A stretch of DNA of 64,000 nucleotides from Candidatus Saccharicenans subterraneus (GTDB lineage Bacteria > Acidobacteriota > Aminicenantia > Aminicenantales > Saccharicenantaceae): positions 62,001 to 126,000 of the forward strand of contig QUAH01000006.1 in NCBI GenBank assembly GCA_003426165.1. The letters are read 5' to 3'. Both the position numbers and the translations under genes were made by a program. Below the pieces are notes generated by a model that was given only the letters and a program-made list of their open reading frames with translations, did not search any database and had not been told where the DNA came from. Below, in pieces: positions 1 through 64,000 of the stretch. Numbering within the stretch: position 1 is the stretch's first letter; every line of letters begins with the position of its first letter.

Positions 1-1568
1 GAGACAAATGACGGGTGTAGGGCCCGGCTTATACGAACCACGGCCACCTCGGCCGCGGACGGGAAACTCCTGGCCCGGGCTGATTCAATTGCCAGTTCCC
101 GCAGCAGCTGTCGGGCATCGTATTGCTCCCTGAAAAACTTGCGGTCGATGGCCCGCGCCCAGCGCTGCCGCTGGGAATGGAGGCCGGTCGCCAGTCCGAG
201 CACCACCAGATATATCCAGCCCCTGATTTTAAGAATTTCAATGAAGGGCTGGTTGCCGTGAACCAGGAGGTCGGCAACCAGGACAATACCCAGGACGGGA
301 ACGACTGCCAGCAGGGCTCCCCTGGCCAGCGCATACCGCAGGCCTTGACGGACGAGGAGTTTGATGTCAAGCAGATGATGTTTTAAGATCGAATAAGCAA
401 ATGAAAGTGGAAAGAATATAAATATCACAGCAATCATAACGTCCGGCACCCCGGAAGCCAGCCAGCGAAATAGACCCGGCGGCCAGTTCGACTCCCAGAT
501 GATATACCTCAAGACACCGGGGAGAACTCCGACGGCTCCCCCGACCAATAACACCCGAAGACGCCGCCTCTCATTCAGGTCCTTAAGCTGGAAATAATTG
601 AAGATCAAAGCCAGCAGGGAAGCCAGAAAATACAGGCCAAGTATCCTGACCGGCCGAATAGCTAATATCTCATGACCGAAGGCCTGAGCGGGCCTGTAAA
701 CCAGGTTAAAGACATAGATGAGATAACCGGGCACCCAGGTCAGGGCGGGCAACCAGATTGCCAGAAGCAGCCAGGACCGGCGGAACAAAGGACGCGGGAA
801 GAGGGCAAAAAAAGTCAGCATGATCGGCCCGACTGAAAATGAAGCCAATCTGGGCAGCCATAGAAGAGCACCCAGCAGAATGGGAAGTTTTCTCCAGATG
901 GCCGCCCCTCCCCAGGGCAACGAGTCCCACCAGGCCATGCTGATAGACAACGAAGCCAGGGCCAGGGCTCCCAGCAAGGCCAGCCGTTCACCCGGTTTTT
1001 TAAAGGCTATAAAAAGGGCAGTAATCAGCAAAAAAAAGGAGACCGCCTGCCAGATGATAAAAGGGGTTCGCGAGGCAGACCTGACCCGCTCGACTTTTAC
1101 CAGAAACTCAAGGCGCTGTCCGCCACGTTCCACACCAAAGCTGTGGCTTCGGCCGGTTTCAAGGTTGGCCACCATGGCCCCAAAATCCGTGACCGTTCTT
1201 AGCGGATATCCATCGAACGACAGGAGGAGGTCTCCCGTCCTTAGACCGGCCCTTTCGGCCGGAGTTCCTGGAGAGACCTCAATTTTAAGTAGGCCTCGCT
1301 CCTGACCGGGGAGCATCCAAAAACCGGGCACCTTCGGCCCCAGCAACACGCAGTAAACCTGGAAGAGGTAGTAGCACACAAAAACAATCGCCGCCAGGAA
1401 AAGCCACCAGTGCCGGCCGGGCCTGAATTTGTGCCGAAATGATTTGCCCTGGCCTGATGGAGATGAGGACAGATTTTCCCTCGCAGATTTTCTGGCTGCA
1501 TTGTTTCCCATTATGCGGAGAGCCACAGATGACCAGAACCCGGGAAGACGGGACACCCGGGACATCAT
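1..1568 (-). CDS. Membrane signalling protein with PDZ domain (C-terminus cut off by window edge)
   Basis: The minus frame stays open from the left edge to an ATG-ATG pair at 1568 preceded by GGAGG at 8 nt, giving 522 visible codons. The product has a short cytoplasmic N-terminus and a first membrane helix at about residues 49-68 (HWWLFLAAIVFVCYY). A PDZ domain follows at about 90-170 (SPGTPAERAGLRTGDLLLSF), then roughly eight hydrophobic segments. After the last helix comes a linker of the type RWARAIDRKFFREQYDAR, with HHLLDIKLLVRQGLRY before it. In known families such linkers join a multi-TM sensor to a GAF, histidine kinase or PP2C/SpoIIE output domain. That output domain lies outside the window, so kinase versus phosphatase cannot be decided. 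A second ATG at 1511 is possible but has no comparable ribosome site. Confidence 0.85.
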   Translation of the reverse strand, partial: MMSRVSRLPGFWSSVALRIMGNNAARKSARENLSSSPSGQGKSFRHKFRPGRHWWLFLAAIVFVCYYLFQVYCVLLGPKVPGFWMLPGQERGLLKIEVSPGTPAERAGLRTGDLLLSFDGYPLRTVTDFGAMVANLETGRSHSFGVERGGQRLEFLVKVERVRSASRTPFIIWQAVSFFLLITALFIAFKKPGERLALLGALALASLSISMAWWDSLPWGGAAIWRKLPILLGALLWLPRLASFSVGPIMLTFFALFPRPLFRRSWLLLAIWLPALTWVPGYLIYVFNLVYRPAQAFGHEILAIRPVRILGLYFLASLLALIFNYFQLKDLNERRRLRVLLVGGAVGVLPGVLRYIIWESNWPPGLFRWLASGVPDVMIAVIFIFFPLSFAYSILKHHLLDIKLLVRQGLRYALARGALLAVVPVLGIVLVADLLVHGNQPFIEILKIRGWIYLVVLGLATGLHSQRQRWARAIDRKFFREQYDARQLLRELAIESARARSFPSAAEVAVVRISRALHPSFV

Positions 1569-2061
1569 CAGGACCACCTCCCTCAACGATGACCGAACAT
1601 GGCCACTATCCGGCCGGAGCCAAGAAGAATGGGCTGGTCCACCTCACAGGGCTGAGCTCTTGACAAAGGGCTCTGCTCATCTAATAACTTCCCAGGCGCC
1701 GGAAGGAATCAAGAGAATTCTGCCGGTGGCAAGGTTTGGCCCGATTCAAAAATACCAGTAACTATGTCTTTCGTGCCCTTGACCTGTTATCAGTCTAACC
1801 CTGTCCTGTCACCCAAGTCAAGAAAAATTGGCCGGCCACTTTCTTGAAAAGACATAGGCCACAACCGGAAAAACATAAAAAGCTCAGCCGGCGCTTCTAA
1901 AGTTGTTATCATCTTATAAGATGTTGAATAAAAACCCTGTCCACAGGCACCGTTGGTTAGCATCGCGAAAAAGGACTTCTGTGGCTGAACAAGGCACATA
2001 TTGATAAACCAGATTGATTATCATTAAGAACTCGTCTGAGTTGTGGCTTTATCAAAAAGAA
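1569..2061. other. Intergenic stretch, no gene recognised
   Basis: The stretch between the PDZ gene and the SRP RNA shows no convincing gene. It holds a candidate promoter for the PDZ gene (1792-1821), the U-rich end of the SRP RNA transcript, and a 24-codon minus-strand frame (1606-1680) too weak to call. Confidence 0.5.
1792..1821 (-). promoter_or_regulatory. Candidate sigma-70 promoter for the PDZ protein gene
   Basis: On the minus strand TTGACT (1816-1821) is separated by 18 bases from TAGACT (1792-1797). It would give a leader of about 218 nt before the ATG at 1568. The -10 box is imperfect. Confidence 0.35.
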
Positions 2062-2341
<280 letters not shown>

Positions 2342-2347
2342 AGCTTG

Positions 2348-2356
2348 ATTATATCA
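2348..2356 (-). promoter_or_regulatory. Extended -10 promoter of the SRP RNA
   Basis: TGATATAAT on the minus strand is a consensus extended -10 (TGn plus TATAAT). Its last base is 7 nt before position 2341, where the terminal SRP helix begins. No good -35 box is seen at 17 nt, which fits an extended -10 promoter. Confidence 0.7.
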
Positions 2357-2408
2357 TATTTTACCCGGGTAATCGGGCAAAGACTGAGATTTTATTGTCG
2401 TTTAATGT

Positions 2409-2990
2409 TTATTTTTTCTTTACTTCCTGGATCATCGGAATCATTTTGGGAGAAATCCCATAGGTCTCCAGGAAAACTCGCCCGTTGGTCACATCAAACT
2501 GAATCTGGGCATCCTCATAGAACCGGCCTTCCCCCTTCCCTTTTTCATTCAGTCTGAGCTCCATTACCATAAAATAGTAGCGGCCGATGCCGAGCTGAGT
2601 CCCCTGCGACCAGGGCTCCCGCCGGAAAACCAGGATTACTTTTTTCTTTCCATCCTCTTCCTGCTGAACCTGAGCCATATGAATGGTGAGGTTATATCCC
2701 CGGGCATACAGGAAGCGGACCGCACCTTTTTTAGTGGCCTTAAATAAATTCAAAAAAGCTTCGACTCCTGACCCGGCCATAGCCTCACTAAACTGCATTA
2801 CCTCATCGGGAGTTGTCCAGGAGTCCACTTCGATCAATATTTCCACGGCCGGCGGTTCTATCGGCGCTCTCTCCGTTAACATCCGTCCACGGAAGACATC
2901 TTTGGCCAGGGCCGGGCCCGCCAGCCAGCAGATCACGCTGATAAAAATAAAACCGGCTTTAATAATGCCCTTTCGCTTCTCGATGGTCAT
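2409..2990 (-). CDS. Secreted protein of unknown function
   Basis: A protein of 193 residues that I do not recognise. The ATG at 2990 is chosen because GGGAGG lies 7 nt upstream; a TTG two codons earlier would sit directly on that site. The N-terminus is a signal peptide (basic MTIEKRK, a hydrophobic run to about residue 24, then cleavage near GPALA). The mature part is a mixed alpha/beta sequence without cysteine pairs. It contains VEILIEVDSWTTPDEVMQF near its start and FDVTNGRVFLETYGISPKM near its end, the latter resembling a strand-rich C-terminal motif. It is probably periplasmic. It lies alone between the SRP RNA and the M14 peptidase, in the same direction as the latter but about 265 nt away. 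Confidence 0.75.
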   Translation of the reverse strand: MTIEKRKGIIKAGFIFISVICWLAGPALAKDVFRGRMLTERAPIEPPAVEILIEVDSWTTPDEVMQFSEAMAGSGVEAFLNLFKATKKGAVRFLYARGYNLTIHMAQVQQEEDGKKKVILVFRREPWSQGTQLGIGRYYFMVMELRLNEKGKGEGRFYEDAQIQFDVTNGRVFLETYGISPKMIPMIQEVKKK

Positions 2991-3255
2991 AATCAAACCT
3001 CCCGCAACCTAACTTTTTTTCCCAAAATTTATCCAGGTGATTTAATAAGCCTTGAAATAAGAGCCGAGCTGGCTTCGCCGTCGTTAAGAACACGAACCCT
3101 GTCCTGGTTAGCCACCGCCATAGCCGCCGAATTTCGTTTCGCGGCCATTCAGGTTGCCGCCATCTTATTGTTATAGCAGTCAGCAGGAGCAAATCTTTCT
3201 CGGCCTGCCCACCCGGCCACAATAATTCTGTTTCTCAGCTTATATGCATCTATTC

Positions 3256-5853
3256 TTACATTCCTTCCGGGTAGAAAATGGCATTCAGCAGGAACTTGTA
3301 GGTGCCATGACTCTGGGCCCGGTGTTGAGCCCGAATTCCAATCAGGGCAATATGTCCCTTCTTGAGCCTGGTATCCACCACCGCCGCTTTCCGGGCCAGG
3401 TAATCCTCACCGAGCAGCCAGCCGCTCATCAGGAGGCCATCTTCTGGATAATAGGCCACAACCTTTCGGTCCCAGTCGACGGGCGGGGTCCAGGTCTCGA
3501 AGGCCAGGCTCTGGGAAAAGATGGCCCCGACTTCTTCCTCAAAACCAAAGCCCAGCGGTGAAGTATTATCCACCTTGAGCCTGAGAATGGAGGTGGGACA
3601 GAAGAATCTGGTGCGGTCAACTCCGCTCAGGGCATTCCTGGCCGGGGCACCCAGTTCCCGGGTAGCCAGTTCTGTGGCCTGGTTCAGGGTGACCAACATG
3701 CCGCCCTCTTCCACAAAGGCCTTGACCGCGTCCACCCCTTCTTTGTCAATGCCGCCCTCGTACTCGGGTGGAGTGGTCCCGGCCCTGAAGAAGCGGGCGA
3801 ATTCAGACTGCTGACCGGGGCGACCGGTCTTGATGACGTCAACATTTTCACTGGCGAAGATCAGCACGTCAAAGTTCGATTTAAGGTTAACCTTTTTGTC
3901 CTTCGTGCCCTTGAAATCTTTATTGTGGAGAACGGTGTATTCCAGGCCCAGGTCATCCAGCATGTACCTGGTCCAGCCTTCGTCCATGTTGCCACGCCAG
4001 GACTGGTAGATGGCAAGGCGTGGGAACTTAACGGCGGCTTTATCCAGCCCGCTTATATCAGAAAGCCCCTTCAACGGAACCGGCCATCTGGCCAGCAGGT
4101 TGTCCAGGGTTTTCCTGGCTTCGACGGAATTCTTGACGATAAAAGTTCCCGGAGGCAGGACTCCTTCGGAACTTTTTACCTCTGTCTTTGACCTCCAGAC
4201 TTCCGCTTTATTTTTGAGGAGACCGAAAGCCACCGCGTAGGAAGCATTCAGCCGCGGGTCGAGCAGGAGATAGGCAGAATCTGGCACCGCGGACTTCGGG
4301 TATTCTACCTTGGCAACCATGGTCAGTGGCACTTCAAACGGTTTATCTATCTGTTCGCAGCGAACCCCCATCTGAAGCGGCAGTGTCCAGGCAGCATTAT
4401 CGTAGGGCGGAACTGGCGGACCGCCCGGGTACTGTCTCAGGTCCGGGTACTTCTGTCTTTCCAGCAGGGCCCAGGCATAAGCCTTGTAGGGCTGCGCGGT
4501 CAGGACCACAAAGGAACCGGCCGGGAAGTATTTCCCGTCGGCTATGAAATCCCTGGTGGCCTGGTGCACTTCCACCCCGCCAAACTGGAGTATTTCGACC
4601 ATCTTCAGGGCAGTCAGGTAATCCGGTTGATCCTTGGAAATGACAAAGGCATAGGGCTGATTCTTCTCGCGGACTTCTATGCTCTGCTTGGCCATCAAGT
4701 ATGAATTGAACAGGAAATCCTCGCGGTGCATCCAGGCCGTCTTGAGCAGGCTCTTGGACAGGACCAGCTCGTAATCCACGATGTCGCGTAGCCGCCACCA
4801 GCCACCCGGCCAGGGGTCGATGAAATCCATGCGCTTCTCATAATATTCATTCGGAACTTCGGTGGGCTCAATATAAATGGGGCTGGCCAGCCGCACCGAG
4901 GCCGCCTCGCTCAGCAGCCCGATCACGTTGTGCAGCCAGGAGGTGTCGTCGCAGGCCCCGATCCACCAGCCGGTATAGCTCCGGCCATGAACCACGCCCT
5001 TATAACCATGTTTCTGCAGGTCGTAGGCCATGTTTATTCCGCAGAGGTTGACACTGCGCCACAGGAGCGGCTGGACGTTGGGTAGCGGCGGATCCATGAA
5101 GGGTGGGACGAAGATACGGGCTCCGTTTGAGCCCATCTGGTGTTCGTCGATGTGTATCTGGGGAAACCAGTCATGGTAGAGCACCCTGGTCACCGCCCTG
5201 GTCTCGGCCAGGTTGAACATGAAGAAGTCGCGGTTGTTATCATGCCCGGCGTAGGGATGATATAGCCACGGCATGTTACTGCCTTCAAATTTGGTCCCGA
5301 GATATTTGCGATACCAATCAACTACCATCTGGTGGCCGTCGGGGTTTATGGTTGGCACCAGCAATAAAATTACATCCTTCAGGGCCCGGTTGACATCGAA
5401 AAAGCCCTTTCCGGTCACCAGGTCATAGGCCAGCTCCATGGACATCTGGGAAGCGGCAATCTCGGTGGAGTGAAGGGAACAGGTTATGAGCAAGATGGTC
5501 TTTCCTTCCCGGGCCAGCTGCCTGGCCTGGTCCTCGCTCAGTCCGCGCGCTTCCTTGAGCCGGCGGGCAATGTCCCGATAGCGGTCAAGATTTTTCATGT
5601 TTTCTTCGTCGGTGATGATGGCCATGACCATGTCCTTGCCCAGAGTGGTCTTCCCGATGTTGACCAGGGTCAGCCGGGACGATTCTTTGTCAAGCAGCTC
5701 AAAATAGGCCTTAATCTGGTTGTAATCAGCCAGCTGGCGGTCGGCACCCGGTTTGTGTCCGAGGAATTTCTCGGGCGGGGTTTGGGCCAGGGCTGTCAGA
5801 GAACATATGAGCAGAATCATAATGACGATGGCCGGCTTATTTATTTTAGGCAT
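3256..5853 (-). CDS. Secreted M14-family zinc carboxypeptidase
   Basis: A protein of 865 residues that starts with a signal peptide (hydrophobic residues 8-23, cleavage after ALA). The M14 peptidase domain spans about 40-390. Zinc ligands are visible as the HSTE motif (H128, E131) and a later histidine in HIDEHQMG (about 238). The substrate-binding pair is seen in NNRDF (N206, R208), and PTINPDGH fits the family. The long C-terminal part (about 400-865) resembles the glutamine-amidotransferase-like region found in large bacterial M14 proteins, with no catalytic assignment possible by eye. AAGGAGG precedes the ATG. It probably trims peptides in the periplasm or outside the cell, as expected for a protein-degrading organism. 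Confidence 0.9.
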   Translation of the reverse strand: MPKINKPAIVIMILLICSLTALAQTPPEKFLGHKPGADRQLADYNQIKAYFELLDKESSRLTLVNIGKTTLGKDMVMAIITDEENMKNLDRYRDIARRLKEARGLSEDQARQLAREGKTILLITCSLHSTEIAASQMSMELAYDLVTGKGFFDVNRALKDVILLLVPTINPDGHQMVVDWYRKYLGTKFEGSNMPWLYHPYAGHDNNRDFFMFNLAETRAVTRVLYHDWFPQIHIDEHQMGSNGARIFVPPFMDPPLPNVQPLLWRSVNLCGINMAYDLQKHGYKGVVHGRSYTGWWIGACDDTSWLHNVIGLLSEAASVRLASPIYIEPTEVPNEYYEKRMDFIDPWPGGWWRLRDIVDYELVLSKSLLKTAWMHREDFLFNSYLMAKQSIEVREKNQPYAFVISKDQPDYLTALKMVEILQFGGVEVHQATRDFIADGKYFPAGSFVVLTAQPYKAYAWALLERQKYPDLRQYPGGPPVPPYDNAAWTLPLQMGVRCEQIDKPFEVPLTMVAKVEYPKSAVPDSAYLLLDPRLNASYAVAFGLLKNKAEVWRSKTEVKSSEGVLPPGTFIVKNSVEARKTLDNLLARWPVPLKGLSDISGLDKAAVKFPRLAIYQSWRGNMDEGWTRYMLDDLGLEYTVLHNKDFKGTKDKKVNLKSNFDVLIFASENVDVIKTGRPGQQSEFARFFRAGTTPPEYEGGIDKEGVDAVKAFVEEGGMLVTLNQATELATRELGAPARNALSGVDRTRFFCPTSILRLKVDNTSPLGFGFEEEVGAIFSQSLAFETWTPPVDWDRKVVAYYPEDGLLMSGWLLGEDYLARKAAVVDTRLKKGHIALIGIRAQHRAQSHGTYKFLLNAIFYPEGM

Positions 5854-5888
5854 CTTAAAAACCTCCTTCTCGTTTCATTTATTTTAAC

Positions 5889-5917
5889 TTTTTACCACCC
5901 TGAAAAATTCCCGTCAA
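5889..5917 (-). promoter_or_regulatory. Candidate promoter of the M14 peptidase gene
   Basis: On the minus strand TTGACG (5912-5917) and TAAAAA (5889-5894) are 17 bases apart. The predicted start point is about 30 nt before the ATG. Confidence 0.55.
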
Positions 5918-6252
5918 CTTAATTTTTGAAGGGAAATTTTTCGATTGGTCCTGAATCGGGCATTCGGCTTAACCGCATGATGGAAGTACATATTTTAGAC
6001 AACACAAGTGGGAGTCAGGCCAGACAGGGCGGGACAGAAAAAATAAATAAATTTCCGTGGACTTGGGACAGAATATTCTTGCTTTAGCTGATCAGGGTAC
6101 AATTAAGACTACATTGCAGGATCACGGAACCGGTCCTGTATCAACAATTGAAGCAGGCTTTTGGAAGATTGGCCCGGGTCAATGTTCGGGTAAAATATCT
6201 ACTTGGAATCAAGGCCTCTAATCCTGGCCAGAGACCGCGTTTTTCACGCTAA
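5918..6252. other. Intergenic stretch, nothing recognised
   Basis: The remainder of the roughly 400-nt gap between the M14 peptidase start and the end of the metallopeptidase gene holds no reading frame with a ribosome site, no RNA motif and no strong hairpin that I can see. Confidence 0.5.
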
Positions 6253-6942
6253 CTAATCGCGGGACTGGCGGATTAAAATCATTCGCAGCAGCTGGATGGC
6301 TGCCATGGCCGTCGAGGCCACGTAGGTCATGGCCGCGGCCTTGAGCACGGAGCGGGCCCCATTCAGCTCAGCCGCATTCAGAAAGCCGCGTTCCCGGAGA
6401 ATGGCCAGGGCCCTCCTGGAAGCATCGAATTCCACCGGCAGGGTGATTACCGTGAACAGGACGGCTGCGCTGAACAGGAGAATGCCGATGTCCATCAAGA
6501 CCTTGGTCCCGCCGCCGCTGAAAATCAGGCCAATGAAAAACAGCGGGAAGGCCAGGTTGGACCCGATGCTGGCAATCGGGTAGAAGGCATTGCGCATCAT
6601 CAGGAAAGAATACTTCTGGGCATGCTGGATGGCATGACCGGCCTCATGGGCGGCCACCCCCAGGGCGGCGATGGAAGTGCTGTGATAGACACTGTCAGAA
6701 AGACGCAACACCTTTTTGCGCGGGTCATAATGGTCGGTCAGGTGCCCGGGCACCCGCTCGATCTGGACATCGCTGGCCGGGCTGTAGCGTAGGATTTCGG
6801 AAACGGCTTCGGCCGCGGTCAGCCTGGAAGCGGAGGAAACCTGGCTGAACCGGGTGAAGGTGCTTTTCACCTTGCTCTGGGCATACAGGGCAAAGATCAG
6901 GGCTGGAATCAACAGCCAGAAAGTATAATCAAAATAAAACAT
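6253..6942 (-). CDS. Membrane zinc metallopeptidase, YugP/DUF2268-like (Zn_peptidase_2)
   Basis: A protein of 229 residues. One membrane helix lies at about 5-22, and three more hydrophobic segments follow the active site (about 115-140, 145-168 and 195-220). The zinc-binding motif HEAGH is at H99-E100-H103, followed by AIQHAQKYSFLMMRN as in the YugP family. The preceding sequence LTDHYDPRKKVLRLSDSVY is also typical of that family. These proteins are annotated as neutral zinc metallopeptidases of the cytoplasmic membrane; substrates are not established. It is transcribed in the same direction as the ACT-domain gene upstream, 66 nt away, and could share its transcript. Confidence 0.9.
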   Translation of the reverse strand: MFYFDYTFWLLIPALIFALYAQSKVKSTFTRFSQVSSASRLTAAEAVSEILRYSPASDVQIERVPGHLTDHYDPRKKVLRLSDSVYHSTSIAALGVAAHEAGHAIQHAQKYSFLMMRNAFYPIASIGSNLAFPLFFIGLIFSGGGTKVLMDIGILLFSAAVLFTVITLPVEFDASRRALAILRERGFLNAAELNGARSVLKAAAMTYVASTAMAAIQLLRMILIRQSRD

Positions 6943-7008
6943 CTTAATTTCCTCCCGATTAATTCATTTTAGCCGAAAAATGCGATTTGTAAACGGGCCA
7001 GGAACAGG

Positions 7009-7410
7009 TCAGGGCTTCTGGGCCATGCTTTCCAGGATCTTCATTGCCCGGTCGATGTTGGAGACATCCATGACCACGGCCACCCTGTCGCCGGTCTGGC
7101 TCAGGGTCCCGTAGCAGTACTCTATGTTTATCCCTTCATCGCCGATCCTGGTGGCTACCTCTCCCAGGGCCCCGGGTTTGTTGTCCAGATGGATGAGCAG
7201 GACATCACGCATGTCGGTGGTGTAGTTCAGCTTGTTAAGGACCTTGATGGCCTTGTTAAGGTTCTTGGTATATATCTTGGCTGAATCCTGGAAGACCCCG
7301 ATGGCTTCAACGTTTATCTCGTTCTCGGCCAGCTGGCAAAGAAGCTCGCCCAGCACTGAAGGTTTATTCTCCAGAAGGACAAAGATTTCAGTTATTCTTT
7401 CAAAGTCCAT
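7009..7410 (-). CDS. Tandem ACT-domain protein
   Basis: A protein of 133 residues made of two ACT domains (about 5-68 and 70-131). Each opens with the typical strand and loop LENKPSVLGELLCQLAENEINVEAI and LDNKPGALGEVATRIGDEGINIEY, here abbreviated by their cores KPSVLGEL and KPGALGEV. There is no catalytic domain. Stand-alone double ACT proteins usually bind amino acids and act as regulators, but the ligand cannot be read from sequence. Two ATG codons lie in tandem; the second (7410) stands 5 nt after GGAGG and is preferred over the one at 7413. The upstream gap to glcD is about 310 nt, so it probably has its own promoter. Confidence 0.88.
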   Translation of the reverse strand: MDFERITEIFVLLENKPSVLGELLCQLAENEINVEAIGVFQDSAKIYTKNLNKAIKVLNKLNYTTDMRDVLLIHLDNKPGALGEVATRIGDEGINIEYCYGTLSQTGDRVAVVMDVSNIDRAMKILESMAQKP

Positions 7411-7722
7411 CATAACCTCCGAATGCTATTTATTCCCCTGTAAATAGCCTGCCTTTTTTATTTAACGCAAAATCATGATGATTTCAACAAATATTTTTCC
7501 CCGGACCCGGGCCCTGTTTTTTCGGTGTTTTTGCCTTCATATGATTGCCCCGCTTATGAACAGGCAACCAATTTCAGGAGAAAAGATGCCCTGTGGTTTT
7601 AGGGGATCTTTTTTCTTGAATCCTGGCCGGCCTCTATTGACCTCAGGCCGGCCGACCATCGGGAGCCAGGCTCAGGCCGGGAAAAAGATCAGGAAATATC
7701 TTGGGTATTCCCTTCCGTTTCT
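7411..7722. other. Intergenic stretch with one inverted repeat
   Basis: No gene is seen between the ACT protein and the GlcD-like gene. The only structure noticed is the GGCCGGCC inverted repeat at 7625-7653. Confidence 0.5.
7625..7653. repeat. Inverted repeat, 9-bp arms
   Basis: GGCCGGCCT (7625-7633) and AGGCCGGCC (7645-7653) can form a hairpin with an 11-nt loop about 70 nt beyond the end of the GlcD-like gene. No clear U-tract follows on either strand, so a terminator role is uncertain. Confidence 0.45.
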
Positions 7723-9141
7723 TTAATCGAATATTTTGCCCGGATTAAGGATGTGGAGGGGGTCCAGAGCCTGCTTTATTCTCTTCATCAGCTCGATCTG
7801 GGCGGGCTCCAGCGACAGTGGCAAGTATTTCTTCTTATAGAGCCCTATTCCATGTTCACCCGAAATGACACCGCCCCGAAGACCGGCATCTCGGAAAAGC
7901 TCCTGCCTGGCCGCTTCCAGCCTGTCCTTAATTTCTTCCAGGTTGAGCGGCACCATCTGCCCATTCTCATACCGGGCCTTCATCAGGTGGGAATGGACGT
8001 TGCCGTCCCCGGCATGACCGAAAACCGGGAGCCACAGGTCATACTTCCTGGCCACCTCCTGGATTTTCCTGACATGGCCCGGAATTTCGGAACGCGGTAC
8101 GCAGATGTCCAGGATGTCCACGGTTTCCTTCTTGATGGCCTCATAGATCTCCGAGCGAATCTTGAGGACCTCGGCCTGCTTGGCCGGGGTATCGGCCACG
8201 AAAACATCGATGGCCCCGTTTTCCAGGACCACGTCGGCTATCTGGTCGGTCAGCCGGCCGAGGTCATCTTCCGAAGGAGAATCCACAATGACCATCAGGT
8301 GAACTTCCCCCTGGTGGCTGGGCCAGCTGAGGTTCAGGTGGCGCTCGCTGAGGCTGATGACATCCAGCCCGACAAACTCCACGGCCATGGGTACTATCCC
8401 TTTTTCAAATATCAGGGGCACGTTATCTATGGCCTGTTCAATGCTGTTGAAGGGAATGACCATGGTCCGGAGAAAAGTCGGCCGGCTCATCACCTGGACG
8501 ATGGCCCTGGTGATGATACCCAGGGTGCCCTCCGAGCCGATAAACAGGTTGACCAGGTTGTAGCCCGTGGAGTTCTTGATCAACTTGCCCCCTGGATGGA
8601 TTACCCGGCCATCAGCCAGGACCACTTCCAGCCCGCGGATGTAATTCCTGATACTTCCATACTTGACCGCCCGGCTGCCCCCGGCATTGGTGGCAATCAT
8701 CCCGCCGAACATGGCCCCCTCATCGCCCGGGTGGGGCGGGAAATAAAAGCCTTCCCTTTCCACCGCCTGGATGAACTCCCCGAGGGTAATTCCAGCCTCG
8801 ACCACGGCCAGCTGGTTCTTGCGGTCCAGCTCCAGGAACCGGTTCATTCTCTGCATGGACAGGACAATTCCCCCATGAACCGGCACGCAACCACCGGCCA
8901 GACCCGTTCCCCCGCCCCGCGGAGTCACCGGGATCCTGTGTTCGGCCGCCAGCTTGAGAATGGCTGAAACTTCACCGGTGCTGCCCGGCCTGACCACCAC
9001 TTCCGGAGAGCAACCGGCCAGCTGAGAAACGTATTCATCGTAAGCATAGCCGCAGACTTCATCCTGGCAGCTCAGAACGTTGTTTTCTCCGGAGATTGCC
9101 ACGAGCTCTTTTATAATTTCCTGGTTGATCTTTCCGTACAT
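7723..9141 (-). CDS. FAD-linked oxidase, GlcD/D-lactate dehydrogenase-like
   Basis: A protein of 472 residues with the complete PCMH flavoprotein layout. The N-terminal FAD-binding domain spans about 35-215 (VVRPGSTGEVSAIL, then VTPRGGGTGLAGG). The C-terminal FAD-linked oxidase domain contains FGHAGDGNVHSH and VISGEHGIGLYKK, the latter near the cofactor. The family oxidises 2-hydroxy acids such as glycolate or D-lactate. The substrate is not decided by these motifs, and no glcE, glcF or iron-sulphur partner is next to it, so electrons must pass elsewhere (for instance to an electron-transfer flavoprotein). The ATG at 9141 lies 6 nt after AAGGG; the TTG two codons earlier has no spacing and is rejected. 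Confidence 0.9.
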   Translation of the reverse strand: MYGKINQEIIKELVAISGENNVLSCQDEVCGYAYDEYVSQLAGCSPEVVVRPGSTGEVSAILKLAAEHRIPVTPRGGGTGLAGGCVPVHGGIVLSMQRMNRFLELDRKNQLAVVEAGITLGEFIQAVEREGFYFPPHPGDEGAMFGGMIATNAGGSRAVKYGSIRNYIRGLEVVLADGRVIHPGGKLIKNSTGYNLVNLFIGSEGTLGIITRAIVQVMSRPTFLRTMVIPFNSIEQAIDNVPLIFEKGIVPMAVEFVGLDVISLSERHLNLSWPSHQGEVHLMVIVDSPSEDDLGRLTDQIADVVLENGAIDVFVADTPAKQAEVLKIRSEIYEAIKKETVDILDICVPRSEIPGHVRKIQEVARKYDLWLPVFGHAGDGNVHSHLMKARYENGQMVPLNLEEIKDRLEAARQELFRDAGLRGGVISGEHGIGLYKKKYLPLSLEPAQIELMKRIKQALDPLHILNPGKIFD

Positions 9142-9391
9142 GGTCAACCCTTTCTGTTAAATTTCCAGCCTTGAGGACTTTATCATACCTGTGACCGGGC
9201 AAATTTTTTGCCTGGCCTGGTCCGGGTTCCGGGATAGCCCGATAATTACCTGCCCTCTATACCCGGCCCTTAGAAATCTGAGCCACGGAGAACTTTTCAT
9301 ATTTTAACTAACCAGCCGGACTGAATTTTCACGGCAGCACTTATCTTAGTTCTCCCGGATAGACCTCTTCACCGGGCCCGGTGGCCAGAAC

Positions 9392-11218
9392 TCACAACAG
9401 CGATTTGACCGCCTTGACGATGGAGGCGGCATCTATCTCGTACCTGGCCAGCAATTCTTCCGGCTTTCCAGAACGCGGCAGCTCACGCACGCAGAGGTGT
9501 TTCCAGGACTTCTTGTCCGGAAGAACCAGGGCCACGGCCGTTCCCAGGCCACCCTGCTCGAAATGGTCCTCGGCCACCACCACCCGGCCCCCGGTTTCGG
9601 CCACCGAACTTACGATGGTCTCCCGGTCGATCGGTTTCACCGAGTAGGCATCGATAACCCTTATATTAATGCCATCTTTCTTCAGCTGGTCATAAGCCTT
9701 GAGCGCTTCGTGAACGGTAATCCCGGCCCCGATGACAGTCGCGGCATCACTGTCGCTCCGGCGCAGAACCTTGGCTCCACCGGCCGGGAACTCTTCCTCC
9801 GGCTTATAGAGAACTGGCGTGGCCGGCCTGGTGGTCCGGATGTAAACCAAACCCCGGTACTTGGCCGCTTCCCTGACGCACTTCTCGGCTGAGACCGCAT
9901 CCGACGGATACAGGACCAGGCAACCGGGAATGGGCAGAAACATGGCCAGGTCTTCCAGGCCCATCTGCGACGGGCCGTCTTCACCTATGCTGACCCCGAC
10001 GTGCGAGCCACAGAACTTGACGTTGGAAAATGAATAGGCAGCCATCCTTATCTGGTCATGAGCCCTGGTCAGAAAGGCAGCAAAGGTGGCCACAAAGGGC
10101 AGGAAGCCCCTGGCCGCAAGCCCCATGGCCATGCCCACCATGTTCTGCTCGGCTATAAAAGACTGGAAAGAACGCCCGGGAAAAGAGGCGAAAAAGCGGT
10201 CGGCGTAGGTGGAATTCTTGACGTCGCCATCGACCACCACCACCCGGTTATTGACCCGGCCCAGTTTTTCCAGGGCGATCCCGTAAGCCAGCCGGGTGGC
10301 TGTTTTCTCTTTATAATCCGGCAGCGAGAAATCAAGAGAATCGGTCCACTTCGGAGCTCTGGCTCTTTCCCGGCATTTAACGTATTTCCGGGCTTCAACC
10401 TCGGGCATTGGCCCCAGCTCGGCCAGGGCCTTTTCCAGCTCTTCCGGCTTGAGCGGCTTGCCGTGCCAGCCGTTCTTATCCTCGACAAAAGAAACTCCCT
10501 TGCCCTTGACCGTCCTGGCCAGGATGACCTTGGGATTCGAGCCTTTCCTGGCCGCGGCCAGGGCTTCGAGAATCTTCTGAATCTTATGGCCGTCAACCGT
10601 GAAAACATCCCAGCCAAAAGCCTTGAACTTCCTGGCATAGGCCTGGACATCGTGCTGGTGCATGGTCGGGTCGGATTGACCCAGCCGGTTGATGTCCACT
10701 ATGGCCACCAGGTTACCGAGCTGCAGTTCCCGGCCGGCATTGGCTGCCTCCCAGACCGCTCCCTCGGCGCATTCACCGTCACCCATCAGGACAAAGGTCC
10801 TGGCCTTCACCCCGGCCAGTTTCTGGGCCAGGGCCAGGCCCACCCCCACCGATAATCCCTGGCCAAGGGAACCGGTGGCGGCTTTAACCCAGGGCATCCG
10901 CGGTGTCGGATGGCCTTCAAGGTCGCTGCTGATTTTTCTAAGGTCAAGAAGCGTGTCCGCGGGAATAATACCCGCTTCCGCATAGGCCGCCCAGAGGATG
11001 GGGGCGGCGTGTCCCTTGGACAGCACAAATTCGTCGTTTTCCGGCGCATACGGATCTTTAAGGTTATAGCGCATCTCGTGGAAAAAGAGACAGGCCATGA
11101 TTTCGGCCGATGACAGGCAGGTGGTCGGGTGCCCCGAGCCGGCCACCGTGGTCATCTTCAGAGAATGAATCCTCAGGCGCTTGGCGATTTTTTCCAGGAC
11201 GGATATTGATGACATCAT
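9392..11218 (-). CDS. tkt: Transketolase, single chain
   Basis: A protein of 608 residues with all three transketolase parts. The N-terminal thiamine-diphosphate domain has GSGHPTT, TGSLGQGLSVGVG and GDGECAEGAVWEAAN. The middle pyrimidine-binding domain (about 310-470) has SFIAEQNMVGMAMGLA, with the cofactor-activating glutamate, and HVGVSIGEDGPSQMG. The C-terminal domain covers about 485-600. The length and motifs resemble the shorter (about 620-residue) animal-type transketolases rather than the roughly 660-residue enterobacterial form. It moves two-carbon units between sugar phosphates in the non-oxidative pentose phosphate pathway, in the cytoplasm. It appears monocistronic, with its own promoter at 11245-11273 and GGGAG before the tandem ATG codons. 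Confidence 0.95.
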   Translation of the reverse strand: MMSSISVLEKIAKRLRIHSLKMTTVAGSGHPTTCLSSAEIMACLFFHEMRYNLKDPYAPENDEFVLSKGHAAPILWAAYAEAGIIPADTLLDLRKISSDLEGHPTPRMPWVKAATGSLGQGLSVGVGLALAQKLAGVKARTFVLMGDGECAEGAVWEAANAGRELQLGNLVAIVDINRLGQSDPTMHQHDVQAYARKFKAFGWDVFTVDGHKIQKILEALAAARKGSNPKVILARTVKGKGVSFVEDKNGWHGKPLKPEELEKALAELGPMPEVEARKYVKCRERARAPKWTDSLDFSLPDYKEKTATRLAYGIALEKLGRVNNRVVVVDGDVKNSTYADRFFASFPGRSFQSFIAEQNMVGMAMGLAARGFLPFVATFAAFLTRAHDQIRMAAYSFSNVKFCGSHVGVSIGEDGPSQMGLEDLAMFLPIPGCLVLYPSDAVSAEKCVREAAKYRGLVYIRTTRPATPVLYKPEEEFPAGGAKVLRRSDSDAATVIGAGITVHEALKAYDQLKKDGINIRVIDAYSVKPIDRETIVSSVAETGGRVVVAEDHFEQGGLGTAVALVLPDKKSWKHLCVRELPRSGKPEELLARYEIDAASIVKAVKSLL

Positions 11219-11244
11219 TTGACTCCCAAAAAAATTTAGCTTTC

Positions 11245-11273
11245 ATTATATTTTGAAAAGCAGCCACTCTCAA
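11245..11273 (-). promoter_or_regulatory. Sigma-70 promoter of tkt
   Basis: TTGAGA (11268-11273) and a perfect TATAAT (11245-11250) are separated by 17 bases on the minus strand, about 25 nt before the start codon. Confidence 0.75.
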
Positions 11274-11440
11274 GGCAAAAAACTTAAAATTAATAATTTC
11301 CCCGGAATGGGACCAGATGGCCAATCGGGTTATCTGCTTTAACGGGTTGATTCAAGGCGGCAAGTTAATTACCAGCCGAAGGATAAAACCTGGGGGCAAA
11401 GCCTTGTAGCTGATTATTTTTCTTCCAACCGGTATCCCGG

Positions 11441-12241
11441 CTATTCCCCCATCTTGGCCAGAAGGCCTTTGGCCCTAACCTGCCGGAACATCCTGAAGAA
11501 AAAGAACAGGGCCAGCGACAGGTAAACCAGGTCCAGACCAAAAGCCTTGACCAGGTGGCCGACAGGAAAAGTCCGGCCGAAGATGATGGATCTCATACCT
11601 TCAAAGACATAGGAAGCCGGAATGGCCAGGGCTACCTTCTGCAGGAATCTCGGCAGGACGGAAACCGGATAGAAGACGGCCGAGATGGGCTGAAAGAGAA
11701 AGGCCACGCCCCAGGCCAGGACCTCGGCCTGCTGCCCGAAGCGCAGGATAAGACCGGTGGTCAGGATGCCTATGGCCCAGCCCAGTATCACCAGGCAGAT
11801 CATGAACGGCAGCAGGTACATGCCTATTATGAACAGGTTGAAGGAATAAAGGAGCCAGGCCAGGAGCGAGCTGATCAGGAAAACCACCACCACCTTGAAC
11901 ACGGCCACCATCATCAGCGAAGCCAGGTACTCCCCTATGGTCAAAGGGCTGACGAACAGGTTGAGGAAATTCCGGGCCCAGACTTCTTCCAGGAAGGAAA
12001 CGGAAATTCCCTGCTGAGAGCGAAAGAGAATGTCCCAGAGAATCAGAGCTCCCAGGAATATGCCCAGAAAGTTGGGTGTTGAGTTTCCTTCAGCCGAGAG
12101 CTTGGTAATGTACAGGCTGACAAAACCCCAGACCAGGAGGTCGAGCAACGGCCAGTAGAAAATCTCCACCAGCCTGGTCAGGCTGTGCTTGTAGAGATAG
12201 ATATGGCGCAGAAACATGGCCGAGATGCGGTACGGTTTCAT
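11441..12241 (-). CDS. ABC-2 type transporter permease
   Basis: A protein of 266 residues with six hydrophobic segments: about 25-50, 60-80, 105-130, 140-165, 170-195 and 230-250. The general form of an ABC-2 membrane subunit is clear (FYWPLLDLLVWGFVSLYI at the start, FQPISAVFYPVSVLP late). The gene overlaps the upstream ATP-binding gene by four bases (ATGA), so the two are translationally coupled and form one exporter. The substrate cannot be inferred; family members export lipids, polysaccharides or drugs. Its stop is followed by about 50 nt before the sequence becomes A+T-rich near tkt. Confidence 0.9.
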   Translation of the reverse strand: MKPYRISAMFLRHIYLYKHSLTRLVEIFYWPLLDLLVWGFVSLYITKLSAEGNSTPNFLGIFLGALILWDILFRSQQGISVSFLEEVWARNFLNLFVSPLTIGEYLASLMMVAVFKVVVVFLISSLLAWLLYSFNLFIIGMYLLPFMICLVILGWAIGILTTGLILRFGQQAEVLAWGVAFLFQPISAVFYPVSVLPRFLQKVALAIPASYVFEGMRSIIFGRTFPVGHLVKAFGLDLVYLSLALFFFFRMFRQVRAKGLLAKMGE

Positions 12242-12987
12242 GGCCGCACCTCCCGGGCCACCTTGAGAAAGACATCCTCCAGGTCCTCCCCCCTGAACCT
12301 GGCCACCAGGTCGTCGGGCGTTCCGCGGGCAATGATTTCGCCGTGGTGCAGGAAGAGCAGGCGGTCGGATATCTCCTCCATTTCCTGCATATTGTGCGAG
12401 GTGTAGAGAATGGCCATCCTCTTGGTGCGCTTCATCTCCAGAAGATAGGTCCTGGTCCTGTCGGCAATGTCCGGGTCCAGGCTGGCCGTCGGCTCGTCCA
12501 GCAGAAGAATCTCCGGCTCATTAATGAAGGCCTTGGCCAGGTTGAGCCTGGTCATCTGTCCCGAGGAGAGGGTCCTCACCGGGCGGTCGACCACATCCTT
12601 CAACTCGAACTGCTCAACCAGGAGGTCTATCCTTGACCTGGCTTTTTTGACACCGTAAAGCCTGGCAAAAACCATCAGCGATTCCCTGAGGGTCAGAGAA
12701 TAAGGCATGGCCACGTAGGTGGAAGAAAAATTCATGCGCCTGAGGATTTTTTCCCGCTGCCTTGGCCGGGAAGGATCCAGGCCGAAAATTCGGATTTCGC
12801 CGGAAGTAGGTGAAGTCAGACCCAGCAGCATGTGGATTATAGTGGTCTTTCCGGCGCCGTTCGGACCGAGCATCCCCAGAATTTCCCCGGGGTAAAGGTC
12901 AAAGGAAACTGATTTTACAGCCTGAAAAGAATTAAAGGATTTTGATAGATTTTTTACTTCAAGCAAAGGAGTGGCTGCCGCAACCAT
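12238..12987 (-). CDS. ABC transporter ATP-binding protein
   Basis: A protein of 249 residues containing one complete nucleotide-binding domain. Walker A is GPNGAGKTT (about 39-47), the Q-loop lies near MNFSSTYVAMPY, the signature is LSSGQMTRLNLAKA, Walker B is EILLLDEPTASLD and the H-loop is YTSHN. The signature is LSSGQ rather than LSGGQ, a common variant. The gene overlaps the permease gene downstream by four bases, so the pair should assemble as a 2+2 exporter in the inner membrane. GGAGAG lies 5 nt before the ATG. No regulator is adjacent. Confidence 0.93.
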   Translation of the reverse strand: MVAAATPLLEVKNLSKSFNSFQAVKSVSFDLYPGEILGMLGPNGAGKTTIIHMLLGLTSPTSGEIRIFGLDPSRPRQREKILRRMNFSSTYVAMPYSLTLRESLMVFARLYGVKKARSRIDLLVEQFELKDVVDRPVRTLSSGQMTRLNLAKAFINEPEILLLDEPTASLDPDIADRTRTYLLEMKRTKRMAILYTSHNMQEMEEISDRLLFLHHGEIIARGTPDDLVARFRGEDLEDVFLKVAREVRP

Positions 12988-13309
12988 CGCTTCTCTCCAG
13001 GAGTTCTGCTCTTGAACCAGGTTAATAAGCTAAAATATACCAGAACGAAATAAGGCTGTCTATCAGGCCGACAACGTCCCCCCATCTTTCTTAATTAGAG
13101 CCAAGAGCCGTGGAATTAATCCATACCACGTTCTTCATGAATCCAGATGGGTAAATATGATTCCGGGCCGCAGTAATCTTTACTGATTCCTGATTCAACT
13201 CGGGCCCGGGTCTTCGGCTAATTATAACTGATAAAATGAAAGTCTGTAGGCTTTTTACCGGCTGTTCATGATCAAGTCCCGCGGCCCTTAAGCCCCGGGG
13301 CGAGACAGT
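12988..13309. other. Intergenic stretch, nothing recognised
   Basis: About 320 nt between the ABC transporter and dgt. I see no reading frame with a ribosome site, no RNA motif and no convincing promoter pair. Confidence 0.5.
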
Positions 13310-14335
13310 TCAAAACCTGGTTCCAGGCAGAAAGATTTTCTCGTAGATGTCCAGGGCATAGCGGTCGGTCATTCCGGCAATAAAATCGGCCACCCGTCTT
13401 TCGAGCGGATCCCCCTTGGGATAATCTTTAATCCATTCTCCCGGGTTCTTCTGGAAATATTCAAAAAGCTCCCTGATTATTTTTCCGGTCTTGGTGAGGT
13501 CGGCCCGGGCCGCCGGGTTGAGATAAACTCGCTCATAGAGAAAATCCCTGAGGTCTATCAGGGCCTGGTATATCTTCTGGCTCATGGCAATCCTTTCCAG
13601 CCTGTTCTTCAAGCTGGTTTCCACCACGTCCATCACCAGGCGGTCTATCCTGGTGGCATGATGCTTGCCCAGGATATCGGTCAGCCTGGACGGGATGCTC
13701 TCTTCCCTGATCAACCCCGCCCTCATGGCATCATCCAGGTCGTGGTTGACGTAGGCAATCACGTCAGAAATCCTGACCACCTGGCCCTCCAGGGTAGCCG
13801 GCATGCTCTCCGGGTCATCGTCCAGGATCTCCCCGCGGCCCTTGGAGTGCTTGCAGATTCCGTCGCGGACTTCCAGGGTCAGGTTAAGCCCCTTGCCCTC
13901 GTACTCCAGCTTATCCACCACCCGGAGACTCTGCTCATAATGGCAGAATCCACCGGGAAGGAGGCTATCCAGAGTTTCTTCCCCGGCATGGCCGAAGGGG
14001 GTATGCCCCAGGTCATGGCCGAGGGCTATGGCCTCGGTCAGGTCTTCATTCAGGCGAAGGGCCCGGGCGATGGTTCTGGCTATCTGTGATACCTCCAGGG
14101 TATGGGTCAGCCGGGTGCGGTAATGGTCGCCAAAAGGAGACAGGAAAACCTGCGTCTTGTGTTTAAGTCGGCGGAAGGACTTGCAGTGTATGATCCGGTC
14201 CCGGTCCCGCTGGAAGGCGGTGCGAATGGGATGGGGCTGTTCCGAACGGAGACGCCCCTTGCTCTTGGAGCTCAAGCAGGCCCGGGGTGACAGATTCTTC
14301 TTTTCCATTTCCTCAATCTGCTCTCTGATGTTCAT
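13310..14335 (-). CDS. dgt: dGTP triphosphohydrolase-like HD-domain protein
   Basis: A protein of 341 residues of the dGTPase family. The HD-domain metal ligands are visible as H78 in [15 protein letters not shown], the H107-D108 pair in [16 protein letters not shown], and a later aspartate in [15 protein letters not shown]. The N-terminal sequence [20 protein letters not shown] is the characteristic nucleotide-binding region. These enzymes hydrolyse deoxynucleoside triphosphates to the nucleoside and triphosphate. The short (about 340-residue) members often accept several dNTPs and are usually annotated dGTPase-like. The ATG is preceded by AAGGAG at 8 nt. It is divergent from yggS across a gap of about 400 nt. 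Confidence 0.93.
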
Positions 14336-14740
14336 GGCCTGTGCTCCTTCAACCTTCCGGCAAGCCCGGGCTGACTTTCTTCAATAATCTTATTTTAATG
14401 CCCTGCCTTCTTCAAGTCCTCAATCGCCCTATTTAGAGAAATGACAAACTCGCTGCCTTTCCCGGCCATCGGACCGACTCAACCCTGCCTTTCTTCCTTG
14501 TTCCGCCCTTTCCTGCCACATAAGACATGTTGATCACCGCCACGAAAGAAAAAAACTTTATTTCCCGGCCAGGGTTTTCATTTTTAATTTCGCGCCGGGT
14601 AAAGGGCTTGTTGATTCCCAGCATTAAATCGAGATGACATTGCTCCGCCAACCCCGATAGCTGTCTCCTGCCTGATATTTGCCTTGAGGCGCAAACACAG
14701 TTCCAGTATAATTCCACTCTGTCGGGTCCAAAATAAAACC
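14336..14740. other. Divergent intergenic region between dgt and yggS
   Basis: Apart from the yggS promoter at 14684-14712 I see no gene in this region. Minus-strand open frames here (14433-14717 and 14584-14865) have no ribosome site and no recognisable composition, so they are not called. Confidence 0.5.
14684..14712 (+). promoter_or_regulatory. Sigma-70 promoter of yggS
   Basis: TTGAGG (14684-14689) and a perfect TATAAT (14707-14712) are separated by 17 bases. Transcription would begin near 14719, which excludes the upstream TTG start at 14684 and supports the ATG at 14741. Confidence 0.8.
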
Positions 14741-15415
14741 ATGAGTGAAATAAGCCTGGAGCACATAAAAGAAAACGTCAGGGAGCTCCTAAAGGAACTC
14801 CCTTCGGGAGTGGAACTGGTAGCCGCAGCCAAACAGCAGCCGCCGGAAAAGATCCTGGCCGCCATCGAAGCGGGAATCAGGATAATCGGTGAAAATTATG
14901 TCCAGGAGGCGGCTGAAGCCTTCCTCGTTATCGGAAAAAAGGTCCAGTGGTCGTTCATCGGTCACCTGCAAAAAAACAAGGTGAAGAAGGCCGTGGAAAT
15001 CTTTGACATCATAGAAACGGTGGATTCCCTGGAACTGGCCGCGGAAATTAACAAGCGCTGTGCCCCGCTCGGAAAAATCATGCCGGTTTTGATCGAAGTC
15101 AACTCCGGCCGGGAGCCTCAGAAATTCGGTGCCCTGCCGGAAGAAGTCGAGCCACTGGCCCGGGCCATAACCGGGCTGCCAAACCTTAAACTGCGCGGGC
15201 TGATGACCATGGGGCCTTTCGAGGGAGACCCGGAAGAGGCCAGGCCCTACTTCCGGTTGACCCGGCAGCTTTTCGAACAGCTGAAAGCGCTTAACCTGCC
15301 CGGCGCCGAGCCAAATATTCTATCAATGGGCATGACCAATTCTTACCGGGTGGCCATCGAAGAAGGGGCCACCAGGGTGCGCCTGGGGACCAGGATCTTC
15401 GGTCCCCGCGTCTGA
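14741..15415 (+). CDS. yggS: YggS/PROSC-family PLP-binding protein
   Basis: A protein of 224 residues. The family fold is shown by VAAAKQQPPEKI with the PLP lysine (about K31), IGENYVQEA, WSFIGHLQKNK, EVNSGREPQKFG, LRGLMTMGPF and SMGMTNSYRVAIEEGATRVRLG near the end. Members bind pyridoxal phosphate without known catalysis and help keep vitamin B6 balance. The ATG at 14741 is chosen over upstream TTG codons because the promoter predicts a start at about 14719. There is no clear Shine-Dalgarno in the short leader of about 22 nt. The OFA transporter gene follows 23 nt later and is probably co-transcribed, though no functional link is evident. Confidence 0.93.
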   Translation: MSEISLEHIKENVRELLKELPSGVELVAAAKQQPPEKILAAIEAGIRIIGENYVQEAAEAFLVIGKKVQWSFIGHLQKNKVKKAVEIFDIIETVDSLELAAEINKRCAPLGKIMPVLIEVNSGREPQKFGALPEEVEPLARAITGLPNLKLRGLMTMGPFEGDPEEARPYFRLTRQLFEQLKALNLPGAEPNILSMGMTNSYRVAIEEGATRVRLGTRIFGPRV

Positions 15416-15438
15416 AAATTGACATCAGGAAGGTAACA

Positions 15439-16815
15439 ATGAAGAACAGGTGGTTGGTAGTCCTCGGAGCTCTCATCATCCAGGTCAGCCTGGGAGCAGT
15501 CTACATCTGGAGCGTTTTCCAGACTCCCCTTCTGACCCATTTCCCCTCCTGGAAGGAAACCCAGGTCACCCTTCCGGCCCAGATAATACTGGCCTGCTTT
15601 GCCCTGGCCGTCATCGTGGCCGGAAGAGTTCAGGATAAGATTGGGCCCAGGCCGGTGGCCATCGCCGGAGGCCTGATGCTCGGTTCCGGCCTGATCCTGG
15701 CCAGGTTCACGGCCGGCTTTGCCCCGGGACCGGCCCTGGTCTGGTTGATTATCACCTACTCTGTTATCGGCGGTTTGGGCATCGGAGCCGCTTATGTCTG
15801 TCCGATAGCCACCTGCGTCAAGTGGTTTCCGGATAAGAGGGGCCTGATCACCGGGCTGGCCGTGGCCGGCTTCGGAGCCGGTGCATTTTTCTTCGCTCCG
15901 CTGGCCAAGGCCCTGATTACCGGCGGCCCCTACCAGCTTTTTGGAAAGAACCTTTTTTCCCTGCCCCAGGTCGGGCTCTTCAATACCTTTATGGTCCTGG
16001 GAATAATCTTCCTCATAACCATCACCCTGGGAGCACTGCTGCTCAAAAACCCGGAGCCGGGATACTGTCCGGCCGGATGGACTCCACCGGCCCAGACCGC
16101 GGCCACCAGCCATCTCAAGGTGGATTTCGCACCCTCGGAGATGTTCCGCACCTGGCAGTTCTGGCTGCTCTGGGGAATCTATCTTACCGGCTGCGCCGCC
16201 GGGCTGATGATAATCATGAAAGCCTCACCCATCTGGCAGTCTTTTGCCCTGTCCGGCCTGACCTCGGGACTGGATTCGGCCACCTTCAACCGGATTGCCT
16301 CGGCCGGAGCCATGGCCGTCTCCATCCTGGCCATATTTAATTCACTGGGCCGGATTGTCTGGGGAAAGGTTTCCGACGTGGCCGGGCGCAAGAACACCCT
16401 GATTGCCATGTTCCTGCTTTGCGGCCTGACCATGCTGGCCTTCAATGCCCTTAAACCTTATTCCCTGTTTCTGACCGGCATCTCCCTGGTCGGCCTGTGT
16501 TTCGGCGGCTTCCTGGCCGTCTTTCCGGCCGTCACCGCGGATTATTTTGGGACCAGACATTACGGGGCCAACTACGGCTGGATGTTCAGCGCCTATGGTG
16601 TGGGCGGTCTGCTGGGGCCCTACCTGGCCGCGGCCCTGATGAAGACCCAGGCCATCGTCAAGATAAGGGAAATAAGAGACGCCCAGGAAGAAACCGTCAG
16701 GTCGCTCCTGGTAGGCGATTACCGCCGGGCCTTCGTGGTGGCCGGTATCTTATGCCTTGTTTCCACCGCCGTCCTGCTGCTCTTACGAAAGCCCGAGGTC
16801 AGCAAAGAAAAATAA
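15439..16815 (+). CDS. OFA-family major facilitator transporter (oxalate/formate antiporter-like)
   Basis: A protein of 458 residues with twelve hydrophobic segments. The start RWLVVLGALIIQVSLGAVYIW is typical of the OFA (oxalate:formate antiporter) family. Helix 4-5 sequence IGAAYVCPIATCVKWFPDKRGLITG and the second-half motif RIVWGKVSDVAGRKN are also characteristic. OFA members carry monocarboxylates such as oxalate, formate, lactate or pyruvate. The exact substrate is not readable, and no oxalate-degrading genes are near. AGGAAGG precedes the ATG. The last residues (KPEVSKEK) are cytoplasmic. It probably shares the yggS transcript. The GlcD-like 2-hydroxy-acid oxidase about 6 kb away makes a small hydroxy acid plausible, as speculation only. 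Confidence 0.9.
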   Translation: MKNRWLVVLGALIIQVSLGAVYIWSVFQTPLLTHFPSWKETQVTLPAQIILACFALAVIVAGRVQDKIGPRPVAIAGGLMLGSGLILARFTAGFAPGPALVWLIITYSVIGGLGIGAAYVCPIATCVKWFPDKRGLITGLAVAGFGAGAFFFAPLAKALITGGPYQLFGKNLFSLPQVGLFNTFMVLGIIFLITITLGALLLKNPEPGYCPAGWTPPAQTAATSHLKVDFAPSEMFRTWQFWLLWGIYLTGCAAGLMIIMKASPIWQSFALSGLTSGLDSATFNRIASAGAMAVSILAIFNSLGRIVWGKVSDVAGRKNTLIAMFLLCGLTMLAFNALKPYSLFLTGISLVGLCFGGFLAVFPAVTADYFGTRHYGANYGWMFSAYGVGGLLGPYLAAALMKTQAIVKIREIRDAQEETVRSLLVGDYRRAFVVAGILCLVSTAVLLLLRKPEVSKEK

Positions 16816-17091
16816 AACTAAAGGTCAGCCTGTGCTGGCCCATGTCTTACGACCATAATTTTCGGCTGTTGAAGTGAACGGGTCTGGCCGGTGCCGGTCC
16901 ATTATGTTTTAGCCCTTCATGATTATTCCGATCTTCTGACAATAATCCATAAATCAATTGTCGTGCACCAATTCCCTCATCAGGTTATACTGCCTCCACT
17001 TCTTTCTTTGAGTCGCTTGGTCTGCTTCGACCTGTCTTAAGCCATAAACCCGGCAGGCAAAATTAGATGATGTGATATGAGAACGAGATGA

Positions 17092-18363
17092 TCATTTTTC
17101 CTTAGCGCCGGAGTTCTCATCCGGTCCAGGCTGGCCATCTGCCGTTACCTCACCTTCCACCATTTCTGCCTCGATCAGCAGGGCTTCACCCTCCATGAAT
17201 CCAGGGCCGACCTGTTTCTTGAGACTTTCAATCTGGCGAAGGGGTTTCTCCAGCTGGTTTTTCCTGACTGTGCTCAGGCTTTCGTATTCCTGCTGGGCTT
17301 CATAAATCTTTTTCCCCATCTTTTCCAGGGACTTGACGAACATCTGCCATTGCTTGTAGAAAGATTCCAGCAGTTTCATTATCTGGCCGGCGGTGTTCTG
17401 CAGGTTGAAATTTTCCATGGCCTGGCGGATGATGGCCAGCACCGCGTACAGGGTGATGGGAGAACACAGGATGACTTTCTTCTGCAGGGCTTCGTCCAGC
17501 AGCCCCCGGTCGTGTTCGTTGATGAAGGCATAGACCTGTTCGTTTGGAATGAAGACCAGGACGTAATCCAGGGTGTTTTCGCCGGGGTCGATATAATCGC
17601 GGCCGGTGACTTCCTTGATCCGCTCCCTGACATCTCTCAGGAACAACCGCTTGAAATTTTCCTTCTCGTTTTCTCCCTGGGCTTCAAGGTATTTTAAGTA
17701 GTTATCCAGGGGGAATTTCACGTCCATGTTGATCTTCCGTTCCTGCGGCAGGTAAAAGGTGAAATCGGGCCGGTTCTGGCCGCTGTCCAGGGCCTGCTGT
17801 TTTTCGTAGTTGATTCCCTCGACAAAACCCATCAGCCGCAGAATGTCCTCGGCCATCCTCTCTCCCCACTGGCCGCGCTGCTTGGAGCCGGCCAGGGCCC
17901 GCCGGAGCTGTTCGGTAGTTTCCTGGAGCCGCTTGGTCTGCTCCATGGCCTGGCTCAAATGGCTTTCCAGCTGCCCGAACTTGGCCGCCCGGTCTTTTTC
18001 AAATTCCGTGATCAGGGTCTGCACCCGGAGCAGGTCGGCCTTCATTCCCTCCAGGGTCTGGTCGATCAGTTTTTTCTTGCCCTCCAATTCCAGCTCGCCG
18101 GTCTTGGTCTGCCGGCCGAGGACCTCGTTAGCCACCTTCAGGAATTCCTCGGTGTTCCTTTTCAGGGCATCCATGGAAAGAGAGCCAAAGGCATCCTTGA
18201 CCCGCCCCAGGAGCATTTCCAGCTCCTGCATTTTCTGCTGCTGGGTCTGGTTGACCAGCTCCTGGGCCAGTTCCCTGGCCCGCTGTTTCTGCAGGTGATT
18301 AACCAGCAATACCAGCAACGCACCAAAAATCGCCCCCAGGACGAAAGCGATTACAAATTCCAT
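17092..18363 (-). CDS. rmuC: DNA recombination protein RmuC family
   Basis: A protein of 423 residues. An N-terminal membrane helix (about 3-21) is followed by a long coiled coil (about 25-165, rich in Q, E, K and L). The RmuC nuclease-like domain follows at about 170-370, with GQWGERMAEDILRLMGF, RPDFTFYLPQERKINMDVKFPLDNY and VILCSPITLYAVLAIIRQA. The acidic C-terminus (about 385-423) is variable. RmuC limits inversions and DNA rearrangements between short repeats; its domain belongs to the PD-(D/E)XK superfamily. GAGGAG stands 7 nt before the ATG. It is about 70 nt downstream of the zinc-ribbon gene on the same strand and may be co-transcribed. Confidence 0.94.
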   Translation of the reverse strand: MEFVIAFVLGAIFGALLVLLVNHLQKQRARELAQELVNQTQQQKMQELEMLLGRVKDAFGSLSMDALKRNTEEFLKVANEVLGRQTKTGELELEGKKKLIDQTLEGMKADLLRVQTLITEFEKDRAAKFGQLESHLSQAMEQTKRLQETTEQLRRALAGSKQRGQWGERMAEDILRLMGFVEGINYEKQQALDSGQNRPDFTFYLPQERKINMDVKFPLDNYLKYLEAQGENEKENFKRLFLRDVRERIKEVTGRDYIDPGENTLDYVLVFIPNEQVYAFINEHDRGLLDEALQKKVILCSPITLYAVLAIIRQAMENFNLQNTAGQIMKLLESFYKQWQMFVKSLEKMGKKIYEAQQEYESLSTVRKNQLEKPLRQIESLKKQVGPGFMEGEALLIEAEMVEGEVTADGQPGPDENSGAKEK

Positions 18364-18432
18364 ATAAGTTCTCCTCGCCTCGATTAATTGCCAGACTCTA
18401 TTTCGAACACCGGGCCAGTCCCCGCGCTATCC

Positions 18433-18804
18433 TCAGAGGTCGGAATCATCCAGGCCAGCTTCGCCCTCTTCCCCGGCCTTTTCCCTTTCGGCCTCCTCTA
18501 CCGCCCGGTCGACCTCTTCTTCAAAGTCCGGTCCCACCTCTTCGCCCATCTCCCGGCCCAGCTTTTTCATCCAGCGAGCCAGGCTTTTCGGGTCCTTCTC
18601 GTCCAGGTCTCCCAGCTTCGAGGGATCGGCCAGGCTCTCCAGGCGACTTTCCTCGGACTTCAGGACCCCCACCCGGGAAATCAGCCTGGTCAGTTTCAGG
18701 CTGCCGCAGTGCTGGCAGCGGGGCTCGAACCTGGAGTGCACCGAAAGAATAAGAAAGGAAGATTTTCGCCGGCAGTCCTGGCAGCGAAATTCATAGATCG
18801 GCAT
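18433..18804 (-). CDS. FmdB-type zinc-ribbon protein
   Basis: A protein of 123 residues. It begins with the typical MPIYEFRCQDCRRKSSFLI, and the zinc ribbon is closed by CQHCG (four cysteines in CxxC pairs, about residues 8, 11, 30 and 33). The rest is charged, ending in a strongly acidic tail (EEVGPDFEEEVDRAVEEAE and further acidic residues). The start at 18804 is fixed by GGGAGG about 10 nt upstream and by the family N-terminus; longer frames upstream would run through the promoter. FmdB-type proteins are often described as putative regulatory zinc ribbons, with no proven role. It is divergent from the Ser/Thr kinase gene across a gap of 121 nt with back-to-back promoters. Confidence 0.9.
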   Translation of the reverse strand: MPIYEFRCQDCRRKSSFLILSVHSRFEPRCQHCGSLKLTRLISRVGVLKSEESRLESLADPSKLGDLDEKDPKSLARWMKKLGREMGEEVGPDFEEEVDRAVEEAEREKAGEEGEAGLDDSDL

Positions 18805-18839
18805 GGCCGCTCTCCTCCCTTTCTTCAGTCTTCCAGAAT

Positions 18840-18868
18840 AATTTACAGAAAAAGCCAGGCCGGGGCAA
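18840..18868 (-). promoter_or_regulatory. Sigma-70 promoter of the zinc-ribbon gene
   Basis: TTGCCC (18863-18868) and TAAATT (18840-18845) on the minus strand are separated by 17 bases; the start codon is about 35 nt downstream. Confidence 0.6.
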
Positions 18869-18890
18869 CCCTCGTCGCTGAATATTTCTG

Positions 18891-18919
18891 TTGACTTTAA
18901 CAACCGTTGTCTATAGTAT
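18891..18919 (+). promoter_or_regulatory. Sigma-70 promoter giving a leaderless kinase mRNA
   Basis: TTGACT (18891-18896) and TAGTAT (18914-18919) are 17 bases apart. Only six bases (18920-18925) separate the -10 box from the ATG at 18926, so transcription should begin at or next to the start codon. No Shine-Dalgarno sequence is present. Confidence 0.75.
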
Positions 18920-18925
18920 CGGATA

Positions 18926-21121
18926 ATGAAGCAAAGTAAGAGCGGGGATGATATTGAAAAGACCCTGACCGCAGAATTATGGCCGGCGGGGACCGAAATC
19001 AAGCGCTACCTAATCCAGGAAGTCCTGGGACTCGGAGCTTTTTCCACGGTCTACCTGGCCTATGACCGGGACCTGGACCGCAAGGTGGCCCTGAAATTTC
19101 TGGCCGGGGACCTGTGCCAGAATCCGGACTGGCGGAAAAGGTTTCGGGAAGAAGCCCAGACCGTAGCCCAGCTCAACCATCCCCATATTGTGACCATTTA
19201 CGGTGTTGACGAATTTCAGGACCAGCCCTACATCATCATGGAATTCGTGGAAGGCGGAACTCTCGAAGCTTACCTCAAGAACCGCCGCCTCCCGGTGGAA
19301 GAGGCCCTGGAACTGGCCATCCAGATCAGCGACGGGCTGGCCGAGGCCCACGGGCGGGGAATAATTCACCGGGACCTCAAGCCATCCAACATCATGGTCA
19401 CCAGCCGTGGTCGGGCCAAAATCGTCGATTTCGGACTGGCTGCCATCCTGACCAGGGAGAGCCTTGCCCAGGAAGGATTAATCGTGGGCACGGCGCCCTA
19501 CATGTCACCCGAGCAGGTCCAGGGTCTGCCCATCGACAACCGTTCCGACCTGTTTTCCCTGGGGATTGTCCTGTACAGAATGTTCACCGGTAAAGCGCCC
19601 TTTTCCGGCGAGGGGATAAGAGAAATTTTCAAGGCCATCCTGGACAAGGAGCCCCTGCCCATGTCGGAATATTCGGCTAATATCCCGGTGGAGCTGGAGC
19701 GCATCGTGGCCCGCCTGCTCAATAAGAACAAGGCCCTGCGCTATCAGCGAGCAGAAGACCTTAGAATAGACCTGCGCTTTACCCTGGAAGCTGTCATGTC
19801 GGGCCGTGTCCAGTACCGGGGACGAAAGAAAGATTACCAGTGGTCGATAGCCGTCCTGCCCCTGGCCAACCTCAGCGGAGAGCGTGAACAGGAATATTTC
19901 TGCGACGGCATGTCCGAAGAAATTATAAACGCTCTGGCCAAGGTCAGGGGGCTGAGAGTGGCCGCCCGCACTTCCACCCTGGTCTTCAAGACCAGCAGCG
20001 AGGATGCCCGGGAGATAGGACGCAAGCTGCATGTCGATACCCTGCTCGAAGGCAGCGTTAAGAGGGCCGGAGACCGGCTGAGAATTTTTGTTCAGCTCAT
20101 CGACGTGGCCTCAGGTTATCATCTCTGGTCAGAACGCTATGATCGGGACTTACAGGATATCTTTGCCATCCAGGATGAAATCTCGCAGAATGTTGTCAGG
20201 TCCTTGCAGCTCATCCTCAGCGATAACGAGCTGCAGGCCCTAAGTAGAACCTCCACTACCGATACCGACGCCTATGATTTCTATCTCCGCGGCCGCCAGT
20301 TCTACCACCAGGGACGCCGCCAGAGTTACCAGTTTGCCCGCCAGATGTTCTCCCGGGCCACAGAAATCGACCCCAACTATGCCCTGGCCTATGCCGGCAT
20401 CGCCCAGTGCTCGGCCATGCTTTTCCATTTCTATGGTGAGTCCGGGGATATTCACCTGGAAGAGGCCGACCGGACCAGCCGCAGGTCCCTGGAGTTAGAC
20501 CCGGAGTTGCCCCAGGCTCATGCTGCCCGCGGACTGACCTTGTGGCTCATGGACAGGTTCGAGGAGGCCCGAAACGAGTTCGAAACGGCCATGCGCCTGG
20601 ACCCCCAGCAAGACGAAACACCCTACCTGTACGGTAGGGCCTGTTTCCAGAGGGGCGAGCTGAAGCTGGCCGCCGAGCTTTTTGAGAGAGCCTGCCGCAG
20701 CCGTGAGAATCACGAGGCCTGCTACTTTGCGGCCCAGACCCAGACCGCCCTCGGGAATAATGAAGCCGCCCTGGCCGCCTACCAGCTGGCCCTGAGGGCC
20801 GTGGAAAAAAGGGTCCAGCTCCACCCGGATGATGCCAGGGCCTATACCATGGGCGCGGTCAGCTTCTGCCGCCTGGGAGACCGCCGCAGTGGCCTGGAAT
20901 GGGCCGAGCGGGCCATAGCCATCGACCCCAACGATGCCGGAATTCAATACAACGTGGCCTGCCTGTTCGCCCTGGAAGGTGAAAAGACCCGGGCCATTCA
21001 GAGCCTGGAAGCTGCGGTTCAGGCTGGCTTCGCTCACCGGGATTGGGTAGAAAAAGACCCGGATCTGGACTCTTTACGTGATGACCCCAGGTTCAAGGCC
21101 CTGAAGTGGCGCGATCAGTAA
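18926..21121 (+). CDS. Ser/Thr protein kinase with TolB-like and TPR domains
   Basis: A protein of 731 residues. The N-terminal Hanks-type kinase domain covers about 27-290. It has the glycine loop LGLGAFSTVYLA, catalytic lysine K57 (VALKFL), HRDLKPSN with D150, DFG with D168, and APYMSPEQ in the activation segment, so it should be active. A TolB-like/COG5616 domain follows at about 310-440 (IAVLPLANLSG, FCDGMSEEIINAL, LLEGSVKRAGDRLRIFVQLI). Repeated TPR units run from about 455 to 715. No membrane helix is visible, so the protein is probably cytoplasmic. The gene stands alone with a leaderless promoter and ends 19 nt before the convergent GH2 gene. A domain paralogue lies at 44977-47379. Partners and signals are unknown. 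Confidence 0.93.
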   Translation: MKQSKSGDDIEKTLTAELWPAGTEIKRYLIQEVLGLGAFSTVYLAYDRDLDRKVALKFLAGDLCQNPDWRKRFREEAQTVAQLNHPHIVTIYGVDEFQDQPYIIMEFVEGGTLEAYLKNRRLPVEEALELAIQISDGLAEAHGRGIIHRDLKPSNIMVTSRGRAKIVDFGLAAILTRESLAQEGLIVGTAPYMSPEQVQGLPIDNRSDLFSLGIVLYRMFTGKAPFSGEGIREIFKAILDKEPLPMSEYSANIPVELERIVARLLNKNKALRYQRAEDLRIDLRFTLEAVMSGRVQYRGRKKDYQWSIAVLPLANLSGEREQEYFCDGMSEEIINALAKVRGLRVAARTSTLVFKTSSEDAREIGRKLHVDTLLEGSVKRAGDRLRIFVQLIDVASGYHLWSERYDRDLQDIFAIQDEISQNVVRSLQLILSDNELQALSRTSTTDTDAYDFYLRGRQFYHQGRRQSYQFARQMFSRATEIDPNYALAYAGIAQCSAMLFHFYGESGDIHLEEADRTSRRSLELDPELPQAHAARGLTLWLMDRFEEARNEFETAMRLDPQQDETPYLYGRACFQRGELKLAAELFERACRSRENHEACYFAAQTQTALGNNEAALAAYQLALRAVEKRVQLHPDDARAYTMGAVSFCRLGDRRSGLEWAERAIAIDPNDAGIQYNVACLFALEGEKTRAIQSLEAAVQAGFAHRDWVEKDPDLDSLRDDPRFKALKWRDQ

Positions 21122-21140
21122 AGCTCTTATTTTAGGGTTC

Positions 21141-23084
21141 TTATTTTTCTATCGCTGCTTTTTGCTGATTAACCCCGAAGAAAAATCCCGGGTCGAATTT
21201 CGGCTTCCGGTCAAAGGTGTACAGTCCGTTGACTTCCTGTTCTATGTCATAAAGCTGGGTGTAGCAGAAGCCGGCAATCTTTGGATGAAACAGCAGGGCT
21301 TCGGTCAGGTCCTTGTAGCGCTTTAAGAATTCCTCGGCCGTCCGCGGCCTCTCACCATAACCCCAGGCCTTCTCGTCCGCCTGGCCGGGATTCCACCAGA
21401 TGCCGCCGTACTCGCTGACAAAATAAGGCTGCCCGCGGTAGGGCACATTCCGGGCCGGCTCGCCGTTCATGAAAACCCGGGGCGGTTCGGCCAGCAGGTC
21501 CTGGAAGTCTTCCCGAAATTTATCAATCCTCTGTTCGTAATTATGGGAATCGAAGACATCGGGCACCACCAGATGGTAGCCACCCGAGGCATCAATCACC
21601 AGGCGCGTCGGGTCAAAATCCTTGGTCAGATGGAAGATATTCTCAATAACTCCCGGATAATTATCTCCCCACTGCTCGTTAAACGGACACCAGCCGATGA
21701 GCGCGGGATGGTTGAAATCGCGCTCCAGGGCCTCTCTCCATTCCCGCTGAAAAATTATCAGGGCCTCGGGCCGGCTGAGGTCCAGACCCCAGTCGGCGAA
21801 TTCTCCCCAGACCACGTAGCCCAGGCGGTCAGCCCAGTAAAGAAAACGCCGCTCGAATACCCGCTGGTGGAGCCTGGCCCCGTCAAACCCGGCCGCCAGG
21901 CTGATCTCAATATCCCGGCGCAGGGCTTCGTCTGAAGGAGCCGTATAGATTCCGTCAGGATAGAAACCCTGGTCCAGGACCAGTCTCATGAACCAGGGCC
22001 GGTTGTTGAAATATATCTTTTCGCCCCGGGTCTCGATTTTTCTCAGGCCTAAATACCCCTGGACCCGGTCCGGAACCTGTCCGGCCGCGGCCGGTTTCAG
22101 CTCAAGGGTAAAATCATAGAGATGGGGCTTCCTTATTTCCCAGAGCTTCGGGTTTTTAATCTTAACCGCGAAAGCCGTCACCGGGCTGGCTTTTTTGGCC
22201 TCTCTGAAAATAACCTTCCCGCCCTCGGTCACCGACAGCGATAACTCCCCGCCGGCCTGGCTTTTGTTCAGAAAGACCAGAAGCTGGGCCTGGCCATTAT
22301 CCGCGTCTGGAATCACCCGGTAATTCCGGATGTGGCTGGCCGGGACCGGCTCCAGCCAGACCGTCTGCCAGATGCCGGTTGTCCGCCGGTAGAGACAGCT
22401 GTAGGAATCATAACGCTTGCTCTGCTTACCCGCCGGTTGCAGGTTGCTCCGAACGTTGTCCCGGCAGCGGACCACCAGGACCGTTTCCGGCTGGCCGCAG
22501 AATTCAGTAATGTCCAGCTCAAAGGGCGTGTAACCGCCGAAATGCTCACCGACTTTTTTCCCGTTTATCCAGACTGTAGTCTGGTAATCGGCGGCTTCAA
22601 AGTGCAGGATAATTCTCTGGCCGCACCAGCCGGCAGGAATACTCAAATTCTTCTTGTACCAGACGGCAGCCATGAAGTCCTTGTAGCCTATCCCGGAAAG
22701 CGGGCTTTCCGGGGCAAACGGCACCAGGATCTTCCGGTCAAAGCCCTGGCCCCGGGGCAACCCCCTTTCTTCGCCTGAATCAGACAGGTCCAGGGCAAAG
22801 TCCCACTCGCCGTTCAGGTTGAGCCAGTCTGCCCGGACCAGTTCCGGCCTCGGGTATTCGGGCCGGGGTACGGTCGGGTTTCCCGGTTCAGTCCAGAGAG
22901 GTCCCGTCACCGAGAATTCACTTCCAGCCGAATTCCTGATAGCGGCGGTTCCAGTTCCAGCATTTCCGCTCAGTACGGTAGCGGTAAAAATCGTCATAGA
23001 AATAAAGAGACAGGCCGTTACCAGACAAAAATTTTTTTTGTTAACAGAACTTTTGTCACGGGCCGGGCTGTTTTTCTGTTTCAT
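21141..23084 (-). CDS. Secreted glycoside hydrolase family 2 protein
   Basis: A protein of 647 residues. A hydrophobic signal segment lies at about 18-40. The GH2 sugar-binding domain follows (WLNLNGEWDF, VWYKKNLSIPAGW, TTVWINGKKVGEHFGGYTPF), then an immunoglobulin-like domain, then the catalytic TIM barrel from about 355. The acid/base glutamate is in GWCPFNEQWGD (about E470), and the likely nucleophile is in YFVSEYGG (about E558). Both catalytic residues are present. Substrate (beta-galactoside, glucuronide or mannoside) cannot be decided. The ATG at 23084 is 5 nt after GGAGG. The methyltransferase gene ends 63 nt upstream on the same strand, so both may share a transcript. It probably acts in the periplasm. 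Confidence 0.92.
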   Translation of the reverse strand: MKQKNSPARDKSSVNKKNFCLVTACLFISMTIFTATVLSGNAGTGTAAIRNSAGSEFSVTGPLWTEPGNPTVPRPEYPRPELVRADWLNLNGEWDFALDLSDSGEERGLPRGQGFDRKILVPFAPESPLSGIGYKDFMAAVWYKKNLSIPAGWCGQRIILHFEAADYQTTVWINGKKVGEHFGGYTPFELDITEFCGQPETVLVVRCRDNVRSNLQPAGKQSKRYDSYSCLYRRTTGIWQTVWLEPVPASHIRNYRVIPDADNGQAQLLVFLNKSQAGGELSLSVTEGGKVIFREAKKASPVTAFAVKIKNPKLWEIRKPHLYDFTLELKPAAAGQVPDRVQGYLGLRKIETRGEKIYFNNRPWFMRLVLDQGFYPDGIYTAPSDEALRRDIEISLAAGFDGARLHQRVFERRFLYWADRLGYVVWGEFADWGLDLSRPEALIIFQREWREALERDFNHPALIGWCPFNEQWGDNYPGVIENIFHLTKDFDPTRLVIDASGGYHLVVPDVFDSHNYEQRIDKFREDFQDLLAEPPRVFMNGEPARNVPYRGQPYFVSEYGGIWWNPGQADEKAWGYGERPRTAEEFLKRYKDLTEALLFHPKIAGFCYTQLYDIEQEVNGLYTFDRKPKFDPGFFFGVNQQKAAIEK

Positions 23085-23147
23085 GATTGCCTCCAAAATT
23101 TATCTTCAAGGAGATTTTACAAAATTGGGAAAGCGGGCGCACCGGGT

Positions 23148-23819
23148 TTATTCTTTGACAGCCAGGAGGGTGATCTGAAACCGGGTCCGGGACCTGGATA
23201 CCGAAAATCCTTCCTGCTTGAGAAAACTTTCCACTTCATCCAGTCCCGCGGGCGCCACCGGATGCTCGTCGCCTTCTTTCCGGTGCACCTCGGCCATCAT
23301 GGCCAGGCCTTCCGGGCTGAAGTCGCTGATGACCAGCTTCCCGCCTGGCTTTAAGACCCTGGTCAGTTCGCGCAGTACCCGGAAAGGATTTTCCAGGTGA
23401 TGAACCATGTTAACCGAGAAAACCACGTCAAAAGAGGCATCCGGAAAACTGAGGCTTTCCCCGTTTTCCTGCCTGAGCTCAACCCGGTCGCTTACTCCCT
23501 GAGAAGCCAGGTTTTCTCCGGCCACCTGCAGCTGCTCTTCGGACAAATCAAAGCTTACCAGCCGGTAGCCCAGGCGGGCCAGGGTAACCGCAAAATGCCC
23601 CTTGCCCGTTCCGGCTTCCAGAATCCGTCCCGAAAGGGGCTGGGCCGCTTCAATGATGGCCAACCTTTCCTTGTCGGTATCATACCCATATGAAGCATAT
23701 ATCTTTTTTCTTCTTTCCATATGGTTTAGAGATGAACTCATAGATTTACCGCCTCTCAAACCTTTCTTCCCCGGGGCAGTCTGGCCTGATTGATGCTTTT
23801 TATTGCCTGTTTTGTTCAT
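23148..23819 (-). CDS. Class I SAM-dependent methyltransferase
   Basis: A protein of up to 223 residues with a class I methyltransferase fold. The glycine-rich SAM motif is ILEAGTGKGHFAVTLA, the acidic loop LVSFDLS follows, then DASFDVVFSVNMVHHLENP and LKPGGKLVISDF. The target is not identifiable; the pattern is that of small-molecule (UbiE/ArsM-like) rather than rRNA enzymes. The start is uncertain. The ATG at 23819 has GGAAGAG 6 nt upstream, but the first 33 residues are basic and glycine-rich, unlike the family. ATG codons at 23741 and 23720 would give a protein starting nearer the conserved part. It is divergent from the TonB receptor gene. Confidence 0.85.
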   Translation of the reverse strand: MNKTGNKKHQSGQTAPGKKGLRGGKSMSSSLNHMERRKKIYASYGYDTDKERLAIIEAAQPLSGRILEAGTGKGHFAVTLARLGYRLVSFDLSEEQLQVAGENLASQGVSDRVELRQENGESLSFPDASFDVVFSVNMVHHLENPFRVLRELTRVLKPGGKLVISDFSPEGLAMMAEVHRKEGDEHPVAPAGLDEVESFLKQEGFSVSRSRTRFQITLLAVKE

Positions 23820-23899
23820 TCTGAGCTCTTCCGGTAAATTTTGAACCTAACATATCCGGTAATCCGATGGCTGTCAACCCCGGCCATAAGGGAAGAATT

Positions 23900-23927
23900 T
23901 TGACTGAGATGTCGTCAATAATATAAA
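23900..23927 (+). promoter_or_regulatory. Candidate promoter of the TonB receptor gene
   Basis: TTGACT (23900-23905) and TATAAA (23922-23927) are 16 bases apart, giving a leader of about 60 nt before the ATG at 23994. Confidence 0.6.
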
Positions 23928-23993
23928 ATTTTGCTTCTCTTTTTAATACCATTGGGCTACACAGATGAGGTTGCAGCCACGGGAGGAAAAGCG

Positions 23994-26201
23994 ATGAAAC
24001 GCGTCCCCAAAATACTTCCGGTCATAATCTTTATTTTTTTTCTAAATCCCCTTCTTTTTGCCAATAACACCCTGAAAGGCCGGGTCTTGAGCCCGGCTGG
24101 CCTTGCCGTCAGCCAGGCGGAAGTCACCCTGGTTAACCTCGGGCAATCGGTGTTGACCGATGACCAGGGCCAGTTCAGCCTGGAAGTCCCTTCAGCCGAA
24201 AAAAAGCTAAAGTTCAGGATCAGGCACCCGGATTATTTCGAGCAGGAATTCCAGGTCAACCGGCCACCCGCCGGCCAGGCCATAAGTTTCGTTCTTACCC
24301 CGTTCATTCCTCAGAGAGAAGAGGTGGTGGTCACGGCCACCAGGTTTCCAGAACCACTGACCTCGGTGCCGGCGGCCAGCTCGGTGGTCAGCCCACTGAC
24401 CATCGAAGAAAAGCTGCCCGCCCATATCACCGATATTGTCCAGGAAGCTACCGGTGTGGCCAGCCTGGGCTCCGGTGGCTTTTCCATAGTGCCCTCCATT
24501 CGCGGCCTGGCCAGGAGGAGGATTCTGCTGCTGGTGGATGGAGCCAGGCTGTCCAGCGACCGGCGCACCGGTCCCAACGCCTCCTTTCTCAACCCCGAAG
24601 ACCTGGCCAGGATTGAAATCCTGCGCAGCCCTTCCTCGGTATACTACGGCTCGGATGCCATCGGCGGGGTGATAAATTTTCTGACCTACACCCCGCCGGC
24701 CGAAGACCACATCAGGGTCAACGGAAACCTCAAGTACGGAACCGTTAACGACGAACGGGAAGTCAACCTGGCTTTTTCCGGTGCCAGCAGGGGTTTTGGC
24801 TATTATTTCTCACTCAGGAATGATCAGGCCGATAACTACCAGGCCCCATCGGGAGAGATTCCACTCTCCTATTTCACCCAGTCCAGCCTGTTCGGGAAGG
24901 TGGTCAAGTACTCGGACCGGAGAGAGATAAGCGCCAGTTTCCTGATGGGACGGGGCAGCAACATCGGCAAGCCGGCCAGCAACTCCGCCTCCCGTCCCAC
25001 CTGGTATCCCCGTGAGAATCAGAACCTTTTCCAGTTCAACTGGAAAGAAAAATCATTTGGCCCAAAGGCCCAGTTGAATTTTCATTTCTACATAAACCCT
25101 TACTTCCTGGAAACCCGGGCCGACCGGATCCAGAATTCGGTCAAAAGACAGGAAAGCTTCGCCCGGACCGAAAGCACCGATTTTGGCTGGCAGCTGGCCC
25201 TGGAATATCACCTGCGACCCCAGCTGCGATTGAATACGGGCGCAGACCTTTACGCCAGGGCCAGGGCTAAGGCTTATAACCAGTACCTGAACTTTGACAG
25301 TTCCGGCAACCTCATAGAAACAATTGACGAGTATCCATACCGCGGGGGCAGGCGGACCGATGCCGGGCTGTTCGCCACCCTGGATTATTCCGGTCTGTCA
25401 GGCCTGGACCTGGTCGGCGGACTAAGGCTCGATTTTCTGAGTTCCCGGGCGGAAACCGGCGGAGAAGTTCTATCAACCAGGAATGAAGCCCTGACCGGCT
25501 TCCTGTCCGCTTCCTACCAGCTGTTCGAACAGGTGTCCCTTTTTGCCAACTATTCCCAGGCTTACCGGGCCCCCGACCTAAACGAGAAATACTACACCGG
25601 GATAACCGGGCGGGGTTTCATCATCGCCAACCCGGAACTCAAGAATGAATCCAGCCAGAACTTTGATGCCGGCATAAAAATAACGGGCCGCCGCCTCTTC
25701 GTTGGTTTATACGGCTTCAGCTACAGCATAGACAACCTGGTTGAGAGATACCTGATCGATACTGACCTCTATACCTACGGAAATGTGGACCGGGGCAGGA
25801 TCAAAGGCCTGGAGCTGGAATGGGAATTCTTTCCCGTTTCCCGCCTGTCATTCTTTGGGAATGGCTACCTGTATGAGGGCCAGAGCCGGGTTTCGGGCAA
25901 CCCGCTTAATGACATTCCCCCGGCCCGACTGATAATCGGCAGCCGGGTCTGGTTCAACCGTTTCAGTTTTGAGGTTAACGGCTACCTTCAGGCCAGGCAG
26001 GACGAGCCCGGGCCAGCGGAAATCGCCATTCCTGGCTTTGGCCTTGTAAACCTCAAGGCCACCTATAACCTTAACCGCTGGTTCAAGCTCTACTTCCGGG
26101 TCAATAACGTCCTGGACAAGGAGTACCTGGCCCGTCCTGACCCGGATTCCAGGGAGGAGCCGGGCAGGAACTTTTTGTTCGGCTTGAATTTTGCTTATTA
26201 A
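23994..26201 (+). CDS. TonB-dependent outer-membrane receptor with CarboxypepD-like domain
   Basis: A protein of 735 residues. It has a signal peptide (about 1-23), a carboxypeptidase-regulatory-like domain at about 25-100 (LKGRVLSPAGLAVSQAEVTL), and a TonB-box-like segment REEVVVTATRFPEPL at about 108. The plug domain follows (DIVQEATGVASLGSGGF, IRGLARRRILLLVDGARL, IEILRSPSSVYYGSDAIGG). The 22-strand barrel runs to a terminal aromatic (LFGLNFAY), as required for outer-membrane insertion. It would import a siderophore, vitamin, metal or oligosaccharide using TonB energy; no ligand can be named. The ATG at 23994 has GGAGG 7 nt upstream, while the longer frame lacks a ribosome site. The next gene begins 42 nt downstream and probably shares the transcript. 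Confidence 0.95.
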   Translation: MKRVPKILPVIIFIFFLNPLLFANNTLKGRVLSPAGLAVSQAEVTLVNLGQSVLTDDQGQFSLEVPSAEKKLKFRIRHPDYFEQEFQVNRPPAGQAISFVLTPFIPQREEVVVTATRFPEPLTSVPAASSVVSPLTIEEKLPAHITDIVQEATGVASLGSGGFSIVPSIRGLARRRILLLVDGARLSSDRRTGPNASFLNPEDLARIEILRSPSSVYYGSDAIGGVINFLTYTPPAEDHIRVNGNLKYGTVNDEREVNLAFSGASRGFGYYFSLRNDQADNYQAPSGEIPLSYFTQSSLFGKVVKYSDRREISASFLMGRGSNIGKPASNSASRPTWYPRENQNLFQFNWKEKSFGPKAQLNFHFYINPYFLETRADRIQNSVKRQESFARTESTDFGWQLALEYHLRPQLRLNTGADLYARARAKAYNQYLNFDSSGNLIETIDEYPYRGGRRTDAGLFATLDYSGLSGLDLVGGLRLDFLSSRAETGGEVLSTRNEALTGFLSASYQLFEQVSLFANYSQAYRAPDLNEKYYTGITGRGFIIANPELKNESSQNFDAGIKITGRRLFVGLYGFSYSIDNLVERYLIDTDLYTYGNVDRGRIKGLELEWEFFPVSRLSFFGNGYLYEGQSRVSGNPLNDIPPARLIIGSRVWFNRFSFEVNGYLQARQDEPGPAEIAIPGFGLVNLKATYNLNRWFKLYFRVNNVLDKEYLARPDPDSREEPGRNFLFGLNFAY

Positions 26202-26243
26202 AAACTGCAGATAATATAATTTGGGAGGAAACTGGAGGGCCAG

Positions 26244-26558
26244 ATGAAATTCAAAACCATCGTTATCAGCAAAGCCCCGGACGCCGAGCCCGAAAAGCAT
26301 AGAGCCCTGGTGGAAACCGGTAAAATGAAACTATGGGTCCAGGTGGTAAAAACCAGCGACCAGGCTTACGAACTGGTCCGGACACTGGTGGCCGAGGAGG
26401 GCCTGCACTCTGTTCTTCTCTGCCCCGGTTTTTCCCACCTGGAAGTGGCCAGGATGCAGGAGGTGGCCGGTCCGTCAGTTTCGGTTAGCGTGGCCCGGGG
26501 AGACGGTCCGGGCAACCGGGTCATTGCCGAGGTTTTTCGCCAGGTAGGCTGGCACTGA
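26244..26558 (+). CDS. Small DUF6506-like protein
   Basis: A protein of 104 residues with one compact alpha/beta domain and no signal peptide or membrane segment. It resembles the small DUF6506 proteins (VVKTSDQAYELVRTLVAEEG, then VLLCPGFSHLEVARMQE and GDGPGNRVIAEVFRQ), an assignment made from memory and not checked. No function is established for the family. GGAGG lies 5 nt before the ATG. It is 42 nt downstream of the TonB receptor gene, so it is likely the last gene of that transcript. Whether it works with the receptor is not known. Confidence 0.75.
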   Translation: MKFKTIVISKAPDAEPEKHRALVETGKMKLWVQVVKTSDQAYELVRTLVAEEGLHSVLLCPGFSHLEVARMQEVAGPSVSVSVARGDGPGNRVIAEVFRQVGWH

Positions 26559-26655
26559 CCCCCGGCCCTGACACAACCCTATTTAATTTATAGCAGCAGG
26601 TGGTCAACTGCCCGACCAGGTTCTGAGCCAATCTTCCTGAATACCTTTTTAATAA

Positions 26656-27267
26656 CTACAGGCTGAACCTGACTCCCCCGTGGAGGATTCCCTTATAACC
26701 GCCACCCAGTTCTCCAAACAGGGCAATCTTATCCCCCACCCTGAACCCGAGCAGGGTGACGTTAACAGCCGGCAGGGCATTGGATGAAGTCTCTGTATCT
26801 GAATAGCGATATTCCCCTCTTCTTATCGTCAGCCCCAGGCCCAACCCGGAATAAAGGCAAAAATTCTTGCGGTTGATGAACCGGTAATCCAGTTCCACCG
26901 CCCCGGTATAGTAATTTTCGGAATAGGTTCCCACCGGGTTATCCGCCATGGCCAGGTTGCCGGAGGCCCGGTCGATGGCCAGGGTGAAACCAAAAGCCAG
27001 CCTGGACCGACCGGAATACTTGTAGTTCAGGACGATGGCCCCGGGATACTTATTGTCAACCTTGGAAGCCTGGCCGATGGTTATGGTGATCAGCAGGACG
27101 TTGGTGAAGATATCGACTATCTGGCTGGAAGTTATCATCCCGTAACCAACCGAGAACTCATGCCGTTTCTCCTGGCCGTACGAAGGGTCTATGAGAAAGA
27201 ACACCATTAAGCCCAGCAAGGCCATGGCCGTTAGAATCCTGATCCTGCCTGAAGTTGCCTTCACCAT
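26656..27267 (-). CDS. Outer-membrane beta-barrel protein, unknown function
   Basis: A protein of 203 residues. It has a signal peptide (hydrophobic residues about 10-30, cleavage after SYG) and then alternating aromatic and polar strands typical of a small eight-strand barrel (HEFSVGYGMITSS, LVLNYKYSGRSRLAFGFTL-type segments, NFCLYSGLGLGLTI). It ends in GVRFSL, close to a barrel end signal. The ATG at 27267 stands 5 nt after AAGGAG; the longer frame from 27282 lacks one. It is convergent with the DUF6506 gene and divergent from the large histidine kinase. I do not recognise a specific family. Confidence 0.78.
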   Translation of the reverse strand: MVKATSGRIRILTAMALLGLMVFFLIDPSYGQEKRHEFSVGYGMITSSQIVDIFTNVLLITITIGQASKVDNKYPGAIVLNYKYSGRSRLAFGFTLAIDRASGNLAMADNPVGTYSENYYTGAVELDYRFINRKNFCLYSGLGLGLTIRRGEYRYSDTETSSNALPAVNVTLLGFRVGDKIALFGELGGGYKGILHGGVRFSL

Positions 27268-27354
27268 TGTTTCTCCTTTCAATAATTTTTCAATCAGGAT
27301 ACTAAAATGAAAACAATATTTTCAAGTTATTTGGTCGGCTGGCCCGGATGATAG

Positions 27355-27383
27355 TTGACAGCAAGGCCACAAATCCTTAAAGT
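27355..27383 (+). promoter_or_regulatory. Candidate promoter of the hybrid histidine kinase
   Basis: TTGACA (27355-27360) and TAAAGT (27378-27383) are 17 bases apart. The start codon at 27401 is only about 17 nt past the -10 box, so the leader would be about 10 nt. Confidence 0.5.
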
Positions 27384-27400
27384 AAGGATGGGCAAAGGGA

Positions 27401-30400
27401 ATGGAAAAAAAAGATCTTGATTCAACTGGAAGAAAGAAAAAAATCCTGCTGGTGGAAGATGACGCCCTGATCGCTTTGATGGAATCCGAGCTCCTGCAGG
27501 GCGGAGGCTACCAGGTGGTAACCGCCCTGACCGGGGAACAGGCCCTGGAGATATTTCGCTCCTCCCCGGACCTGGACCTGGTGCTGATGGATATCGACCT
27601 GGGTCCGGGCATGGATGGGGGCGAAACGGCCCGGCGGATGCTGGCTGAAAAAGACATCCCGGTGGTTTTTATCTCCAGCCACACCGAGCCCGAAATCCTG
27701 GCCAAGACCGAAGCCATCACTTCCTACGGTTACATAGTCAAGGGCTACAGCGAAACCGCCCTGTTTGCCTCTCTTAACATGGCCTTCCGACTTCATGCTG
27801 CCCACCAGGAATTGCTGAAGAAAAAATCCGAGCTGGAGACACTGGCCGAAAACCTGAGCCAGACGGTCAACAAGCTCCTGGAAACCCAGCGGGAACTGTT
27901 GAACCACCAGCAAAAGCTGCAGGCCACCACCGAGCACCTGGAGGCCACCCTGAACTCCCTGCCCGACCTGCTGTTCGAACTGGACGAGCAGATGACCATC
28001 ATCGATGTCAGGGCTCCCCGGCCGGAGCTCCTCTACCGCCCCAAGGAAGAGATCATCGGTCGCCGGATCAGCGAGATTCTTCCCGAAGACGTCTCCAACT
28101 CCTTGCAGTTTGCCCTGAAGGAGGCCGTCGAATCCGGCCAGGGCGAGCTCGACTACAGCCTGGACCTGCCCACCGGCACCCGCTATTTTGAAGCCACCAT
28201 CAGCCGCAAGGGAGAAAACAGGCCCGGGCAGAACAGGTTCGTGGCCCTGGTCAGGGACATAACCGACCGAATCGAAGCTCAACTTGAACAGCAGAAAACC
28301 GAAATCAGGTTTTTCCGGCTGTTTCAATCCATGGCCGAGGGGGTGGCCATACACCGCCTGGTGCGAAATGAACAGGGTGACCCGGTCGATTACGAGGTGC
28401 TCGAGGTCAATGAGGCTTATACCAGGCATACCGGTATTTCCAGAGAACAGGCCATCGGAAGGAAGGCTTCGGAACTTTACAGTTCGGGAACCCCACCCTT
28501 TTTCCGGGAGTACCTGGAATGCCTGGAAACTGGCCGCCCGGTCACCTTTGAGTCTTATTTCGAGCCTTTGAAAAGAGATTTCAAGGTAACCGCCTTTCCC
28601 ATGGGCGAGGACCTGTTCTCCACCGTCTTCGAAGACATTACCGAAAAAAAGAGGGCCGAAATTGAACTGAGGGAAAGGGAAGGCCGCTACCGCCTGATCT
28701 TCCAGAACACCCCTCTTGGGATTCTGCAGTTTGACCGAAACGGAATCATTACCGACTGCAACGAGGCCTTCGTCAAAATTATAGGCTCCAGCCGCGAAGC
28801 CCTTATCGGCTTTAACATCCTGGAAAGAGTCCGCGATGAAAAAGTCTTAAACGCGGTCAGGGAGGCCCTGGCCGGCCGGATAGGCTATTACGAGGGAGTG
28901 TACCAATCGGTCACCGCCGACAAGGTCACCCCGGCCCGGGGATTTTTTGCCGGGATTTTTGATGCCGACGGGAATTTCATCAGCGGCATAGGCACCTTCG
29001 AAGACTTCACGGAAAGATACCGGATGGAAAGCGCCCTGAGGCAGTCAGAGGCGGTGCTGGAGGCTTTCCTGGATAGCCCTTCCTTTTCGTTTATTTTTCT
29101 GGACCCGGACGGGGCCATACTGAAATTTAACAGGATAGCCAACCAGAGAATGAAGGGTATCCTGGGCCTGGAGCTGCAGGTCGGCCAGAAATTGATTGAC
29201 CTTCTGCCCGATAAATTTAAATCGAGCTTTACCGCCAGCCTGGAAAGAGTCAGATCCGGAGAGCAGGTCAGGGTGGAAAGGGAAATACCTGTCGCCGGCG
29301 GTAGTTCAGTCTGGTATGAATTTCACCTGGCCCCGGTCTATGCAAGCCAGGAAGAACTCCTGGGCGTCTTTTTCTCAGCCGAAGACATCACAGACAGAAA
29401 AAAAGTTGAAGAGTCACTTCGCCAGAGCGAAGAACGATTCCGGACCATCTTTGAATATTCCGGGGCAGTCATGCTGGTCATAGACCCGGAGACCGGGAAC
29501 ATTATCGACGCTAATTACCGGGCCGAGGAGTTCTACGGTTACAGCCGTGAGCAACTTAAGAAACTCAATATAAATAACATCAATACCCTTCCCCCCGACC
29601 GGATACAACAGCTGCTGAGCCAGGCCAGGGACAGGCAGATGAACTATTTCGTCTTCCAGCACAGGCTGGCTTCCGGGGAAATCAGGGACGTCGAAGTCCA
29701 CTCCCACCCTATCATCTTCGGCGACCGGAAATACCTGCTGTCAATCATCGTGGATATCACCGTGCGCCTGAAGATAGAGCAGCAATTGAAAAGGGGCATG
29801 GAAGAAAAGCAGGCCATACTGAGAGAACTCCAGCACCGCGTCAAGAACACCTTCGCCCTCATCACCTCCATCATCAGCCTGGAAATCAACCGGACCGGTA
29901 AAAAGGAAATCCGGGCTCCCCTGGAAAGTCTGAAAAACCGGATCATCTCCATCTCCCGGGTCTATGATATGCTTACACCAGGCGAGAGGTACCAGGAAAT
30001 CGGCCTGGACCGTTTTCTCGGCGACGTCAGCCAATCGATTCTCAAAGGCTACGCTGCTGCCGGGATAGAGCTCGAGCTGGAGCTTGAGCCAGTAAACATC
30101 GAGGTGAAAAAGGCCATTCCCCTGGGACTCATCGCCACCGAGATCATCACCAATTCTCTAAAATATGCTTTTGGCAACAGAAAAAAAGGAGAAATCAGGG
30201 TGAAGCTGGAGAAACTGGACGACCGGCTGGCTCTGGAAATTTCAGATAACGGCGCCGGCCTGTCCGAAGATTTCTTCTCTTCTCCTTCTTCCGGGCTGGG
30301 TCAGGAAATAATAAAAGCCCTGGCCGAACAGCTGGAGGCCAACCTGGAAATTAAATCCCGGCCGGGTCAGGGCACCTCATTCCGTCTGACCATGCCAGCC

Positions 30401-30403
30401 TGA
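27401..30403 (+). CDS. Response regulator-multi-PAS-histidine kinase hybrid (HisKA_2 type)
   Basis: A protein of 1000 residues, entirely cytoplasmic by eye. The N-terminal receiver domain covers about 13-130, with the phosphoacceptor D64 in LVLMDIDLG and an acidic pair in VEDDAL. A coiled coil (about 135-185) leads to five PAS domains (about 185-295, 300-420, 425-545, 550-675 and 680-795). The HisKA_2 dimerisation domain follows, with LQHRVKN and the phosphorylated histidine at H812. A C-terminal HATPase domain shows SDNGAGLSEDF and GLGQEIIKALAEQL. The receiver being N-terminal suggests the kinase is controlled by another phosphorelay. No partner regulator is adjacent. Signals sensed by the PAS domains are unknown; no haem or flavin motif was identified. 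Confidence 0.93.
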   Translation: MEKKDLDSTGRKKKILLVEDDALIALMESELLQGGGYQVVTALTGEQALEIFRSSPDLDLVLMDIDLGPGMDGGETARRMLAEKDIPVVFISSHTEPEILAKTEAITSYGYIVKGYSETALFASLNMAFRLHAAHQELLKKKSELETLAENLSQTVNKLLETQRELLNHQQKLQATTEHLEATLNSLPDLLFELDEQMTIIDVRAPRPELLYRPKEEIIGRRISEILPEDVSNSLQFALKEAVESGQGELDYSLDLPTGTRYFEATISRKGENRPGQNRFVALVRDITDRIEAQLEQQKTEIRFFRLFQSMAEGVAIHRLVRNEQGDPVDYEVLEVNEAYTRHTGISREQAIGRKASELYSSGTPPFFREYLECLETGRPVTFESYFEPLKRDFKVTAFPMGEDLFSTVFEDITEKKRAEIELREREGRYRLIFQNTPLGILQFDRNGIITDCNEAFVKIIGSSREALIGFNILERVRDEKVLNAVREALAGRIGYYEGVYQSVTADKVTPARGFFAGIFDADGNFISGIGTFEDFTERYRMESALRQSEAVLEAFLDSPSFSFIFLDPDGAILKFNRIANQRMKGILGLELQVGQKLIDLLPDKFKSSFTASLERVRSGEQVRVEREIPVAGGSSVWYEFHLAPVYASQEELLGVFFSAEDITDRKKVEESLRQSEERFRTIFEYSGAVMLVIDPETGNIIDANYRAEEFYGYSREQLKKLNINNINTLPPDRIQQLLSQARDRQMNYFVFQHRLASGEIRDVEVHSHPIIFGDRKYLLSIIVDITVRLKIEQQLKRGMEEKQAILRELQHRVKNTFALITSIISLEINRTGKKEIRAPLESLKNRIISISRVYDMLTPGERYQEIGLDRFLGDVSQSILKGYAAAGIELELELEPVNIEVKKAIPLGLIATEIITNSLKYAFGNRKKGEIRVKLEKLDDRLALEISDNGAGLSEDFFSSPSSGLGQEIIKALAEQLEANLEIKSRPGQGTSFRLTMPA

Positions 30404-30556
30404 TTTGTTAAAGTTTGCGCCGGGTCAAGCACAGACCACAGTTCTTATCAGTGATGCCGAGATTTCCGGAAAATCTGATGACAACAGGCCAGGGGGTCGC
30501 TACCGCCATTAAGAAATTCCCGGCCCCCGCTTTCTTTTATAAGCATAAGCAGTAAC

Positions 30557-32878
30557 CTATAATCTGTTTATTCCGGAACCGACCAGCTTTCTCATGAACC
30601 TAACCGCCCGGTCGCAGCGCCGGAAAACCGGAAGACCATTATTTTCCAGGTGCTGGCATAGCGGGTCATAGAGCCGGCCGGCATCAATGTTAACCACGAA
30701 AGGCTTCTCGGTTGTCCGGAATAGTCTTATCAGCCCGTCAGCCAGACTGTTGGCCGCGAAAATATTTTCCCGGTGGCCTTCCCCGGGTGGAAGGGTCTGC
30801 AGGGCCGCCGTCATCGGAACGCATGACACCACCGCACAATCAACATTGGGGTCTTCCAGGATCGCCTGGACGCAGCCGCAGAAGGTAGCATCATCGGCCA
30901 TCGGGGTAACGTCCAGGGGGTTATGAACATCCTGCAACCGGTCAATTCCCAGCGGCTGCAGCACTTTTAATATTCTGGCCACGCTGTCGGCAGAAAACTC
31001 CGGCAACACCAGCTCTCCATCTTCACCCTTGAGGTTGTCGGCCATGATGACCGACTCGAAGCCGGCGTTGGAGACGAGACCCACCCGGTTGCCTGAGATT
31101 CTTTTTCCGGCCAGCAGAATCAGGCCGCTGATATAGTTTTCAAATTCGTCGATGGTTTCAGCCACCAGGACCCCGGCCTGACTCAACAGGTTCCTGCCCA
31201 CCGCATAATCGCCGGCCACCGAGGCCGTATGGCTGGCAGTGGCCTTCCGCCCTTCAGGGCTTCGCCCGGACTTATAAACCAAGACTTTCTGGCCGGCCTT
31301 AATAGCCTTTCTGGCCCCCTCGAGGAACCTCCAGCCGTCTCCTGGCTTCAGGCCCTCGGCATAAACCGCGATAATCTTAACTTCCGGGCGGCCCTGAAGA
31401 TAGTTCAGGTAATCCCCAAGGGTCAGGTCCAGCTGGTTGCCCACCGAGATGGCATAGATAGGCTCGAACCTGTCCTGGTTACTCATCCGGGAGAGCATGA
31501 AGGCCCCGCTCTGGCTGATAACGGCCAGCCCGGCCTGAAGACCGGAAGGTCTCTGGAATTTATACCCGGGAATAAAGGTACTGTCATACTTACCCGGAAC
31601 GGAAATAATACCCAGGCAATTTCCACCGTTGATTACCGGGGCCGGTTTTCCCTGCCTTCGTCTTTCACGGAGCAGGCTCCGAATGTCATCCTCGATGCTC
31701 TGGGTCCCGGCTTTCTCCCCCAGACCGCCGGCAATGACTATGACCGACCGCGCCTTTTCCAGGTCCACCAGGTCCTTCATCACCGGGTAGACGAAGTCGG
31801 CCCCCAGGGTTAAGATGAACAGGTCGACTGTTTCGGGTAGCGAGGCCACGTCCGGAAAGCAGCGGCAGCCCTCAATGCTTTCCAGCCCGGGTTTTACCAC
31901 GAAAATCTTCTCGCGGGGAAAGCCGTTCTGGATGATATTATTGAGGATGATATGGCCGACGTTCATCTTTTCGGAGACACCGATGATACCGATGCTCTCC
32001 GGTTCTAAAAGTCTTTTTATCTGCTCCACCGGCCTGTCTGCTGGCTCCAGCTTCTGGCGGGAGAACCGGCACAGCCCATCCAAAGGAATGACCTTTCCTT
32101 TCCTTATGACCAACGGGTTGACCTCGAGTTCCTCCAGGGTAAATTCTTCTTTATGGTTAAAAGGAGAAAAGTCGGCGGCCAGCTTCTGGAAGACTTCAAT
32201 CGCCCTGACCAGAACTTCCGGCCTGACTGCAGCCCGACGACCCCGGAAGTCCCTGGCAATTTTTCCGAAAACGGCCAGGGGCTCAAGGACCGGAAGCAAG
32301 GCCCGGGTCGCCAGGCCTTCAGAGGGCAGGATGGCCAGGCTATGTCCTTCTTTCAGGTGAGCATTCAGGTATTCCACGTCCAGGCCGCCGCCACCAAAAG
32401 TCACCACAGGCCCGAAGTCTTTTGAGACCCTGAGGCCCAGCAGCAGCTCCGAACCGAGACCCACCTGTTCAAAACCCACCAGCTCGGCCACCAGGACCCC
32501 CCGGATGGAAGCCGCCACTTCTTCCGGAGAAACCTTGTTCTGACCGAACAGGCGACTGTACCTGGCAGGAATCTCAGCATACATCTTCTCAACCGCAGCC
32601 CGAACTTCTTTCAGGCTGGCCCGGACTATGGCCACTCCGCCCACGTCAGATTTATGCAGGATGAGCGGGGAAACAATTTTGACCACCACCCGTTCCGTTC
32701 CCAGCCTCTTGAGACCGGCTGCGCTAAGCGACTTGCCTTTCGGGAGAAAGATATGCCTGGGTACCGACAGGCCGCGGGCTCTCAGCAGCCCGTATACCTC
32801 TGGCTCCAGCAAAAAATAGCGGCCTTCTTTCTCTGCCTTTTTCAGGATTGAGCTGACGACCTTAGTGCTATCTTTCAT
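30557..32878 (-). CDS. acd: Acyl-CoA synthetase (ADP-forming), fused beta-alpha form
   Basis: A protein of 773 residues. The N-terminal half (about 10-270) is the ATP-grasp (beta) part, with VVVKIVSPLILHKSDVGGV and ELEVNPLVIRKG. The C-terminal part is the alpha unit: a CoA-binding domain (about 290-420, SIGIIGVSEKMNVGH) and succinyl-CoA-ligase-like domains with VISQSGAFM and the likely phosphohistidine in KATASHTASVAGD. These enzymes turn acetyl-CoA or aryl-acetyl-CoA plus ADP and phosphate into the acid, CoA and ATP. The gene follows iorA-iorB by 53 nt on the same strand, which strongly suggests that aryl-acetyl-CoA or a branched acyl-CoA is the substrate. GAAGGGA precedes the ATG. Confidence 0.93.
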   Translation of the reverse strand: MKDSTKVVSSILKKAEKEGRYFLLEPEVYGLLRARGLSVPRHIFLPKGKSLSAAGLKRLGTERVVVKIVSPLILHKSDVGGVAIVRASLKEVRAAVEKMYAEIPARYSRLFGQNKVSPEEVAASIRGVLVAELVGFEQVGLGSELLLGLRVSKDFGPVVTFGGGGLDVEYLNAHLKEGHSLAILPSEGLATRALLPVLEPLAVFGKIARDFRGRRAAVRPEVLVRAIEVFQKLAADFSPFNHKEEFTLEELEVNPLVIRKGKVIPLDGLCRFSRQKLEPADRPVEQIKRLLEPESIGIIGVSEKMNVGHIILNNIIQNGFPREKIFVVKPGLESIEGCRCFPDVASLPETVDLFILTLGADFVYPVMKDLVDLEKARSVIVIAGGLGEKAGTQSIEDDIRSLLRERRRQGKPAPVINGGNCLGIISVPGKYDSTFIPGYKFQRPSGLQAGLAVISQSGAFMLSRMSNQDRFEPIYAISVGNQLDLTLGDYLNYLQGRPEVKIIAVYAEGLKPGDGWRFLEGARKAIKAGQKVLVYKSGRSPEGRKATASHTASVAGDYAVGRNLLSQAGVLVAETIDEFENYISGLILLAGKRISGNRVGLVSNAGFESVIMADNLKGEDGELVLPEFSADSVARILKVLQPLGIDRLQDVHNPLDVTPMADDATFCGCVQAILEDPNVDCAVVSCVPMTAALQTLPPGEGHRENIFAANSLADGLIRLFRTTEKPFVVNIDAGRLYDPLCQHLENNGLPVFRRCDRAVRFMRKLVGSGINRL

Positions 32879-32931
32879 TTTTTATCCCTTCACTGAAAAT
32901 CCCGGCCTTCAAACGGCCTGGCTTTCCCCCC

Positions 32932-33507
32932 TCAGGCCCTGGCTGCCTGCCTTCCCAGGTCGAAGGCCTTGAGGTTGGTCTGGACAATCTGCGGTCCCCT
33001 CTTTTCGAACAGGACCTGGATGTATTTTTTAAGTGAATCTTCCTTGAGTGGCAGGAAAATAGAAGCTGCTCCCAGCATAACCATGTTCTGGGCCCGGACG
33101 CTTCCGGCTTCCCTGGCCAGCTTCTCGGAATCAATCAGGACATGGACCGGGGCTTTCTTTATCTCCCGGAACACCTCTTCCAGCACCGGATAGTCCGAGA
33201 TATTGGTATATGGAGTCCTGCTGGAGACGACAGCCCCGTCCGGCTTCAGGTATTCAAAGTAGCGCAGTGTTTCCAGCGGTTCCACGCTCAGGATCATGTC
33301 GGCCTGGCCCAGGGGAATCAGGTCGCTGTAGATCTGGCCATCGGCCAGGCGGAGGTGCGACTGGACCGCTCCTCCCCTCTGGGACATGCCATGAACCTCG
33401 GCCTGCTTGAAAAACAGTCCCTCTTCCAGGGCGGCATTGTCGATCACAAAAGCAATGGACAGGATGCCCTGCCCCCCGACTCCTGCCAGGATGATATCGT
33501 ACTTCAT
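32932..33507 (-). CDS. iorB: Indolepyruvate:ferredoxin oxidoreductase beta subunit
   Basis: A protein of 191 residues of the 2-oxoacid oxidoreductase gamma-domain family. It has the N-terminal nucleotide-like loop LAGVGGQGILS, EVHGMSQRGGAVQSHLR and later RAQNMVMLGAAS. With IorA it converts indolepyruvate, phenylpyruvate and hydroxyphenylpyruvate to aryl-acetyl-CoA, reducing ferredoxin. The ATG at 33507 is chosen because GAGGAG lies just upstream and the family starts at this point. The longer frame begins inside iorA. Two bases separate it from the iorA stop, so translation is coupled. Downstream lies acd, completing a fermentative route. Confidence 0.94.
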   Translation of the reverse strand: MKYDIILAGVGGQGILSIAFVIDNAALEEGLFFKQAEVHGMSQRGGAVQSHLRLADGQIYSDLIPLGQADMILSVEPLETLRYFEYLKPDGAVVSSRTPYTNISDYPVLEEVFREIKKAPVHVLIDSEKLAREAGSVRAQNMVMLGAASIFLPLKEDSLKKYIQVLFEKRGPQIVQTNLKAFDLGRQAARA

Positions 33508-33509
33508 CG

Positions 33510-35108
33510 TTAACTCCTCTTTTTCTCGCCCACGATCTGGATGCACTCCCGGCGGGCGATGATGACCGATAGGCCTTGATGGGATAGTTCTTCCTTAATC
33601 ACCTTGACGTTTTCCTGGTGATTCTTGGGCAGCGGCACGATGACCCGCAGGTGGTTTGGTTCCACACCGAGGCCGGCCACCAGTCGGTCGAGTGGCTCCC
33701 CGGTTCCAAAGCTGGGCTGGGTGCCGGTCATGGCCACCGTTCCGTTGTCCAGGATGATGACCGTCATGGCCGTGTTGGAGTGAACGGCATCAAGCAGCGG
33801 GGTTATTCCGGAGTGGGCAAAGGTGGAATCACCGATAACTGCCACCGAGGGATGAATGCCGGCTTCCGCCCCACCCTTGGCCATGGAAACGCTGGCTCCC
33901 ATGCAGACACAGGTCTGGATGGCATTATAGGGCGGAAGGGCTCCCAGCGTATAACAGCCTATGTCAGAAAAGACCACCGGGCGGGGGAAATCCCTGATGG
34001 CTTCATTCAGGGCCTTATAGGTATCGGCATGGGGACAGCCAACGCAGAGTTGCGGGGGTCTGCCCGCCAGCTTGAAATCCCCGGTCTTCAATCCAGTTCT
34101 TTCTGGCAAGCCCAGTGCCCTGGCCACCAGGTCCGGGGTAAGCTCACCGGTGGCCGGCAGGCTTCCGTCCATCTTGCCACGGATGGTCTTTCCGGAAATC
34201 CCGACCACCCCTTGCAGAAACCTTTCAATGAAGGGATAACCTTCTTCGATCACCAGAATCTCATCCACCTGCTCGATCAGCCGGCGGAGCTTGTTTACCG
34301 GAAATGGATAGGTGGAGACCTTCAGGTATGAGGGCTCGCCCGGGAGCGAAGAGGCCACTTCCTTGAAATAATTATAGGCAATTCCAGAAACCACCACCCC
34401 CAGTCGTCCCCCCGTGGGGTTCAACACCAGCTGGTTGTACCCGCTGTTTTCGGAATACTCCAGCAATTCTTTCTGCCTGTCCAGGAGAATCCTGAAACGC
34501 CGCCGGGCATTTCCTGGAAGCAGGGTCCAGTCCTGCCAGGTACCGTAGGGCAGGTCCTTATTCTGCTCGCGGGGCGCGGCCGTTGCCACCGAAGACCGGC
34601 TGTGGGCCAGACGGGTCACCAGCCTGATCATCACCGGGATCCTGAACTTTTCGGACAGGTCAAAAGCCTCCCTGGTCATGTTATAGGCTTCCTGGTGGCC
34701 GGCCGGTTCCAGGCAGAGAATACGGGCAAAATCAGCATAATAGCGACTGTCCTGCTCGTCCTGGGAGGAATGCATGCCCGGGTCATCGGCCACCACCACC
34801 ACCAGGCCCCCGTTGGCCCCGGTGATGGCCGAATTGATGAAAGGATCGGCGGCCACGTTGAGGCCGACATGCTTGAAGGAGACCATGGCCCGCTTGCCGG
34901 CAAAGGACACGCCCAGGGCTTCCTCGCAGGCCACCTTTTCATTGACACACCACTTGGCCGTGTACTTCCGGCCGCCCTCTGAATTCCTGATCAAGAACTC
35001 CATTATTTCCGAGGCCGGTGTTCCGGGGTAGGAATAGGCCGCGGTCAGCCCGGCCTGGATGGCGGCCAGGGCCACTGCCTCATCGCCGAGAAGGACAACT
35101 TTTTCCAT
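33510..35108 (-). CDS. iorA: Indolepyruvate:ferredoxin oxidoreductase alpha subunit, lacking the ferredoxin domain
   Basis: A protein of 532 residues. The N-terminal pyrimidine-binding domain (about 1-170) has YSYPGTPASEIMEFL and VNEKVACEEALGVSFAGKRA. The thiamine-diphosphate domain (about 345-490) has LCVGCPHADTYKAL, DIGCYTLG and the GDS(TF)...LDN cofactor motif GDSTFAHSGITPLLDA. The protein ends soon after VIIARRECIQIV, where canonical archaeal IorA of about 640 residues continues into a C-terminal domain binding two [4Fe-4S] clusters. No frameshift explains this, because iorB begins two bases later in a normal arrangement. Electron transfer must therefore use another protein or a different route. 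It is the first gene of the iorA-iorB-acd unit. Confidence 0.93.
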   Translation of the reverse strand: MEKVVLLGDEAVALAAIQAGLTAAYSYPGTPASEIMEFLIRNSEGGRKYTAKWCVNEKVACEEALGVSFAGKRAMVSFKHVGLNVAADPFINSAITGANGGLVVVVADDPGMHSSQDEQDSRYYADFARILCLEPAGHQEAYNMTREAFDLSEKFRIPVMIRLVTRLAHSRSSVATAAPREQNKDLPYGTWQDWTLLPGNARRRFRILLDRQKELLEYSENSGYNQLVLNPTGGRLGVVVSGIAYNYFKEVASSLPGEPSYLKVSTYPFPVNKLRRLIEQVDEILVIEEGYPFIERFLQGVVGISGKTIRGKMDGSLPATGELTPDLVARALGLPERTGLKTGDFKLAGRPPQLCVGCPHADTYKALNEAIRDFPRPVVFSDIGCYTLGALPPYNAIQTCVCMGASVSMAKGGAEAGIHPSVAVIGDSTFAHSGITPLLDAVHSNTAMTVIILDNGTVAMTGTQPSFGTGEPLDRLVAGLGVEPNHLRVIVPLPKNHQENVKVIKEELSHQGLSVIIARRECIQIVGEKKRS

Positions 35109-35158
35109 GGCATAAATCCTTTTTTATTTATTTCGCGGAAACCGACAGATTAGTCCTT

Positions 35159-35188
35159 AGCATACAATTTAACCTCAAAAGCTGTCAA
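35159..35188 (-). promoter_or_regulatory. Promoter of iorA-iorB-acd
   Basis: TTGACA (35183-35188) and TATGCT (35159-35164) on the minus strand are 18 bases apart. The leader of about 45 nt carries AAGGA before the iorA ATG. Its -35 box lies only 11 nt from that of the divergent rrf2 promoter. Confidence 0.65.
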
Positions 35189-35199
35189 GAAAATAAGAT

Positions 35200-35228
35200 T
35201 TGCCCCATCTCTACTATTCCGATAGAAT
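35200..35228 (+). promoter_or_regulatory. Promoter of the Rrf2 regulator gene
   Basis: TTGCCC (35200-35205) and TAGAAT (35223-35228) are 17 bases apart, about 67 nt before the ATG. An imperfect palindrome CTATTCCGATAG overlaps the spacer and -10 box and could be an operator. Confidence 0.5.
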
Positions 35229-35294
35229 TATGGTAAATTAGATAATGGCTGCATAGCATCCCGGCCGGGATTTCCGTCCGGGAAGGAGGCTCAG

Positions 35295-35747
35295 ATGTTC
35301 AGAATTTCCACCAAGGGACGATATGGCACCAGGTTGATGCTCAACCTGGCCCTGCACTACCCGGAAAGCTCCCCGGCCCGTTCACTGAAAGAGGTGGCCG
35401 AGGAAGAGGATATTTCCATCCGTTACCTGGAGCAGATTATAATCCCGCTGCGCGACCACCGGCTGGTCAAGAGCCAGAGAGGAGCCGGCGGCGGCTACAC
35501 CCTGTCCAGGCCCCCGGCCGCCATCAAGTTGAGCGATGTGCTGCAGGCGGTCGAAGGCAACTGCTGCCTGGTGGAATGCGTGGACGACAGGAACCATTGC
35601 CCCCGCTCCAGTTACTGTGCTGCCCACGAAATCTGGAAAGAAGGGACCGCGGTCATGAAGAACTACTTTGACTCGGTCAGCCTGCAGGACATGGTCAGGA
35701 TTGCCGAGAAAAAGAGCCGCCGCAAGCCCAGAAGTCCCAGGGGCTGA
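35295..35747 (+). CDS. Rrf2-family transcriptional regulator with conserved cysteines
   Basis: A protein of 150 residues with a winged-helix fold typical of Rrf2. It begins FRISTKGRYGTRLMLNLAL, followed by the helix-turn-helix VAEEEDISIRYLEQII and the wing GAGGGYTLSRP. After it, the cysteines form a CLVEC-x7-C-x5-C pattern (in CCLVECVDDRNHCPRSSYC). This resembles the cluster region of IscR and RsrR-type proteins, so a [2Fe-2S] sensor is plausible but not proven. GGAGG lies 5 nt before the ATG. It is co-directional with resB, 16 nt downstream, and divergent from iorA. It may therefore regulate itself, cytochrome c assembly and the ior genes; the target genes are inference. Confidence 0.9.
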   Translation: MFRISTKGRYGTRLMLNLALHYPESSPARSLKEVAEEEDISIRYLEQIIIPLRDHRLVKSQRGAGGGYTLSRPPAAIKLSDVLQAVEGNCCLVECVDDRNHCPRSSYCAAHEIWKEGTAVMKNYFDSVSLQDMVRIAEKKSRRKPRSPRG

Positions 35748-35763
35748 AAGTCTATAACCCGAG

Positions 35764-37122
35764 ATGACCCCAGGAGCCTGGAAGTTTCTGGCCTCGGTCA
35801 GGCTGGCCATTGCTCTGCTCATTATAATAATCATCCTGGCCATAATCGGCACCCTTATTCCCCAGGAACAGGAAGCAGATTTCTACAGGCAGCACCTGCC
35901 GAGGTCATCTGCTCTCATTCTTTTCCTCAACCTTGACCATCTCTATCGTTCTCCCCTCTTCCTGAGCCTGGTTTTTCTGTTCCTGCTCAATCTTTTATTC
36001 TGCGCGCTGCAACAGTTGCCGGCCAGGTTCAGGCGGCTGAGAATCCAGGAGGAACCAATTACGGGCACCGGCTCAGAAGTGCCTGAGCCGCGGGACCGCT
36101 CCCGCCTGGAACGATGGCTGGGAGATGACCTGCCCAGGCTGGAGACCATTTTCAGGAAACGCCGGTACCGGGTCCGACTGGTCACCACGGAACAAAAAAA
36201 AGTATTTCTGGCCAGAAAGGGCCTGCTTGGACTTTTCGGTCCGGAGCTGGTTCACCTGGGTTTGATCGTCATCATTGCTGGCGGGTTGATTTCGGCCATC
36301 TTCAGCCAGAGAATATCCATCGCCCTGGTCGAGGGGCAGACTGAAAAAATCCCCGGCCAGAATTTTTTGTTGCGGCTGGACAGGTTCACGACTGAATATT
36401 ACCCCGATGGCTCGGTCAGAGACTGGAAGAGCCTGGTTTCAGTCCTGGAAAATGGCCAGGTCAGGCTCCGGAAGACCATCGAGGTTAACCATCCCCTGAA
36501 ATACGGCCGGTTGAGTTTCTTCCAGATGAGCTACGGCCAGGACTGGGACCAGACCAGCCTGGAACTGGAAATAGGATGGCCCGAAGGGGGGCTTCAAACC
36601 ATCCGTATCAAGACTGGAGAATCCATAAACCTGGAAAATGGGGCCAGGTTAAAAGCACTGTCCTTTATCCCCGATTTCCAGGTGGATTCCAGGGGCCAGG
36701 CCTATAGCCGCTCGCCGGAGGCTATCAATCCGGCCGCCCTGGTGGAAATGGTCGAGGGCGACCGCCAGGTTTTTCTGGGCTGGGTCTTCTTCGGACATCC
36801 CGATCACAACCGTTATCAGCGCCAGACACTGCCCGGGTTAAAAATCAACCTTAAGAGCTTTTCCGCCCCGACATTTTCGGTGCTCGAAGCTTCTTCCGAC
36901 CCGGGAGCCAATCTGGTCTGGGTCGGTTCAGGGCTGCTCCTCCTGGGCCTGCTGGCTTCTTTCTACCTGCCTTACAGAGAGGTGCGCCTCGGGCAAAGGG
37001 CCGGGACTCATCCGGTCCTGTTGACCTATGCCCGGAAGAACCGCGAAGGCTTCCGCCAGGAGGTAAGCAATCTACTGGGCCTGGCCGGTAAAAAAGAATT
37101 GAAGGACAAGACCGATGAATGA
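35764..37122 (+). CDS. resB: Cytochrome c biogenesis protein ResB
   Basis: A protein of 452 residues of the ResB/CcsB family. It has an N-terminal helix pair (WKFLASVRLAIALLIIIIILA at about 5-30, then IGTLIPQEQEADFY), a helix at about 57-78, another at about 155-175, a large periplasmic segment (about 180-395) and a last helix at about 400-420. It forms a complex with CcsA that carries haem out and attaches it to apocytochrome c (system II). The stop overlaps the start of ccsA by eight bases. No ribosome site is visible before its ATG, suggesting coupling to the upstream rrf2 gene. Other system II parts (ResA, CcdA) are not in the window. Confidence 0.92.
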   Translation: MTPGAWKFLASVRLAIALLIIIIILAIIGTLIPQEQEADFYRQHLPRSSALILFLNLDHLYRSPLFLSLVFLFLLNLLFCALQQLPARFRRLRIQEEPITGTGSEVPEPRDRSRLERWLGDDLPRLETIFRKRRYRVRLVTTEQKKVFLARKGLLGLFGPELVHLGLIVIIAGGLISAIFSQRISIALVEGQTEKIPGQNFLLRLDRFTTEYYPDGSVRDWKSLVSVLENGQVRLRKTIEVNHPLKYGRLSFFQMSYGQDWDQTSLELEIGWPEGGLQTIRIKTGESINLENGARLKALSFIPDFQVDSRGQAYSRSPEAINPAALVEMVEGDRQVFLGWVFFGHPDHNRYQRQTLPGLKINLKSFSAPTFSVLEASSDPGANLVWVGSGLLLLGLLASFYLPYREVRLGQRAGTHPVLLTYARKNREGFRQEVSNLLGLAGKKELKDKTDE

Positions 37123-37927
37123 ATTTTCATTCCTGCTCCTGGCTTTTATCACCTACCTGCTGGCCATGCTGGCCGGCTTTACTTCTTTCTTCAGGGCCGG
37201 AAGCAGTTGGCGCCGGGTTTCTTATTACCTGGGACTGGGCGGCCTGATGCTCCACAGCGTTTCCCTGATTACGCGCACGGTTCACAGTGGCCAGGCCCCC
37301 TTCACCACCATGTACGAATCGGTAAGTTTCCTGGCCTGGAGCTGTGTCCTGGCGGTCATCATCTTTGAACGAAAATTTCGCCTGGAAAAAACCGGACCTT
37401 ATCTCTGGCTGGTGGTGGTGGCCCTGATGGCCCTGGCTTCATCGCCGGCCCTGCCCAAGGCAGTTTCGCCGCTCGTTCCCGCCCTTCAGAGTTACTGGCT
37501 GTGGCTTCACGTTTCGGTGACGCTTCTGGGAGAAGCCTTCCTGGCCGTGGCCTTCGTGGCCAGTCTTCTTTATCTTCTAACCCCCGAAAAGAAACTCAGC
37601 CAACCCGGCCAGGAAGCCAGGAGAGAAAAACTGGACCAGCTGGCCTACCGGGCCGTGGCCGTCGGCTTTCCCCTGTTCACCCTGGGGGCACTGGTGTTCG
37701 GCATGATCTGGGCCAGCAAGGCCTGGGGACGCTACTGGGGCTGGGACCCAAAGGAAGTCTGGTCGCTGATCACCTGGCTGTTTTACGCTCTTTACCTTCA
37801 CACCAGGCTGGTCCATGGCTGGAAGGGCAAAAAATCTGCCTTGATTGCAGTCCTGGGTTTTCTGGCTGCCCTGTTTACCTTTTTTGGCGTTAATTACTTC
37901 CTGAGTGGACTCCACAGCTACGCCTGA
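37115..37927 (+). CDS. ccsA: Cytochrome c biogenesis protein CcsA/ResC
   Basis: A protein of 270 residues with eight hydrophobic segments. The haem-handling WWD motif is clear: GRYWGWDPKEVWSLITW (about 208-224). It is flanked by conserved histidines in WLWLHVSVTLLGEA and in ALYLHTRLVHGW. The first part (LMLHSVSLITRTVHSGQAPFTTMYES) matches the family. It exports and ligates haem for c-type cytochrome assembly together with ResB, which overlaps it by eight bases. A respiratory or electron-transfer c-type cytochrome is therefore expected elsewhere in the genome. Its end lies about 243 nt from the convergent folD gene. Confidence 0.94.
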   Translation: MNEFSFLLLAFITYLLAMLAGFTSFFRAGSSWRRVSYYLGLGGLMLHSVSLITRTVHSGQAPFTTMYESVSFLAWSCVLAVIIFERKFRLEKTGPYLWLVVVALMALASSPALPKAVSPLVPALQSYWLWLHVSVTLLGEAFLAVAFVASLLYLLTPEKKLSQPGQEARREKLDQLAYRAVAVGFPLFTLGALVFGMIWASKAWGRYWGWDPKEVWSLITWLFYALYLHTRLVHGWKGKKSALIAVLGFLAALFTFFGVNYFLSGLHSYA

Positions 37928-38013
37928 GATGGCCTGGAACCAGCCCGAAACCACCCGGCTGGCCTCCGCTAAAAAATTTGCACCCTCGATAATAACTTCT
38001 GCCCGAAAAACAT

Positions 38014-38035
38014 CATATGAAAAGATATTCATATG
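38014..38035. repeat. Perfect 8-bp inverted repeat
   Basis: CATATGAA (38014-38021) and TTCATATG (38028-38035) flank AAGATA between the convergent ccsA and folD genes. It is A+T-rich with no U-tract, so it may be a protein-binding palindrome rather than a terminator. Confidence 0.4.
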
Positions 38036-38170
38036 TCATCCTCGGAGAAAGCTCTACCTGAATGGCCTCCGGACAGGCGGTTTAAGCCCGTTCTCCATCG
38101 CCAGGATTATATGGACGGAATTATAGGGTTTTTCCCGGGTGCCCTTAGTTCTTAATTACGAAGCTTCTAT

Positions 38171-39052
38171 TTAGACAAGCGTGCGTTCGGCCGCTTCAAT
38201 GGTGTTCATGAGCAGCATCGTAACTGTCATCGGGCCAACCCCACCGGGAACCGGAGTAATGGCCTCGGCCTTTTCCTTGATGGCTTCAAAGTCGCAGTCT
38301 CCGACCAGCCTGAAACCTTTGGGTGAGGTGGGGTCGGGGACGCGGTTGACACCGACATCGATCACCACGCAGCCTTCTCTGACCATGTCGGCGGTGATGG
38401 CCCGGGGAGCTCCCATGGCCGCCACCAGGATATCAGCCTGGAGAGTAAACTTTTTCAGGTCGGGCGTGCCGGTATGGCAGACGGTGACGGTGGCGTTGGC
38501 CCCGGGTTTTTTCTGCATCAGCATGGCCACCAGGGGCTTGCCGACGATGTTGCTGCGGCCGCAGACCACCACGTGCTTGCCCTCGGGGCTGTAGCCGCTG
38601 CGAACCAGCATCTGCTGGACCCCGTAGGGAGTGCAGGGCAGTGGGCAGGGCTCGCCCCGCAACAGCCGGCCAACATTTATGGGATGAAAGCCGTCAACAT
38701 CCTTCTCCGGCGAGATAAAATTTATTACCTTGTCCGGGTTAACCCACTTGGGAAGCGGCAACTGCACCAGGACACCATGAAACCTGGGGTCGCGGTTAAG
38801 CCGGTCGACCGTTTTCAGAATTTCTTCCTCCGAAGAATCAGCCGGCAGGTGAACTGTTTCTTCGAAGATTCCGACTTCCTCAGCCCCCTTGGCTTTGGCC
38901 GTCACATAGGATACCGAGGCCGGGTCCTCCCCTACCAGGATGACACCGAGACCGGGGATTACTCCCTTCTGTTTGAGCGTGGCAGCTCTGGTTTTCAATT
39001 CCTCTCTGATAGAAGCGGCCACTTCTTTCCCGGATATGATTTTAGCGGGCAT
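38171..39052 (-). CDS. folD: Bifunctional methylene-tetrahydrofolate dehydrogenase/cyclohydrolase
   Basis: A protein of 293 residues with the two-domain FolD layout. The catalytic region has SVSYVTAKAKGAEEVGI (Y and K of the active site), GVLVQLPLPKWV and DVDGFHPINVGRL. The NADP-binding domain has VVCGRSNIVGKPLVAML and later ITPVPGGVGPMTVTMLL. The enzyme interconverts 5,10-methylene-, methenyl- and 10-formyl-tetrahydrofolate in the cytoplasm. The ATG at 39052 lies 4 nt after GGGAGGAG; a longer frame from 39067 begins on that ribosome site. It is monocistronic, with a promoter at 39083-39111. Confidence 0.96.
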   Translation of the reverse strand: MPAKIISGKEVAASIREELKTRAATLKQKGVIPGLGVILVGEDPASVSYVTAKAKGAEEVGIFEETVHLPADSSEEEILKTVDRLNRDPRFHGVLVQLPLPKWVNPDKVINFISPEKDVDGFHPINVGRLLRGEPCPLPCTPYGVQQMLVRSGYSPEGKHVVVCGRSNIVGKPLVAMLMQKKPGANATVTVCHTGTPDLKKFTLQADILVAAMGAPRAITADMVREGCVVIDVGVNRVPDPTSPKGFRLVGDCDFEAIKEKAEAITPVPGGVGPMTVTMLLMNTIEAAERTLV

Positions 39053-39082
39053 TTTCTCCTCCCTCATTAAGACTGCCTCAAT

Positions 39083-39111
39083 AAATTAGCCGACTTTATC
39101 TTTCCAGTCAA
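39083..39111 (-). promoter_or_regulatory. Sigma-70 promoter of folD
   Basis: TTGACT (39106-39111) and TAATTT (39083-39088) on the minus strand are separated by 17 bases, about 24 nt before the GGGAGGAG ribosome site. Confidence 0.65.
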
Positions 39112-39253
39112 TAAGAATCTGGGGTTATGATTGAGCTTCAATCGGTCTGACCTTGTTTCGGACCCCCCGATTATAAAACAGAAGACGAAAAAGCCTGGGG
39201 CCTGTTTTCGAGCAGTCTGGACTGAGCCGGTTTTGTTCTCCCCCCGATCGTCT

Positions 39254-40393
39254 TCAGAGTTTTCTTTCCAGAACTATCTTTTCTGCAGAATCAACCATGA
39301 CCAGGAAATCACGGTTCTGCTTGGCTCTTAAGAGGGCCCGGTCAGCCCGGGCATAACACTGGAATAGGTCCCGCAGCTCGCGACCGAAGGTGATGCAGCC
39401 GACGGAAAAGGTGACCGGCCACTCCACCCCCTGGCTTATCGTCTGGAACTCAGTTTTCAGCTTCATGAAAATGTTAAGGATGTCCACCTCGTTTTTTACT
39501 TCAGGAAAGAAAAACCCGAGCTCGTCGCCTCCGAGGCGCCCAATCAGGTCGGAAGACCTCATCTTCCTGGCTATGACCTGGCCCAGGTTCATCAGGATTT
39601 CATCCCCGAGCAGGTGGCCGAGGGTGTCGTTTATTTCCTTGAAACGGTCCAGGTCCAGGATGCAGAAGGCCGAAAGCTCCCCGTTTGATTCTCTCCTGCT
39701 CAACAAACGCTTGGCCTCATCCATGAAAAAGCCCCGGTTAAGCAGACCGGTCAAGCTGTCCACCTCGGCCAGCTTTCTCATAGAGATGCCGTGGAGGAAA
39801 TTATCCCGGTTCAATCTTTCCAGGTAATAGGCCACGGCCATGCCGATCAGGTTGGCCGAAATCAGGAAAAAATTGTTGTTGATGAAGACGTGCCTGGGTA
39901 AGGGATTGACCCACAGGCTGACCAATTCAAAACCGAGGATGATCAGCAGGCAATTCAACGAGGCCCGGACAAAACGCAGCCCCAGGAAAGTGTAATTGTA
40001 AATCAGGACCAGCATCAGTCCCTGAGAATAAAGATAGAGAGCCGGGTCCGGAATGAGGGCCAGCATGGCCAGAATCCCTCCGCCCCCGGCCAGAATTCCC
40101 AGGGAGGCTATCTCCTGGTAGTGCCGGATAAAAAATCCCTTTTTGAAAGACAACAGGAAGCAAACAATAAGAACCGGGTTAACGATGGCAAACCTGATAA
40201 ACCAGATCCAGGACCAGAGGGGACCGACGCTGACCGAATCCAGGACGGCAAAGACCGAGTACAGAAAGATGGCCAGGGCTATGGCCCAGCGGAAACGAAC
40301 CACGGCCCGCTGGTGGTAGCTGTCCAGGAATTTCTTTTCCAGCTCGGCGTTGCCGAAGGTCAGGGTCAGCGGATTCAGGGTCGAGTTGGACAT
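39254..40393 (-). CDS. Membrane-bound diguanylate cyclase (GGDEF domain)
   Basis: A protein of 379 residues. Six hydrophobic segments fill about 30-195, a membrane sensor of unclassified type. The GGDEF domain follows from about 210 to 370. Its active-site loop reads GRLGGDELG, that is GGDEL with leucine in place of the last phenylalanine. It is preceded five residues earlier by RSSD, which fits the product-inhibition I-site (RxxD). DSLTGLLNRGFF and LDLDRFKEINDTLGH are standard. It should make cyclic di-GMP, although the GGDEL variant may alter activity. The ATG at 40393 is preferred because the frame from 40456 begins with TTG inside the -35 region of the promoter. Confidence 0.9.
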   Translation of the reverse strand: MSNSTLNPLTLTFGNAELEKKFLDSYHQRAVVRFRWAIALAIFLYSVFAVLDSVSVGPLWSWIWFIRFAIVNPVLIVCFLLSFKKGFFIRHYQEIASLGILAGGGGILAMLALIPDPALYLYSQGLMLVLIYNYTFLGLRFVRASLNCLLIILGFELVSLWVNPLPRHVFINNNFFLISANLIGMAVAYYLERLNRDNFLHGISMRKLAEVDSLTGLLNRGFFMDEAKRLLSRRESNGELSAFCILDLDRFKEINDTLGHLLGDEILMNLGQVIARKMRSSDLIGRLGGDELGFFFPEVKNEVDILNIFMKLKTEFQTISQGVEWPVTFSVGCITFGRELRDLFQCYARADRALLRAKQNRDFLVMVDSAEKIVLERKL

Positions 40394-40427
40394 CTCTCGG
40401 TTAATCCTGCTCAAATAAGTCCATAAG

Positions 40428-40456
40428 ATTATATGAACAGGGAAGCTACAATGCAA
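40428..40456 (-). promoter_or_regulatory. Sigma-70 promoter of the diguanylate cyclase gene
   Basis: TTGCAT (40451-40456) and a perfect TATAAT (40428-40433) are 17 bases apart on the minus strand. The start point near 40421 supports the ATG at 40393. Confidence 0.7.
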
Positions 40457-40561
40457 TAGTCATGAGAATATTTTTCCCCTTAAATTATCTGGTTCAAGCC
40501 GGCGACCTTTTTTCCCGAAAACAGGCCAGGACACAGGTCATTCTGGCCACAGGCCGCGGGT

Positions 40562-40590
40562 TTGCTTGATAGGATTAAATATGCTAAAAT
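40562..40590 (+). promoter_or_regulatory. Promoter of the yebC-ruvCAB-queA operon
   Basis: TTGCTT (40562-40567) and TAAAAT (40585-40590) are separated by 17 bases, about 30 nt before the yebC start. Confidence 0.6.
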
Positions 40591-40619
40591 TTTTTCGCAC
40601 TCAAGTTAAGGAGCAAGCC

Positions 40620-41375
40620 ATGTCTGGACATTCAAAATGGCATTCTATCAAGCATAAGAAGGCCGCCGTTGACGCCAAGAGAGGCAAGATGTTCACCAAG
40701 CTGATAAGGGAAATCAGCGTGGCGGCCAGGGCAGGCGGAGGCGACCCCGAAAAAAACCCCCGACTGCGCAAAGCCATCGCCGATGCCAAGGCCGTGAATA
40801 TGCCCTCGGATAACATCAAGAGAGCCATCATGAAGGGCACCGGCCAGCTGGAGGGCGCCGCTTACGAAGAAGTCGTCTACGAAGGTTACGGGCCGGGTGG
40901 AGTGGCCATCTACCTGACCGCCCTGACCGATAACAAGAACCGCACCGTGGCCGAACTCAGGCACATCTTCTCCAAGTTCGGTGGACGCATGGGTGAATCG
41001 GGCTGCGTGGCCTGGATGTTCAAGCGGCAGGGTTACATAGATGTCGAAAAATCCAAGGCTGACGAAGAAAAACTCCTGGAGATTGCCCTGAACGCCGGGG
41101 CCGAGGACGTCCGGGACGACGGCAGCAACTTCGAAATAATCACCACCCCGGAAAAGTACGAAGCGGTCCTGGAAGCCCTGAAACAGAACAACATCGAAAT
41201 CTCCACCTCCAACGTCGGTTACCTGCCCCAGAATTACGTCAAGCTGGAAGGCAAGCAGGCCGAACAATGCCTGAAGCTCATCGAAGAACTGGAAGACCAC
41301 GACGACGTTCAGTCGGTTTCAGCCAATTTTGACATAGACGAAGAAGAAATAGCCAAGTATTCCGCCGCCAGCTAA
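40620..41375 (+). CDS. yebC: YebC/PmpR-family protein
   Basis: A protein of 251 residues. The N-terminus [20 protein letters not shown] is the family signature and fixes the start; AAGGAG lies 6 nt before this ATG, whereas longer frames begin inside the promoter. The three-domain body includes [43 protein letters not shown] and [15 protein letters not shown]. YebC proteins were long annotated as transcriptional regulators. Some members are now known to help ribosomes through proline-rich stretches. It leads the ruv operon, as in many bacteria; ruvC starts 17 nt after its stop. Confidence 0.95.
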
Positions 41376-41391
41376 TGGAATGGCCTGCTAA

Positions 41392-41904
41392 ATGAGGGTG
41401 CTCGGCATAGACCCCAGCCTCCAGTCGACCGGTTTTGGTATCGTCGAAAATGAGGGGGAAAAACTCCAGGCCGTTGCTTATGGAATCATCAAACCAGAAA
41501 ATCGGGCCGAGTTTCATCACCGTCTGAACGAAATCCGGACCGAGCTGGAAAAGATTATCGAACAATTTTCCCCGGATGAAGTGGCCATCGAGAATCCCTT
41601 CTATGCCCGTAACGTCAGGACGGCCATTTCCCTGGGCCAGGTGCGGGGAGCGGTCCTGGTGGCCCTGGCCTCCAGGCATTGCCCTCTTTTTGAGTATTCG
41701 GCCCTGGAGATTAAGAAAGCAGTCACCGGCTACGGGCAGGCTGAGAAAGACCAGGTCCAGCGAATGGTCAAGATCCTGCTTGACCTGGAAGATGACCGCA
41801 TGCCGCTTGATGCCTCTGATGCCCTGGCCGCGGCCATCTGCCATCTGAACAACCGAAGGCTGGAGCTCGGGCTGGAAGAAAATCATAAGAAAGAGAAAAC
41901 ATGA
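41392..41904 (+). CDS. ruvC: Holliday junction resolvase RuvC
   Basis: A protein of 170 residues with all four acidic catalytic residues: D7 in VLGIDPSL, E67 in VAIENPFYARN, and D140 and D143 in LDASDALAAAICH. It cuts Holliday junctions symmetrically, acting with RuvA and RuvB at the end of recombination. The stop overlaps the ruvA ATG by four bases (ATGA), so translation is coupled. The hydrophilic tail (LEENHKKEKT) is not conserved. Confidence 0.96.
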   Translation: MRVLGIDPSLQSTGFGIVENEGEKLQAVAYGIIKPENRAEFHHRLNEIRTELEKIIEQFSPDEVAIENPFYARNVRTAISLGQVRGAVLVALASRHCPLFEYSALEIKKAVTGYGQAEKDQVQRMVKILLDLEDDRMPLDASDALAAAICHLNNRRLELGLEENHKKEKT

Positions 41905-42488
41905 TTGCTTATCTCAAAGGAAAAATCCTTCAGAAAAAGCCGGGCGAAGTGGTGGTGGCCACCGGGGGCGTGGGTTATTCCCTGCTCATTCCGCTTTCCA
42001 CCTATTTCAAGCTGGGAGAAGCTGGCTCGGAAGTTGAACTCCAGGTTTATACCCACCTGACCGATGATTCGCTTCAGCTCTTTGGCTTTCTGACGCCCGA
42101 AGAAAAGGCTATCTTCTTAAAGCTCATCACCATTTCAGGAATCGGGCCTAAAATGGCCATCAATATTCTTTCCGGCATAGAACCCGGGGAGCTGGAAGAG
42201 GCCGTCCGCGACACCAACGTCACCAGGCTGTCGATGATACCCGGCATCGGCAAGAAAACCGCGCTGCGGGTGATAATGGAGCTGGCCGACAAGATCGAGA
42301 AGAAAGAGAGGGTCCTCTCCCGGAAGGAATCAAAAGAAAGAGAAGACCTGGTCTCGGCCCTGGTCAACCTCGGCTTCCGCCGCAAGGAATCGGAACAGGT
42401 GGTTGACCTGACCATAGGTTCCCTCGGCACCCAGGCCGGGTTTGACCTGCTGCTCCGGGAATGCCTAAAAAGAATGTCAAAAATCTGA
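41901..42488 (+). CDS. ruvA: Holliday junction DNA helicase subunit RuvA
   Basis: A protein of 195 residues in three domains. The OB-fold (about 1-62) begins MIAYLKGKILQKKPGEVVV. The tandem helix-hairpin-helix region has ISGIGPKMAINILS and IPGIGKKTALRVIMEL. A flexible linker (about 135-148, rich in K and E) leads to the C-terminal domain that contacts RuvB. It binds four-way junctions as a tetramer and loads RuvB. It overlaps ruvC by four bases; ruvB starts 42 nt downstream. Confidence 0.96.
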   Translation: MIAYLKGKILQKKPGEVVVATGGVGYSLLIPLSTYFKLGEAGSEVELQVYTHLTDDSLQLFGFLTPEEKAIFLKLITISGIGPKMAINILSGIEPGELEEAVRDTNVTRLSMIPGIGKKTALRVIMELADKIEKKERVLSRKESKEREDLVSALVNLGFRRKESEQVVDLTIGSLGTQAGFDLLLRECLKRMSKI

Positions 42489-42530
42489 TTTTATATTATA
42501 GAATAGGATAGAAAGGAACACAGGCCAGAG

Positions 42531-43544
42531 ATGCCGGCAATCCTGACCCCGGTCAAGACCCGCGAAGACGTTCTGTTCGAAGATAGCCTCCGCCCGCAGA
42601 AGTTTGACGACTTCATCGGCCAGGAAAACATCAAGGCCAACCTGAAAATTTTCATCCAGGCTGCCCGGAAGAGGGGTGAACACCTGGACCACGTCCTTCT
42701 GTACGGCCCGCCCGGCCTGGGCAAGACCAGCCTGGCTTACCTGATTTCCAAGGAACTCGGCGTGGGCATCAAGCCGACCTCCGGGCCGGTAATTGAAAAA
42801 GCCGGCGACCTGTCGGCCATCCTGACCAGCCTCCAGGACAAGGAAGTTCTTTTCATTGATGAAATTCACAGGCTCCATCCCTCGCTTGAAGAAATCCTCT
42901 ACTCGGCCATGGAAGACTTCAGCCTGGATGTCATCATCGGCCAGGGGCCCGGAGCCCGGAGCCACAAGCTGAGGATAAAGAGGTTTACCCTGGTCGGAGC
43001 CACCACCCGGGCTGGCCGGATCACCGCCCCGCTGCGCAGCCGCTTCGGAATCGTCCACCGGCTTGATTATTACCAGGTTGAAGACCTTAAGAAAATCATA
43101 ATGCGCTCTGCCCGGATCCTGGGGGTTAAAGTCGAAGAGAGCGGCGCCGAGGAAATTGCCAAAAGAGCCCGCGGCACACCCAGGATTGCCAACCGCCTGC
43201 TCCGCCGGGTCCGTGATTTTGCCGAAGTTAAGGGCGATGGACAGATTGACGCCAGGATTGCCCGCCGGGCCCTGGACCAGATGGAAGTCGATGTGCTTGG
43301 CCTGGACGATGTTGACCGCAAGATTCTTATGACCATCATGGAAAATTTCGGCGGCGGGCCGGTCGGCATCAATACCATCGCCGCGGCCATAGACGAAGAA
43401 AAAGACACCATAGAATCGATTTACGAACCCTACCTGATGCGGCTGGGTTTCCTGGAGAGGACACTGCGCGGCCGCAAGCTAACGGCCAGGGCCTATGAGC
43501 ACCTGGGCTTCAAGCCCCCGGCCAACCAGAAAAAGCTGTTCTGA
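42531..43544 (+). CDS. ruvB: Holliday junction branch migration ATPase RuvB
   Basis: A protein of 337 residues of the AAA+ class. Walker A is GPPGLGKTS (59-67), Walker B FIDEIHRL (D110, E111), sensor 1 lies in GATTRAG, and the arginine finger region [12 protein letters not shown] follows. [15 protein letters not shown] marks sensor 2, and the C-terminal winged helix has [20 protein letters not shown]. It drives branch migration on junctions held by RuvA. It stands third in the yebC-ruvC-ruvA-ruvB-queA operon and is followed by queA after 11 nt, a common bacterial order. Confidence 0.96.
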
Positions 43545-43555
43545 AAAGTTCCAAG

Positions 43556-44608
43556 ATGACCGAAAAAATTCTTCTTAAAGATTACGACTACGAGCTGCCG
43601 CCGGAACTCATCGCCCAGCAACCGCTGCCCGGGCGCGATGACTCCAGGATGATGGTCCTAAACCGCAGCCTGAAGACAATAGAGCATCGCCGGTTCAAGG
43701 AGATCGCCAATTTTTTTGAGCCCGGAGAGGTGCTGGTGCTCAATAATTCCCGGGTTATTCCGGCCAGGGCCTGGGCTGTCAAGCGGGACGGGGATGGAAA
43801 GAGCATAGAATTCCTTTTCATTAAAGAAAAGAAGCCCGGAACCTGGGAAGTACTCTGTCGTCCGGCAAAAAAGGTTAAAGAAGGAGACTCGCTGGTTTTT
43901 GACAGCAACCTGGAAGCCCGGGTAACAGGCCGCGGGCCGCTGGGCCACCGGCTGCTGGAGTTTAACACCACCGAGGTCCTGGCCAGGCTAAAGGAAATCG
44001 GGGTGGCGCCCCTGCCCCCTTATATCAAGCGCAAGAAGGGCGACCCGCGGTTCAAGAAAATTGATGCCGAAAGGTATCAAACTGTTTATGCCACCAGGGA
44101 TGGTTCAATTGCCGCGCCCACAGCCGGGCTGCACTTCACCGAAAATATTCTGGACGAGCTAAAACAAAAAGGCGTTGATATTCAATATGTAACCCTGAAC
44201 GTTGGCCTGGCCACCTTTCAGCCGGTCAGGGTTGAAAAAATCACGGACCACCGGATGCTGGAAGAATCTTTTTACATCAGCCCGGAAACTGCCGGGGCTA
44301 TTAACCTGGCCAGAAAAGAAGGTCGCCGGATAACGGCCGTCGGAACCACGGTGGTCAGGACATTGGAAAGCGCCTGGACGGAGAATGGGCTGCAGGCAGG
44401 AGAACACACTACTCGCCTTTTCATTTACCCCGGGTATCATTTTAAGGTGGTCGAGCGGATGCTGACCAACTTTCACCTCCCCCGCTCCACCCTGCTGATG
44501 CTGGTCTGCGCCTTTGCGGGCTACGACCTGGTCATGGCCGCTTATCGCGAAGCCGTCAGGGAACGCTACCGCTTTTTCTCCTACGGCGACTGCATGCTGA
44601 TTGTCTGA
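43556..44608 (+). CDS. queA: S-adenosylmethionine:tRNA ribosyltransferase-isomerase
   Basis: A protein of 350 residues. The family signature is complete: YELPPELIAQQPLPGRDDSRMM at the N-terminus (here LIAQQPLPGRDDSRM), VLVLNNSRVIPAR, PPYIKRKK, GSIAAPTAGLHFT, and the C-terminal NFHLPRSTLLMLVCAFAG. QueA transfers the ribosyl part of SAM to 7-aminomethyl-7-deazaguanine in tRNA, making epoxyqueuosine at the wobble position. Eleven bases separate it from ruvB. It ends the operon; 368 nt without a gene follow. Confidence 0.96.
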   Translation: MTEKILLKDYDYELPPELIAQQPLPGRDDSRMMVLNRSLKTIEHRRFKEIANFFEPGEVLVLNNSRVIPARAWAVKRDGDGKSIEFLFIKEKKPGTWEVLCRPAKKVKEGDSLVFDSNLEARVTGRGPLGHRLLEFNTTEVLARLKEIGVAPLPPYIKRKKGDPRFKKIDAERYQTVYATRDGSIAAPTAGLHFTENILDELKQKGVDIQYVTLNVGLATFQPVRVEKITDHRMLEESFYISPETAGAINLARKEGRRITAVGTTVVRTLESAWTENGLQAGEHTTRLFIYPGYHFKVVERMLTNFHLPRSTLLMLVCAFAGYDLVMAAYREAVRERYRFFSYGDCMLIV

Positions 44609-44976
44609 GCGGCTATTTTATTAAGAAAAGAATTAACCTCAGCCTGGATTCCTCCCCCGCCCCTTTGAATTCTTTTAAATCTTGATTTTCCTGGCTAATA
44701 TGTTCCTGGACGCAAGAAAATAAATTTGACAGAATTAAATTGATTATTTTATATTTTAACAGATGGGAGAGGGAAAATTCTTATAAAGATTCCTACCTTC
44801 TCAAAGGATGCCAACAGCAGTTTTTGCTGCGCCCCGTGTTCCAATTCAGCCACCTTTTTATTAATTAAAATTTCAACCAAATCAATTCACCCCTATTTAC
44901 CCCGGCCGAATATTCACCTCGTCTTTTGAGTGGTAAAAATCTTATAAGACTTTCCCCGAGTGAAGCCAGATCCCAG
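44609..44976. other. A+T-rich leader region of the second Ser/Thr kinase
   Basis: This gap after queA is visibly richer in A+T than its surroundings. It contains a promoter (44726-44755), a small hairpin CAGCA/TGCTG near 44815-44830 and a CTTATAAG palindrome near 44940. No gene is seen. Confidence 0.5.
44726..44755 (+). promoter_or_regulatory. Promoter upstream of the zinc-ribbon Ser/Thr kinase
   Basis: TTGACA (44726-44731) and TATATT (44750-44755) are 18 bases apart. It would give a leader of about 215 nt before the ATG at 44977. Confidence 0.6.
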
Positions 44977-47379
44977 ATGAAGTGTTCAGTTTGCCAGGCC
45001 GAAAACCGGGACGACTCGAAGTACTGTAGCAACTGCGGGTCGTCGCTCGGAGTAAAGGTGGGAGCCGGGGCAGGCCTCGGCCCTGAAGGTGCCACCTTCA
45101 CCAGGACCCTGGAAATACCCCTTCACGTCCTCAAGCCAGGAACCATCATCGCTGGCAAGTACCGCATCATTGAGGAAATCGGCCAGGGAGGCATGGGCGT
45201 TGTTTACAAGGCCGAAGACCTCAAGCTCAAACGATGTGTGGCCCTGAAATTCCTGCCACCCCACCTGGCGAACTCTCCGGAGCTCAAGGAACGATTCTTG
45301 ATTGAGGCCCAGGCGGCCGCGGCCCTGAGCCATCCCAATATCTGCGTCATCCACGAGGTTGGCGAGAGCGAAGACCGGCCCTACATCGCCATGGAGTTCG
45401 TGGAGGGTGAAACGCTGCGGAACAGGCTCAAGAGGGGTCCGCTCAAACCCGAAGAGGCCGTGGATATCATCTCCCAGGTTGCGGCTGGACTGGGAGAAGC
45501 CCACAACAAGGGCATCATCCACCGGGACATCAAGAGCGCCAACATCATGGTCACGCCGAAAGGCCAGGCCAAGGTCATGGACTTTGGTCTGGCCAAGCTG
45601 CGGGGCGGGTCGTCGTTGACCAGGAGCCAGACAACCCTGGGCACGGTGGCCTACATGTCGCCGGAACAGGCAAGAGGCGAAGAGGTCGACCAGCGCACCG
45701 ACATCTGGTCGCTGGGGGTCGTGCTTTACGAACTGCTTGCCGGCAGACTCCCCTTCCAGGGCGACCACGACCAGACCGTGATCTATTCCATCCTTCACAA
45801 AGAGCCCGAATCGCTCGTCAGGATATGCCCGTCCCTTTCGCCCGAGCTGGAGCACATAGCCTTCCAGGCTCTGACCAAGAAGGCGGCCGACCGCTATCAG
45901 ACCATGGAGGAGTTCCAGGAGGACCTGGCGGCAGTCGCCGAGGGCCTCAAACCGCTCAAGGCCAGGTCACGGCCCTCCGAGCCCGAGAAATCTGTCGCTG
46001 TACTACCCTTCATCAACGATAGCCCCGATCAAGAGAACACCTACTTCATCAATGGGGTGATGGAGGAGATCCTTAGCAATCTCCAGAAGATTAAGGCACT
46101 CCGGGTTATCTCCCGCACCTCGGTCGAACAATACCGGGACAGCAAGAAATCCGTCCGGGAGATCGCCGAAGAGCTTGGTGTGAACTACATCGTGGAAGGG
46201 AGCGCCCAGAAATACGGCGACGCCTTCCGCCTGAGAGTCCAGCTGATCAAGGCCGAGCATGAAGCCCATCTCTGGGGGGAGTCTTTCAAGCAAAAAATAA
46301 CCGATGTCGAGGATATCTTCGATATCCAGATCAGGATCGCGAAATCCATAGCGGAGGAGCTTCGGGCGGTCATATCCCCAGAAGAGAAAAAGCTCATCGA
46401 GAAGATACCGGTCGCGGACCTCACCGTTTATGATCAATATCTGAAGGCCCGTTCTTACGTTTACGATGGTCGAAGGGAAGCCCTGAACAAGGCCATCGAA
46501 TATCTCAACAGCGCTATCGAAAAGAACCCTGGATGGGCACCTCTGTATGCCGGACTGGCCGAAGCCTGGCTCTGGATGCAACAGAACGCGTTCGAACAGC
46601 CGTCCGTGGCCGGTCCCAAAATCATCGAGAACCTGAACAAGGCGCTGGCCCTGGACCCGGATCTGGGTGGAGCCCATTATCTCAGTGGCATGATCGCGCA
46701 TCTTGTGGATTGGGACTGGGAGAGGAGCGAGAGGGAGTTCTTGAAGGCCCTGGCCATCAACCCCAACGACGGCCTTTCCCGGGGATTTTATGCCCAGCTC
46801 TTGTTGATTCTACAAAGGAAGGATGAAGCTCTGGCCCAGAATGAGCTGGCGCTGAGCCTTGACCCCCTGAACCCGATGATAAAGCTCTTCAATATCGGCA
46901 CGTTGCTGCAGGCGGGTGAATGTCAGGCCAGCCTGTCTTTCGCGGAAGAAGCCCTGGCCGAAGATCCGGACAATTTCAACCTCAACCAGATGATCGAGAT
47001 CGCCGCCCACAAGCTGAAGCAGTACGACAAAGCCATTCGAGCGGTCCGGCATGTTCTCCCCTTCCCGCTTGAGGATGATGAGTATCGTGACATCGAGCGG
47101 ATTTACAGCGAGTCGGGAATCGTTCCCGCATATGAGAAGATCGTGGAGCGTCTGGAGAAATACGCTGAAAGCAACCCAGTCGGCCCTCACGATATGGCCT
47201 TCAGGTATCTTATAGCGAATAAGCTCGATAAGGCCATGGACTGGATCGAGAAGGGATATGAGATGCACGACCCGCTGATGACCTACATCACCACGCCGCT
47301 ACGAATCTACGATCCCCTGACCGATACCCCCGGGTTTCTCGATATTGTCAAGAAAATGAAGCTTCCGCTTCCGAAATAG
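44977..47379 (+). CDS. Ser/Thr protein kinase with N-terminal zinc ribbon, TolB-like and TPR domains
   Basis: A protein of 800 residues. The N-terminus is a zinc ribbon (MKCSVCQAENRDDSKYCSNC, C3, C6, C17 and C20), which fixes the start, although the ribosome site is weak. The kinase domain covers about 60-325: glycine loop IGQGGMGVVYKA, lysine K91 in VALKFL, HRDIKSAN with D184, and MDFGLAK with D202, all present. A TolB-like domain (about 345-475: SVAVLPFINDSP, FINGVMEEILSNL, IVEGSAQKYGDAFRLRVQLI) leads to TPR repeats (about 490-760). No membrane helix is seen. It is a domain paralogue of the kinase at 18926-21121 but adds the zinc ribbon. Substrates are unknown. It is convergent with the AbiE genes. 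Confidence 0.93.
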   Translation: MKCSVCQAENRDDSKYCSNCGSSLGVKVGAGAGLGPEGATFTRTLEIPLHVLKPGTIIAGKYRIIEEIGQGGMGVVYKAEDLKLKRCVALKFLPPHLANSPELKERFLIEAQAAAALSHPNICVIHEVGESEDRPYIAMEFVEGETLRNRLKRGPLKPEEAVDIISQVAAGLGEAHNKGIIHRDIKSANIMVTPKGQAKVMDFGLAKLRGGSSLTRSQTTLGTVAYMSPEQARGEEVDQRTDIWSLGVVLYELLAGRLPFQGDHDQTVIYSILHKEPESLVRICPSLSPELEHIAFQALTKKAADRYQTMEEFQEDLAAVAEGLKPLKARSRPSEPEKSVAVLPFINDSPDQENTYFINGVMEEILSNLQKIKALRVISRTSVEQYRDSKKSVREIAEELGVNYIVEGSAQKYGDAFRLRVQLIKAEHEAHLWGESFKQKITDVEDIFDIQIRIAKSIAEELRAVISPEEKKLIEKIPVADLTVYDQYLKARSYVYDGRREALNKAIEYLNSAIEKNPGWAPLYAGLAEAWLWMQQNAFEQPSVAGPKIIENLNKALALDPDLGGAHYLSGMIAHLVDWDWERSEREFLKALAINPNDGLSRGFYAQLLLILQRKDEALAQNELALSLDPLNPMIKLFNIGTLLQAGECQASLSFAEEALAEDPDNFNLNQMIEIAAHKLKQYDKAIRAVRHVLPFPLEDDEYRDIERIYSESGIVPAYEKIVERLEKYAESNPVGPHDMAFRYLIANKLDKAMDWIEKGYEMHDPLMTYITTPLRIYDPLTDTPGFLDIVKKMKLPLPK

Positions 47380-47559
47380 GAAGTCTGACCGCTATTTAAG
47401 AGTATAACTTCATTAAGTCTTTGGCTAATGCATGGATTCCAGTTTAGGGAAAGAGCTCTTGGTAAAGGACACAAGTAAATATCGAGATAACGCAGGAAAT
47501 TCGTCTTATCTAAATCTATACGAAATCTTACCCGGGTAAAATTATTTCTTTATAAAACA

Positions 47560-48252
47560 TTATTCTTCCTGCTGTTGTCTTATCTTGAGCAAATAAACAG
47601 TATCTTTTTTTAGATGCTCTCTTACCCAGGCTTTCTGTTTTTCGTCCAGTAGCTCGCCCATACCCGCCAGAATGCTTCTATCGCTAAGGGACTCAACATA
47701 AGCAATACACTTTTTTAAATAGTCTTTGAAGCTCATTTTGGTGCGCCGTTCAACAATTTCTTTATTGATCGGCCAGAGGTTCCTTAAAAAGAACCAGACA
47801 TCGTATACGTCCCTGGTTGCTCCTTTGGTACGCTCCAGCATGGCTACAAGCTTATGGGCAAACATATCTTCTTTTAACATCACCAGCATTGGAATACCAA
47901 GATAATTCTTTAACTCATAGCGCGATCCGAAGGTTCTCAGGTTTATCTCGACCTTAATGTTCTGAGCCCTTTGGTCATAGGAAAGAACAAACAATAATGT
48001 GTGCTGCTTTCTGAACTTTTCTTTTATGGCGCCATATTCCAAAATGATTTTTCCCACTTTATCAAAAACAAATGTTTCTTTGTCTTCATCCAATAGATCA
48101 AAATCGAGGTCCACTGAAAAGCGGGGAAGATCATAAAAAAGATTAGCCGCCGTCCCACCCTTAAATCCGATAAGTGGACCAATTGAAGCATCAGTATAGA
48201 TATCTTTGAGTAACTGAAGCAGGATTGCCTTATGGATATTTCGATTAAGCAT
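47560..48252 (-). CDS. abiEii: AbiEii-family nucleotidyltransferase toxin
   Basis: A protein of 230 residues of the AbiEii/AbiGii family. The nucleotidyltransferase motif is intact: GFKGGTAANLFYDL, then FSVDLDFDLLD. A second acidic strand IKVEINLR and the late KLVAMLERTKGATRDVYDVWF complete the pattern. Such toxins are the active half of type IV toxin-antitoxin systems; related enzymes transfer nucleotides to tRNA or other acceptors and stop growth, including during phage attack. The ATG at 48252 overlaps the abiEi stop by eight bases, so translation is coupled; the TTG at 48261 is less likely. A+T-rich codons differ from those of the neighbours, suggesting transfer. Confidence 0.9.
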   Translation of the reverse strand: MLNRNIHKAILLQLLKDIYTDASIGPLIGFKGGTAANLFYDLPRFSVDLDFDLLDEDKETFVFDKVGKIILEYGAIKEKFRKQHTLLFVLSYDQRAQNIKVEINLRTFGSRYELKNYLGIPMLVMLKEDMFAHKLVAMLERTKGATRDVYDVWFFLRNLWPINKEIVERRTKMSFKDYLKKCIAYVESLSDRSILAGMGELLDEKQKAWVREHLKKDTVYLLKIRQQQEE

Positions 48253-48835
48253 TTGTAGCAATTCTATAGTAAGACTTCAGCCTTTGTTCCATGGTTCTGT
48301 TGTCATATATGGAAATTATCTCAAAGCATTTTTCCCAGTCTATTGAAGATAAGTTGTCAAAATGGTAATTCTTGTTCAAATAAATTGTATCCAGGAATGC
48401 TCTTTCCTTAGAAGCAATGTAGTAGTTACCTCTTTTTTGTATACCTGCAGAGTTCGTCAAGATAGACTCTTTCATGCGCCGGAAAACATATATCTGGCCA
48501 TCGCAGAAAATCTCGCGGTTCAAATAGCTGATGACAAAAATCTGATCATAATGCTGAAAAACGATGCCTTCTCTTGTTAAGACTGTTTCTAAGCTTATAT
48601 ACGATGGGGTGAAAATTTTTACCGCAAGTTCCAGCCTGTCATATTCCTTATCCTTAGCATAGATTCCCTTGCGTATTCGATAAAGTTTTCCCCCTCTTAC
48701 GTACCGGTATGCATATTTCTTAATAAGTTTGGTATCGGTTTCCTTCCAGATTAAAGCAAGCTCTTCCGAAGTAAATACCGTGTTTTTTGAACGGAGCAAA
48801 GTCGCCAAACGGTCTTTGACCATGCCAACATTCAT
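48245..48835 (-). CDS. abiEi: AbiEi-family antitoxin/regulator
   Basis: A protein of 196 residues. The N-terminal winged helix (about 5-60: FTSEELALIWKETDTKLIKKY, then RIRKGIYA) is typical of AbiEi antitoxins. The C-terminal domain contains SLETVLTREGIVFQH, IFVISYLNREIF and SKERAFLDTIYLNKNYHF. In known systems the antitoxin represses its own promoter by binding inverted repeats and counteracts the toxin without direct binding. Here a perfect 14-bp inverted repeat stands directly before the ATG. Composition is A+T-rich. The gene overlaps abiEii. It could start at the second ATG (48823), but no Shine-Dalgarno marks either. Confidence 0.88.
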   Translation of the reverse strand: MNVGMVKDRLATLLRSKNTVFTSEELALIWKETDTKLIKKYAYRYVRGGKLYRIRKGIYAKDKEYDRLELAVKIFTPSYISLETVLTREGIVFQHYDQIFVISYLNREIFCDGQIYVFRRMKESILTNSAGIQKRGNYYIASKERAFLDTIYLNKNYHFDNLSSIDWEKCFEIISIYDNRTMEQRLKSYYRIATNA

Positions 48836-48836
48836 G

Positions 48837-48870
48837 AACTAAAAGTGCCCATATAAGGGCACTTTTAGTT
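48837..48870 (-). promoter_or_regulatory. Perfect inverted repeat, probable AbiEi operator
   Basis: AACTAAAAGTGCCC (48837-48850) and GGGCACTTTTAGTT (48857-48870) flank a 6-bp spacer. The repeat ends one base before the abiEi ATG and overlaps the -10 box of its promoter. Binding here would block transcription; the RNA could also form this hairpin next to the start codon. Confidence 0.75.
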
Positions 48871-48894
48871 TACAATATTTACACCAGATGTCAA
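48867..48894 (-). promoter_or_regulatory. Promoter of the abiE operon
   Basis: On the minus strand TTGACA (48889-48894) and TAAACT (48867-48872) are 16 bases apart. Transcription should begin near 48860, inside the palindrome. Confidence 0.6.
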
Positions 48895-49018
48895 GCCCAG
48901 GCCTTTTCAATTAGGTCGTTCGGGCGGGCACCAGTTAACATATTCCTAGGCAAAAAAATTCAATCATTGGTATCATCTGGGCTCAATAGATTGTTCTGGC
49001 TATATATATCCGAGTCAA

Positions 49019-50143
49019 TCAGTCCAAACGCCGGCGGAAGCGGCTGACGCTCAGCAGGTTTATGGCCACGGCCAGGCCCAGCAACCACAGGGCCTCATCA
49101 TAAAGAGCTGAAAGGTTCACACCCTTTAAAAAAATGCCCCTGAGTACGACCAGGTAATAGCGGAGCGGAATTATATAGGTCAGCCACTGAAAGAACTTCG
49201 GCATGTTTTCAATCGGAAAAACAAAGCCAGACAGCATCATCATCGGAATCATGAAGAAAAAGGAAGTCAGCATGGCCTGCTGCGGAGTCCGGGTTATGGT
49301 CGAGATGAACAGGCCAATACCCAGGGTGCTTAGCATGTAAACGAAGCTCAGGCCAAGAAGCAGCAGAAAGCTCCCCCGCAGAGGCAGCCGGAACCAGAAG
49401 CGGGTGACCGCGAAAATCAGGAAGACATCCACCGTGCCGATGATGAAAAAAGGCAGAAGCTTGCCGAGGATTATATCCAGCGGTCGAAGCGGGGTGACGA
49501 TAAGCTGTTCCATGGTCCCCCGGTCATATTCCTTGACCACGGCCATGGCCGTCAGGATGACCGTCATGACCATCAACAGCAGGCCGAAAACGCCGGGTAG
49601 CAGAAAATTGCGACTGACCAGAGCCGGGTTGAAGAAGACCCGGACCTCGGGCCTGACAACCACCGGCCTCATTCCCGCCGCCATTTTTCCTAGGGCCTGA
49701 AGAATTATTTTCTGATTGTAATTGCGGGCAATCATTTCCAGGTAATTCAACCCGATGGTGGCCGTCTGGCTTTCGGTTCCGTCCACGAAACCCTGAAAGG
49801 AGGTCGGTTTGCCGGCCAGCAGGTCCCGTTCAAAACCCTCTGGAATTACCAGGGCCACCGAGGCCCGGCCGCTGTCCAGGTAGCGGTCGACCCTCCCGGC
49901 CACCTCTTCCCGGCCGGCCTCCACAAAATAGCCCGAATTAAAAACCGCCCGCAGAAAATCCCGGCTGCTATCCGAATGGTCAAGGTCCACCACCACCACC
50001 GGAATATCCCTGACATCCAGGCTGACGGCATAGCCAAGTATTAAGAGCTGAAAGATTGGAGCAATGATGACGATGGGCAGCATGCGGCGGTCCCGCCGGA
50101 CCTGGAGCAGCTCCTTCCTGATAAAAGCCAGCAGCCTTTTCAT
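49019..50143 (-). CDS. ABC-2 exporter permease, YbhR-like
   Basis: A protein of 374 residues. One helix near the N-terminus (about 23-42), a large periplasmic part (about 45-170) and five to six C-terminal helices (about 178-370) give the usual ABC-2 drug-exporter form. EYDRGTMEQLIVTPLRPLDIILGKLLPFF is the typical cytoplasmic coupling loop, here abbreviated by its core RGTMEQLIVTPLRP. It overlaps the upstream permease gene by four bases and is the last gene of the exporter operon. In E. coli the matching pair YbhS-YbhR works with YbhF and YbhG in drug efflux; substrates here are unknown. Confidence 0.9.
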   Translation of the reverse strand: MKRLLAFIRKELLQVRRDRRMLPIVIIAPIFQLLILGYAVSLDVRDIPVVVVDLDHSDSSRDFLRAVFNSGYFVEAGREEVAGRVDRYLDSGRASVALVIPEGFERDLLAGKPTSFQGFVDGTESQTATIGLNYLEMIARNYNQKIILQALGKMAAGMRPVVVRPEVRVFFNPALVSRNFLLPGVFGLLLMVMTVILTAMAVVKEYDRGTMEQLIVTPLRPLDIILGKLLPFFIIGTVDVFLIFAVTRFWFRLPLRGSFLLLLGLSFVYMLSTLGIGLFISTITRTPQQAMLTSFFFMIPMMMLSGFVFPIENMPKFFQWLTYIIPLRYYLVVLRGIFLKGVNLSALYDEALWLLGLAVAINLLSVSRFRRRLD

Positions 50144-51276
50144 CTTGCCAGACTCTTTCGCAACCTGGCCAGGCTTAATGCCGTGATGGCCAGCCCGTAG
50201 ATAACCAGGAAAATGATTTCTCGATAATAGGCCGAAAGGCCCGCCCCCTTCAGGATGATGGCCCGCAGGCAGACCAGGAAATAACGGGCCGGAATGATGT
50301 AGGTTATGGCCTGCACCACCGGGGGCATGTTTCTGATGGGAAAGACAAAGCCAGAAAGAATGAAGGTCGGAAGAAGAGTGGTCAGCCCGGCCAGCAGAAA
50401 AGCCACCTGCTGGGAGGTGGCCACCGTGGATACCAGGATTCCCTGGCTGAGCCCGCAGAACAGGAAAAGCACCAGCACCAGCAGCAGCAGCGGATAGCTC
50501 CCCCTGACGGCAATTCCGAACAGCCCCCAGCCGGCCAGCAGCAGAAGATGGGCTCCGAGGAGCGAAAGAAGAAGGTATGGCACGATCTTTCCGGCAATCA
50601 TCTCGGCCGGGCCCAGGGGAGACAGCAGGAGCTGGTTCATGGTCCCCCGTTCCTTTTCCCGGACTATGGACAGGGCCGTGGCCAAGACGATGATTATCAT
50701 CAACACAAAGGCCATAAGCCCCGGCACCAGGAACCTGGAGCTTTTTAGCTCCGGGTTATACCAGACCCGAATCCGACCATCCACCGGCATGGCCAACTTT
50801 TTCAATCCGCTCCTTTCCAGGAGTCCCAGATTCAGCCGGGTCGAATACTGAAGCAGAATGTTGCTCAGATAGCCCAGCCCGGTCAGGGCGGTGGTGGAAT
50901 TGGTCCCGTCGGCCAGCACCTGGATTTCCGGGCTCTTTCCCGAATCCAGATCGCGGGCGAAGTTCCCGGGAATGACCAGGGCCAGTTTTATTTTTTCGGT
51001 ATCAAAAAGCGGGTCGATTTCAGAAATGGAATCAAGGCGGTATTTAAGGTCGAAATATTCTCCCGAGGTTACCTTCATGACCAGTTCCCGGCTGGCCTGG
51101 CTCCGGTCCAGGTCGACCACGGCCAGGGCCAGGTGCCTGACATCAAAATTTAGGGCATAACCAAACATTACCAGGATAAAAGCGGGCAGAATCAGGAGCA
51201 GGGTCAGGCTGATCGGGTCGCGACGGATCTGGATAAATTCCTTTCTGATGACCGGCTTCAGGCGTCGCGGGTTCAT
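50140..51276 (-). CDS. ABC-2 exporter permease, YbhS-like
   Basis: A protein of 378 residues, built like the next permease: one N-terminal helix (about 20-40), a long periplasmic part (about 42-180), then five or six helices to the end. The loop REKERGTMNQLLLSPLGPAEMI marks the contact to the ATPase. The ATG at 51276 follows GAGGGAAG, and the N-terminal MNPRRLKPVIRKEFIQIRRD fits the family, so the longer frame from 51345, which runs into the ATPase gene, is rejected. One base separates it from the ATPase stop. The two permeases probably form a heterodimer. Confidence 0.9.
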   Translation of the reverse strand: MNPRRLKPVIRKEFIQIRRDPISLTLLLILPAFILVMFGYALNFDVRHLALAVVDLDRSQASRELVMKVTSGEYFDLKYRLDSISEIDPLFDTEKIKLALVIPGNFARDLDSGKSPEIQVLADGTNSTTALTGLGYLSNILLQYSTRLNLGLLERSGLKKLAMPVDGRIRVWYNPELKSSRFLVPGLMAFVLMIIIVLATALSIVREKERGTMNQLLLSPLGPAEMIAGKIVPYLLLSLLGAHLLLLAGWGLFGIAVRGSYPLLLLVLVLFLFCGLSQGILVSTVATSQQVAFLLAGLTTLLPTFILSGFVFPIRNMPPVVQAITYIIPARYFLVCLRAIILKGAGLSAYYREIIFLVIYGLAITALSLARLRKSLAR

Positions 51277-51277
51277 C

Positions 51278-52213
51278 TTACTTCCCTCTTTCTCCGGCTT
51301 CTTCTTCCAGGCGGCGGATGAAAACGTCTTCCAGGCTGGGCACAATCGGCCTTAACTCAAACTGGCCCAGGCCGGACTGGCCCAGGACCCGGCGCAGTCC
51401 CTCCACCTCGCCCGGTTCCACCAGCAGGTGCAGCTTCAGGCCGAACAGGGACACCTGACTGACTTCGGGCAGCTTCTTCAACCATTCATAGACTTCGAGC
51501 GGCTTCTGGCAGGACAATTCCAGCAGGTTTTCTGGAAAATATTTCTTTTTTATTTCGCCGGGACTGCCCGCGGCTATTATTCTTCCAGCATGAATTATCC
51601 GCAGCTCGTGACAGTACTCGGCTTCGTCCAGGTAATGGGTGGTCACAAAGACCGTTCTCCCCTGCTCGGCCTGTTCATAAATCAGGTCCCAGAACTGCCT
51701 CCTGGCCAGCGGGTCCACCCCGCCCGTCGGCTCGTCCAGGAAGATTATCTCCGGGTCGTGGAGAAGGGCACAGCTCAGGGCCAGCCGCTGCCGCCAGCCT
51801 GTCGGAAGCTCTGAAGTCAGGGTTTTCTCCCAGCCTTCCAGTCCGGTGATCTTTTTTAGCCTGTTCAGACTGGCAACCAGCTTTTTATCATCGAGCCCAT
51901 AAACCCTCCCGAAAAATTCCAGGTTCTCGGCCACGGTCAGGTCCAGGTACAGGGAAAACTTCTGGGACATGTAGCCTATAACCCTTTTTACCCGGAAAGC
52001 TTCCCTGGAGACATCGAAGCCGGCCACCAGGGCCCGGCCCGAAGTTGGCAGCAGCAGGCCGCAGAGCATGCGGATGGTGGTTGACTTACCGGCGCCGTTA
52101 GCCCCGAGAAAGCCGAAGATGGTGCCCGGGGCGACAGCGAAGGAAATGCCGTCAACGGCGATAAAGCTGCCAAACTTTTTGGTCAGCCGGTCCACTTCAA
52201 TCGCTGCTCTCAT
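51278..52213 (-). CDS. ABC exporter ATP-binding protein (YbhF C-terminal half equivalent)
   Basis: A protein of 311 residues with one nucleotide-binding domain. Walker A is GANGAGKST, Walker B IIFLDEPTGGVDP and the H-loop TTHYL. The signature reads LPTGWRQRLALSCA in place of LSGGQ, as in YbhF/CcmA-like proteins. A C-terminal extension (about 225-311) is typical of drug-export ATPases. It overlaps the first ATPase gene by four bases. In E. coli YbhF both ATPase units are fused in one chain of nearly 580 residues. Here they are separate, which argues that each nucleotide-binding domain is required. Confidence 0.92.
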   Translation of the reverse strand: MRAAIEVDRLTKKFGSFIAVDGISFAVAPGTIFGFLGANGAGKSTTIRMLCGLLLPTSGRALVAGFDVSREAFRVKRVIGYMSQKFSLYLDLTVAENLEFFGRVYGLDDKKLVASLNRLKKITGLEGWEKTLTSELPTGWRQRLALSCALLHDPEIIFLDEPTGGVDPLARRQFWDLIYEQAEQGRTVFVTTHYLDEAEYCHELRIIHAGRIIAAGSPGEIKKKYFPENLLELSCQKPLEVYEWLKKLPEVSQVSLFGLKLHLLVEPGEVEGLRRVLGQSGLGQFELRPIVPSLEDVFIRRLEEEAGERGK

Positions 52214-53148
52214 GCTATGCTCTCTTTCTCCCTGCTCATCAGGAACATGAAGACATTTTCCAGGGAAGGTGAAATCTCGGTCAGGCTGAGAATTTGGCAG
52301 TCGAGCCGGGAAAGCTCCTCTTTTAGCTTTCGGAGTTCGTATCCTTCCGCCAACACCAGGTGCAGGCGGTCGCCAAAGAGCTGAAGGTCGGCCAGCCCGG
52401 GCCAGAGCTTGAGTTCCCGCTGCAGATGGCGGCTGTGCGGCGAGACTATTTCCACCAGCCGGGCCGGGAATTCTGCCTTGATCTTTTCCGGCCGGCCACA
52501 GGCCATAATCCTGCCCTGGAGTATGAAGGCTACCCGGCTGGCCCGCTCGGCCTCGTCCAGGTAAGGTGTGGTCATCAGGATGGATTTCCCCTGCTGCTGC
52601 AACCGGAAAAGAATCTGCCAGAAATCACGGCGGGAAACCGGGTCCACCCCGGTGGTCGGTTCATCCAGGAGGAGGATATCCGGCTCATGAACCAGGGTGC
52701 AGGCCAGGGCCAGTTTCTGCTTCATCCCGCCCGAAAGCCGGCCGGCCAGCCTGTCCCGGAAGGGCTCCAGACGGGTGAAGTCCAGGAGTGAAGCCACGAG
52801 CGACCGGTAATTCGAAACCCCGTAGAGCTCGGCGAAAAAAACCAGGTTCTCCTCGATGCTAAGGTCCTCGTACAGGCTGAAACCCTGCGGCAGGTAACCG
52901 AGGCGGGCCCTCAGGTCCGAACTGAACCTGGTGACCCTCCGCCCGAAAAGCTCAATTTCTCCCGAGTCCGGTTTTTCCAGTCCGCATAATAACCTAAGGG
53001 CCGTGCTCTTGGCGGCTCCATCCGGCCCGACCAGGCAGAGAAATTCTCCAGCCTCCAGGGACAGGGAAAATGAAGATAAGGCCTCAACTGGCCCGTAGAA
53101 CTTTTTAAGCTTGAGGGCAGAGAGAACCATTCCTGCCAGGTCAGCCAT
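52210..53148 (-). CDS. ABC exporter ATP-binding protein with altered Walker A (YbhF N-terminal half equivalent)
   Basis: A protein of 312 residues. The nucleotide-binding domain has signature LSGGMKQKLALACT, Walker B ILLLDEPTTGVDP and H-loop MTTPYLDEAE, where the usual histidine is replaced by proline. Walker A reads GPDGAAKST: the glycine before the lysine is alanine. Both changes suggest a weakened or non-hydrolysing site, leaving the partner ATPase as the active one. It starts three bases after the hlyD-like stop and overlaps the next ATPase gene by four bases. A C-terminal extension (about 225-312) matches the partner. Confidence 0.92.
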   Translation of the reverse strand: MADLAGMVLSALKLKKFYGPVEALSSFSLSLEAGEFLCLVGPDGAAKSTALRLLCGLEKPDSGEIELFGRRVTRFSSDLRARLGYLPQGFSLYEDLSIEENLVFFAELYGVSNYRSLVASLLDFTRLEPFRDRLAGRLSGGMKQKLALACTLVHEPDILLLDEPTTGVDPVSRRDFWQILFRLQQQGKSILMTTPYLDEAERASRVAFILQGRIMACGRPEKIKAEFPARLVEIVSPHSRHLQRELKLWPGLADLQLFGDRLHLVLAEGYELRKLKEELSRLDCQILSLTEISPSLENVFMFLMSREKESIA

Positions 53149-53151
53149 CGG

Positions 53152-54201
53152 TCATTCCGTCCTGATAACAGCTTCGGCCGGAAGCCCGGGCTTGAGCTGT
53201 CCTTCCGGGTTGGGCAGTTCAATCTTAACCGCAAACACCAGCTTTACCCGGTCCTCCCTGGTCTGGATATTTTTCGGGGTAAACTCAGCTTCGGGCGAGA
53301 TATAGATAATTTTTCCCTCAAAGGTTTTCCCGGGGAAACTATCTATGGTGACCTCGGCCACCTCGCCCAGCCTGACCCGGCCGAGCTCCCCGGTCGTGAC
53401 ATAAACCCAGAGGTGGACCGGGTCGAGACAGGAAATGGTAACCAGGGTTGTGCCCGGGTTGACCAGCTCTCCCGGCTCCACTGCCTTTTCGGTGACCACT
53501 CCTTTAACCGGAGAGATGACCGTGGAATCTTCAATGTTTTTTCTAAGCAGGTCCACGGCCGCTTCCGCCTGGCGCAGCCGGGCTTCGGCCGCCTGGATTT
53601 CCTCTGGCCGGGCCAGGCTTTTTAATTTTTTCAGGGCTTCCTGGGCCTGGTTGAACTGGACCTCGGCCAGGGCCAGCCTGGTCTCAGCATCATCCTTCTG
53701 TTTCTGTGTGGCACTCCCCTTTTCATAAAGGCTTCGGAACCGTTCGGCATCTTTCCTGGCCTGGGCCAGGCTGATCTCCGCCTGTTTGAGCTGCTGTTCG
53801 GCCTGGGCAATGTCTTCGCTCCGGGCGCCTTTTCGCAACAGCTCAAGCTGGGCCCGGGCCGCGGCCACCGAGGCTTCGGCCTGTCGCAGCTGCAGGTCAA
53901 GGTATTCGTGGTCAAGCTCCACCAGGACCTGCCCCGGTTCAACCGACTGGCCTTCTTCCACCACGACCCTGAGCACCCGGCCGCTGACCCGGGGGCTGAT
54001 TCTGGCCGAGCGGCTCTCGATAGTTCCGGTGACCCGTATCAGTCCGTTGTTTGCAGCTTTTCGACAACCCGGACTCAAGCTCAGCACCAGCCCCAAAAAA
54101 GCAATGGCTAAAAAATAAGGAAGAACCAACCGGGGTCTTTTTTTATTCCCATTCTTATTCTTATTTATATCCCCCTTATTAACTGACTCAAAACTTCTCA
54201 T
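53152..54201 (-). CDS. HlyD-family periplasmic adaptor, YbhG-like
   Basis: A protein of 349 residues. An N-terminal helix (about 25-45) anchors it in the inner membrane. Next come a lipoyl-like half (ISPRVSGRVLRVVVEEGQSVEPGQ), a long coiled-coil hairpin (about 105-215, AEASVAAARAQLELL and AEIQ-like repeats), the second lipoyl half (VVTEKAVEPGELVNPG) and beta-barrel strands to the end. It would bridge the permeases to an outer-membrane channel; no TolC gene is near. It overlaps the TetR gene by four bases (ATGA), so regulator and adaptor are translated together. Confidence 0.93.
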   Translation of the reverse strand: MRSFESVNKGDINKNKNGNKKRPRLVLPYFLAIAFLGLVLSLSPGCRKAANNGLIRVTGTIESRSARISPRVSGRVLRVVVEEGQSVEPGQVLVELDHEYLDLQLRQAEASVAAARAQLELLRKGARSEDIAQAEQQLKQAEISLAQARKDAERFRSLYEKGSATQKQKDDAETRLALAEVQFNQAQEALKKLKSLARPEEIQAAEARLRQAEAAVDLLRKNIEDSTVISPVKGVVTEKAVEPGELVNPGTTLVTISCLDPVHLWVYVTTGELGRVRLGEVAEVTIDSFPGKTFEGKIIYISPEAEFTPKNIQTREDRVKLVFAVKIELPNPEGQLKPGLPAEAVIRTE

Positions 54202-54860
54202 TTTTTCCTCCCCTGCCTGGCTGGCCGGCGGCCGGCCACCTTTCCCGCCTTCTCTTCCACGAAAATTCCATAAAAAACGATGTCGATGATACTTTCCAGG
54301 AGCTCCGAGGGAGAGTAGTCATGGCCGATTATCCAGTCGGGATTCATGAACTCCTGCACCAGGTACCAGAACATTTCCAGGAACAGGCGGCCATCCAGGT
54401 CCGACTTTATTTCCCCCTTTTTGACCCCTTCCAGGATGACCTCCGACACCAGGGGAAAAACCTGTTGCCGGCGGAAGGTATCCATTTCCTGCCACATGTC
54501 GGGCAGCTTCTGCCTCAGGTCCCGGACAAAATCCCGGCTCAGGCCGGACAGGAACCGGCTGACGAATTCAAGGTAGGCGGTCAGCCGGGCCTTGACCGGA
54601 AGCCGGTCGTCCCTGACGATGGCCTGCAGCTGGCTCAATACCCATTCCCTGGTTTCGGCCATGACCGCCCGCAGCAGGGATTCCTTGTCAGGAAAATAGC
54701 GGTAGAGGGTGGCCTTGCTGATTCCCAGGTCCTCGGCCAGCTCGTCCATGCTCAGACGGCTGTAGCCGTGCTTGAAGAAAAGTTCCCGGGACCGCTCCAG
54801 GATTCGGAGCTTCAGGTCGGCCGGCGGCGACGATACTGATGATACTTTTTTAGTTTTCAT
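54198..54860 (-). CDS. TetR-family repressor of the exporter operon (CecR-like)
   Basis: A protein of 220 residues. The TetR DNA-binding domain is complete (ILERSRELFFKHGYSRLSMDELAEDLGISKATLYRYF, shown by its core MDELAEDLGISKATLYRYF). The C-terminal ligand-binding part (about 75-205) is mostly helical, with a basic tail. It heads the six-gene exporter operon, as CecR (YbiH) does for E. coli ybhGFSR. Its start codon lies only six bases past a perfect TATAAT, so its mRNA should be leaderless. A CTTGACC/GGTCAAG inverted repeat covering the -35 box and spacer is the likely autorepression operator. Confidence 0.93.
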   Translation of the reverse strand: MKTKKVSSVSSPPADLKLRILERSRELFFKHGYSRLSMDELAEDLGISKATLYRYFPDKESLLRAVMAETREWVLSQLQAIVRDDRLPVKARLTAYLEFVSRFLSGLSRDFVRDLRQKLPDMWQEMDTFRRQQVFPLVSEVILEGVKKGEIKSDLDGRLFLEMFWYLVQEFMNPDWIIGHDYSPSELLESIIDIVFYGIFVEEKAGKVAGRRPARQGRKK

Positions 54861-54866
54861 AGTTTC

Positions 54867-54895
54867 ATTATACTTGACCAGGGACCGGGGTCAAG
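54867..54895 (-). promoter_or_regulatory. Promoter and probable TetR operator of the exporter operon
   Basis: On the minus strand TTGACC (54889-54894) and TATAAT (54867-54872) are 16 bases apart. The arms CTTGACC (minus strand, 54889-54895) and GGTCAAG (54873-54879) form an inverted repeat with a 9-bp spacer between -35 and -10. Six bases (54861-54866) separate -10 from the ATG. Confidence 0.75.
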
Positions 54896-55074
54896 AATTT
54901 TTATTTTAGTGCTCACCAAGGAAAGCAGCAGCCGATTCCGGTCAACGGCCGGCATCAATTTTGACTGGTGAAGGACTGAAAGAAGCGAATTGAATTAAAT
55001 CGCCTCCCGGCCGGGGAAAGCTGCCCCTGCCCGACAGGAAACAACTGCCGGAATCGCGCAGGGTTGCCCGGCGC

Positions 55075-56448
55075 TCAGCCCTCGATGATGCCCAGCGGCG
55101 GCGTGTTTTTCCAGGCGCCGCGGGTAAAATCGGGAAATTTCACCGGCTCCGACTTCCTGGCCACCGACTTTTCGCTCAGGGCCGAGACCGCGCTCCAGGC
55201 CGCCGCGTCGTAGACGTTCATGTCCATGGGTGTGGCAGTTCTCAGGCACTGGACCAGCCGGTAATCCTCGATAAAATCCATGCCGCCGTGGCCGCGGCCT
55301 TCACCCTTCTGGCTCAGCTTCTTCCACAGCGGGTGTTCAAACTCCGCGGCATAGTTTTCAATGTCTTCCCAGCGGTGAGCCGGGCTGCGGCCCTCGACGT
55401 ATATCCGGTCGGGCCATTTCTGCAGGATGCCTTTCGTCCCCTGGATCAGATGGATGCGGGTATAGGGACGCGGCAGGTTGGTATCATGAATGAGAATTAT
55501 GGTCTTGCCCAGCCTGGTCTTAATCAACGAGGTGTTAACATCACCCAGGGCAAAGCGCTCCCGGGCCTGGGGAGAGTCTGGCCCGAACTTTTCCCGGGCA
55601 TAGAGCTGCAGGCCGCGCGAGGGCGAGCTCATCGATACCAGGTAGTCAAAGACATCGCCCCGGTTGATGTTCATGCATTGTGCTACCGGCCCAAGACCGT
55701 GAGTCGGATAAAGGTTGCCGTTCCTGGTCCAGGAATGCTGCCGGCGCCACAGCCCTTCCCCTTCGCTGCTGAACTTGACATCGCGCAGGTCGTGAAGGTA
55801 ACCGGCCTCGGCGTGCAGCACCTCGCCCAGCAGGCCGCGCCTGACCATGTTCAGGCTCATCAGCTCCACCCGGTCGTAGCAGCAGTTCTCCATCATCACG
55901 CAGTGCTTCTTGAACCTTTCGGCCGTCTCCACCAGCTGCCAGCATTCTTCCAGGGTAACCGCGGCCGGCACCTCGGTGGCGGCATGCTTGCCGTTTTTCA
56001 TGGCTTCAACGCAGACCGGCACGTGCCATTCCCAGGGAGTGGCGGTGAAGACTAGGTCCAGGTCTTCCTCCTGGCACATCCGCTTGAAATCCCAGGGACC
56101 GCGAGAATAACCGGTCGGTTTTGGAAAGCCGGCTTCTTCCACCCATTTCTGAGCCCTGGCCACCTTTGCTTCCACGAGGTCGCAGATGGCCTTGATTTCA
56201 ACGCCATCTAAGTTCAGGAAGTTCTGGACGTGGACCGAGCCCATGCCGCCCACTCCGACAAAGCCCACGCGGACCACCTCCAGGGGTTTGCTGGTAAAAA
56301 GCGGTCCGTAATCAGAAGGGATGTCTGGCCTGGCCTCAAGCTTTCCGGCCCGGCTGCCCAGCCAGAGCCCGGTGGCACCGCTGAGACCTATCTTCAGAAA
56401 ATCGCGCCGTCCCGGATTCTCAATTTCCCGGGTTTCATCCTTTTTCAT
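55075..56448 (-). CDS. Tat-exported GH109/Gfo-Idh-MocA family protein
   Basis: A protein of 457 residues. A Tat signal with RRDFLKIGLSG (about 14-24) precedes a Rossmann domain from about 58 (VRVGFVGVGGMGSVHVQNF, ICDL). The remaining domain has TATPWEWHVPVCVEAMKNGK, MMENCCYDRVELMSLNMVR and GHGGMDFIEDYRLVQCLR, then DMNVYDAAAWSAV. This pattern matches GH109 enzymes such as the NAD-dependent alpha-N-acetylgalactosaminidase family, within the Gfo/Idh/MocA fold. Substrate is not proven. Tat export fits a folded, cofactor-loaded periplasmic enzyme. GGGAGG lies 8 nt before the ATG. It is probably monocistronic or co-transcribed with the barrel protein upstream. Confidence 0.88.
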   Translation of the reverse strand: MKKDETREIENPGRRDFLKIGLSGATGLWLGSRAGKLEARPDIPSDYGPLFTSKPLEVVRVGFVGVGGMGSVHVQNFLNLDGVEIKAICDLVEAKVARAQKWVEEAGFPKPTGYSRGPWDFKRMCQEEDLDLVFTATPWEWHVPVCVEAMKNGKHAATEVPAAVTLEECWQLVETAERFKKHCVMMENCCYDRVELMSLNMVRRGLLGEVLHAEAGYLHDLRDVKFSSEGEGLWRRQHSWTRNGNLYPTHGLGPVAQCMNINRGDVFDYLVSMSSPSRGLQLYAREKFGPDSPQARERFALGDVNTSLIKTRLGKTIILIHDTNLPRPYTRIHLIQGTKGILQKWPDRIYVEGRSPAHRWEDIENYAAEFEHPLWKKLSQKGEGRGHGGMDFIEDYRLVQCLRTATPMDMNVYDAAAWSAVSALSEKSVARKSEPVKFPDFTRGAWKNTPPLGIIEG

Positions 56449-56512
56449 GAGTCGTTCCTCCCTGTCCTGGCATTTTATATTTTTTTATCTTTTCAAAACT
56501 TGTCGATAGGAT

Positions 56513-57127
56513 TCAGAAGACGTACCCCAGGCCACCCCCGAGGCTCAGCCCGTCAAGCCTGACCGGGTCTCCCCCCAGGAGCAACGACCGGGCGCCGGTG
56601 GCAATAGAATCCCAGGTCAACCCGGCCCGGAGGTAAATTTTCCTGGTTAGAAGGATTTCAGCCGCCAGCTCCACGCGGAAATGCACCTTCTGTCCGTGAT
56701 AGGAGAGGTCCACCCCGACCCAGCTTTCATCATACACAGAAAAGGCCGGGCCGGCCCCGGCTGAAACCTGGAAGCGCCCGGTTTTAAGCCGGTATTTTAA
56801 GAGCAATGGAAAGCACCAGCGGTAGAACTTGACCGGATAGACAGCCGGCTCTCCTTCAAGGGTTATGGTTTCCCCACGGCCGCTGTACCTGAAAATTCCG
56901 GCTTCCAGTCCCAGGTTGCTTTTAGTATACAGATCCAGAGAGAGGCCAAAAAGCGGCAGCTGCCCGTAGATTTCCCTGAACTCAGCCTGCCGGAAATTAA
57001 AAAGGCCGGAAAGCAGGGAAAGCCTGGCTTCAATCCCTGAAACTGTGGCCCGCGCTCCAAGGCAGCACATAACCAGCAGCCAGACAGCCAGGGTAATTTT
57101 TATCCCGGTTCCTTTTCTTCGAGTCAT
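56513..57127 (-). CDS. Outer-membrane beta-barrel protein, unknown function
   Basis: A protein of about 204 residues. The N-terminus MTRRKGTGIKITLAVWLLVMC with cleavage near ARA is a signal peptide. The rest alternates aromatic and polar residues in strands (LPLFGLSLDLYTKSNLGLEAG, FPLLLKYRLKTGRFQVSAGAG) and ends in GGGLGYVF, a typical C-terminal barrel signal. The start is uncertain: ATG at 57127, five bases past the M28 peptidase stop, has a purine-rich GAAGAG just before it. The ATG codons at 57142 and 57163 would overlap that gene. It is probably translated from the peptidase transcript. Function unknown. Confidence 0.78.
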   Translation of the reverse strand: MTRRKGTGIKITLAVWLLVMCCLGARATVSGIEARLSLLSGLFNFRQAEFREIYGQLPLFGLSLDLYTKSNLGLEAGIFRYSGRGETITLEGEPAVYPVKFYRWCFPLLLKYRLKTGRFQVSAGAGPAFSVYDESWVGVDLSYHGQKVHFRVELAAEILLTRKIYLRAGLTWDSIATGARSLLLGGDPVRLDGLSLGGGLGYVF

Positions 57128-57132
57128 TCTCT

Positions 57133-58830
57133 TCAATTCCATGAAAAACCGAATAAAGACCATAAAAGATAGCGAAGGGAGTTAACCGGGTTTACTCCGG
57201 CGTTGACCGCCATGACCCGGCTGAAATTGCTTTCCCGGTTGAGACTGTCCACGGCCGTAACCGTGTAATAAAAAGTGGTCTTGGCGGCCAGCAGAACATC
57301 CACGTAGCGAGAATCATAAATAAGACTGCCGTTGATTTTCTGAAAGTTGGCCTGGGGTTCGGTGCTGCGGTAGACATTATAGCCGGCGGCTCCCGGCACC
57401 GTATCCCAGCTAAGGTACACTCCCTTTAGATGATTGAAAATCGAAGCCTGGGTGCCGACAGCCAGGTTGAAGTTTTTTGGCGTTGAAGGATAACCCGGCC
57501 TGATGATCTGGGCCAGGTCCACCAGGCTGATCAACGAGCCGCGGGTGGCCGAGCGGTAAAAATCAAAATTCAGGGTGTCAACGGTGTCCGTGGTTCTATG
57601 GTAATAAGGGTTGGGGACGCTGGCATCCTCAATGGCGCAGAGGGCGGCTATCCCCCGGTCCCAGAAAGAGGCATGGTCCGAATAGACAAAAGAAGCATCG
57701 ATGATTTTTTTCCCGGCCACCGGTCCGTAGAGTGCACTCAGGGCGGCCACCCGGTCCACCAGCCAGCTGGAACTGCGGTTTCCTATTAAGTCCAGGTCTT
57801 CTGGCACCAGGTCGGCATAAGCCACCATGTCCAGGTTGATGACCCCCAGGATATTCTCTGAAGGATTCAACCGCTCCTGGACGTAGCGCAGGCTGCCCAC
57901 CAGCCCCTGCTCCTCGGCCGAGAACAGAATGAACCGGACGGTAAAATCGAACGGCCGACCGGCCAGAATCCTGGCCGCTTCCAGGACCGCCCCGGTGCCG
58001 GAACCATTATCGTCAGCCCCGGGGGCCAGGGTCCAGCGCTGGTCCGAGGTCGAGTCATAATGGGCACAGATGATCACCACCTGTTCCGGGTAAGTCTGGC
58101 CCCGGATTTCCGAAATCACGTTCCGGCAGAGGTAGGTGCTGTAATAAAAATCCTGGAAACTGACCGGAAGACCCAGGCTCGAAAAATAATCGTATATATA
58201 CTGGCCAGCCTGGAGGCAGTTGGCGGTCGGGGCGTATCGCGTTCCGAAGTTCTGCAGGGCGGTGACTCTGGCCCTGAGGTTGTCGGCCGAGACTTCAGCC
58301 GCCAGGAGTTCATAGAGTGTATCCTGAACCTGCCGCCAGCTAAATTCCCCTGGTAGCATCACTCCAGGGGTGAGGGTTTTCCCGCTGGCCGGAAGAAGCC
58401 TTCGCCTGACCGTGACCGGCAGCTCTTCCAGTTCGAACTGGCCCCGGGCTATGAGCAGGTAATCCGAACCCTCGAGCGGCAAGACGGTGAAACGGGAGGT
58501 TATATATTCCAGCTCGGCCGCCCGGCTGATCCTGGCCACCAGGTAAACGAGGCTTCGGTCATAGAAGGCCAGCCGCTTGAACCTGACTCCGCGGCTTCTG
58601 AGTTTAAGAACTTCTTCCCGGTCGAGACGAAGCAGGTAACTCCCTTCCAGCTCCTGCAGGCATTCAATCTTTTCCTGCCAGAGGATGGTTTCCAGGCCGG
58701 CCTGGCCTTTCTGCACCTGGACCAGGAGGAGCGGAGCCGGCTGACTCCCGGGCATAAAACTCAAGCAGGAAAACAGGATAATAAACAGGGCCAGCCGGAG
58801 CCGGCAGGGAGAATTGACATCGCACATCAT
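57133..58830 (-). CDS. Secreted M28-family metallopeptidase with C-terminal fibronectin-like domain
   Basis: A protein of about 565 residues. A signal peptide (about 9-30, cleavage after SQPA) is followed by an N-terminal domain of unclear fold (about 35-190). The M28 peptidase domain covers about 200-450: ICAHYDSTSD with the first zinc histidine, GADDNGSGTGAVLEAAR (metal-bridging aspartate), FSAEEQGLVGS (catalytic and zinc glutamates) and NLDMVAY. A late histidine is in NPYYHRTTDTVDTLN. A fibronectin-type region (about 465-555: VYLSWDTVPGAAGYNVYRS) ends the protein. ATG-ATG at 58830 and 58827 are preferred over the long frame from 59130, which lacks a signal sequence at its start and crosses the promoter. 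Confidence 0.92.
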   Translation of the reverse strand: MMCDVNSPCRLRLALFIILFSCLSFMPGSQPAPLLLVQVQKGQAGLETILWQEKIECLQELEGSYLLRLDREEVLKLRSRGVRFKRLAFYDRSLVYLVARISRAAELEYITSRFTVLPLEGSDYLLIARGQFELEELPVTVRRRLLPASGKTLTPGVMLPGEFSWRQVQDTLYELLAAEVSADNLRARVTALQNFGTRYAPTANCLQAGQYIYDYFSSLGLPVSFQDFYYSTYLCRNVISEIRGQTYPEQVVIICAHYDSTSDQRWTLAPGADDNGSGTGAVLEAARILAGRPFDFTVRFILFSAEEQGLVGSLRYVQERLNPSENILGVINLDMVAYADLVPEDLDLIGNRSSSWLVDRVAALSALYGPVAGKKIIDASFVYSDHASFWDRGIAALCAIEDASVPNPYYHRTTDTVDTLNFDFYRSATRGSLISLVDLAQIIRPGYPSTPKNFNLAVGTQASIFNHLKGVYLSWDTVPGAAGYNVYRSTEPQANFQKINGSLIYDSRYVDVLLAAKTTFYYTVTAVDSLNRESNFSRVMAVNAGVNPVNSLRYLLWSLFGFSWN

Positions 58831-58841
58831 TCTATTCTGGT

Positions 58842-58870
58842 AATTTATGAAATTTGAGGGCGGATGTAAA
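58842..58870 (-). promoter_or_regulatory. Candidate promoter of the M28 peptidase gene
   Basis: TTTACA (58865-58870) and TAAATT (58842-58847) on the minus strand are 17 bases apart. The ATG lies only 11 nt past the -10 box and has no Shine-Dalgarno. Confidence 0.45.
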
Positions 58871-59148
58871 GAACATAACCTATAGCCCGAGTTAGATGAA
58901 GCCGGGCGCCACAACACTGAGCTGGGAAATGTCGGTCTCAGCACCCACCCTTTTCTTCTAATATTATGATACCACGGATAGTTTGTGTGAGCGGAGCGGA
59001 ATATTAAACCAAAAAGCCCCGGCCTGATGAATATTCTGCAACGTTTAACAATCAAAACCAGGGCCCTTTTAGTTTGAATCGGGCTTCGGGGCCACATTCT
59101 CTTCCTCCTCACCTTAAGATCAAATTGCAACAGACTTAATCAATCTGC

Positions 59149-59176
59149 TTGACAAAAATTTTTCTCTGGCTACAAT
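59149..59176 (+). promoter_or_regulatory. Sigma-70 promoter of the trpB2 leader
   Basis: A perfect TTGACA (59149-59154) and TACAAT (59171-59176) are separated by 16 bases. Transcription should start near 59183, two bases before the leader-peptide ATG and about 180 nt before trpB2. Confidence 0.8.
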
Positions 59177-59184
59177 TACCGCTG

Positions 59185-59277
59185 ATGTTGACTTTGAGGA
59201 TGTCCGGTTCAGGTTTCACCAACTTTGATATCGGTGCCTCATTCTGCCTTTCCTCCTGGTTCTGGTGGGCGGCCTAG
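59185..59277 (+). CDS. Tryptophan-rich leader peptide upstream of trpB2
   Basis: A 30-codon frame running from an ATG (59185) to a TAG (59275-59277). The end of the peptide reads CLSSWFWWAA: three TGG codons at 59257-59259, 59263-59265 and 59266-59268. The predicted start of transcription is about two bases before the ATG, so it would be read as a leaderless or near-leaderless message. A second ATG at 59200 would also keep all Trp codons. Trp is the rarest amino acid in most proteins, and three Trp codons in four just before a stop, upstream of a Trp-synthesising gene, is the classical form of an attenuation leader. The peptide itself needs no function. Too short for routine gene callers. Confidence 0.8.
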   Translation: MLTLRMSGSGFTNFDIGASFCLSSWFWWAA

Positions 59278-59360
59278 TCCGCCCTGAGTCTATCTTCGCC
59301 TTCCCACCATATTTTTGAACCGAGTATTTTTCTATTTTCATTTCCAAGCACAGGAGGAAA
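59249..59360 (+). promoter_or_regulatory. Probable translational tryptophan attenuator sequestering the trpB2 ribosome site
   Basis: The continuous arm 59249-59269 can pair without a mismatch with three ordered downstream segments. TTTCCTCCTG (59249-59258) pairs with CAGGAGGAAA (59351-59360), the trpB2 Shine-Dalgarno. GTTC (59259-59262) pairs with GAAC (59317-59320). TGGTGGG (59263-59269) pairs with CCCACCA (59303-59309), which is followed by TATTTTT. All Trp codons lie in this arm. A ribosome waiting there for Trp-tRNA would cover it and leave the trpB2 start site free; a ribosome that finishes at the TAG would let it close. A competing GC stem GGGCGG/CCGCCC (59267-59272 with 59279-59284) shares part of the arm. 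Not verified by folding software. Confidence 0.7.
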
Positions 59361-59363
59361 AAG

Positions 59364-60650
59364 ATGAAAAGATACGATTCCCGGGTGATGGATTACCTGC
59401 CCGAGTATTTTTATAACCTCAAGGCCGACCTGCCGGAGCTTCCACCCCCGCCCCTGAACCCCATGACCCAACAGCCTCTCCGCCCGGAAGAACTGGAACC
59501 GGTCTTCTGCCGCAGTTTTATCCAGCAGGAAATTTCACTGGAACGGTTCATACGGATTCCAGGCAGGGTCCTGGAAGCCTATGCCCGGTACCGTCCCACG
59601 CCTCTGGTTTATGCCTCGGGCCTGAGAAAGTACCTGGACACCCCGGCCCGGATTTTTTACAAGTACGAAGGGGTGGGGCCGGCCGGAAGCCATAAGACCA
59701 ACACCGCCCTGATGCAGGCCTACCTGGCCGGTCAGGAAGGAATAGAAACCCTGACCACCGAGACCGGGGCCGGGCAATGGGGCTCAGCCCTGGCCTTCGC
59801 CTGCAGCCAGTTCGGCCTGCAGGCCCGAATATTCATGGTCCGGTCCAGCTACAGGCAAAAACCGGGCCGCCGGATAATGATCCAGCTGTTCGGAGGCCAG
59901 GTTGTAGAAAGTCCTGGTCCAACCACGGTCTCCGGCCGGAAATATTTCCAGGAAAACCCCGATCATCCCGGCAGCCTGGGTATAGCCATATCCGAAGCGG
60001 TGGAGGCAGCCGTCAGTCAGCCGGCCACCAGGTATTCTCTTGGCTCGGTGCTGGACGCGGTGCTCCTGCACCAGACGGTCATCGGGCTGGAGGCGGTCAG
60101 GCAGTGCCAGGAATTCGGGGTGGAGCCGGACCTAGTGGTTGGCTGTGTTGGCGGTGGCTCCAATTTTGCCGGTTTGAGCTTTCCCTTCATGGCTAAAAAG
60201 CTTCAGGGAAAAAACGGCCAGCGTTTCATAGCGGTCGAGCCCGAGGCCTGTCCTTCCCTGACTGCAGGACAGCTTCGTTATGACCATGGCGATTCGGTCG
60301 GGCTGACTCCCCTGCTCTACATGCACAGCCTGGGTAAGGACTTTGTCCCGCCACCCATCCATGCCGGTGGCCTGCGTTACCACGGGATGGCCCCGCTCGT
60401 GAGTCACCTGGTAAAGCTGGGACTGGTTGAAGCCCGGGCCTATTCCCAGAAGCAGGTCTTTACGGCCGCAGAAATTTTTCTCAAGACCGAAGGTATCCTG
60501 CCGGCCCCGGAATCGGCCCACGCCATCGCCGCGGTCATGGATGAGGCCCTTCAGGCCAGAAAATCAAAAAAAGAAGTTAACATCCTGTTCAATCTTTCGG
60601 GACACGGTTTTCTGGACATCAACGCTTACGAACAGAACGGAGGGAGCTGA
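59364..60650 (+). CDS. trpB2: Tryptophan synthase beta chain, TrpB2 type
   Basis: A protein of 428 residues of the TrpB2 subfamily, which is longer at the N-terminus than TrpB1. The cofactor lysine is K111 in GPAGSHKTNTA, the catalytic glutamate E133 in TTETGAGQWGSALA, and the phosphate-binding loop is VGGGSNFAG. VRSSYRQKPGRRIMIQLFG and LHQTVIGLEA are family marks. TrpB2 joins indole and serine (or phosphoserine) to make tryptophan. No trpA or other trp gene is near, so it probably salvages free indole, a role proposed for stand-alone TrpB2. AGGAGG lies 6 nt before the ATG and is the target of the leader described upstream. Tryptophanase lies 1.3 kb away. Confidence 0.94.
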   Translation: MKRYDSRVMDYLPEYFYNLKADLPELPPPPLNPMTQQPLRPEELEPVFCRSFIQQEISLERFIRIPGRVLEAYARYRPTPLVYASGLRKYLDTPARIFYKYEGVGPAGSHKTNTALMQAYLAGQEGIETLTTETGAGQWGSALAFACSQFGLQARIFMVRSSYRQKPGRRIMIQLFGGQVVESPGPTTVSGRKYFQENPDHPGSLGIAISEAVEAAVSQPATRYSLGSVLDAVLLHQTVIGLEAVRQCQEFGVEPDLVVGCVGGGSNFAGLSFPFMAKKLQGKNGQRFIAVEPEACPSLTAGQLRYDHGDSVGLTPLLYMHSLGKDFVPPPIHAGGLRYHGMAPLVSHLVKLGLVEARAYSQKQVFTAAEIFLKTEGILPAPESAHAIAAVMDEALQARKSKKEVNILFNLSGHGFLDINAYEQNGGS

Positions 60651-60736
60651 CGGCCAGACCGCGGGCCGCCGGAGGGGACTTCAATGGACATTCTGGAGGC
60701 CCTAAATCATGCCTCGAATAACATTCCAGGAATTGT

Positions 60737-60778
60737 GGAAGAGAGAGGGGCGGAACAGGATCTCCCCTCTCGGCTTCC
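60737..60778. terminator. Probable terminator hairpin between trpB2 and the phospholipase gene
   Basis: GAGAGGGG (60743-60750) pairs with CCCCTCTC (60764-60771), extended by GGAAG (60737-60741) with CTTCC (60774-60778). The U-tract is poor on both strands, so it may work as a structure-based or bidirectional stop between convergent genes. Confidence 0.45.
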
Positions 60779-60791
60779 CTCTTAAGGCCAG

Positions 60792-61766
60792 TCAGTACCT
60801 TATATTCCGGCTCCGCATTTCGAGCCTGACCTTCTCTATGGTCTTTCTGACTTCGTTCATATAATCGGGGGCACAGAGCTGAATAGACTTTTTCAGTCCA
60901 TATTCGGCAATTTCGGTCGCCCGGTCCAGCGGGATATCGATTCCGGCCATTTTTTTGAGGAGCAGAACGCCGGATTGAGCCAGGGATTCGGCCAGGCCTT
61001 TCAAGGCCCTGAACTCGGGCAGTATCAATATGGCCCCGTACTGGACCATGAACCTCCGGAAAAGGACCTCGTTCTCCCTGATGGCTGAGTTGTAATCCGG
61101 GTTGTTGAGGGCGGTTATGAGCAGATTCTGGAAACTCTTGTCCCTGACCACGGCCGCGGCGATAATATCTTCGCCGATCCGGGCATCGACCTTCCTGATA
61201 ATCAGGTCACCGGCCGATTCCACCAGGTTATGGCAGAGCTCGAGGCGCAGGCGGAATTGTCCCGGGTCAGCGTTGTAAAGCCCGAGGGACTCGAAGTAAT
61301 TGTTAATCGTCGGGTCAGCGTTCAGGGCCACCGCCTTGATCATAACGTAACCGGGCTCGATCTCTCCAGGAACCAGGGGAAAATCGTCCGGGGGAGCTAT
61401 GCTCTGGGCCTGGTGATGGGCGGTGAAGTCAGCCCCCCAGACATCGTTATGGGCCACGAAGCCGTAAGCCAGAGCCTTCTGGAAATTGCGGTAGGTGGCT
61501 TTTTCCCAGACAGACATAAAAGCCTCATTACCCGGAGTTCCATGGGTAAAGGCCCTGAGAACGGGGTCGGCATAGAGGTCAAAATTGTAGTTAAAAAGGT
61601 CAGGTGCCAGGCTGCCGTAAAGCTCCTGGAAATCGAGGGCCAGGTAATACCGGCCGGTCTTCTTGGCTATGAAGGCATGGGTGGCCGAGCCCCAGGAAAA
61701 ACCACTGATGACCATGAACATGGTCATGACCAGGACCAGCAAAGCTGAAACCAAGCTTTTTCTCAT
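60792..61766 (-). CDS. Secreted zinc-dependent phospholipase C-like protein
   Basis: A protein of 324 residues. A signal peptide (about 5-23) ends near FSWG. The residues after it, WGSATHAFIAKK, carry the conserved tryptophan and first histidine that bind zinc in the phospholipase C / S1-P1 nuclease fold. Further candidates are GSLAPDLFNYN (aspartate), FTHGTPGNEAF, GFVAHNDVWGADFTAHH (HxxxD) and ELCHNLVESAGD (histidine and glutamate). All expected zinc ligands are therefore present. Substrate is unclear: phospholipids or another phosphodiester. AGGAGG lies 5 nt before the ATG at 61766. Tryptophanase ends 189 nt upstream on the same strand. Confidence 0.85.
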   Translation of the reverse strand: MRKSLVSALLVLVMTMFMVISGFSWGSATHAFIAKKTGRYYLALDFQELYGSLAPDLFNYNFDLYADPVLRAFTHGTPGNEAFMSVWEKATYRNFQKALAYGFVAHNDVWGADFTAHHQAQSIAPPDDFPLVPGEIEPGYVMIKAVALNADPTINNYFESLGLYNADPGQFRLRLELCHNLVESAGDLIIRKVDARIGEDIIAAAVVRDKSFQNLLITALNNPDYNSAIRENEVLFRRFMVQYGAILILPEFRALKGLAESLAQSGVLLLKKMAGIDIPLDRATEIAEYGLKKSIQLCAPDYMNEVRKTIEKVRLEMRSRNIRY

Positions 61767-61955
61767 TTTTGCCTCCTTTTCCAACGATCCTTTTCTAACT
61801 TGGCATCAGGGTTTAGATTCATAATAATTAGACAGCACCGGGAACAATTCCTTGGGAATTTTTTTCGGGGTTTGCCACCACTCGGCCACACCGGCCCGGG
61901 ATATTCAAAACAGGCTGAAAAATTTACCGGCAGAGAAAATCGAAAAGGCCGCGGC

Positions 61956-63338
61956 TCAGACCTCTTCCATCCGGACGGTGAAGTGGCGGAGGTAACGTGA
62001 TTCCCGCACTATGCGCAGGCCCCGGACTTTTTCGCGGTTCCGGTACAGGTCGATTATGGACTCGGCCACGTAGTCCAGGTGGGCGCTGGTATAGACCCGC
62101 CGCGGAATGGCCAGGCGAACCAGCTCCAGCCTGGGGAAGATTTCCTTGCCCGTTTTCTCGTCCTTCCGGGCAAACATTACCCCGCCGATTTCTACCGCCC
62201 TGATGCCGGCCTCGCGGTAGAGGGCCACGGTCAGGGCCCAGCCCGGGTACTGGTGCCGGGGAATATGCGGCAGGAACCTGTCGGCCAGAAGGTAGACGGC
62301 GTGCCCGCCCACCGGCTTGAAAACCGGTACCCCGGCCTCGTCCAGGAGCTGTCCCAGGTAGGCCACCTGGTTTATACGGTATTCCAGGTAATCCTCTTCC
62401 AGGACCTCCTCCAGCCCGCGGGCGATGGCCTCCAGGTCGCGGCCGGCCAGGCCGCCGTAGGTCGGGAAACCCTCGCTCAGGATCAGCAGGTTTTTCAATT
62501 TTTCGGCCAGCAGGTCGTCGTCCACGGTCACGAAGCCGCCGATGTTGACCAGGGCATCCTTCTTGGCGCTCATGGTCGCCCCCTGGCCGTAGGAAAATAT
62601 TTCCTGGGCTGTCTCCAGGATGGACTTTTTTTCATAGCCTTTTTCTCTCTTCTTGATAAAGTAGGCATTCTCGGCAAAGCGACAGGCATCGAAGAAGAAC
62701 GGGATTTTATGCTGCTTGCAGACCTGGCTGACTTCCTTGATGTTCTTGACCGAGACCGGCTGCCCCCCGCCGCTGTTGTTGGTGATGGTCATCATGACCA
62801 GCGGTATTTTCTTGACCCCCTTTTTCTCGATGAATTTCTTCAACTTGTCCACGTCCATGTTGCCCTTGAAAGGATGAATGGAATCCGGGTCGTAGGCGTC
62901 ATCAATGACCAGGTCCACCGCCCTGGCTCCCCGGACCTCAACGTTGGCCCTGGTGGTATCAAAGTGGATGTTGTTGGGAACAAAATCTCCCTTATTGACC
63001 AGGGCTTCAAACAGTATCCTTTCGGCTGCCCTTCCCTGGTGGGTGGGTATGACGTGCTTGAAACAGAAAATATTCTTAACGGCCTCCTCCAGGTGGAAAA
63101 AGTTCCTGGCCCCGGCGTATGATTCATCGCCAATAAGCAATCCCGACCACTGGTTGTCGCTCATGGCCGAGGTGCCGGAGTCGGTCAGCAGGTCGATGAA
63201 AACCTTTTCAGCCGGGATGTTGAAGACATTGTACCCGGCCTGCTTCAGGATGTTTTCCCTCTCCCGGCGGTCAGTCGGCTTTATCCTCTCTACCGTCTTA
63301 ATCCGGAAAGGTTCTACCGGCGCTTTAATTTTTTCCAT
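61956..63338 (-). CDS. tnaA: Tryptophanase
   Basis: A protein of 460 residues of the aromatic beta-eliminating lyase family. PEPFRIKTVE-like start (here VEPFRIKTVERIK), LLTDSGTSAMSDNQW, VIPTHQGRAAERIL and MSAKKDALVNIGG with the PLP lysine are all present. Two positions separate tryptophanase from tyrosine phenol-lyase: the residue before TT in HFDTTR is aspartate, and IRAVEIGGVMF has isoleucine where phenol-lyase carries an arginine. Both match tryptophanase. It splits Trp to indole, pyruvate and ammonia. AGAGG precedes the ATG. There is room for neither a TnaC leader nor a long promoter region, since the upstream kinase ends 67 nt away. Confidence 0.93.
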   Translation of the reverse strand: MEKIKAPVEPFRIKTVERIKPTDRRERENILKQAGYNVFNIPAEKVFIDLLTDSGTSAMSDNQWSGLLIGDESYAGARNFFHLEEAVKNIFCFKHVIPTHQGRAAERILFEALVNKGDFVPNNIHFDTTRANVEVRGARAVDLVIDDAYDPDSIHPFKGNMDVDKLKKFIEKKGVKKIPLVMMTITNNSGGGQPVSVKNIKEVSQVCKQHKIPFFFDACRFAENAYFIKKREKGYEKKSILETAQEIFSYGQGATMSAKKDALVNIGGFVTVDDDLLAEKLKNLLILSEGFPTYGGLAGRDLEAIARGLEEVLEEDYLEYRINQVAYLGQLLDEAGVPVFKPVGGHAVYLLADRFLPHIPRHQYPGWALTVALYREAGIRAVEIGGVMFARKDEKTGKEIFPRLELVRLAIPRRVYTSAHLDYVAESIIDLYRNREKVRGLRIVRESRYLRHFTVRMEEV

Positions 63339-63405
63339 ATTATTACCTCTTACAACCCGTGATTGAAAGATGTAGATATCATATCAAATTCTTTTCAATT
63401 TTCAC

Positions 63406-64000
63406 CTAAAAAGCGCAGAGCTTGCGGAACTGCTGGTACCTGTTAATGATATCCAGCTGGCTGGCCCGCAGCAGCCCGTCCACCCCGAAATCCTCGATCA
63501 CCAGCGAGGCCACCACGTTGCCGTAAACGGCCGCCTTTCTTAATTCCCGCTGGTTAAAACGCCCGGTGCTGTCCAGGTACCCCAGGAAGGCCCCGGCAAA
63601 GGCGTCCCCGGCTCCGGTCGGGTCCACCACCCGCTCGCAGGGATTGGCCACTACCCCGAAGACAAAATTTTTTCCGAAGAGCATGGCCCCGTGCTCCCCT
63701 TTCTTGACCACGATGACCCCGGGTCCAGCCGCCAGGAGCTTGCGCCCGGCCCGGACCAGGTTCAGTTCCCGGGCTATCAGCCGGCATTCCTCGTCGTTGA
63801 CAAAAAGAATGTCAACTTTCTGAATGGCCCGGAGCAGGGCCTCGGGCTTGTTCTCAATCCAGTAGCGAATGGTATCCATGGCCACCAGCCTGGGGCCGGT
63901 GAGCTGTTGAAGGATAAAATCATGGCTTTCCGGGTCCAGGTTGGACAGGAAAACCAGGTCGGCTTTCCGGAAACTCTCAGGGAGGACAGGCTTGAAATCC
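63406..64000 (-). CDS. PfkB-family carbohydrate/nucleoside kinase (N-terminus cut off by window edge)
   Basis: About 198 C-terminal residues of a PfkB kinase; the frame stays open to the right edge, so the GTG at 63885 is internal, not the start. The visible part includes FLSNLDPESHDFI, VDILFVNDEECRLIA, VVKKGEHGAMLF and the family's catalytic motif VDPTGAGDAFAGAFLG with the anion hole and base aspartate. The ATP-site end NVVASLVIEDFG follows. The substrate site lies mostly in the missing half, so the sugar or nucleoside cannot be named. The stop stands 67 nt before tnaA on the same strand, so the two may share a transcript. Confidence 0.9.
   Translation of the reverse strand, partial: DFKPVLPESFRKADLVFLSNLDPESHDFILQQLTGPRLVAMDTIRYWIENKPEALLRAIQKVDILFVNDEECRLIARELNLVRAGRKLLAAGPGVIVVKKGEHGAMLFGKNFVFGVVANPCERVVDPTGAGDAFAGAFLGYLDSTGRFNQRELRKAAVYGNVVASLVIEDFGVDGLLRASQLDIINRYQQFRKLCAF

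Follow-up and report, generated by a model that had tools for sequence, protein, structure and literature searches.

A leader frame with Trp codons upstream of trpB2

The window analysed here is a 64,000-nt stretch of DNA from Candidatus Saccharicenans subterraneus (contig QUAH01000006.1, positions 62,001 to 126,000). It carries a gene for a stand-alone tryptophan synthase beta chain, trpB2, which is preceded by a short frame with Trp codons. The features of this locus, in window coordinates, are as follows.

59149..59176, + strand: sigma-70-like promoter TTGACA-16-TACAAT, with 11/12 consensus matches
59185..59277, + strand: leader frame of 30 codons, with Trp codons at 59257, 59263 and 59266 and the stop codon at 59275-59277
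59249..59258, + strand: pyrimidine arm TTTCCTCCTG, complement of the trpB2 Shine-Dalgarno (SD) region, with support at genus level only
59267..59284, + strand: core hairpin GGGCGG-CCTAGT-CCGCCC, whose stem begins in the last Trp codon and whose loop holds the stop codon
59285..59343, + strand: C-rich, G-poor linker, a possible Rho loading region
59351..59360, + strand: trpB2 SD region CAGGAGGAAA, partner of the arm
59364..60650, + strand: trpB2, encoding a stand-alone TrpB-like tryptophan synthase beta chain of 428 aa, assigned by NCBIfam profiles

The initial annotation had reported a good sigma-70 promoter followed by a 30-codon frame ending W-F-W-W-A-A-stop, and both were borne out by the sequence, with exact coordinates. 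The -35 box (59149-59154) and the -10 box (59171-59176) belong to one of three promoter-like sites within 58700-59700, versus 0.9 expected from shuffles. The frame encodes MLTLRMSGSGFTNFDIGASFCLSSWFWWAA, and its ATG lies 8 nt past the -10 box. The core hairpin, which has no U run, is formed by stem arms at 59267-59272 and 59279-59284. This hairpin, which proved to be class-wide, was absent from the initial annotation, as were the probable near-leaderless start and the likely indole-salvage context described below.

The product of trpB2 scores 647 bits against NF009057 (cut-off 366) and 611 bits against TIGR01415 (cut-off 519). TrpB makes Trp from indole and serine. We found no homologue of TrpA in this genome, which is 93% complete, and none of TrpC (IGPS), which has a homologue in 3 of the 21 genomes searched. 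At the level of the class, a TrpA homologue was detected in 16/141 genomes, many of which are incomplete, while the control search was positive in 14/14 genomes. Since neither a TrpA nor a TrpC homologue was found, the job of TrpB2 here is likely to be indole salvage, with the proviso that a gene not found in an incomplete genome may still exist. A gene of the tryptophanase/tyrosine phenol-lyase family (61956-63338, - strand) lies tail to tail with trpB2, and its product is above the cut-off of PRK13238 and does not reach the TnaA and TPL equivalog models; a tryptophanase-family gene is found beside trpB2 in 18 of 30 loci with flanks of 1.5 kb or less. A switch that acts on indole salvage upon Trp shortage fits this gene setting.

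Between these two genes, the window encodes a protein of 330 aa that probably carries a signal peptide and matches no NCBIfam model (60792-61784, - strand); among the loci L001-L030, it also occurs in the flanks of 10. Elsewhere, it encodes a bacterial large SRP RNA (Rfam RF01854, 154.9 bits; 2070-2336, - strand).

Conservation of the leader and of its hairpin

The class used in our counts is what we take to be Aminicenantia, placed in Acidobacteriota. TrpB2-like genes were detected in 56/99 relatives (E up to 1e-60) and in 72/142 class genomes (E up to 1e-100), and our core set consists of the 53 upstream regions that were read out of 54 class trpB2 genes at 63% identity or more. The initial annotation had suggested looking for a conserved frame with Trp codons upstream of trpB2 homologues, and this was found throughout the class, with a short frame carrying Trp codons close to its end in 53/53 leaders. 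Clustered codons for the product of the downstream gene, the hallmark of amino-acid leader-peptide attenuators, are therefore present in every core leader, in front of a gene that makes Trp.

A promoter matching at least 9 of the 12 consensus positions precedes 44/53 leaders (at least 11/12 in 37 of the 53), while the automatic search returned nothing of 9/12 or better in the other nine. In the 44 leaders with a recognisable promoter, the first ATG past the -10 box shares the frame of the Trp codons in 43 cases and lies at most 12 nt from the box in 40, mostly 7-9 nt, which is approximately the expected transcription start. The frame of the Trp codons is open all the way from the -10 box in 42/44 leaders, versus 6 and 18 of 44 for the other two frames. 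Because the first ATG sits so close to the -10 box, the mRNA of the leader is probably leaderless or near-leaderless.

The hairpin is just as widespread, with a stem GGGCGG-N6-CCGCC(C/T) that begins in the last Trp codon in 52/53 leaders. The exception is L011, in which Gly replaces one Trp codon and the stem pairs a G-run with a C-run. While the codons preceding the Trp pair are variable, the stem is constant and the codon that follows the pair is GCG in 46/53 leaders, the other 7 being variants that differ in spacing or sequence. Since the codons before Trp vary while the stem stays fixed, sensing of tRNA-Trp combined with a constraint on the RNA would fit better than a peptide that senses free Trp. 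When 15 example hairpins were folded, the fraction of shuffles that were as stable was at most 0.05 in 8 and reached 0.29 among the other 7, with 0.11 at this locus. Being conserved over the class, the frame and the hairpin exceed what chance would produce. An outer stem around the core hairpin, which had looked good by eye in some families before testing, was rejected, with p = 0.24 for matched versus permuted flanks (28 representatives) and 3/28 at p ≤ 0.05 against shuffles.

Outside the 53-leader counts, we considered 21 regions upstream of TrpB at 46-57% identity (L043-L050 and L168-L180). At 55-57% identity, 6/13 regions display a Trp leader with a hairpin (L043, L044, L169, L170, L172 and L173, the last with one Trp codon only), and at 46-49% there is no acceptable Trp leader among 8 upstream regions. 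The stem is the same as in the core set in L169, L170 and L173, while it is GGUUCCG/CGGAACC in L043 and L044 and CGGGCU/AGCCCG in L172. In a few distant cases, the structure can thus persist while the sequence changes.

A second set, made of 80 loci in named records and overlapping with the class genome set (L162 and L163 duplicate the genes of L097 and L101), gave a similar picture. The leader is present in 24/24 loci at 66% identity or more with upstream sequence (L081-L104), the other 56 loci being L106, which comes without upstream sequence, and relatives at 60% identity or less. It is retained in the trpA-bearing relatives G003, G004, G014, G018 and G019, and in G009 it lies at a contig end without trpB2. 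A rough scan of the stretches around trpA in three genomes revealed no clear Trp leader. The pattern TGGTGGGCGGN(4-12)CCGCC is present in 49/99 relatives and has a single match in this genome, which precedes trpB2, with none before other genes. Matches upstream of trpB2 span 21 nt; among the others listed, some look like chance. A scan of the phylum returned a match in 121/396 genomes; those outside the class are scattered, and a reversed control matches many of the same genomes. Rfam gave no match in the leader region at gathering scores and seven weak matches below them (E 0.33 to 9.3), none of which is a T-box. Judged by these comparisons, the leader is real and extends well beyond this genome.

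In L132 (Bacteroidales) and L147, we noticed short frames upstream of trpB2 that end in SWSWWWPLAAIHFYI and WNHWSWWPQRAI, respectively, with a hairpin that begins in the last Trp codon and GC-rich repeats behind. These look like separate Trp attenuators before trpB2.

Predicted pairing between the leader and the trpB2 Shine-Dalgarno region

The initial annotation had proposed that 21 bases, 59249-59269, pair without mismatch with three segments and thereby lock the SD of trpB2 until stalling of a ribosome on the Trp codons frees it. The complementarity itself is exact: 59249-59258 with 59351-59360, 59259-59262 with 59317-59320, and 59263-59269 with 59303-59309, bases 59267-59269 of this third helix being shared with the core hairpin. 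The three-part lock was nevertheless rejected as a conserved unit, since the second and third helices are lost even among the five nearest genomes. The second is broken in L002, the third is kept via a G-U pair in L003 and broken in L004 and L005, and neither could be told from chance in these comparisons.

The helix between the arm and the SD fared better within the genus. At this locus, the match of the arm to the SD has p = 0.015 against 200 dinucleotide-shuffled arms. We then compared true with swapped pairs in 48 leaders, in duplexes formed by the SD region and the 35 nt preceding the Trp pair (plus 6). Within the genus, matched duplexes averaged -20.6 kcal versus -19.0 for swapped ones (n = 15, p = 0.0009; p = 0.005 in a thinned set of 10), and there was no signal in the 33 leaders from outside it (p = 0.23); these p values are a guide only because related sequences are not independent. 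Against dinucleotide-shuffled arms, 9/48 leaders reached p ≤ 0.05, eight of them from the genus, while L010, L011, L013, L014 and L016 of the genus gave no single-leader signal. As for the compensatory changes that the initial annotation had expected in its three helices, we found one clear case in the arm/SD helix (UCUGG:CCAGA in L006 versus CCUGG:CCAGG in L008 and L009), which as a single event is thin support, and the other two helices are not conserved. By the duplex comparison, the arm/SD helix exceeds chance for the genus as a group.

The initial annotation had also called for folding with and without the leader segment blocked. We computed the energy needed to open the SD in 53 leaders, with and without masking the footprint of a stalled ribosome. 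The mean cost in the genus fell from 8.0 kcal free to 5.3 kcal masked, versus 6.8 to 6.7 kcal in shuffled leaders, and was 4.9 free and 5.0 kcal masked in the other 38 leaders. In this leader, the cost varies with the point at which the transcript is cut, with free and masked values of 11.9 and 6.4 kcal at +3, 7.9 and 5.5 at +12, 7.3 and 4.9 at +20, 5.7 and 4.9 at +30, 6.7 and 4.9 at +45, and 9.7 and 5.1 at +60; the mask lowers it at 6/6 ends. The SD is unusually closed relative to shuffled leaders in only 4/15 genus members and 7/38 others, and this locus is not among them. With the transcript cut at +30, opening its SD costs no more than in shuffles (the fraction of shuffles as high or higher is 0.72, and 0.18 with arm-only shuffles), and the 198-nt leader as a whole does not fold more stably than shuffles (z -0.27). 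Among the 48 leaders available before five more joined the set, which also served for the duplex test (here with the leader starts of L026, L031 and L097 set by hand), the stall mask decreased the opening cost by more than 1 kcal in 10 and increased it in 5; control masks lowered it in 1 (upstream), 17 (linker) and 18 (stop codon).

Release of the SD by stalling, as originally claimed, is therefore supported for the genus only, where the swapped-arm test, the compensatory change and the mask effect point the same way, and was dropped as a general mechanism because both the duplex and the opening-cost tests were null in other families. Considering the duplex, opening-cost and covariation results together, an SD lock is likely for some members of the genus. 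In such a lock, the class-wide hairpin plays no role of its own. In another genus (L089, L091-L093, L097 and L101), the predicted partner of the SD is the linker (0.74-0.98), unlike in the arm/SD pairing of Saccharicenans, and stalling on the Trp codons would give the SD no relief.

A putative Trp attenuator and its possible outputs

The reading that we favour, and hold to be rather probable, is that the leader is a leader-peptide attenuator that senses the charging of tRNA-Trp and controls the indole-salvage TrpB2, by releasing the SD in Saccharicenans. The strong promoter would start the mRNA at the leader ATG or a few bases from it, and a ribosome would translate the short frame. With ample charged tRNA-Trp, the ribosome would clear the Trp codons, finish at the stop codon, which lies within the core hairpin or immediately after it, and depart, upon which the hairpin would re-form. 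In Saccharicenans, the pyrimidine arm just ahead of the Trp codons would then pair with the SD and keep trpB2 off. When charged tRNA-Trp is scarce, the ribosome would stall on the Trp codons and cover the arm together with the 5' strand of the hairpin, which would leave the SD free. This proposal draws on the promoter, the near-leaderless frame, its Trp codons, the hairpin, the lack of a terminator, the failure to find TrpA and TrpC, and the matching of arm and SD in the genus, all of them features of the sequence. We infer that the ribosome stalls, that control runs in this direction, and that translation is the target instead of transcription or decay. Other genera retain the sensor, and its output there may involve Rho.

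Rho is indeed central to the rival that we take most seriously, while considering it unlikely. Here, once the ribosome has left, Rho would load on the C-rich, G-poor RNA around or behind the hairpin and stop transcription before trpB2, and a ribosome on the Trp codons would mask part of that RNA. This genome encodes Rho (642 bits, cut-off 509), the linker has more C than G in 53/53 leaders and at least twofold more in 32, its G content at this locus is 9.8%, which only 0.4% of 60-nt windows equal or undercut, and intrinsic terminators are lacking, with a terminator-like site between the Trp codons and trpB2 in 1/53 leaders. However, a ribosome stalled on the Trp codons would have most of the linker downstream of it and would therefore leave that part uncovered. 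A low G content would also be expected if the linker must avoid pairing with the hairpin or itself, and the linkers of some families are not G-poor, with up to 32% G. Release of the SD and Rho could each hold in different lineages.

A 5'-proximal stalled ribosome, or the hairpin, might instead control the decay of the mRNA rather than initiation, a mechanism at work in erm leaders. We regard this as improbable, even though the probable 5' end and the stall site are no more than about 80 nt apart and the hairpin is kept class-wide without a partner. Marginally less probable still is transcription attenuation of the classical trpL type, in which terminator and antiterminator hairpins alternate. 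The Trp codons do sit in the 5' arm of a hairpin, like those of segments 1 and 2 of the E. coli leader (as described in PMC8346122), but no terminator is found on the + strand of 58700-59700, and a 5-nt complement of the hairpin 3' arm, the potential antiterminator partner, occurs in the linker of 5/53 leaders only and is absent at this locus. The least probable explanation is a functionless coincidence of an accidental short frame and a pyrimidine tract. Polypyrimidine tracts are often complementary to an SD, and the fold of the whole leader is unremarkable; for the frame and the hairpin, chance is already contradicted by the conservation over the class of the Trp codons, frame, promoter spacing and hairpin.

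Most components of the favoured attenuator have precedents. In Bacillus subtilis, complete translation of the short frame rtpLP, with three Trp codons, prevents translation of rtpA, which encodes anti-TRAP (PMC2311275). The present leader likewise has a short frame with three Trp codons, whose complete translation would prevent that of the next gene, but rtpLP governs anti-TRAP from behind a T-box, while the present leader precedes trpB2, probably starts near-leaderless and has no T-box match in Rfam. Pairing of the SD with leader RNA that a ribosome can cover, as in rtpLP and ermC, gave a signal in the genus and none in the other 33 (duplex) or 38 (opening cost) leaders. In the LEU element of actinobacterial leuA, a leader predicted in PMC1262725, the run of regulatory codons pairs with the SD of the next gene; it has Leu codons and a pseudoknot and belongs to another phylum, whereas here a separate hairpin starts in the last Trp codon and the helix at 59249-59258, mostly ahead of the Trp codons, takes in just two bases of the first one. 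Leaderless polycysteine short ORFs of mycobacteria, in which a run of a single codon attenuates downstream translation (as outlined in the review PMC9031893), differ by amino acid and phylum, and leaderlessness is inferred here from promoter spacing. E. coli trpL, with tandem Trp codons in the 5' arm of a leader hairpin (PMC8346122), and the attenuators predicted before the Corynebacterium diphtheriae trpB2A operon (PMC1262725) need a terminator with a U run, unlike this leader. Finally, a putative Trp leader precedes trpBA of Chlamydia trachomatis, a Trp auxotroph in which these genes convert indole to Trp; according to PMC6504234, transcription attenuation is assumed without robust experimental support, and the operon includes trpR. 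A translational Trp leader, predicted pairing of a codon run with an SD, leaderless attenuator ORFs, predicted attenuators before a trpB2-led operon and a putative Trp leader for indole salvage are thus each known already. In the open-licence full texts searched, we encountered no case that combines them with a constant hairpin in the last Trp codon and the lack of a terminator, no description of a translational Trp attenuator of trpB2 or of one in Aminicenantes, and nothing on Aminicenantes, tryptophan and attenuation together.

More tentatively, and as a possibility that we find doubtful, the leader might be a class-wide near-leaderless attenuator with the hairpin that begins in the last Trp codon as its functional core, in place of a terminator, an antiterminator or a fixed SD lock. 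Opening of the hairpin by the stalled ribosome would be the signal, and a single conserved sensor would serve exchangeable outputs: pairing of the SD in one genus, and something else in the others, such as access of Rho, pausing of RNA polymerase or decay of the mRNA.

If the favoured reading is true, these uncultured bacteria possess a switch for Trp starvation, in a group in which most of the examined genomes have no TrpA homologue (125/141, many incomplete). Two questions are raised by such a switch, namely whether an amino-acid leader with a leaderless start can control translation, and whether one sensor hairpin serves lineage-specific outputs. The host group may live on indole or Trp from its neighbours, and a tryptophanase-family gene adjoins the switch.
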